Part shown: piece after piece, positions 1 to 33,210 of the stretch
Layout: each line of letters begins with the position of its first letter
Numbering within the stretch: position 1 is the stretch's first letter
Program-made: the position numbers and the translations under genes
The notes under the pieces: model-generated
What the model was told of the DNA's origin: nothing
The model's input: only the letters and a program-made list of their open reading frames with translations
Database searches by the model: none
Source: Syntrophomonadaceae bacterium
GTDB taxonomy: Bacteria > Bacillota > Syntrophomonadia > Syntrophomonadales > Syntrophomonadaceae
Direction: 5' to 3'
NCBI GenBank assembly: GCA_012729715.1
Contig: JAAYCQ010000025.1
Span: forward strand, 1 to 33,210
DNA: 33,210 bases

Positions 1-9
1 ATTCATCTT

Positions 10-60
10 GCTTTATTAAAAATCCGCGTTTATCCTTACCAAATCCGCGCAATCCGCGTC
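10..60 (-). repeat. Dispersed ACGCGGAT-type repeat, copy 1
   Basis: Read on the minus strand, this stretch holds three GCGGAT units (GACGCGGAT, GCGCGGATTT, ACGCGGATTT) around a TAAGGAT core and ends in TTTTTAATAAA. A second copy with the same unit order, core and TTTTTAATAAA end lies at 16509-16558 on the plus strand. It follows the stop of the LeuC-type gene by about 20 bases. No open frame or U-tract terminator is visible here, so it is annotated only as a non-coding dispersed repeat. Confidence 0.6.
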
Positions 61-82
61 AATTTCCTGGTCTATTATTGTG

Positions 83-1339
83 CTAAACCAGATATTCTCT
101 GGGGTCGGTGATTTTTCCTTGCAAGACTGAAGCTGCTACGGTTGCCGGTGAACCCAGGTATATGAAAGCCCGGTTGTTACCCATGCGTCCTTTAAAGTTG
201 CGGTTAGCAGTGGAAATAACATTTTCTCCATCTGAGGGTACGCCGTTATGAGTACCAACGCAGGGACCGCACCCTGGTGTTACTACGGCAGCACCAGCTT
301 CGACAAATGTCTCCAATAAACCTTCGCGCATAGCTTGTAGCATTATCTGCCGAGAGGAAGGTGCTACAATTAATCGGGTATTTTTATTTATTTTACGACC
401 CTTTAAAATTTGGGCAGCAATACGCAGGTCTTCCATCCGACCATTGGTGCAGGTGCCTATAACCCCCTGCTGAATCGGGGTTCCGGATACCTGGTTTATT
501 GGTGCAACATTATCCACAGTATGAGGCCTGGCTATCTGCGGTTCCAGGTTAGAAACATCATACTCCTTCACTGTGGCATATATCGCATCAGCATCAGGAT
601 TAGTAATTTCAAACTCTTTCCGGCTATGAGCCTTTACCCACTCTACCGTCTTCTGGTCGGCTGCCATCAGCCCGCATTTAGCCCCCATTTCTATGGCCAT
701 ATTGCTGATAGTAAATCGCCCTTCTACCGATAAAGCATCAATAGCTTCACCCAAATATTCTGCTGCCATATAGGTAGCACCGTCAGCAGTTACATCTCCA
801 ATCAGATAAAGAATCAAGTCCTTGGAAAATACGCCCGCAGGTAAGGTTCCATTTAGTATGAATTTAAATGTTTCCGGTACTTTAAACCACAGTTTACCGG
901 CAACTAAACCCGCCGCCAGGTCAGTTGATCCTACTCCAGTGGAGAAGGCATTTATGGCCCCATAAGTACAGGTATGGGAATCCGCCCCTATTACCAGGTC
1001 TCCGGGAACTACATGGCCCTGTTCAGGCATTAACTGGTGACAAACACCATCACCAATATCATATAAGTTAATTCCCTGTTCTCCTGCAAACACCCGCATT
1101 TGCCGGTGCAGCTCAGACACCCCTTCTAACGGACTGGGGGAACTGTGGTCTATTACCATAGCTACCCGGGAAGGGTCAAAAACTTTGGTAGCCTGCATTT
1201 CCGCAAAAGCCTTGATAGCCAGGGGAGAAGTTCCATCCTGCCCCATAACGAAGTCCAAATCGGCAATAACTATATCACCGGCCTTGACATCCTGACCACT
1301 CTTTCTACTTAAAATCTTCTCAGCTATTGTCTTCCCCAA
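83..1339 (-). CDS. leuC: Aconitase-family large subunit (3-isopropylmalate dehydratase / homoaconitase type)
   Basis: This is the large [4Fe-4S] subunit of an archaeal-type isopropylmalate isomerase or homoaconitase, which isomerises a 2- or 3-hydroxy tricarboxylate by dehydration and rehydration. The three cluster cysteines are visible: Cys297 in GTCTNGR, and Cys357 and Cys360 in GCGPCVG; GADSHTCTYG and NRNFKGRMG are also family signatures. The frame is open further upstream, but the best start is the TTG at 1339 (LGKTIAEKIL), with AAGGGAG about 11 bases ahead. That gives 418 residues, the usual family length. The small subunit (LeuD type) is not in the window and would be expected to the left. 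It follows the homocitrate synthase-like gene after a 306-base gap, so the substrate may be homocitrate or citrate rather than isopropylmalate. Family is certain, substrate is not. Confidence 0.9.
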   Translation of the reverse strand: MGKTIAEKILSRKSGQDVKAGDIVIADLDFVMGQDGTSPLAIKAFAEMQATKVFDPSRVAMVIDHSSPSPLEGVSELHRQMRVFAGEQGINLYDIGDGVCHQLMPEQGHVVPGDLVIGADSHTCTYGAINAFSTGVGSTDLAAGLVAGKLWFKVPETFKFILNGTLPAGVFSKDLILYLIGDVTADGATYMAAEYLGEAIDALSVEGRFTISNMAIEMGAKCGLMAADQKTVEWVKAHSRKEFEITNPDADAIYATVKEYDVSNLEPQIARPHTVDNVAPINQVSGTPIQQGVIGTCTNGRMEDLRIAAQILKGRKINKNTRLIVAPSSRQIMLQAMREGLLETFVEAGAAVVTPGCGPCVGTHNGVPSDGENVISTANRNFKGRMGNNRAFIYLGSPATVAASVLQGKITDPREYLV

Positions 1340-1645
1340 TGCTTTTATTTCTCCCTTCAGTTGATATTCCAAATAATTCTGACCCGGCAAACTTAATTAT
1401 GAACGAAGTTCATATCAGTGGTGCCCGCAACCTTAATTGTGACCAACGGGAACATCAGTAGTACCCGCAGGGTGTAGGGTGAACCCGCGGAATCTACACG
1501 GATTCGTTTAGAATTAAAATAAAGAGAAATACGGTGTATTTCCACGATAATTTAAAATTAAAAATTAAGAATTCAAAATTAACCTCATTACTATGTGTTA
1601 CCACCTATTTTTGGTTAGTACCCTTACCCTTTGCTAGCAGCACCC
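1340..1645. other. Intergenic region with relic repeats
   Basis: This 306-base gap separates the synthase stop from the LeuC-type start. It holds a degenerate 40-bp tandem duplication (1392-1471), a short GCGGAAT-CTACACGGATT stretch near 1488-1510 resembling the ACGCGGAT repeats elsewhere, a perfect 7-bp inverted repeat GAAATAC-GGT-GTATTTC at 1526-1542, and an A+T-rich AATTAAAA tract. No credible gene, terminator or strong promoter was seen, so leuC may still be co-transcribed from upstream. Confidence 0.5.
1392..1471. repeat. Degenerate 40-bp tandem direct repeat (2 units)
   Basis: Units 1392-1431 and 1432-1471 both begin CTTAATT and both carry ATCAGT-GT-CCCGCA at the same offset, with mismatches between. 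This looks like an old tandem duplication in non-coding DNA. No function is visible. Confidence 0.5.
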
Positions 1646-2821
1646 TTACTTCTCTTTTATATACTCTTCATATATATACATCAGTTCCTTGTCAAAAAGA
1701 GACCGTTTTTTATCAATGGACATCAGCCGAGCCCGGGCCAGTATATCCTGGGCTTCCTCTTCACCCAGTTCTATTCCGTACTCCCGGGTAAATTTGGAAC
1801 AGACGGCAGCAGAACCCGAATGTTTGCCGATAACTATCTGCCTTTCCAGTCCCACTTCTTCGGGGCTAAAAACTTCATAAGTCAAGGGGTTTTTTAATAC
1901 CCCATCCCCGTGTATGCCGGATTCATGGGCAAAAATATTGGAGCCTACAATCGGCTTACTTACCGGTAAATCCCTTCCTGAAGCCTGGGCAACATATTCG
2001 GCTACTTCCCGGAACAAGGGGGTATTATATGACAAATCCAGGTTCATCAAATACTTCATGCCCATAATAACTTCCTGTAAACAGGCATTGCCGGCCCTTT
2101 CACCCAGGCCATTTATGGTTACCCCCACATGGTTAGCCCCGGCGTATACTCCGGCCAGAGCATTGGCAGTAGCCATGCCAAAGTCGTTATGTGTATGCAT
2201 TTCAATATCCAGCCCCACCGCGCTTATGAGAGTGCTGATATAACGATAAGTTTTAAGTGGATCCAAAGTTCCCACCGTATCGCAAAACCGCAGGCGGTTA
2301 GCACCTGCATGCTTGGCCGTCAGTGCAAATTCAGTTAAAAACTCTATATCAGAACGAGAAGCATCTTCGGCATTCACCGATACATACAACTGGTTATCCT
2401 TGGCAAATTTCACCGCATCTCCCATACGGTTTAATACATCCTGGCGGGTAGTCTGCAGCTTATGTTCAATATGAATATCAGAAGTAGATATGGATATGGC
2501 TACTGCGTCCACCCCACAGGAAAGTGATTGTTTTATATCAGCAATAACAGCGCGATTCCATGCCATTATACTGGATTTTAGACCCAGACTAACTATCTCC
2601 TTGATGCAGTCCTTTTCAAAGCCGCCCATTACCGGAATTCCAGCTTCAATCTGGTCAACTCCTATTTGATCTAGATAGCGGGCAATCTGAACCTTTTCCT
2701 GGTTGGTAAATACTACCCCGGCAGTTTGTTCCCCATCTCGCAGAGTTGTGTCAACTATATATACCTGGGCACCTTTTTCCTTAAACCAGTCCTTAGCAAT
2801 GCCGTCTACATTCATCTCCAA
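1646..2821 (-). CDS. NifV-like homocitrate synthase / Re-citrate synthase family (DRE-TIM metallolyase)
   Basis: The enzyme condenses acetyl-CoA with a 2-oxo acid. It has the DRE-TIM signatures: DTTLRDGEQ at residues 24-32, metal-binding HTHNDFG at 209-215, and GLGERAGNA further on. At 391 residues it lacks the long C-terminal leucine-sensing domain of full LeuA and resembles NifV. In anaerobic Clostridia such proteins may be homocitrate synthases or Re-citrate synthases, which make citrate for glutamate synthesis. The aconitase-type gene that follows fits either role. The frame begins at a TTG (2821) with GGGGGA six bases ahead; the ATG at 2815 is an alternative start two codons in. It follows gatB by 2 bases, so it is probably in the same operon. 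Substrate cannot be told from sequence. Confidence 0.85.
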   Translation of the reverse strand: MEMNVDGIAKDWFKEKGAQVYIVDTTLRDGEQTAGVVFTNQEKVQIARYLDQIGVDQIEAGIPVMGGFEKDCIKEIVSLGLKSSIMAWNRAVIADIKQSLSCGVDAVAISISTSDIHIEHKLQTTRQDVLNRMGDAVKFAKDNQLYVSVNAEDASRSDIEFLTEFALTAKHAGANRLRFCDTVGTLDPLKTYRYISTLISAVGLDIEMHTHNDFGMATANALAGVYAGANHVGVTINGLGERAGNACLQEVIMGMKYLMNLDLSYNTPLFREVAEYVAQASGRDLPVSKPIVGSNIFAHESGIHGDGVLKNPLTYEVFSPEEVGLERQIVIGKHSGSAAVCSKFTREYGIELGEEEAQDILARARLMSIDKKRSLFDKELMYIYEEYIKEK

Positions 2822-2823
2822 AA

Positions 2824-4272
2824 TCAGTCCCCCTTTAAGCGATCCTTTAAAAGCTTATTCACAATGGCCGGATTGGCCTGCCCCCTGGTAGCTTTCATAA
2901 CCTGACCTACAAAAAATCCAAAGGCTTTTTCTTTTCCGTTACGGTAATCTTCCACTACCCCGGGATTAGCCCCTATAATTTCATCAATTACCTTTAGTAA
3001 AGTAGATGCATCAGAAATTTGCACCATGCCTTTTTCCTTAATAATCAAATCCGGTTCTTTACCGCTGGCAAACATCTCTTCAAAAACGTTTTTAGCCATT
3101 TTGCCACTAATGGTACCTTCATCTATAAGGCTTAACATTCGGGCCAGTGCTTCAGGTTGGATTTTACAATCATTAATTTCCATATTATTTTGATTCAGGT
3201 GTTTACTTAATTCCCCCATCATCCAGTTGGATACGGTCTTGGCATCATGGTAATGAGCCAGGCAATCGTCAAAATAGGCCAGAAATTCTGGGGTAAGGGT
3301 TAAAATAGCTGCATCATAGGTAGGCAAGCCATATTCCTCTATCAATCTCTGTTGAGCCTGGTCAGGTAGTTCAGGGAGGGTAGCCTTGATTTTTTCTACC
3401 CATTCACGGTTAATTTTAATCGGCGGTAAATTAGGATCCGGGAAATAACGGTAATCCTCCGCCTCCTCCTTGCTGCGCATACTTAAGGTTATCTGCTTTT
3501 CTTCATCCCAGGTTCTGGTTTCCTGGATAAGCTTTTCACCATCTTCTATCGCCTCTACATGTCTACGAGCTTCATACTCAACCGCTTTCTCCAGAGCCCG
3601 GAAGGAGTTCAGGTTCTTAATTTCACTGCGGATTCCCAGTTCTTTTTGCCCCCGGGGACGTACAGATACATTGGCATCACAACGAAGTGACCCTTCCTCC
3701 ATCTTGCAGTTGGAAACACCAGCAAAAAGCAGGATGGAACGCAGCTTTTCCATATAAGCTCTGGCCTCCTGGGCACTCCTCATATCTGGTTCCGAAACTA
3801 TTTCCAGCAGCGGCATTCCAGAACGGTTAAGGTCTACCAGGGAAAAAGGAGAACTGGTTATATTACCCTGATGCACTAATTTACCTGCATCTTCTTCCAA
3901 ATGGGCTCGGGTTATACCTATCCGTTTTTTCTCACCATCAAGGTCTATTTCCAGATAACCAATTTGGCAGATAGGCAAATCTAATTGAGATATCTGGTAG
4001 GCCCGGGGTAAATCCGGGTAGAAGTAATTTTTACGGTCAAATCGGCATGTTTCTGCTATTTCACAATTAAGAGCCAGGCCAGCCATAATGGCTATTTCTA
4101 CTACCCGATGGTTTAAAACTGGTAACATACCAGGAAATCCAGCGCAACCTGGGCAAATTTGAGCATTGGGTTCGGCCCCAAAAGCAGTGGAACAGGAACA
4201 AAATATTTTACTGTTAGTTTTTAATTCCGCATGTACCTCCAGACCGATAACTACTTCATAATCTTGGTTCAT
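2824..4272 (-). CDS. gatB: Asp-tRNA(Asn)/Glu-tRNA(Gln) amidotransferase subunit B
   Basis: GatB binds the mischarged tRNA and activates its side chain with ATP so that ammonia from GatA can convert Glu-tRNA(Gln) or Asp-tRNA(Asn) to the correct amide. The protein is 482 residues, the normal length. It opens with [10 protein letters not shown], carries the zinc-type cysteines 25, 27, 40 and 43, and ends with the helical YqeY-like tail ([15 protein letters not shown]). The start ATG overlaps the gatA stop by 4 nt (ATGA), a typical translational coupling. Assignment is secure. Confidence 0.97.
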
Positions 4273-5729
4273 CTCTCTTCACCTCCCAGGGAAGGTTTGT
4301 TTTTATGGTGTATGGTGTTTTGTTCAAAAGCATAGGCGGCTTTTAACACCCTGCCTTCATCAAAAGCCTGACCAATTATCTGCATCCCTACCGGCAAACC
4401 CTCACTAAAGCCACAGGGAATGGATATGGCAGGCAAACCGGCCATGTTTACCGGAACGGTGAAAATATCATTCCCATAAAGGGTCAAGGTATCATTAAGT
4501 TCCGCCCCCAGTTTAAAGGCCGTGGTAGGGGTGGTGGGTGTAATAATCAAATCATAGTTTTTGAATACCTGATCGAAATCATTTTTAATCAGGCGCCTTA
4601 CCTTCATGGCTTTAAGGTAATAGTTTTCATAGTACCCGGAACTTAGTACATGGGTACCCAGCATAATCCTTCGTTTGACTTCGTCTCCAAAACCTGCAGT
4701 CCGGCTGTTACAGTACATATCCAGTATATTATCCGCCTCAACGCGCAGGCCAAAACGAACCCCGTCATAACAAGCCAGGTTGGTACTGGCTTCAGCAGGG
4801 CCAATAATATAATAAGCAGGAAGAGCATATTCACCGTGGGATAAAGATACTTCTTCAATTATAGCTCCTAGTTCTTCGTATTTCTTTAGCGCTGCTAATA
4901 TCAGATTTTTTACCTCTTCATCCACACCCTGCTGAAAACACTCGGTAGGATAAGCTATCTTCATACCCCGGATATCAGGGTTAAGGAAAGAGGTATAATC
5001 CGGAACTTTCACCTCAGCACTGGTAGCATCCAGGGGATCACGACCGGCTATGATATTCATGATCAGGGCACAGTCTTCTACCTTCCGGGCTATAACCCCG
5101 GCCTGATCCATGGAGGAGGTATAAGCAACTACGCCCCAGCGGGAAACTCTGCCATATGAAGGTTTAAATCCAACTACACCGCAAAATGCAGCTGGTTGGC
5201 GAATAGAACCACCAGTATCTGACCCCAGAGCTACCGGTACTTCGCCGGCAGCAACAGCTGCAGCACAACCACCTGATGAGCCGCCTGGTACTCTCTCCAG
5301 ATCCCAGGGGTTACGGGTTGGAAAGAAGGCTGAAAGTTCAGTGGAAGAACCCATGGCGAATTCATCCATGTTGGTTTTGCCGATAAGAATTCCTTGTTCG
5401 GCATTAAGCCGGGAAACCGCAGTAGCATCATAAATGGGTACATAATTCTCTAACATGCGGGAAGCACAGGTAGTCCTTAAACCCCGGGTACAAAACACGT
5501 CCTTCAGGGCAAAAGGTAATCCTGCTATTGTTCCTTTTCTACTATCCTTATGGCTCAGGTCAGCAGCCTTCTTAAGAGCATTTTCCTCATCCAGAGTAAT
5601 AAAGGCTTTAACTTTATCATCCACGGTATGAATGCGCTTAAATATTGACTCCATAATCTCCTGAACGGAGGCTTCATCCCGGTTTAGTTTATCCTGCAAA
5701 TCACACAGGCCAAGTTCATACAATTCCAC
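4269..5729 (-). CDS. gatA: Asp-tRNA(Asn)/Glu-tRNA(Gln) amidotransferase subunit A
   Basis: GatA is the amidase-signature glutaminase that supplies ammonia to GatB. The triad is visible as Lys76 (LPFALKDVF), cis-Ser151 in GGSSGG, and the nucleophile Ser175 in [10 protein letters not shown]. Length is 486 residues, normal for the family. The start is a GTG at 5729 with AGGAGG about ten bases ahead; the ribosome site overlaps the gatC stop region 13 bases upstream. Part of the gatC-gatA-gatB operon. Confidence 0.97.
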
Positions 5730-5742
5730 AGCCAGTTACCTC

Positions 5743-6027
5743 CTACATTATTTTGGGAACTTTATACTGGCCGTCTTCCAACAACGGTCCGTTAGATAAA
5801 ATCTCCTCCCGGGGTGAGCTAGGACATACCACATCATCCCGAAAAACATTATAAACCGGCAATACATGGGTTAATGGTTCTACATTATCGGTATTAAGCT
5901 CATGTAAACGATTGGTGTAATCCAATACCAGGTTGAGCTGCCGGGCAAAGTCTTCTTTCTCTTCCTCTTTCAGTTTTAATCTAGCCATGAGGGCAATATC
6001 TTCTACTGCCTTAATAGTAAGGGCCAT
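5743..6027 (-). CDS. gatC: Asp-tRNA(Asn)/Glu-tRNA(Gln) amidotransferase subunit C
   Basis: GatC is the small belt subunit that wraps around GatA and GatB. The protein of 94 residues starts MALTIKAVEDIALMARLKL and carries the family's VEPLTHVLP segment and a C-terminal VPKIM. The frame is open ten codons further upstream, but the ATG at 6027 is chosen because GGAGG lies seven bases before it and the family begins here; the nearer upstream ATG has GGAGG only one base away. First gene of the operon, with a promoter about 40 bases upstream. Confidence 0.95.
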   Translation of the reverse strand: MALTIKAVEDIALMARLKLKEEEKEDFARQLNLVLDYTNRLHELNTDNVEPLTHVLPVYNVFRDDVVCPSSPREEILSNGPLLEDGQYKVPKIM

Positions 6028-6068
6028 AACCATACCTCCAAACCCTTTAGAAAACATTTATGCTCAAT

Positions 6069-6097
6069 ATTATATCAAATAGACAGGGCATTAACTA
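6069..6097 (-). promoter_or_regulatory. Probable sigma-A promoter of the gatCAB operon
   Basis: On the minus strand a perfect TATAAT (6069-6074) lies about 42 bases ahead of the gatC start. A weak -35 box TAGTTA (6092-6097) is 17 bases upstream. The -10 is strong and the spacing right; the -35 matches only three of six consensus positions. Confidence 0.5.
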
Positions 6098-6123
6098 ACT
6101 CCTATCCATAAATATTTATATTT

Positions 6124-6139
6124 ATACAGTATACTGTAT
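6124..6139. promoter_or_regulatory. Perfect 16-bp palindrome upstream of gatC promoter
   Basis: ATACAGTATACTGTAT reads identically on both strands. It lies between the ligA stop and the gatC promoter, 27 bases upstream of the proposed -35. It could be an operator for a dimeric regulator. It is not the Gram-positive LexA box (GAAC-N4-GTTC) and there is no U tract for a terminator. Function unknown. Confidence 0.35.
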
Positions 6140-6167
6140 GATTATTGATGAAATCCTTACTCCCTGA

Positions 6168-10269
<4,102 letters not shown>

Positions 10270-10470
10270 TAAATAAAACCACCTTAAAAAATCTGTCAAC
10301 GGAAAAGTTTAGTAGTAATACGGATGCAAAGAAATGCCTTAACATACATATTAATAATAACACACAGACCGCAATGCTTTCATTTTATTTAAGATGAAGG
10401 GAGTATCCGTAGGGAGAAAAAAGAAGGAAATGCACAAATAGCAGCCTGCCCTTTACAGGTCAGGTTGCCA
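10270..10470. other. Intergenic region, possible weak terminator
   Basis: This gap lies between the GGDEF/HD-GYP stop and pcrA. On the minus strand, bases around 10470-10440 can fold GCAACCTG against CAGGCTGC with one mismatch, but only a poor U tract follows. A TTGACA near 10298 has no matching -10 before the pcrA start. No gene is seen. Confidence 0.3.
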
Positions 10471-13400
10471 TTAATTCAGCTCATCCCTGCGGCTATTAGT
10501 TGTAATTTCTATGAATAACTTTACTAGATTAGCATCAAACTGGATTCCCGCATAATTTTTTAACTCATTAATTGCATGCTCATGGCTCATGGCCTGACGA
10601 TAGGGGCGATCACTGGTCATAGCATCATAAGCATCGGCTATGGCCAGGATACGACATTCAAGCGGAATGTCTTCGCCCTTTATACCCAACGGGTAGCCCT
10701 GACCATTCCACCATTCATGGTGCTTAAGAATCCAATCTGCAATTAAAACTAATTCTGGTGCTGATAAAGCAATACGATGACCAATTTCACAATGTCGCTG
10801 CATAATGGCATATTCGTTATTAGTTAGCGACCCCTTTTTAAACAAAATGGAATCAGGTACCCCCACCTTGCCTATATCGTGGAACTGGGCCAGCAGACGC
10901 AGGTCGTTTACGGTCGTCTCCGAAAGTTCCAGTACCCGGGCCATTTTAACCACCAGCGCCTGTAACCGGTCAGCATGCCCTTCAGTAATAAAATCTCGGG
11001 CCTCCAGAGCCCTCATCATGGTTTGTACAATGGAGCTGCGGGCACTTAAACGGCTATGTAATTTTTCCCGGTACATATTATTATCGGCTTCTTCAAATAT
11101 ACTGCTTATAGTAGTTCCAGGTGAAGTACGCACTGCATAACCTACAGATATGCTCAAAGGAAGCTCGGGAGTATATTGGTTATAATCCTTTACTTTTTGC
11201 CTGATACGGTTCAGTGTTTGTTTTACTGTATCGTGGGAGGTTTGAGGAAGAAGAATAGCAAATTCATCTCCGCCTACCCGGGCTACTATATCATTTTTAC
11301 GGAAGCACTGGTTTATCAGGTTGGCAACTGTTTTAAGCAACAAATCACCTTTATCGTGACCCAGGGTATCATTTACTATTTTCAACCCATCCACGTCGCA
11401 CATTACTAACCCCACTGGATCAAAATCACCATTCTCCATTAAACTCATTTGTTCTTCAAAGTAGCGGCGATTCCGTAAGCCGGTAAGCGCATCATGGGTA
11501 CTTAAGTAGCGCAATTGTTCTTCTGCCAGTTTTCTCTCAGTTATATCTCGACCAACCGACTGGTAATCAACCAGTAAACCCTTTTCATTATATAAAGCGC
11601 GGTGAGTCCACTGCTGCCAACGGACCTCTCCTCCCTCCAAAACAACCCTATGTTCAATGGTAGTAACCGGGTTTCTATAACTTAAGCAGGCAATTTCGCT
11701 CTCAACCAAAGGGAGGTCTTCTTCCAGAAAACTAGTTCGAAAATCCTTTCCTAGCAGATCTCGGCGTATTTTGCCGAAGTAACGACAATAAGTTTCATTT
11801 ACAAAGGTAAGTTCACCACCTGGTAAAAAGCGACAGATAAGTTCGGTCTGGTCTTCCACAATACCCCGGTAGCGGGCTTCGCTTATGGCCAGGGCTTCCT
11901 CAAACATCTTACGGTTGGTAATATCCAGAAGAGAGGTAACACTCTGGTTGGTCCCCGGAATCATGGCAATAGTAAGCATTATTTCCTTTACTTCCCCTTC
12001 TCGGGACAAGAGCTTAAACTCGTAGTTTCTAGGTGCCATATCCGGAGATTCCCGTCGTCTTAGATGATAACTAACCATGCGGTCATGATCCTCGGGATCA
12101 ATGAATGTAATCCACTTCATTTTACCTTCAACTTCGTCTTTACTATAGCCAACTAATCTTTCCATTTCACTATTCATTAGCGAAACAATCATATCATCTT
12201 CAATAATAATAGTAGCCGTACCAGTAGTTTCGAAAATGGTACGGTAGAGGTTTTCTGACTGACGTAAAGCCTCTTCCGCCTGCTTGCGCTCGGTAATATC
12301 ACGTACTATACCCTTGAAACCTACTACCCTCATATGCTCCTTAATAGGCAATACAGTAGTTTCAACAAACAAGGGAGTTCCATCCTTTTTTAATACCTGC
12401 CAATCCAGTTCTTTTACCGACTGACCGGTGTTATATACCCGGTTAAAGGCCGTATATATCTTGCGCCCGTTTTTCTCATCCATAACCAACCGATAGCTTT
12501 GGCCATGCAACTCATCAGCTGAGTACCCCAGCACTTTTATTAACCAGGGATTAAAAAAGGTAAAATTACCGGCCAGATCAACTTCAAAATATCCGTCTTC
12601 AATACTTTCGATAATATTACGGTATTTTTCTTCACTATCCTGCAAAGCTTGTTGAGCTTTACGGTTTTCCGTAATATCACGAAGTGAAGCAATAGCACCA
12701 ATTAACCTGCCGCTGCGGTCGTAAAGTGGTGCGCTTTTTCCAGAGATATATGTTTCACCTCTACCAATCTGGGGACAAATGTTTTCCCCGTAGAAGACTC
12801 CCCTATCCTGTTTTAGAAATAAATATTGCTCCTCATCGTAATCACTATAGTTAAGAGCCAAATCGATTAACGTAGGCCTGCGTTTACCATAAAATATGAG
12901 GGCATATTCCCGGTTACCTTTTCCCAGTATCTCTCTGGTTCTAACCCCGGTCAACTCTTCCATAGCCCGGTTCCACATTACTACCCTGCCTTCAGCATCA
13001 ACCACAAAAGTAGGATCAGGCAGGAAATTAAATATGGCCTCTAATTGCTGATGAGCATTGGCCAGCGCTTCTTTGTTAGCCTCAGATTCATCCAGTTGCT
13101 GCCTTAGTTCTTCTTCGGCAGCGGTAAGCTGCTCATTGGCAGCAATCAGTTGTTCATTTGCAGCCGTAAGCTGTTCATTAACTGCCGTAAGTTCTTCCTG
13201 GATGTTCTGTAGCTCTTCATTGCTCTTCTTCAGAGCTTTTTCCGTCCGGCGCTGCTCCGTAATGTCTTCAGCCAGAACCATTTCTCCTCTGCTAACACCA
13301 TCTTCTATTATGGGTGCTACATTTAAACGAAATATGCGCTCGGAACCATCTTTATGCATTACCGTAACATGATAACTATCCCGCTTTTTCTCCTTAAGCC

Positions 13401-14043
13401 GACGGGCAAACTCAATCTCCAGGTTGGTGCGGTGGCGTTCCGGTACAAAACCCCAGAAGGTCATAGCTGTTACTTCTTCCGGTTTATACCCCAGTAAATC
13501 AAGACTTTTTTGATTGGCAAAGGTAATCTTGCCATTAAGGTCATAGGTATAAAATAATTCGTTCATGTTATCCAGTAGTGTATTCAAATAAGCTACTTGT
13601 TTTTGGGCAGTAATTTTACCTCTTACTAATCGCTTTTCATCTTTTCTACGCTGGCTAATGTCGTATATAAAGAAATATAAATAGCCAGAATCTCTTCCTT
13701 CATCAAGTAACGAGTGAACCAGCATTTGAACCGGTAATCGTTTTCCATCTTTTAAGTAGTATTCTTTTTCATAATATTGGGCCTGCCCACTCTTGAGGTG
13801 CTCCTGAATAGCCTTATCTTCAAGATTGCGCCACTCCTCCGGAGTCAGGTCTGATATCCAGAGCATGGTCAAAAGCTCATCCCGGGAATAACCCAGCAAT
13901 TCCTGAAAAGACCGATTAAAATCTATTATCCGTCCGTTCTTATATCCAATCATAAAAGGCTGAGGAGAATCATTCATGAAATGCCTGAATACCATCATAG
14001 GGTCTACCTTATCCTGCCCCCGGCTGAAACCTGCGCCCGTCAT
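10471..14043 (-). CDS. Multi-PAS sensor with GGDEF and HD-GYP domains (cyclic di-GMP turnover)
   Basis: This is a predicted soluble 1190-residue signalling protein with no membrane segment. It has about six PAS domains, roughly at residues 25-145, 160-280, 345-475, 480-605, 610-730 and 735-860, several ending in the PAC-type DITERK/DITNRK motif. A coiled coil near 280-340 is built of NEQLTAA heptads. The diguanylate cyclase core VARVGGDEFAILLP keeps GGDEF intact, and RKND five residues ahead fits the product-inhibition I-site (RxxD). The HD-GYP phosphodiesterase carries HDIGKVGVPD, then HHEWWNGQGYP. Both catalytic cores therefore look active. The ATG at 14043 is chosen because GGAGG lies just ahead of it. 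Signal sensed is unknown. Confidence 0.92.
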   Translation of the reverse strand: MTGAGFSRGQDKVDPMMVFRHFMNDSPQPFMIGYKNGRIIDFNRSFQELLGYSRDELLTMLWISDLTPEEWRNLEDKAIQEHLKSGQAQYYEKEYYLKDGKRLPVQMLVHSLLDEGRDSGYLYFFIYDISQRRKDEKRLVRGKITAQKQVAYLNTLLDNMNELFYTYDLNGKITFANQKSLDLLGYKPEEVTAMTFWGFVPERHRTNLEIEFARRLKEKKRDSYHVTVMHKDGSERIFRLNVAPIIEDGVSRGEMVLAEDITEQRRTEKALKKSNEELQNIQEELTAVNEQLTAANEQLIAANEQLTAAEEELRQQLDESEANKEALANAHQQLEAIFNFLPDPTFVVDAEGRVVMWNRAMEELTGVRTREILGKGNREYALIFYGKRRPTLIDLALNYSDYDEEQYLFLKQDRGVFYGENICPQIGRGETYISGKSAPLYDRSGRLIGAIASLRDITENRKAQQALQDSEEKYRNIIESIEDGYFEVDLAGNFTFFNPWLIKVLGYSADELHGQSYRLVMDEKNGRKIYTAFNRVYNTGQSVKELDWQVLKKDGTPLFVETTVLPIKEHMRVVGFKGIVRDITERKQAEEALRQSENLYRTIFETTGTATIIIEDDMIVSLMNSEMERLVGYSKDEVEGKMKWITFIDPEDHDRMVSYHLRRRESPDMAPRNYEFKLLSREGEVKEIMLTIAMIPGTNQSVTSLLDITNRKMFEEALAISEARYRGIVEDQTELICRFLPGGELTFVNETYCRYFGKIRRDLLGKDFRTSFLEEDLPLVESEIACLSYRNPVTTIEHRVVLEGGEVRWQQWTHRALYNEKGLLVDYQSVGRDITERKLAEEQLRYLSTHDALTGLRNRRYFEEQMSLMENGDFDPVGLVMCDVDGLKIVNDTLGHDKGDLLLKTVANLINQCFRKNDIVARVGGDEFAILLPQTSHDTVKQTLNRIRQKVKDYNQYTPELPLSISVGYAVRTSPGTTISSIFEEADNNMYREKLHSRLSARSSIVQTMMRALEARDFITEGHADRLQALVVKMARVLELSETTVNDLRLLAQFHDIGKVGVPDSILFKKGSLTNNEYAIMQRHCEIGHRIALSAPELVLIADWILKHHEWWNGQGYPLGIKGEDIPLECRILAIADAYDAMTSDRPYRQAMSHEHAINELKNYAGIQFDANLVKLFIEITTNSRRDELN
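13118..13201 (-). repeat. 21-bp tandem repeat encoding coiled-coil heptads
   Basis: Four 21-bp units (13118-13138, 13139-13159, 13160-13180, 13181-13201) encode the seven-residue unit NEQL(T/I)A(A/V), the last unit being diverged. They form the linker coiled coil between the second and third PAS domains. Units are similar at the DNA level, so the helix could lengthen or shorten by slippage in steps of one heptad. Confidence 0.75.
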
Positions 14044-14144
14044 AATTACCCTCCATATATACCAATTGTTTACATCTAAGTATAACATAAATATCTTTAG
14101 CTTTTTCTTCTAAATTGTAACAGGATTTTGCAAACTAATCTGTC

Positions 14145-14173
14145 CTGTAGAATGGAAATTAATACTGTATAAT
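14145..14173 (+). promoter_or_regulatory. Probable promoter of the Smr-domain gene
   Basis: TATAAT at 14168-14173 lies 45 bases ahead of the ATG at 14218. A weak -35 CTGTAG (14145-14150) is 17 bases upstream. The gap between this gene and the divergent GGDEF/HD-GYP gene is only 174 bases, so any promoter must lie in it. Confidence 0.45.
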
Positions 14174-14217
14174 TAAATTAGCATTTTCAATTTGAGATTT
14201 GTGAAAGGGCTAAGGCT

Positions 14218-14634
14218 ATGAAGGTAGAACAATTAAACTTGCACGGACTGAATATTGAAGAGGCAGTGGAAAAAACCAGGAAGAATTTGCAATGGTGTAT
14301 GGCTTACGGTGTTGACGTTCTTGATATTAACCATGGCAAAGGTCATCATAGCGATCGCGGCTTTTCCGTAATTAAATTGGAAATACGCAAAATGCTGCGT
14401 GAGGAAAAATCCTTGCAGGAAAATGGTTACAAAATTGTGTATGGTGAATCAGATTTACCCATAGCACTTAGTTTTGATGAAGGTCATACTCTGGTGGTGG
14501 CAGCAGGAAAAGAAAAAGAATACCTGGGAGGTAGGAGACAACAGGAAAAAAACCTCCAGTTATACTCAGATGAAGCTCAAAAGAACCGTAAAAGTTATAA
14601 AGCCCAAAAGGCGACAAAACGTAAAAGGCGTTAA
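14218..14634 (+). CDS. Small stand-alone Smr-domain protein with basic tail
   Basis: The first ~80 of 138 residues resemble the Smr domain found at the C-terminus of MutS2: LNLHGLNIEEAVEK (residues 6-19; LHG is the family signature) and DINHGKGHHSDRG (36-48; HGKG is the second motif). Smr domains are nucleases or nucleic-acid binding modules. The last ~30 residues are very rich in Lys and Arg, suggesting binding to nucleic acid or ribosomes. It is transcribed alone, divergent from the GGDEF/HD-GYP gene, and followed by a strong terminator. Its cellular role is not known to me. Confidence 0.75.
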   Translation: MKVEQLNLHGLNIEEAVEKTRKNLQWCMAYGVDVLDINHGKGHHSDRGFSVIKLEIRKMLREEKSLQENGYKIVYGESDLPIALSFDEGHTLVVAAGKEKEYLGGRRQQEKNLQLYSDEAQKNRKSYKAQKATKRKRR

Positions 14635-14660
14635 GTTTCTACCAAAATTGAGCCCGGCAT

Positions 14661-14709
14661 AAAATGACGCAGAAACCGTGCTACGGAACGGATTCCGCGT
14701 CATTTTTTT
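14661..14709 (+). terminator. Rho-independent terminator after the Smr gene
   Basis: AAAATGACGC (14661-14670) pairs perfectly with GCGTCATTTT (14697-14706), with a smaller inner CCGT-GCT-ACGG hairpin, and the arm runs into a stretch of seven T residues. It lies 27 bases after the stop. Confidence 0.85.
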
Positions 14710-14809
14710 GTCAAAGTGCACCTTCGTAATATCTGGCTCATAAACTATATTGCATATTAATGGTAGGCAGGGAATTTTCTGTTTAATAAGGCTATAAGGG
14801 GGTGTTTTC

Positions 14810-16456
14810 ATGATTAAACAAATAAATATTACTACTCGACTCATTTTATTATTTATGCTTTTGGCTATATGTGCTGTTATTATTGCCCTGCTCGGGCTTA
14901 GTTGTATTCGCCAGTCTACATCTGATATACAAAAAATTGAGAAGGTTAGCCTGCCCACTATACATCATCTACATTTGATAAATGAAGCTCAAATATCTGT
15001 GATTTTAGGGGAACGCGGACTTATTAATATGCGTATGCTAGAGCCTGAAATCCGCCAGGCACAGTATGATTGGATTGAGGCCGCACTCAAGCAGGCGGAT
15101 ACATCCTGGCAAGCCTATGAATCTTTACCACAGTCGCAGGCAGACAAGGAAGTCTGGCAACAATTTATATCGCAATGGGAAGAATGGAAAACCGATAGCG
15201 AAAAAGTTGTAAGTCTATCCAAGAAATTAGATACCCTGCTGGCATCCGGAATGAAAAAAGATAGCCCGGAGATACAGAAATTAGCCGAAGATGTTTTTCA
15301 AGCCTCTTTACAGTCCCGGCAAAGCTACCTTAATGCCCATGAGACTCTGGATAAGTTAATGGATTTAAACGCAGAAAACGTTCGCCATACCAGTAAACAA
15401 GCTACTACGAATAGTGAGTCCAGCCAGAGGCTTTTGCTAATAACTATGATTTTCATCTTAATACTTTCCGCGTTTGTGGCAACCCGCCTGATTGGAACAT
15501 TAAACCGGCGCCTGGTTATTCCTGTCAAGGAAATGGCTCAAATTGCTGGAATAGCTGCATCCGGAGACCTTACTGCAGAAATAAAAATAAAGGCCGAGGA
15601 TGAAATCGGTCAATTGGCCTATGCTCTGCAGGATATGATTAAACAGATGCGAAATATGGTTAACATGGTAGCACAGAAAGCAGTATCAGTTGCTGGTTCC
15701 GCTGAAGAACTTAATGCCAGTGCCCAGCAGACCTCGACCAATGCTAATGAGACTGCCGCTACTATGAGTCAAATTGCTATGGCTATAAGCCAGGTTGCTT
15801 CCAATATACAGGATATTTCGGTTGCAGCCGTTAGTACCAATGAAAACGCCAGCGGCGGTAAAGAAGGTGCTGTACGCGTTAACCAGCAAATGGAGGTTAT
15901 TTCCCATTCCTCCGTAGAAGTAAGTAAGGGTATCAATGGCTTAAACAAGAAATCACAGGAAATCAACCAGATTGTGGGGTTAATAACCAATATTGCTGCC
16001 CAGACTAACATGTTAGCCCTTAATGCGGCTATAGAAGCAGGTCGGGCCGGAGAACAGGGCCGGGGATTTGCTGTAGTAGCAGAAGAAGTCAGAAAGTTGG
16101 CCGAACAATCATCCCAGGCGGCTGCAGAAATCAAACAACTAATTGCTGCTATCCAGAAAGAATCCAATCAGGCAGTAGAAAGTATGCAAGAAAGCAGCAA
16201 ACAAGTGGATGCCGGTATCCGTATAGTAGATGAAGTGAACCAGGCCTTTAACAAAATTATAAACGCAGTGGAAACACTGGGGCAGGAAATTCAAGAAGCT
16301 GCATCGGCGGTAGAGCAAACCAACGCCGGGGTCCAGGAAGTCGCCGCCAACACCGAAGAACAGACCGCCGCTATGGAGGAAGTATCTGCTTTGGCAGACA
16401 ACCTTTCTTCACTGGCAGCGGAGTTGAACGATTTGGTAGGCAGGTTTAAGGTATAA
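14810..16456 (+). CDS. Methyl-accepting chemotaxis protein
   Basis: A class membrane chemoreceptor of 548 residues. N-terminal membrane helix about 8-32, an extracytoplasmic domain of about 175 residues that looks helical (four-helix-bundle type), second membrane helix about 208-227, HAMP about 228-282, then the long cytoplasmic signalling coiled coil. The conserved hairpin tip that contacts CheA and CheW is present ([20 protein letters not shown]...). The start ATG is preceded by AAGGGGGTG. There are no chemotaxis or flagellar genes next to it, and its ligand is unknown. Confidence 0.95.
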
Positions 16457-16783
16457 ATAATAAATCCGGGGACTTCTCAAGCAAGTAAATTAGAAAATAA
16501 TTTAAATAGACGCGGATAACGCAGATTTATAAGGATTTACGCGGACTTTTTAATAAATAAATTTTCCGCGTATTTCCCAACAGATTCCCTGTATTCCGCG
16601 TCAAATAATTTTCATTAGTGGTTGCTGTTTGCCCTTTAGGGGTACGTCTAAATTATTCAGTCATACGCACATTTATTACCTCGTAGTGGAATCATAATTC
16701 TTATTTCATAATTAAACATGCTACTATGAGTTCTCACTGCTAATTGTAATCCCTTTTCCTTGCTACCAGCATCTCTTTCCTAA
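16457..16783. other. Intergenic region between converging mcp and trpE(G)
   Basis: This 327-base gap separates the ends of two converging genes. Its left half is the large imperfect palindrome at 16509-16602. The remainder (16603-16783) is A+T-rich and holds only weak inverted repeats, with no open frame or ribosome site that I would defend. No clean terminator for the trp operon was found on the minus strand. Confidence 0.5.
16509..16602. repeat. Large imperfect palindrome made of two inverted ACGCGGAT-type repeats
   Basis: The left arm (16509-16558) matches the repeat at 10-60: GACGCGGAT, GATTT, TAAGGAT, ACGCGGA and TTTTTAATAAA occur in the same order. The right arm is an inverted relative (ending ATTCCGCGTC). 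Outer GACGCGGA/TCCGCGTC and inner ACGCGGA/TCCGCGT blocks can pair, so the RNA would form a long interrupted hairpin 50 bases past the mcp stop. It may help 3' end formation, but it looks primarily like a mobile palindromic repeat. Confidence 0.6.
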
Positions 16784-19003
16784 TCATCCGGTCAGGCTTT
16801 CTGCCTGTTTTTTTCTACCCGTCAAACTGGTAATTACATTCATTATTAACCTGAGACCCAGATCGTCCTGAGCGCTGAGAATGGACTCGGGATGAAATTG
16901 CACTGCAGCAACCGGCAAATGCCGGTGTTCAATTGCCATTACCACATTATCCTCCGACATTGCAGTTACCTTTAGACAATCAGGAATTGATGCCGCACAT
17001 AATGAATGGTAGCGCCCCACCGTAAATTCCTGGGGAATTGCTTCCCACAAGTTTCCTGTTTGTAACCGGCTAACCTTGCTTATTTTACCGTGTTGGGGGT
17101 AATCAAGCACGGCCAACTGACCCCCGAAATATTTAACTACAGCCTGTAAACCCAAACATACCCCGAAAATAGGAATCCCGTTATCCAAACAGCACTGGAT
17201 ACTTTCTTGGGTTTTAAAATCTTTGGGGCGGCCTGGTCCCGGTGAAAGAACTACCAGATCCAGATTCTTGCTTGCCTTTATAATATCAAGTGCTAGATGC
17301 CAGCGGATTACCTCTACCCTGGCTCCGGTTTGGCGGAAGTAATCGGCCAGGGTATGGACAAAAGAATCTTCGTGGTCTACCAGCAGTACCTTCTTTTTCC
17401 GTCCGGGCTGAACTTCTCTTTCTTTGTCCATAGCCATCTCCTTCAAGTTGGTACTGTGTAAAGATTTAATCAGGGCTGCGGCTTTCATGTAAGTCTCAGC
17501 TTCTTCATTTTCGGGAATGGAATCATATAATAACGTAGCCCCGGCTCTAATCTGGGCAATGTTGTGCTTAATGCTAATCGTTCGCAGAGTTAATCCGGTA
17601 TTTAAGTCCCCGTTAAAGGTATAAAAGCCTACTGCTCCCCCGTACCATCCCCGGGGTGAATCTTCGTTTTCCTCCAGCCATTTAATAGCCGCCCTTTTAG
17701 GAGCACCAGTCACAGTTACCGCCCACATATGCGTAAGAAACGCATCCAGGGCATCATAGTTTTCACGCAGGTAACCTTCCACATGGTCAACCGTATGGAT
17801 TACATGAGAATATAACTCGATTTGCCGCCGACCTATTACCCGCACTGAGCCGGGGTCACAGATGCGAGACTTATCGTTGCGGTCAACATCGGTACACATA
17901 GTAAGCTCCGCTTCATCCTTGCTGGAGTTCAACAGGTTTCTAATCTGCACCTCATCTTCCAGGGCATCTTTTCCTCGCTTGATGGTACCGGAGATAGGAC
18001 ATGTTTCCACTCTTTTACCTTCTACCCTGACATACATTTCCGGCGAAGCCCCAACTAAAAACTCTGACCCCAGGTTGATGATAAAACCATAAGGACTGGG
18101 ATTTAGGGTACGAAGCCGGCTAAATACCTGAGAAGGATGGTCCGGACAAGGCTCATAAAGGGTCTGGGATAAAACCACCTCAAACAGTTCACCCTCTTTA
18201 AATGCTTGTTGGGCCAGTTCAACTTTACGAGCATAGCGACCCGGTTGGTGCTGCGGTAACTGTGATACTAAATTGCTGGTATTGGTTTCGTTTATTGGTG
18301 GTAATTCCAGGTTTGCTGCTGCTTCAGGTACAAATGAATAGCTTAGACGGTAAGCCCTTTCCATACGGTGATTTACTACCAGAAGTTTATCCGGCAGGTA
18401 AAGTACCAGATCCCACTGGTCGGAAGAACGTTCCTGCTTTAAATCCATAGGCTCAAACTGAAAAATTAAATCATAGCCAAAAGCCCCATACAATCCTAAA
18501 AAACGATCCTGGTCATCAGCAAGCAGTTCTTTAACTGCTCTGATCACCGAAAATATACTGGCCTGCCGACTGCGCTCTTCTTCTGCAAAAAATGCAGCTT
18601 GCGGTTTTATTTTTCCATATATCACGGGGATACCCCGAAGGGCACCCGCGGTTCTTTTGATATATGAAACCTCAAGCACAGATGTATTGGAAGCCAGGCA
18701 ATGATATATGGGGGATAGCAAACTACTCCCATTGGAATTTAAGGCCTTTATGAAAAATTCTGTTTGCCGTGCTCGTATCTCCAGGCAAGGATCTATAAAC
18801 CCAATATCCCATTGGCTATAACGACCCGGATATTCGTAGCTGCTGGAAAAGAGAGCCCCTTTCTGATGATCAATCTGCTCCAATATATAGTCACTGGCAC
18901 CGATGACTTCAATCTTTTCAACTTCGCGCCGTATTTCAATGCCACATCGGCTGGTATAGCTGCGGGAAGTGAATTCCGTTCCCCCCGGGCTATATTTGTT
19001 CAT
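16784..19003 (-). CDS. trpEG: Fused anthranilate synthase TrpE(G)
   Basis: This 739-residue enzyme makes anthranilate from chorismate and glutamine, joining both subunits in one chain. Residues 1-520 are the chorismate-binding TrpE part: [11 protein letters not shown] near 52-62, PISGTIKRG at 336-344, DVDRNDKSR at 372-380, and VTGAPK at 431-436. Residues 537-730 are a TrpG-type glutaminase with Cys616 (GVCLGLQ), His704 and Glu706 (FHPES). The sequence strongly recalls the TrpE(G) of rhizobia rather than the separate TrpE and TrpG usual in Clostridia. The ATG at 19003 has GGAGAGGAG ahead and overlaps the end of aroF by 14 nt. It is the last gene of the operon, whereas trpE is normally first. 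Confidence 0.95.
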
Positions 19004-19859
19004 AACGTTTCTCCTCTCCACTGGTTCTGGCAGCATAGGTTTTACTAAAGACCGCAGCCTGCTTTCTTAACTCCCCGCTTAAGCAGGCAAAAGCAGCCGG
19101 GGTGATAGATTGAGGCCCATCGGAAAGAGCCTGTTCCGGATTCTGATGTACCTCTATCATCAAACCATCGGCTCCGGCAGCTATAGCCGCCCGGGCTACC
19201 GGTGCTACCAGGGAACGGCGACCGGTCGCATGGCTGGGGTCAACTATGACCGGCAGGTGAGATAGCTCCTTGACCAGGGCGACGGCAGCGATGTCAACCG
19301 TATTACGGGTCATGCCCTCAAAGGTGCGAATACCCCGTTCACATAGTATTACCTCCTGATTACCGGCATCCAGGATATACTCACAGGCCAGGAGCCATTC
19401 TTCAATAGTAGCGGCAAAGCCACGTTTGAGCAGAACCGGGCGTTGTATCCGGCCAACTTCCTTTAACAGGGTGAAATTCTGCATATTGCGGCTGCCGATT
19501 TGAATGATGTCACTATAATAAGCTACCTTCTCCAAATCCCTAACATCAACTACCTCGGTAACTACCGGCAGACCAGTTAGTTCGCGGGCTTCTTTTAATA
19601 TCTTTAAACCCTCTTCCCCCAGGCCGGAAAATGAATACGGCGAGGTTCGAGGTTTGTAAGCCCCTCCGCGTAGAATATGCACTCCCATATTCTTAATTAA
19701 GCCTGCTATTTCCAGGTAACTGTCCCGGGACTCTATCGAGCAGGGTCCCGCTATTATAGTACAATTACCCTCGCCAATATATACCGAACCGTGCGGAGCC
19801 GGAATTTCAATAATGGTTGTATGCTCCCCTCTCCGGCAAGCCAGTTTATACGCTTCCAT
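18990..19859 (-). CDS. aroF: DAHP synthase (3-deoxy-7-phosphoheptulonate synthase), type I beta, core only
   Basis: The enzyme condenses phosphoenolpyruvate and erythrose 4-phosphate, the first step toward chorismate. Core motifs are IAGPCSIES with metal-ligand Cys40, [14 protein letters not shown] at 64-77, LLKRGF and CERGIRTFE. At 289 residues from the ATG at 19859 (GGGAGGGG just ahead), it begins where the catalytic barrel of the Thermotoga-type enzyme begins and lacks the ~60-residue ferredoxin-like regulatory domain. It is thus probably not feedback-inhibited by aromatic amino acids through that domain. It overlaps both neighbours by 14 nt, so its synthesis is tied to trp genes. Confidence 0.94.
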
Positions 19860-20649
19860 GTTTCCCCTCCCTGGCCTTGCCCAATTCCGAAAAGGCCTTT
19901 TCCATTTGCCCGGGTAGCAGCCGGGGACGAGCTTCATACTCCTCAATTATCCGGGCCAGATAACTGCCAACGACTACGGCATCGGCATAATCTCTAAATG
20001 TTTCTACCTGCTGGGGGCCGGATATGCCAAATCCCAGGGCCAGAGGAGTTCTGGTGTCAGTTCTTACCCTTTGCAGATAGTCTATAATTTCTTGTTCGGG
20101 AAGGCTTCTCATCCCAGTTACTCCCCGTACCGATACACAGTAGATAAAAGCCGCCTGCTGCTGGGCTGCCATCTGCACCCTTTCATCGGTACTGCTGGGC
20201 GCCAGCATAGGTATGGGTTCGATGCCATAACCCTTAAGAACATACATCTCATCCAGGGGAAGATCAGGTACTATTAGGCCTTCTATACCCGCGGCCCGAG
20301 CCTCCTGCATAAATTTATCTAATCCCATCCGGTACAGGGGATTATAGTAGGTGAAAAGGATAAGCGGCATATTGCAACTATTCTTAACCCGGTGGGCAAA
20401 TTCCAGGCCCCGCTTTAAATTTAAGCCCTGCTTGGTACCCCGGTGATGAAATCTTTCAATCATTTCCCCATCAGCCAGCGGGTCAGTGAAAGGCACCCCC
20501 AGTTCCAGGATATCGCAGCCGCCCTGCTCCAGGGCTTTGATACAATCCAAACACAAATCCTCATTGGGCAAAAGTCCCATTATAAACGCAATCAAGGCTG
20601 GCTTCTGTTCTTGCTGGTAGTGCAGCATAAGCTTCCTGATTAAAGACAC
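19846..20649 (-). CDS. trpA: Tryptophan synthase alpha subunit, divergent
   Basis: TrpA cleaves indole-3-glycerol phosphate to indole, which passes to TrpB. The catalytic pair sits at Glu49 (DILELGVPF) and Asp60 (DPLADG), the same numbers as in enteric TrpA, and GVTG and GFGIS are kept. Two usually conserved segments differ: the TxGDP-like loop near residue 25 reads FIMGLLPN, and the stretch after DPLADG reads EMIERFHH instead of the usual P-IQ-A pattern. The start is a GTG at 20649 directly after the trpB stop, with AGGAGGTG inside the trpB end. 267 residues, normal length. Confidence 0.92.
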
Positions 20650-21840
20650 TTACAGCACCTCCTGTCTTTCTTCCAGGTACCTGGAGACTTCCTCAGTATC
20701 TTTATCCCCCCGCCCGGAGAGGTTAATAACCAGGCTGCTTTCAGCCGGCAGCTCAGGAGCCATTTTCAAGGCATAAGCTACCGCATGTGCACTTTCCAGG
20801 GCGGGAATAATTCCTTCATATTCACTTAATTTGAGAAAACCGTTTATGGCTTCCTCATCACTGACATTAACATAACTAACCCGCCCGTTTTCACGCAGGT
20901 AGGTATGTTCCGGTCCTACCCCGGGGTAATCCAAACCGGCGGAAATAGAATGGGTATCAAGTATCTGCCCATTTTCATCCTGTAACAACCGGCTCAAAGC
21001 TCCATGCAAAATGCCGTCATCGCCTTGGGCCAGAGTAGCACAGTGTTCTCCCGGGCTAATCCCCCGTCCTCCGGCTTCCACCCCTATAAGTTTTACCTCT
21101 TCCTTTAGAAATGGGTAAAATACGCCGATAGCATTACTCCCTCCGCCTACGCAGGCTAATATATAGGAAGGAAGTCGGCCTTCTAAATTCTTAAACTGTT
21201 CTTTTAATTCCCGCCCGATAACGGACTGAAAATCACGTACCATCATCGGATACGGGTGCGGCCCTACCGCTGAGCCAATCAGCATATGAGAGTATTCAAA
21301 GCTCTGGATAAAATCGCGAAAGGCTTCGTTGGTAGCATCTTTTAGAGTCTGGCTGCCTTTACTAACCTCTTTTACCTCGGCTCCCAGCATCCGCATACGA
21401 AAAACATTGAGCCGTTGTCTTTGCATATCCCGAGCACCCATATATACCGTACATTTCATTCCCAGAACTGCTGCTGCTGTAGCCGTTGCTACCCCGTGCT
21501 GTCCGGCCCCGGTTTCCGCAATCAGGCGCTCCTTCCCCATCCTTTTAGCCAGTAAAGCCTGCCCCAGGGTATTGTTTATCTTGTGTGAGCCGGTATGATT
21601 GAGGTCTTCTCGTTTAAGATATATACGGGCTCCAAACTCCCGGCTCAGCCGTTGGCATAAATACAGGGGTGATTCCCGACCCACATAGTGTTTCAGGTAA
21701 TAATTAATTTCTTCTTGGAATTCAGGGTCAACTGATAACTGCCTATAGGCCTGTTCTATCTTATCCAGGGCAGGTATAAGGGTTTCCGGAACGAACCTGC
21801 CGCCATAGCGTCCGTAGTAACCTTTTTCATTGGGGTACAT
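20650..21840 (-). CDS. trpB: Tryptophan synthase beta subunit
   Basis: TrpB joins indole and serine to tryptophan with pyridoxal phosphate. Starting at the ATG at 21840 the PLP lysine is Lys87 (HTGSHKINN) and the catalytic Glu is Glu109 (AETGAGQHG), exactly the numbering of enteric TrpB. The phosphate loop GGGSNAIG is present. Length 396. This start is preferred over the ATG two codons upstream because AGGAGG is nine bases away rather than three. It overlaps the end of trpF by 14 nt and is a TrpB1-type chain, expected to pair with TrpA. Confidence 0.97.
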
Positions 21841-22453
21841 TAGCATCTGCCTCCTTTACTTCTCTAATAAATGCTTCTATTAATAAAGGGTCTTTACCAC
21901 CCCGGGGATATTCCACTCCACTGGAAACATCTACCGCCAGGGGCTGTAACCTTCTTATAGCCCTTCCTACATTGTCGGCATTAAGCCCGCCCGCCAGAAT
22001 GAACCTTATCTCCCGTGGAAGTCCCTTCAGCCATTCCCAGTTAAAAGTTTGGCCACTGCCACCCCGTACCGTGGTACTGAAGGTGTCAAATAAATAAATG
22101 TAAGGTCGCCATCGCCTGAAGTGCTCGGGGTCAGGAGAACCGGTCAGGGAAAAGCATTTTATAACCGGTAGCTTTAACTCCTCCACATACTCAGGGGGTT
22201 CATCCCCATGCAGCTGTACCATATCCAGCCTGCATAGCTTCGCTATACGTTCTACTTCCTCCAATTTTTCATTTACAAATACCCCGATTTTCATAATGCT
22301 GCCATTAAGGGTACGGTTGATAGCTGCCGCTTCTTCTACCCCTATCTGGCGCGGGGAAGGAGCAAATACCTCGCCTATGGCCCAGGTACCATACCTTGCG
22401 GCGCAAACCGCTTCCTCTAGATTTTTAATTCCACATATCTTAACCAGGGTCAT
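21827..22453 (-). CDS. trpF: Phosphoribosylanthranilate isomerase
   Basis: TrpF performs the Amadori rearrangement of phosphoribosylanthranilate to CdRP. The protein of 208 residues begins [10 protein letters not shown] with the general-base Cys7, and carries the acid Asp in AVDVSSGVE near residue 180 and LAGGLN. The ATG at 22453 has GGGAGGG nine bases ahead; six further upstream codons are open but unlikely. A REP-like palindrome (22471-22504) sits immediately upstream of the ribosome site, making this the only loose junction in the trp operon. Confidence 0.95.
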
Positions 22454-22470
22454 AACTGTTTTCCCTCCCA

Positions 22471-22504
22471 TGAGGTGACATAGGAACCGTCCCCTGTCAC
22501 CTCA
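22471..22504. repeat. REP-like palindrome, intact copy, within the trp operon
   Basis: Perfect 10-bp arms TGAGGTGACA (22471-22480) and TGTCACCTCA (22495-22504) flank a centre containing GGAACCGTCCCC. A second copy upstream of the operon is interrupted by a MITE (24766-24954). Lying between trpC and trpF just ahead of the trpF ribosome site, its hairpin could affect trpF expression or mRNA stability. Confidence 0.7.
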
Positions 22505-22520
22505 ACAGTAAAATGAATTC

Positions 22521-23297
22521 TTAATTTACGTTCTGATGGCCCAAGAGTTCCCGCAATTTCTCTCCGGGGTCGGGGGCTGTGACCAGGGCTTCTCCTACCA
22601 AAACGGCATTATAGCCGTGTTCCTTAAGCAACTGGATATCCTCCCGATTCTTAATACCGCTCTCGCTCACTTTTATAAACGACGAGGGGATATGTTCCGC
22701 TAAATCCAGGCTCCGGTGAACATCTACCGAGAAATCTTTCAGGTTGCGATTATTAACCCCCAGCATTTTTACGGGAAGGTCTTTAGCTTTTTGCAACTCC
22801 TCCTGGTCATGCACCTCCAGTAAAACTTGCAATCCCAGTTCCCGGCTCTTTTCGCTCAAAGCTAACAGTTTGAAGTAATCGTGCAGGGCAGCTATAAGCA
22901 GTACCATATCGGCCTGCAGCAAAACGGTTTCATAAAGCTGTATTTCATCGATAATAAATTCTTTACGTAAAACCGGTAAGCTCGAGATTTCCTTAACCCG
23001 GGGCAGACGTTCTTTTTGGCCTTGAAAAAATTGGCTGTCAGTAATATAGGAAATAGCAGTTGCGCCATTTTCTCGGTAGCAAGCGGCCAATTTCAGCACA
23101 TCCTGTTCATTGGCCAGTATCCCTTTAACCGGGGAAGCTTTCTTGACTTCTGCAATTATGGCCATATTTTTAAAATCGCTTCTGAAGATATTTTCAACAT
23201 CCAGGGGATGCTGACAGGGAATTATATCATCTACAGTTAAGCTGTTTTTTAACTCCTGCACTTCCTGCCGCTTAGCCCTGATTATTTGCTCTAACAT
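22521..23297 (-). CDS. trpC: Indole-3-glycerol phosphate synthase
   Basis: TrpC closes the indole ring from CdRP. The 258-residue TIM barrel has IIAEVKKASPVKG (residues 48-59, catalytic Lys), LRKEFIIDE, GVNNRNLKDF and VSESGI. Its ATG overlaps the trpD stop by 7 nt and is preceded by GGGTGA. There is no fused TrpF, unlike the enteric form. Confidence 0.96.
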   Translation of the reverse strand: MLEQIIRAKRQEVQELKNSLTVDDIIPCQHPLDVENIFRSDFKNMAIIAEVKKASPVKGILANEQDVLKLAACYRENGATAISYITDSQFFQGQKERLPRVKEISSLPVLRKEFIIDEIQLYETVLLQADMVLLIAALHDYFKLLALSEKSRELGLQVLLEVHDQEELQKAKDLPVKMLGVNNRNLKDFSVDVHRSLDLAEHIPSSFIKVSESGIKNREDIQLLKEHGYNAVLVGEALVTAPDPGEKLRELLGHQNVN

Positions 23298-24313
23298 GGT
23301 ATCACCCGGTCACGGCTGTAGCTAACCATAGCCTGGAGGGTAGCCTTGGTTTTCCCTGAATCTATGGCTTCAGCAGCAACAAGCATGCCTTCCTCCATAT
23401 CGCGGGCCCGACCTGCTGCCATCAATGCAGCAGCGGCATTCAGGATTACCACCTGGCGGTAAGGGCCGGGTACTCCTGCAAATATATCCCAAGTAATTCT
23501 GGCATTGCTTTCTTTATCTCCACCCTGGATAGCTTCCAACCCCATGGGCACCATGCCCAGAGTGGCGGGGTTAATAGTATAAGTTTGTTGCTGCTCCAAT
23601 CCGGCATCAAAAACCCGGGTCACACCAATAGGGCTTATTTCATCCATACCATTTTCCGCACATACCACCAGAGCCCGTTTTCGACCCAGTTGCAGTAAAG
23701 TCTGCCCAACGGCCTCCTGCAAGTTGGCATCCGCTATACCCATAACCTGATAAGTCAGGGGATAAGGATTAAGCAACGGACCCAGGAAGTTGAAAATCGT
23801 AGCTACTCCGATTCCCCGCCGCAGCGGTCCCAGTTGCTTCAAAATGGGATGGTAATTAGGGGCAAATAAAAAGGTGATTCCAACCTTATCTAACATCCGC
23901 TGGGCTTCGTCAGGATTAAGTTGAATGTTTACCCCCAGTGCTTCCAATAAATCAGCACTACCCACCTTCCCGGTGACGGCCCGGTTACCATGTTTGGCGA
24001 CCGGGACCCCGCAGCTGGCTACTACCAGAGCAGCAGCAGTGGATATATTGAAGGTCCCCAAACCATCTCCTCCGGTACCACAGGTATCTATCAGTTCCAA
24101 ATCACTGTCCATAGTAACTGCTTCTTCAAACAGGGCCTGAACGAATCCACCCAACTCGGCAGCGCTTTCCTTGCGAGTACGCAGGGCACTCAAAAGAGCT
24201 GCCGCCTTAATCTCAGGAATACTGTCATGTAGAAGCATGCGAGCAGTTAAATAAGCCTCTTCGTTATTGAGATATTCTCCTCCCACGACATTTTTAAGAT
24301 AACGGTCAAACAT
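23291..24313 (-). CDS. trpD: Anthranilate phosphoribosyltransferase, first structural gene of the operon
   Basis: TrpD transfers phosphoribose from PRPP to anthranilate. The 340-residue protein shows DTCGTGGDG (residues 76-84) and KHGNRAVTGKVGSAD (107-121), the PRPP and anthranilate binding motifs, and is a stand-alone TrpD without a glutaminase. The ATG at 24313 is chosen because GGAGAGG lies five bases ahead; a ten-codon upstream extension would consist of translated regulatory repeats. Those repeats (24319-24351) look like a TRAP site overlapping the ribosome site. Confidence 0.96.
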   Translation of the reverse strand: MFDRYLKNVVGGEYLNNEEAYLTARMLLHDSIPEIKAAALLSALRTRKESAAELGGFVQALFEEAVTMDSDLELIDTCGTGGDGLGTFNISTAAALVVASCGVPVAKHGNRAVTGKVGSADLLEALGVNIQLNPDEAQRMLDKVGITFLFAPNYHPILKQLGPLRRGIGVATIFNFLGPLLNPYPLTYQVMGIADANLQEAVGQTLLQLGRKRALVVCAENGMDEISPIGVTRVFDAGLEQQQTYTINPATLGMVPMGLEAIQGGDKESNARITWDIFAGVPGPYRQVVILNAAAALMAAGRARDMEEGMLVAAEAIDSGKTKATLQAMVSYSRDRVIPC

Positions 24314-24318
24314 AAAAC

Positions 24319-24351
24319 CTCTCCTCTCCTCATCTAATCTCATCTGTTCTC
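24319..24351 (-). promoter_or_regulatory. Putative TRAP binding site II, overlapping the trpD ribosome site
   Basis: Seven triplets on the minus strand start every five bases without exception: GAG (24351), CAG (24346), GAG (24341), TAG (24336), GAG (24331), GAG (24326), GAG (24321), each separated by two bases, mostly AT or GA. TRAP binds GAG/UAG repeats spaced by 2-3 nt. The last two triplets form the trpD Shine-Dalgarno, so bound TRAP would block the ribosome, as is known at B. subtilis trpG. Confidence 0.75.
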
Positions 24352-24360
24352 ATCGGTGGT

Positions 24361-24654
24361 TTACCATCGTTCCAGCCCACCATCGTGATTGGTTACATAG
24401 CTCAGGTGATATAGGGGAATATTGCGCTCGATAATTGTGTTAGCAGCATTGAGAAATGGTTGAGAAGAATAGCAATCTAATGCAAACCCAGGCTGGGTTT
24501 GCTCACAGGAGGATATATTGCAGGGAGTAAAAAATGGCAACAAAATGAGACCACCGTCCCCAGCAGTTTTAGTTGCATCATTATTTGTAATCAAAGGAAA
24601 ATAAAAACCAGCACGACACAATGTGCTGGTCACTATACAATCAGACCGGCTCAT
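24361..24654 (-). CDS. Possible 97-residue leader open reading frame, unrecognised
   Basis: An open frame fills the ~240 bases between the attenuator and trpD. It would start with an ATG lying between the last two triplets of TRAP site I and end with Trp-stop just ahead of site II. The product has cysteines at 6, 13, 45, 50 and 61 and resembles no family I know; it is not like TRAP or anti-TRAP. Against it: the frame runs through the terminator hairpin, contains a perfect inverted repeat (24482-24502), and lacks a well-spaced ribosome site other than the repeats themselves. It may be a regulated leader gene, a gene remnant or chance. Confidence 0.22.
   Translation of the reverse strand: MSRSDCIVTSTLCRAGFYFPLITNNDATKTAGDGGLILLPFFTPCNISSCEQTQPGFALDCYSSQPFLNAANTIIERNIPLYHLSYVTNHDGGLERW
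24482..24502. repeat. Perfect inverted repeat in the trp leader
   Basis: GCAAACCCAG and CTGGGTTTGC flank a single base, allowing an 8-bp hairpin with a 5-base loop in the leader RNA. No U tract follows on the minus strand, so it is not a classical terminator. It lies midway between the attenuator and trpD. Confidence 0.5.
24598..24630 (-). terminator. trp operon attenuator (intrinsic terminator)
   Basis: On the minus strand ACCAGCAC (24630-24623) pairs perfectly with GTGCTGGT (24614-24607) around an eight-base loop, followed by a T-rich run interrupted by one A. It lies 20 bases after TRAP site I and about 285 bases before trpD. The segment 24650-24644 (GCCGGTC), which overlaps the last GAG triplet, can pair with 24631-24625 (GACCAGC) with one mismatch. 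That alternative antiterminator would consume the 5' arm of the terminator. Confidence 0.8.
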
Positions 24655-24692
24655 CTCGTCTCTCTTCTCCTCAACTTTACTCTTCTCATCTC
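24650..24692 (-). promoter_or_regulatory. Putative TRAP binding site I (attenuation)
   Basis: Nine triplets start at exactly five-base steps on the minus strand: 24692, 24687, 24682 (GAG), 24677 (AAG), 24672 (GAG), 24667 (GAA), 24662, 24657 and 24652 (GAG). The Bacillus trp leader carries eleven such GAG/UAG repeats for the 11-subunit TRAP ring. Here the last triplet overlaps the proposed antiterminator arm, so tryptophan-loaded TRAP would free the terminator. Confidence 0.78.
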
Positions 24693-24726
24693 ATAAATTA
24701 TATGCTATTAACTTGTAGATAATGTA

Positions 24727-24755
24727 AATCTAATCCATAGTTGGGTATTTGTCAA
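24727..24755 (-). promoter_or_regulatory. trp operon promoter
   Basis: A consensus -35 TTGACA (24750-24755) and a -10 TAGATT (24727-24732) are separated by 17 bases on the minus strand. Transcription would begin near 24720, leaving about 28 bases before TRAP site I. A TATAAT at 24697-24702 is an alternative -10, but it has no -35 at a good distance. Confidence 0.65.
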
Positions 24756-24765
24756 TAACATTTTC

Positions 24766-24954
24766 GGCTGACACAGGAACCGTCCGAGGCTGCTGAAAAA
24801 GTATCATAAATGTCATCCTGAGGAGCTGCAGGCGACGAAGGATCTTTTCGGAATTCCGTGATATTGGGGTTTACGCTAATTAGTTTCTTCGCTATCGCTC
24901 AGAATGACACATAAAAGAGCACTTTTTCAGTGGTTTCGAACCGTCCCCTGTCAC
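24766..24954. repeat. REP-like palindrome interrupted by an insertion
   Basis: The left half (24766-24785) and right half (24938-24954) rejoin to give GGCTGACACAGGAACCGTCC plus CCTGTCACC, the same palindrome as the intact copy at 22471-22504. The two halves are separated by the 152-bp element at 24786-24937. The right half ends two bases before the methyltransferase stop codon. Confidence 0.7.
24786..24937. mobile_element. 152-bp MITE-like element with 9-bp target duplication
   Basis: The ends GAGGCTGCTGAAAAAGT (24786-24802) and ACTTTTTCAGTGGTTTC (24921-24937) are inverted repeats matching at 13 of 17 positions, with all four differences transitions. GAACCGTCC occurs directly on both sides (24777-24785 and 24938-24946) but once in the uninterrupted REP-like copy, so it is a target-site duplication. 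Inside, TGTCATCCTGAG and CTCAGAATGACA also face each other, so the element folds into one long hairpin. No coding capacity; it would need a transposase from elsewhere. Confidence 0.75.
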
Positions 24955-24955
24955 C

Positions 24956-25852
24956 CTACATATATTTAAACTTAAACGGCATTTCCTCTTTAATTTCCTG
25001 CTTAAGCTCACCTATCATTTTCTCAGGAACACGATTTTCACTTTTCCCTAAAACCATGCTAAAAGCCCAGCATAGGCCCAGGTACGGCATGATTTTTACC
25101 ATGTATGGCTCTCCGGCGGGATAGCGCAGGTGTACCAGGGGTGACAGGCCAATATTCGTGACTCCGCGGGCTAATTCCCGGTCATTTATACCGGTGTAAG
25201 TCTGGTATTCAGCCATATCAAAATCTGCGTCAGGATTACTATTTTTATTACCAGAAAACATCTGCTTGATTATTTCTTTCTTATTCTGACTATTTGCTGC
25301 CAAGAACCGGAAAAATTGATAGCGCCTGCTTTTAGTGATAGTTGTAGGATCGGCAATAGTAATAATTAATCCGTTTTCAGATAACCGGGCAGCGGCACTC
25401 TGTAAAAGATTTAGCGGTTCTTTGAAATGATGGACAGCGGAAGAGAAAACAATCAAGTCATATTCCCCCTCCGATTCCAGGAAAGAAAAAGCATCTGCTA
25501 AAACCACATCTATCCCTTCTATATTATTCTTTGCTATCTTTTCCCGCGCAATATCCAGCATCTTTTCCGATAGGTCCACCAATGTAACCCGGCAATCCGG
25601 AGAACAGGATTTCATCACAAAGGCCGCTTTACCTGCCCCGCCACAAAGGTCAACTGCCTGCAAATTGCGGTTAACGGTCTTTTCAAGCATATTAATAACC
25701 GCCTTAAATATTACATTATACTCAATATAGGCATAACGGGGCTCTTCAAAGTCTTTATAGAAATTAACTATATGCTCGCTGTCATATTTTTCTATGTTTG
25801 CCTGTAATATATCTTCCTCGGTACATTCTTGCCATCTTTTAACTACTGCCAT
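24956..25852 (-). CDS. SAM-dependent class I methyltransferase, substrate unknown
   Basis: The 298-residue protein has a Rossmann-type methyltransferase core at about residues 60-170: motif I VDLCGGAGKAAFV, the acidic LVDLSEKMLD at strand 2, LADAF, and FSSAVHHFKEPL after strand 4. The remaining ~130 residues form a C-terminal extension seen in small-molecule methyltransferases of the UbiE/MenG-like type, but I do not recognise the subfamily. The start ATG follows a GGGTGGGGG stretch. It is transcribed in the direction of the trp operon but separated from it by a MITE and a promoter, so it is probably unrelated. Confidence 0.8.
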   Translation of the reverse strand: MAVVKRWQECTEEDILQANIEKYDSEHIVNFYKDFEEPRYAYIEYNVIFKAVINMLEKTVNRNLQAVDLCGGAGKAAFVMKSCSPDCRVTLVDLSEKMLDIAREKIAKNNIEGIDVVLADAFSFLESEGEYDLIVFSSAVHHFKEPLNLLQSAAARLSENGLIITIADPTTITKSRRYQFFRFLAANSQNKKEIIKQMFSGNKNSNPDADFDMAEYQTYTGINDRELARGVTNIGLSPLVHLRYPAGEPYMVKIMPYLGLCWAFSMVLGKSENRVPEKMIGELKQEIKEEMPFKFKYM

Positions 25853-26150
25853 GTTTAACCCCCACCCTTATCTATCTAATATATCTCTATTTCTCCAAAT
25901 TATTGTATTGTCCTTTCAGAGGTAACAAATTCGGTAAAATTCTCTGCGTTAATCAAGGAAAATATCTGCTCTTGTTGAAATGATTATTAAACACTAATCA
26001 TTTACCCAAAAACTCATCCTGTTAGTTATAAACATTAGTTGCGTATATCTGGTATAGCGTTTTTATTGTTAGCATTAGTTTTTCAGATTTAATCCTTAGT
26101 AAGAAGGTTATAATGCCAATTTAAATTATAAGATGGGAGCTGGTAGTCAT

Positions 26151-27047
26151 ATGCAAAAAACTGCTACTGTTGATAACCGTAAAACGGGTAGAGGTTTAAA
26201 AACACTATTATTAATATTCATGCTTTTTTCAATGCTTTTATTTATTGGCTGTGGAGCGAATACTAAAAATGCCGATATTGCAGAAATCGGCAATCGTGGG
26301 GAAACCACCCAGACATCTGAGCAAAGTACAGCCCCGGCAGACAATTTAACCACCGCGTCTGTAAATATGGAACGAAAGATTATCCAAAATGCTGATCTCA
26401 CCTTGCAGGTAAAAGACGTTCCTACCGCGGTTGACCAAATTTCGCTTCTTTCAACCCAGTTGGGGGGGTACCTGGTAAATAGCCGACAACACCGCTATGA
26501 AGATAAGATATCCGCCAGTATATCTGTAAAAGTACCGGCAGATAAATTAACCGTTATGGTAGAAACCATATCTGGTTATGGCAAAATATCAGATAAATCC
26601 ATATCTACTGAGGATGTCACCGAGGAATATTATGATGCCGAGGCTCGGTTGAAAGCACTGGAAGCCAAAGAAACCCGTCTTCTGGCTCTGTTTAACAAAG
26701 CTAACACTATTACAGATATTGTTAATATTGAAAAGGAATTAGGAGCAGTTCGAGGCGACATCGAGGTTATTCAAGGACGTCTGAAATATTTGACCAACGC
26801 CACCAGCTTTAGCACGGTTAACGTCACTCTGGAACAAGGACTGTCGGGAACCTTAAAAGCCCCACAGGGAACTTTAGGCAAAGCCTGGCAGGGACTTATA
26901 TCCAGTCTGAATACGCTGGTTGATTTTGGCAGCAGTTTAATTGTATTCCTGGTGGTAATACTGCCCTGGATAGTAGTAATCGGACTCTTTTTCTTCCTCA
27001 TCAGATACCTGTATCGGCGTTACAAAAAAACGGGTTCACCTGAATAA
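26151..27047 (+). CDS. DUF4349-type lipoprotein
   Basis: A 298-residue secreted lipoprotein. The N-terminal signal peptide ends in a lipobox FIGC with Cys34 as the lipidated residue. A low-complexity Thr/Ser-rich linker follows, then a domain of the DUF4349 type (QNADLTLQVKDV, GGYLVNSRQ, ISVKVPADKL, KISDKSISTEDVTEEYYDAEARLKALEAKE) and a coiled-coil stretch. A C-terminal membrane helix at about 262-290 precedes a short basic tail. It would thus be anchored at both ends on the outer face of the membrane. The ATG at 26151 is chosen over an ATG six codons earlier because the latter has no ribosome site. Function unknown. The 298-base gap upstream is A+T-rich and shows a TATAAT at 26109-26114 without a good -35. 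Confidence 0.85.
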   Translation: MQKTATVDNRKTGRGLKTLLLIFMLFSMLLFIGCGANTKNADIAEIGNRGETTQTSEQSTAPADNLTTASVNMERKIIQNADLTLQVKDVPTAVDQISLLSTQLGGYLVNSRQHRYEDKISASISVKVPADKLTVMVETISGYGKISDKSISTEDVTEEYYDAEARLKALEAKETRLLALFNKANTITDIVNIEKELGAVRGDIEVIQGRLKYLTNATSFSTVNVTLEQGLSGTLKAPQGTLGKAWQGLISSLNTLVDFGSSLIVFLVVILPWIVVIGLFFFLIRYLYRRYKKTGSPE

Positions 27048-27061
27048 ACCAATGGGTGAAC
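27024..27061 (-). terminator. Rho-independent terminator of the flavoprotein pair
   Basis: On the minus strand GTTCACC (27061-27055) pairs with GGTGAAC (27040-27034), followed by CC-G and seven T residues (27030-27024). It begins eight bases after the stop of the COG2509-type gene. It overlaps the last codons of the converging lipoprotein gene. Confidence 0.75.
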
Positions 27062-27068
27062 ATCCGCG

Positions 27069-28682
27069 CTATTGCAGGGGTGCATACTTTAGCATGATTT
27101 TTTCTGCCGTTTTAATGCCATCGACTGCAGACGACACTATGCCCCCGGCATAGCCAGCTCCTTCTCCCATAGGATATAAACCCCGGATGTTTGATTGCGC
27201 GTTTTCATCCCGGTTTATTCTAACCGGTGCAGAACTTCTGGTTTCAACCCCGGTCAAAATACTATCCGGCATAGCAAAGCCTTTGATCCTGGTATCAAAA
27301 TAGACTAGCGCTTCTTTTAACGTTTCTATAACATAATGGGGCAGACAATCCTTAAGTGGGGCGAATACCACCCCCGGTTTGTAGGTAGGTTGCACCCTGC
27401 CCCACCGGGTACTGGGCTGATCGGCCAGAAAATCCCCGGTCAGTTGAACCGGAGCCTGGTAATTCTCTCCGGCTATTAGATAAGCCAGCCTTTCCCACTT
27501 TCTTTGAAATTCAATACCGGCCAGGGGGTGGAGGCTATTATAATCAGCCGGTTTAACCCCAACCAGTATAGCGGCATTAGCATTATTTCCATCTCTTTGC
27601 GACTGACTCATGCCATTGGTAACAACACCCTGTTCTTCCGAAGCCGCAGCTACCACATAGCCACCCGGGCACATACAAAATGTATAAGCTGACCTTCCAT
27701 TGGGCGAATGATAGGCCAGCTTATAATCAGCGGCGCCTAGCCCAGGATGTCCGGCCGCATCACCATATTGGGCCTTATCAATAAATTCCTGGGGATGCTC
27801 CATTCTAACCCCTATGGAAAAAGGTTTTTGGCTCATAGTTATGCCCCGGCGCAGCAGCACCTCATAAGTATCACGGGCACTGTGACCTATGGCCAGCAAA
27901 ACAACCTGGCAGCGAAGTTCCTCATTATCATTGATGATTACGCCATTTATATTTCCATCCTGTATAATAAAATCCGTTACTTTGGCTTTAAATTTTACTT
28001 CTCCGCCGTGAGTAATAATCTCTTGCCTTATGTTTTTAACTACCGTTTTGAGTATATCAGTTCCGACATGAGGTTTACTCTTATACAATATTTCTGGCGG
28101 AGCACCGGCTTTAATAAATTCCTCCAAAACGGTGCGGCACCTCCGGTCATTTATTAATGTAGTTAGTTTGCCATCGGAAAATGTGCCTGCTCCACCTTCG
28201 CCAAACTGTACATTGCTTTCAGTATCAAGCAGACCCCGGTGCCAGAATTTATTTACCTTTTGAGTTCTGGTTTCTACATCTTCTCCCCTTTCGAGGATGA
28301 TGGGAGCATAACCATTCCGGGCCAGGAGCAGTCCGGCAAAAAGGCCTGCCGGTCCCATACCAATTACCAGCGATCGTTCAGTCATCTCCTCAGTTCCTAA
28401 TGGCACACCTTTATATGATAAATCGGGAGCAGGGATTATTCCTTTGCAACTATGTTTTCCCAATATGTGCGCTTCATTATGAACCTCAACATCTACCGTA
28501 TATACGAAAAATATCTTGTCTTTTTTCCTGGCATCAATGGATTTCTTAAATATTTGAAAATCAATCAGTTCCTTATCACTGATTTTGAGTTGGGATAAGA
28601 TTAGTTTTCGTAAAGCCTGTCTTTCGGTTTCAGCATCGGCAGCTTTATCTATTCCTATTTTCAAATCGGAAAGCCTGAGCAT
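27069..28682 (-). CDS. Uncharacterised FAD-dependent dehydrogenase, COG2509 type
   Basis: A 537-residue flavoprotein. Residues 1-100 form a small N-terminal domain typical of this family (KISDKELIDFQIFKKSIDARKK). The dinucleotide-binding GMGPAGLFAGLLLARNG (about 109-125) and LERG follow, then QFGEGGAGTFSDGKLTT and a C-terminal FAD closure GLYPMGEGAGYAGGI. FCMCPGGYVV carries two closely spaced cysteines. The family is widely conserved in Firmicutes but its substrate is unknown to me. AGGAGG lies just ahead of the ATG. It starts 24 bases after the stop of the HI0933-type gene, so the two flavoproteins are co-transcribed. Confidence 0.85.
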   Translation of the reverse strand: MLRLSDLKIGIDKAADAETERQALRKLILSQLKISDKELIDFQIFKKSIDARKKDKIFFVYTVDVEVHNEAHILGKHSCKGIIPAPDLSYKGVPLGTEEMTERSLVIGMGPAGLFAGLLLARNGYAPIILERGEDVETRTQKVNKFWHRGLLDTESNVQFGEGGAGTFSDGKLTTLINDRRCRTVLEEFIKAGAPPEILYKSKPHVGTDILKTVVKNIRQEIITHGGEVKFKAKVTDFIIQDGNINGVIINDNEELRCQVVLLAIGHSARDTYEVLLRRGITMSQKPFSIGVRMEHPQEFIDKAQYGDAAGHPGLGAADYKLAYHSPNGRSAYTFCMCPGGYVVAAASEEQGVVTNGMSQSQRDGNNANAAILVGVKPADYNSLHPLAGIEFQRKWERLAYLIAGENYQAPVQLTGDFLADQPSTRWGRVQPTYKPGVVFAPLKDCLPHYVIETLKEALVYFDTRIKGFAMPDSILTGVETRSSAPVRINRDENAQSNIRGLYPMGEGAGYAGGIVSSAVDGIKTAEKIMLKYAPLQ

Positions 28683-28706
28683 GTTAACCTCCTACTTAAC
28701 GGAAAA

Positions 28707-29939
28707 TCACAGAGCCGCACTTTGTCCTGCTATATATCCGGATGACCAGGCCCATTGTAGATTAAACCCGCCACACTGTCCATCTATATCTATTATCTCA
28801 CCCGCGAAAAATAGGCCTTCAATCAATTTGGATTCCATCGTATCTTGATTTATTTCCCGGGTATCCACGCCACCTGCGGTTACCTGGGCACTGGGCCAAC
28901 TCCGGGTTCCCCTAACCTTAAAACGCCAATCAGTCAAAATATCTATTATCCTTTCCTGCTCTTTAGCGGATAAACTGGCCACCGGTCGGCCTGCATCATT
29001 AATACCCGCTTCCATGAGCACTACCGGGATCAGCCTTTTATTTATAAAACCGACCAGGCTAAAGTCAACCGGTTTTGAGGAACTTATTTGCCAGCGTTTT
29101 TTTAAAAATGTTCTTAACTCTTCTATCGGCATCATATCCATGATAGTTATTTTTAAATATGCTTCCTGCCCTGCCTTTAATAGTTCTACTGCTTTCCGGC
29201 TTATCTGTAAAATGGGTGGTCCCGACACTCCGTAATTGGTAAACAGAATATCTCCCCGGTCTATAGCCACAGATTTATTATTATGTATAATTTCAGTAGT
29301 CCCTACAAATTTAACTCCATCAAGGCGTTTAAAAAAAGGTCCCTCCAATTTTAATTGCACTAAAGCCGGAAAAATATCTATAATAGTATGTCCCAGCCGG
29401 GCCGCCAAATCATAGCCATTTCCATCAGAACCACTGGAAGGCATAGCTTTGCCGCCGGTAGTAATGATAACCCTATCACCTTTATATACTTTCCCGTCTT
29501 CCAACTCTATTAAAAATTGGCCGTTTTTCCTGATATCTTTTACATTGGCATCGCAAACAACATTAACTCCCAGCTGGTTTAATTCATATAAAAAAACATC
29601 CAGAACACTTGAAGCCTGGTCAGACATGGGAAAGACCTTGCCAAAATCCTCTACTTTATGGGCAATCCCTAATTTCTCAAAAAATTTAATAGTATCATCT
29701 ACGGTGAAATTGGATAAGGCACTATAAGTAAATTTAGGGTTGTTGCCGTGATAATACCCTACATCAGCGTTTATATTGGTGAAATTGCAGCGTCCGTTTC
29801 CGGTAGCCAGTATTTTCTTGCCTACCCGCGGGTTTTTCTCCAGTATGGTGACATCAGCGCCCAGTCTGCGGGCAGAAATAGCAGCTATCATTCCCGCGGC
29901 CCCTCCCCCTACAACTATGACCTGCCTTTTTTTCTCCAT
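28707..29939 (-). CDS. HI0933-family (BaiN/YhiN-like) flavoprotein
   Basis: A 410-residue NAD(P)/FAD-dependent oxidoreductase. The N-terminal VVGGGAAGMIAAISA is the FAD-binding loop, followed by LEKNPRVGKKILATGNGRCNFTN, the family hallmark, and near the C-terminus VTAGGVDTREIN and FFAGEIIDIDGQCGGFNLQWAWSSG. Members include BaiN, proposed to act on bile-acid intermediates in gut Clostridia; in a non-gut organism the substrate cannot be assumed. AGGAG lies 9 bases ahead of the ATG. First gene of a two-gene flavoprotein operon. Confidence 0.9.
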   Translation of the reverse strand: MEKKRQVIVVGGGAAGMIAAISARRLGADVTILEKNPRVGKKILATGNGRCNFTNINADVGYYHGNNPKFTYSALSNFTVDDTIKFFEKLGIAHKVEDFGKVFPMSDQASSVLDVFLYELNQLGVNVVCDANVKDIRKNGQFLIELEDGKVYKGDRVIITTGGKAMPSSGSDGNGYDLAARLGHTIIDIFPALVQLKLEGPFFKRLDGVKFVGTTEIIHNNKSVAIDRGDILFTNYGVSGPPILQISRKAVELLKAGQEAYLKITIMDMMPIEELRTFLKKRWQISSSKPVDFSLVGFINKRLIPVVLMEAGINDAGRPVASLSAKEQERIIDILTDWRFKVRGTRSWPSAQVTAGGVDTREINQDTMESKLIEGLFFAGEIIDIDGQCGGFNLQWAWSSGYIAGQSAAL

Positions 29940-30037
29940 AAATGCATACTCCTATGTCCTTTTTATTTATCTTAACATCAGTTTACTCAAAAAGCCTGCT
30001 GTTGATAAGTAGGGCGTGGAATACCCACGCTGCTCCC

Positions 30038-30070
30038 AAAATAAAAACCGGGAAAACAAACTGTCTTCCC
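30038..30070 (-). terminator. Rho-independent terminator of the 64-residue protein gene
   Basis: On the minus strand GGGAAGAC (30070-30063) pairs with GTTTTCCC (30057-30050), one G-U pair included, around AGTTT, and is followed by GG and a T-rich run (30047-30038). It lies 45 bases after the stop. Confidence 0.75.
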
Positions 30071-30114
30071 AGTCTAATATGTACTTAATTGGGTTGTTAC
30101 AGCTGGGCAGCATT

Positions 30115-30309
30115 TTATGAATTACTTTTATACCACAAAAGAAAAAGCAATATACCGATAATTATAACTGTAGTTATAATCCTAGTACGGCGACTTCCTT
30201 TTGTTAACTCCCCCAAGTCAGGTATCGTTGAACGATTTATCGAGTCCGCCAAATTAATCATTGGCTTTTTCTTATATTCTTCTATTTTGCGTTTATCTTG
30301 TTTATCCAT
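30115..30309 (-). CDS. Small C-tail-anchored membrane protein, unrecognised
   Basis: A 64-residue protein with a highly charged N-terminal half, then a single hydrophobic helix at about 44-60 (IITTVIIIGILLFLLWY) preceded by Arg-rich KGSRRTR. This arrangement predicts a cytoplasmic head and a C-terminal membrane anchor. A strong ribosome site (GGAAGGTGG, five bases ahead of the ATG) and a terminator 45 bases after the stop make it a real single-gene unit. I know no family for it. Confidence 0.7.
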   Translation of the reverse strand: MDKQDKRKIEEYKKKPMINLADSINRSTIPDLGELTKGSRRTRIITTVIIIGILLFLLWYKSNS

Positions 30310-30370
30310 AATTCCACCTTCCTATTTCTAGTAGACATCTTTCTACAAATGTGCAATATGAAACGAGGGC

Positions 30371-30442
30371 GCGGAACGCCACAGAGGGCGTTCCCTACAT
30401 ATTTAATTGAAACCGTAGGGAACGGCCCCCGTGCCGTTCCGC
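30371..30442. repeat. 72-bp double palindrome (BIME-like)
   Basis: Arms of 28 bp (30371-30398 and 30415-30442) are inverted copies that differ at only a few positions, around a 16-base A+T-rich loop. Each arm is itself a hairpin: GGAACGCC/GGCGTTCC at 30373-30394 and GGAACGGC/GCCGTTCC at 30419-30440. The rest of the gap 30310-30553 holds no gene. There is one more perfect palindrome at 30528-30544 (TTTATCTA-T-TAGATAAA), just after the Fic stop. Confidence 0.7.
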
Positions 30443-30553
30443 TAGACCTGATGCTGCGCATCATTAACAGACTGTGCAGTATTAAATATAGATGATTAGA
30501 GACTACGCAGAGATTATGAAACGGTCATTTATCTATTAGATAAACATTTAATA

Positions 30554-31312
30554 TCAGTTGCCGTTGTCCAGCTTTGGTATTGGTATATGCAAAAGTCGCA
30601 TGATTTCCTTTTCGGACTCAATAACCCGCTCAGCAACAAACCGCTCAAAAGACTGGTCATCTCTATGAGCCCTTTCAAGAAGTTCAATGTATTCATGCCT
30701 GAGCACTGGAGGAATTATAGCCAACAGGTATCCGTCCTGTATCAGGGCCGTGTTCATAAGGAGTCTTGCAATTCTCCCATTTCCGTCTTTAAACGGATGG
30801 ATAAAGATAAATCTTTTATGGAGTTGTGCCGCAAACGTTACCGGGTGAAACTGATTTCGTTCATTTCTAATCCACTGAAATAGTCCATCCATTTCTGCCT
30901 GTATGTGTTTTGTTTCGACCATAGGATATTGGGAACCGGTAACAAACACATCCATATCGCGGTATTTTCCTGCATATTCCTTTTCTATACTCGCATAAAA
31001 TAGTTGATGCATCATAAGAACATCTTTTTCAGTAATGGTTCTATTATTTAGCAGCGTGAACATGAAGTCATAAGCTTGGGCGTGACCGATTGCTTCAAAG
31101 GTATAACGCAAGGGTTTGCCTCCCACAGTCAAGCCATCCTCCAGCAAGACTTTGGTTTCACTTTCCGTAAGGGTATTCCCTTCAAGCGCATTGGATGACC
31201 AGGTGAGGCCAATACGATAGTAATTTCTGAGTTGTGTCAACATCTCTCCCTCGAACAGTCTGTGCTCATCTATGGCAACCTTATATAAATCAAGAACTCT
31301 GTATAGATCCAT
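30554..31312 (-). CDS. Fic-domain protein, class II (N-terminal self-inhibitory motif)
   Basis: Fic enzymes transfer AMP or another nucleotide part to target proteins. The catalytic loop HPFKDGNGRIAR at residues 172-183 is intact (His172, Asp176, Asn178, Arg180, Arg183). The flap GSQYPMVETKH at about 126-136 is present. The N-terminal helix carries SNALEG (40-45), matching the inhibitory motif S/T-x3-E-G/N, in which the Glu44 blocks productive ATP binding. It is thus self-controlled and needs no separate antitoxin, and none is seen beside it. AAAGGGTG precedes the ATG. 252 residues. The C-terminal region has no recognisable winged helix. Target unknown. Confidence 0.92.
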   Translation of the reverse strand: MDLYRVLDLYKVAIDEHRLFEGEMLTQLRNYYRIGLTWSSNALEGNTLTESETKVLLEDGLTVGGKPLRYTFEAIGHAQAYDFMFTLLNNRTITEKDVLMMHQLFYASIEKEYAGKYRDMDVFVTGSQYPMVETKHIQAEMDGLFQWIRNERNQFHPVTFAAQLHKRFIFIHPFKDGNGRIARLLMNTALIQDGYLLAIIPPVLRHEYIELLERAHRDDQSFERFVAERVIESEKEIMRLLHIPIPKLDNGN

Positions 31313-31487
31313 TTATTCACCCTTTTCATGGTACATTCCTCGTATAATAATATCATAAAATATTCCATTTTCCATGGGTAAACCGTCACATCCCTATTCT
31401 CCCTTCTTAGCCTAACTTTCACCTCAAATTCCCCAAAACCCACCATTCCCAACAAGCAGGAGGGAGCGGGCGTCAAGGGGGCGGGGT

Positions 31488-31536
31488 CTTTTCCCGATAA
31501 ACTTACCGGAAAAGCACGTCTGAAATGTATTATAAT
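31488..31536 (+). promoter_or_regulatory. Candidate promoter with inverted repeat ahead of the flavoprotein gene
   Basis: A TATAAT at 31531-31536 lies 55 bases ahead of the ATG at 31592, but no -35 match is found at 17 bases. Instead the position is occupied by the right arm of an inverted repeat, CTTTTCC (31488-31494) and GGAAAAG (31508-31514). This may be an operator for an activator or repressor. The rest of the 279-base gap (31313-31591) has no gene. Confidence 0.3.
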
Positions 31537-31591
31537 GGAATCTACAGTACATAGAACAGGTCTTATTACCTGGATATGAGGGGGAACTGAT

Positions 31592-32338
31592 ATGCAAATC
31601 GTAGCCGTTAACGGGGGTCCCAGGCGGGGTAAGATTTCCAAGACTATTATGCTTCTAGAGGCTTTTCTGTCCGGTTGTCAGCAGGGAGGGGCTGAGGTAG
31701 AGACCATTAATCTCCGGGAGAAGGACATTAAAATGTGCACCGGTTGTTACAGTTGTTGGATTAAAACGCCGGGCCAATGTGCCCTGAAAGACGATATGAA
31801 AGAAATCCTATTAACCCTGGACAAAGCAGATGTAGAGGTCTGGGCTACTCCACTGTATTTCTTTGGCCCTACCGCCCTGTTTAAAAACTTTGTCGACCGC
31901 ACCATACCGCTGGCTGAACCCTACATAATTGAAAAGGATGGGCTCTGTACCCATCCTTTGCGCAACAAGAAAGCCCGGGAAATTGTGTTTATCTCGGTGG
32001 CTGGTTTTTGCGAAGTAGAACATTTTCAGCCCATGTCACAATGGCTCCGCTTTATGGAAGGACGCGGCCTTTTACAGATCAGGGCTGAAATATATCGGCC
32101 TAGTTCCGAATTTATGAGTGCTCCACCTTTAAAAGAAAAGGTAGACGAGATTTTAGCCGCTACCCAGCAGGCCGGCCGGGAATTCGTACAAACCGGGGAT
32201 ATTTCAGAGAAGACCATGCAATCTATTTGCCAGGATATACTCCCCGATAAGAATACTTATATAGATTTAGCCAACAATTACTGGGACTGGGAAATTGAAA
32301 GAAGCAAAAAGCGCAAATCAGCCCGGAGCGAGGGATAG
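31592..32338 (+). CDS. NADPH-dependent FMN reductase / iron-sulfur flavoprotein-like
   Basis: A flavodoxin-fold protein of 248 residues: it begins MQIVAVNGGPRRGKISKTIMLL, the phosphate-binding loop for FMN, and continues with ATPLYFFGPTALFKNFVDR. Cysteines 49, 52, 55 and 63 lie as C-x2-C-x2-C-x7-C. This spacing fits the cluster motif of iron-sulfur flavoproteins (C-x2-C-x2-C-x4-7-C), which shuttle electrons in anaerobes and reduce oxygen or peroxide; the cysteines may hold a [4Fe-4S] cluster here too. A strong GAGGGGG precedes the ATG. It converges on tex and is not in an operon. Confidence 0.8.
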   Translation: MQIVAVNGGPRRGKISKTIMLLEAFLSGCQQGGAEVETINLREKDIKMCTGCYSCWIKTPGQCALKDDMKEILLTLDKADVEVWATPLYFFGPTALFKNFVDRTIPLAEPYIIEKDGLCTHPLRNKKAREIVFISVAGFCEVEHFQPMSQWLRFMEGRGLLQIRAEIYRPSSEFMSAPPLKEKVDEILAATQQAGREFVQTGDISEKTMQSICQDILPDKNTYIDLANNYWDWEIERSKKRKSARSEG

Positions 32339-32373
32339 GGAGAAATAAATGTATTTTGCCACCGGAGTCCGAT

Positions 32374-33210
32374 TTAGCCGGTCTTCATGGATAAGGCCAC
32401 TTTGCCCCGTTCCCGGTCAACTGACAGCACCTGTACGGTTACCACATCCCCTACGGCTACGACTTCCATGGGATGGCGGATGTAGCGGTCTGCCATCTGG
32501 GATATATGCACCAGGCCATCGTTTTTTATCCCTATATCCACAAAGGCACCAAAATCCACCACGTTTCTAACTGTTCCGGTCAGGAACATACCTGGGGTAA
32601 TATCCTCGATGCTTAGCACATCGGTGCGAAATACTACCGGAGGCAGGTCTTCGCGCGGGTCGCGGTGTGGTTTTAGGAGACATGCAATAACGTCTTTCAC
32701 AGTTGGCTCCCCTGCTTCCAGGTTCTGAGCCAGGGTTGCGGGTTTTATTGTGCCCAGTTTAGTTGCCAGGGTAGGTGTTCCGATTTCTTCCAGGCTTGCC
32801 CCGGCCATTTCCAGGATTCCTAAGGCCAGCTGATAGGATTCCGGGTGAATGGCAGTACTATCCAGGGGATTGTCCGCCTGGTAAATGCGTAGGAATCCGG
32901 CTGCTTGTTGAAAGGTTTTGGGACCTAACTTCGAGACCTTCAGCAGTTCCTTGCGGTTTTTAAATTTGCCGTTCTGATCACGGTACTCCACGACTTTATT
33001 GGCCACTGTGGAAGAAAGACCGGACACATAGGTCAAAAGGGAAGCAGAAGCAGTATTAAGTTCCACTCCTACCTGGTTAACCGCGGACTCGACAACAGTG
33101 GTTAGGTTTTGATCAAGTTCCTTCTGCGGCAGGTCGTGCTGATATTGCCCTACCCCAATTGCCCGGGGCTCAATCTTAACCAGTTCCGCCAGGGGGTCTT
33201 GCAAACGGCG
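32374..33210 (-). CDS. tex: Tex-like RNA-binding transcription accessory protein, 3' part
   Basis: The gene runs off the right edge; 278 codons are present and the frame is open through base 33210 (RRLQDPLAELVKIEP). Visible parts are the end of the YqgF-like nuclease region, the helix-hairpin-helix domain (ELNTASASLLTYVSGL and FKNRKELLKVSKLGPKTFQQAAGFLRI), and the C-terminal S1 RNA-binding domain (GMFLTGTVRNVVDFGAFVDIG, VHISQMAD, VQVLSVDRERGKVALSMK). Tex is a conserved protein linked to transcription and RNA handling. A leftward stop is at 32374, 35 bases from the converging flavoprotein gene. Confidence 0.95.
   Translation of the reverse strand, partial: RRLQDPLAELVKIEPRAIGVGQYQHDLPQKELDQNLTTVVESAVNQVGVELNTASASLLTYVSGLSSTVANKVVEYRDQNGKFKNRKELLKVSKLGPKTFQQAAGFLRIYQADNPLDSTAIHPESYQLALGILEMAGASLEEIGTPTLATKLGTIKPATLAQNLEAGEPTVKDVIACLLKPHRDPREDLPPVVFRTDVLSIEDITPGMFLTGTVRNVVDFGAFVDIGIKNDGLVHISQMADRYIRHPMEVVAVGDVVTVQVLSVDRERGKVALSMKTG

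Follow-up and report, generated by a model that had tools for sequence, protein, structure and literature searches.

The trp operon carried by the window (the whole stretch of 33,210 nucleotides of Syntrophomonadaceae DNA analysed here) raises the question of whether one transcript is controlled by TRAP at two separate sites, once by attenuation and once by a block on ribosomes. TRAP, a textbook regulator, has been described almost exclusively in Bacillus. In B. subtilis, it is established that TRAP acts both by attenuation and by blocking ribosomes, on separate transcripts or via one site with RNA refolding (PMC3913778, PMC11255114, PMC4347634). Our analysis makes it very likely that the locus is a two-level, tryptophan-responsive TRAP RNA switch, with termination at a first site and a block of trpD translation at a second one, TRAP binding being inferred in the absence of binding, expression or termination data. 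The operon lies entirely on the minus strand and its order is as follows: the first structural gene is trpD, coding for an anthranilate phosphoribosyltransferase (23291..24313; PF00591, PF02885), followed by trpC (22521..23297; PF00218), which shares 7 nt with the 3' end of trpD, trpF (21827..22471; PF00697), trpB (20650..21846; PF00291), trpA (19846..20649; PF00290), an aroF-type DAHP synthase gene (18990..19946; TIGR01361), whose listed TTG start overlaps trpA and whose true start is probably further downstream, and, as last gene, a fused trpEG coding for a clade-3 anthranilate synthase (16784..19036; TIGR01815 TrpE-clade3, NCBIfam).

Two phased runs of triplets are present upstream of trpD on the minus strand, and they are the only such runs in the window when both strands are scanned. 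The first one, putative TRAP site 1 (24692-24650), is composed of nine positions at an exact 5-nt period with all spacers of 2 nt, namely GAG GAG GAG AAG GAG GAA GAG GAG GAG (seven GAG, one AAG and one GAA), its last triplet overlapping the ATG of a leader open reading frame (ORF). The second one, putative TRAP site 2 (24351-24319), is composed of seven NAG triplets at the same exact period, namely GAG CAG GAG TAG GAG GAG GAG (7/7 NAG, six of them G/UAG); it covers the trpD Shine-Dalgarno sequence, runs just upstream of it and ends shortly before the trpD ATG at 24313. Among 900 windows simulated with Markov models of orders 1-3, no seven-position run reached 7 and no nine-position run reached 8; base shuffling gave P=0 of 20,000 within site 1 and P=5e-5 within site 2. 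No fold is predicted for the region of site 2, which appears unstructured (fold z +0.8), and a second RNA structure at this place was rejected for this reason.

Site 1 lies below a predicted promoter (24755-24727, minus strand), with a -35 box TTGACA (24755-24750), a 17-nt spacer and a -10 box TAGATT (24732-24727). It is the sole match in the window to TTGACA-N16-18-TANANT, a pattern that 24 of 100 shuffled sequences also hold, and the TTGACA is kept at the same position in relatives. Site 1 is followed by an intrinsic terminator (24631-24597, minus strand), which consists of a stem GACCAGCAC/GTGCTGGTT (24631-24606) with an 8-nt loop and a U-rich tail and sits in codons 8-16 of the leader ORF. 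In an alignment of 20 leaders, 99.4% of the cells of this stem are paired and three pairs have changed on both sides. An antiterminator (24660-24615, minus strand) is formed by pairing of a 5' strand (24660-24644) with 24631-24615, so that the two structures are mutually exclusive; in the leader alignment, 81% of its cells are paired vs 27-42% in slid controls. This 5' strand overlaps the triplets, including the last two of them together with the start codon of the ORF, and bound TRAP should therefore disrupt the antiterminator, as in B. subtilis (PMC3913778). Rfam matched nothing in the window, a T-box included; ten T-box matches are found elsewhere in the genome and none on the contig of the window. 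A T-box regulated trp operon was consequently rejected, there being no T-box in the leader.

An earlier note, made from the sequence alone, had described both runs, with a TTGACA promoter upstream of them, a terminator with an overlapping antiterminator, and seven triplets over the trpD ribosome site; all of these held, the terminator and antiterminator being both present and conserved in the leader comparison. The existence of the runs, their coordinates, their exact 5-nt phase and the improbability of a chance origin were likewise upheld by the window scan and the simulations. The count of nine NAG plus one GAA at site 1 was too high by one (eight NAG and one GAA), and the sixteen triplets said to show no phase slip are indeed 16 positions in exact phase, 15 of them being NAG. 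The proposal of an attenuator and a translation block acting on one transcript is supported, TRAP binding being inferred and not shown.

TRAP itself is encoded in the genome. A search retrieved a single mtrB gene (E 5e-40; L001:1480-1734), whose product, 84 aa long in its MtrB-like form, scores above the NCBIfam MtrB equivalog cut-off and matches 15 distinct solved TRAP sequences. The RNA-contacting residues of B. subtilis TRAP are K37, K56 and R58; their counterparts in the translated protein lie in the motifs EKL and AMKIRG. The mtrB gene was found in 40 of the 61 genomes searched, and B. subtilis was the only positive among 14 control genomes. No gene reaching the PF15777 cut-off for anti-TRAP (rtpA) was found in the genome. 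One PF15777 match of 28.3 bits, below the cut-off and inside a 399-aa open frame, was rejected as anti-TRAP. A TRAP/anti-TRAP circuit of the B. subtilis type calls for an anti-TRAP gene, and this criterion is not met with the sub-cut-off match alone.

The conservation of site 2 was scored as the best NAG count in seven period-5 positions at most 75 nt upstream of trpD, a phased run being at least 5 of 7 NAG. The comparison covered 45 trpD loci of 44 genomes, among them that of the window. Such a run was present in 27 of the 33 genomes with an mtrB match vs 3 of the 12 loci without one (Fisher P 8e-4). These three loci belong to two incomplete genomes, G022 (67% complete) and G036 (80%, two loci), in which mtrB may simply be missing. 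In a broad control of 78 further trpD loci, bacterial and archaeal, gathered with the TrpD alignment and drawn from unrelated phyla, not near relatives, only four had at least 5 of 7, all in Bacillota and one of them in Desulfotruncus alcoholivorax DSM 16058. The mtrB gene is present in all four of these genomes and absent from all seven control genomes without a run that were checked; it was further found in the two genomes with a 4-of-7 run that were checked, and in one Paenibacillus that has no run. Among the TRAP-encoding relatives that have the attenuator, G013 lacks the trpD site and G031 barely has one, so the second level of control is dispensable. The trpD site of G058 reaches only 4 of 7, and the TRAP genomes G037, G057 and G008 are without it. 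The combination of an attenuator at trpE with a phased run at trpD is common in TRAP-encoding Bacillota outside Bacillus, TRAP binding again being inferred, and the data suggest that TRAP in these other Bacillota usually acts on the trp operon twice, through attenuation at its front end and through occlusion of the ribosome site of trpD.

The origin of site 1 can be traced in relatives. Most of those with this type of leader have the gene order attenuator, trpE, trpG, trpD, and in 11 relatives of the same taxonomic order site 1 lies on the ribosome site of trpE (AGGAG 8-12 nt before the start) and on its start codon, the terminator being inside trpE codons 8-16 and TrpE typically beginning with MSR...TST..RAGFYLP. 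Alternative trpE starts with a Shine-Dalgarno-like stretch are weak and limited to G022 and G015 (codon 36 in each) and G042 (codon 29); initiation of trpE at the ATG of the TRAP site is the simplest reading, albeit an unproved one. In families further removed (G047, G049, G056, G057, G058 and Desulfotruncus), the site and the terminator precede trpE in an ordinary leader. In the genus of the window and in G016, G009, G029, G024, G013 and G031, trpE and trpG are absent from the front of the operon and only the head of trpE is left. A fused TrpEG of high identity (59-100%) is confined to the ten genomes with a truncated front trpE and occurs in no other relative searched, so that the fused enzyme replaced the two front genes, both TRAP sites being largely kept. 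The distance between the two sites is about 300 nt in the window vs about 1.6-2.4 kb in relatives with trpE-trpG between them. The genomes with a truncated trpE are clustered in the TrpD tree, on which two changes are needed; this tree does not prove that the loss arose cleanly just once, nor does it exclude this, given the poor placement of G024. The terminator doubles as coding sequence, and the regulatory element has outlived its gene of origin. As a separate observation, a fused clade-3 TrpEG stands in a Bacillota trp operon in place of separate front trpE and trpG genes and was probably acquired horizontally.

What remains of trpE in the window is the start of a leader ORF of 97 codons (24654..24361, minus strand), preceded by a Shine-Dalgarno-like GAGGAG inside site 1. 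Its first ~21 codons are homologous to the N-terminus of the relatives' TrpE (hhalign, P 8e-8). The ORF has no family match, and no relative of the remaining codons is known. The part past codon ~21 was considered as decayed TrpE, its end ..NHDGGLERW resembling ..GSDNGRYS by eye, but hhalign against TrpE found nothing beyond the first 21 residues, and this interpretation was rejected for lack of signal. The frame is open over 97-103 codons in five genomes, with no stop in 398 codons past the terminator vs 50 in 786 in the other frames, and with a dN/dS after the terminator of about 0.3-0.7. Its conserved end reads HLSYV.NHDGGL[EK]RW, a Trp codon being near the end in 5/5 genomes. Its length and stop position vary, with only 39 codons in G009 and 32 in G029. 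Judging from sequence alone, the leader ORF is likely to be translated.

As regards the other claims of the earlier note, its reading would have been refuted by the absence of mtrB from the genome or its close relatives, or by loss of the 5-nt phase in relatives; mtrB is present in both, and the phasing of the two sites persists across the family and outside it. It had presented the arrangement as one not seen described; other genomes share it. It had missed that site 1 is the head of a former trpE, with the start codon within the TRAP site, and that a conserved leader ORF lies between the two sites.

In the proposed mechanism, when tryptophan is plentiful, TRAP would bind the nascent leader at site 1 and remove the 5' strand of the antiterminator; with the antiterminator lost, the terminator (24631-24606) would form. 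On read-through transcripts, TRAP at site 2 would cover the trpD ribosome site, so that trpD would not be translated, and the tightly packed genes after trpD would perhaps remain untranslated too. When tryptophan is scarce, TRAP would be released, the antiterminator would form and trpD would be translated. Site 1 originated as a site on trpE itself; in the subclade of the window, trpE-trpG was replaced by the fused trpEG that now closes the operon, and the attenuator was kept, now on a short leader ORF. The comparison shows the two sites with their phasing and conservation, the terminator and antiterminator, mtrB, the gene order and the gene replacement. TRAP binding, the dependence on tryptophan and the polarity on downstream genes are inferred, and for ribosome blocking at trpD the position of site 2 is the sole basis.

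Several points could be raised against the two-site reading: a GAA stands in the middle of site 1, and site 2 counts no more than seven triplets, one being CAG, vs 11 in the B. subtilis leader. It could be argued that only site 1 is a TRAP target and that the second run is a long purine-rich Shine-Dalgarno sequence phased by accident, Shine-Dalgarno sequences being GA-rich and trpD being already controlled by the upstream attenuator. However, seven triplets in exact phase extend over 33 nt, far longer than a Shine-Dalgarno sequence, and the run tracks mtrB and is absent from trpD in 74 of the 78 other organisms' loci, the four exceptions all being TRAP genomes, which leaves this explanation very improbable. 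Hardly more credible is a single TRAP ring bridging both sites, or cooperation of the sites by looping. The sites are only ~300 nt apart in the window and each ring offers 11 or 12 pockets (PMC3913778, PMC3435397), but the triplets of the two sites (9 + 7) are too many for a single ring, and the spacing of 1.6-2.4 kb in relatives with trpE-trpG between the sites indicates that proximity is not under selection. That the runs are functionless low-complexity GA repeats can be all but dismissed. Pure AAG or AAAAG repeats do give pattern matches in some genomes (e.g. G048 and G051), but the runs studied here are not simple repeats, their spacers differ, they are found ahead of tryptophan genes in different families, and their conservation contradicts this explanation.

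Less easily set aside, though still unlikely, is the possibility that translation of the leader ORF (of trpE in relatives) is the main switch, ribosomes holding the embedded terminator open and TRAP mainly blocking the ribosome start site. Both the Shine-Dalgarno sequence and the start codon of the ORF do fall within site 1, codons 8-16 hold the terminator, and the frame is open in the five genomes with dN/dS below 1 and a Trp codon near its end in each. Against it, the conserved antiterminator with the last TRAP triplets suffices for classical attenuation, and the ORF varies in length and stop position, down to the 39 and 32 codons of G009 and G029. A bolder reading, which is no more than possible, combines both inputs: in this order of bacteria, the attenuator would be protein-coding, with TRAP across the trpE start, the antiterminator strand and terminator forming trpE codons 2-16, and translation of trpE helping to hold the terminator open; it would have been kept by selection as a translated leader ORF after the replacement of trpE, ribosome traffic being a second input besides TRAP.

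With regard to known systems, the two-level switch favoured here resembles in its first part the leader of B. subtilis trpEDCFBA, where TRAP attenuation involves 11 repeats in a 203-nt leader before trpE (PMC3913778). Both have (G/U)AG triplets with 2-nt spacers below a promoter, an overlapping antiterminator and terminator, and an encoded TRAP. Unlike that leader, site 1 has nine positions, not 11, it reaches the start codon of an ORF, and its terminator is inside a reading frame (the leader ORF here, trpE in relatives). Site 2 resembles the sites through which B. subtilis TRAP blocks ribosome binding at trpG, trpP and ycbK (PMC11255114) in that the triplets overlie the translation initiation region; it differs in that the putative target, trpD, belongs to the trp operon, whose transcript also carries a TRAP attenuator further upstream. 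In B. subtilis, trpE is also controlled at translation, via a Shine-Dalgarno-sequestering hairpin (PMC11255114), which likewise provides a second level on read-through trp transcripts, but with one TRAP site and RNA refolding, whereas here a separate second site lies directly on the ribosome site. Closest in layout is Desulfotruncus alcoholivorax DSM 16058, with an encoded TRAP, a phased trpD site and an attenuator-like site before trpE; there, however, the terminator is before trpE, not inside it, and an additional attenuator-like site precedes trpG. A trpD TRAP site in the trp operon, an intragenic trpE attenuator and its survival after replacement of trpE were not found described in the open-access literature searched, mostly as titles and abstracts; subscription reviews on trp operon evolution were outside this scope, and a prior prediction is possible. 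Relative to that literature, what is new is that the two modes are paired, that the attenuator sits within a gene and that it persisted once that gene had been replaced; each mode by itself is known in B. subtilis.

Other perfect seven-triplet runs in the genome occur at iorA and over the start codon of trpB2, both being indole/tryptophan genes, and the fact that the strong sites fall on such genes argues strongly for TRAP. The data suggest that the TRAP regulon includes trpB2 and indolepyruvate:ferredoxin oxidoreductase. The iorA gene, coding for the alpha subunit of this oxidoreductase (start 2849), is preceded by a TRAP-like site of ~12 triplets (L053:2985-2924, minus strand, contig C152) and then by a GC-rich terminator, and runs upstream of iorA are also present in G002, G016 and G021. 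As inferred from sequence alone, this is probably a second TRAP attenuator, acting on aromatic 2-oxoacid metabolism. At trpB2, seven phased triplets lie over the ribosome site, the start codon and codons 2-5 (MSRAEL) (L054:2310-2342, plus strand, contig C212), some TRAP triplets being therefore protein-coding; this run is conserved in many relatives.

Further TRAP-like elements were observed in other genomes. In Desulfotruncus alcoholivorax (L201), the extra site before trpG has a terminator and lies ~0.7 kb upstream of trpD, which gives three TRAP-like elements in one trp operon. A divergent trpD paralogue in G023 (L218) and G036 (L220) has two TRAP-like runs spaced ~140 nt apart upstream, the first with a terminator; this compact two-site leader may have arisen independently. 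TRAP-like sites also precede genes coding for an ABC substrate-binding protein and a small membrane protein (L250 of G014, L103 of G052), which are candidate tryptophan transporters.
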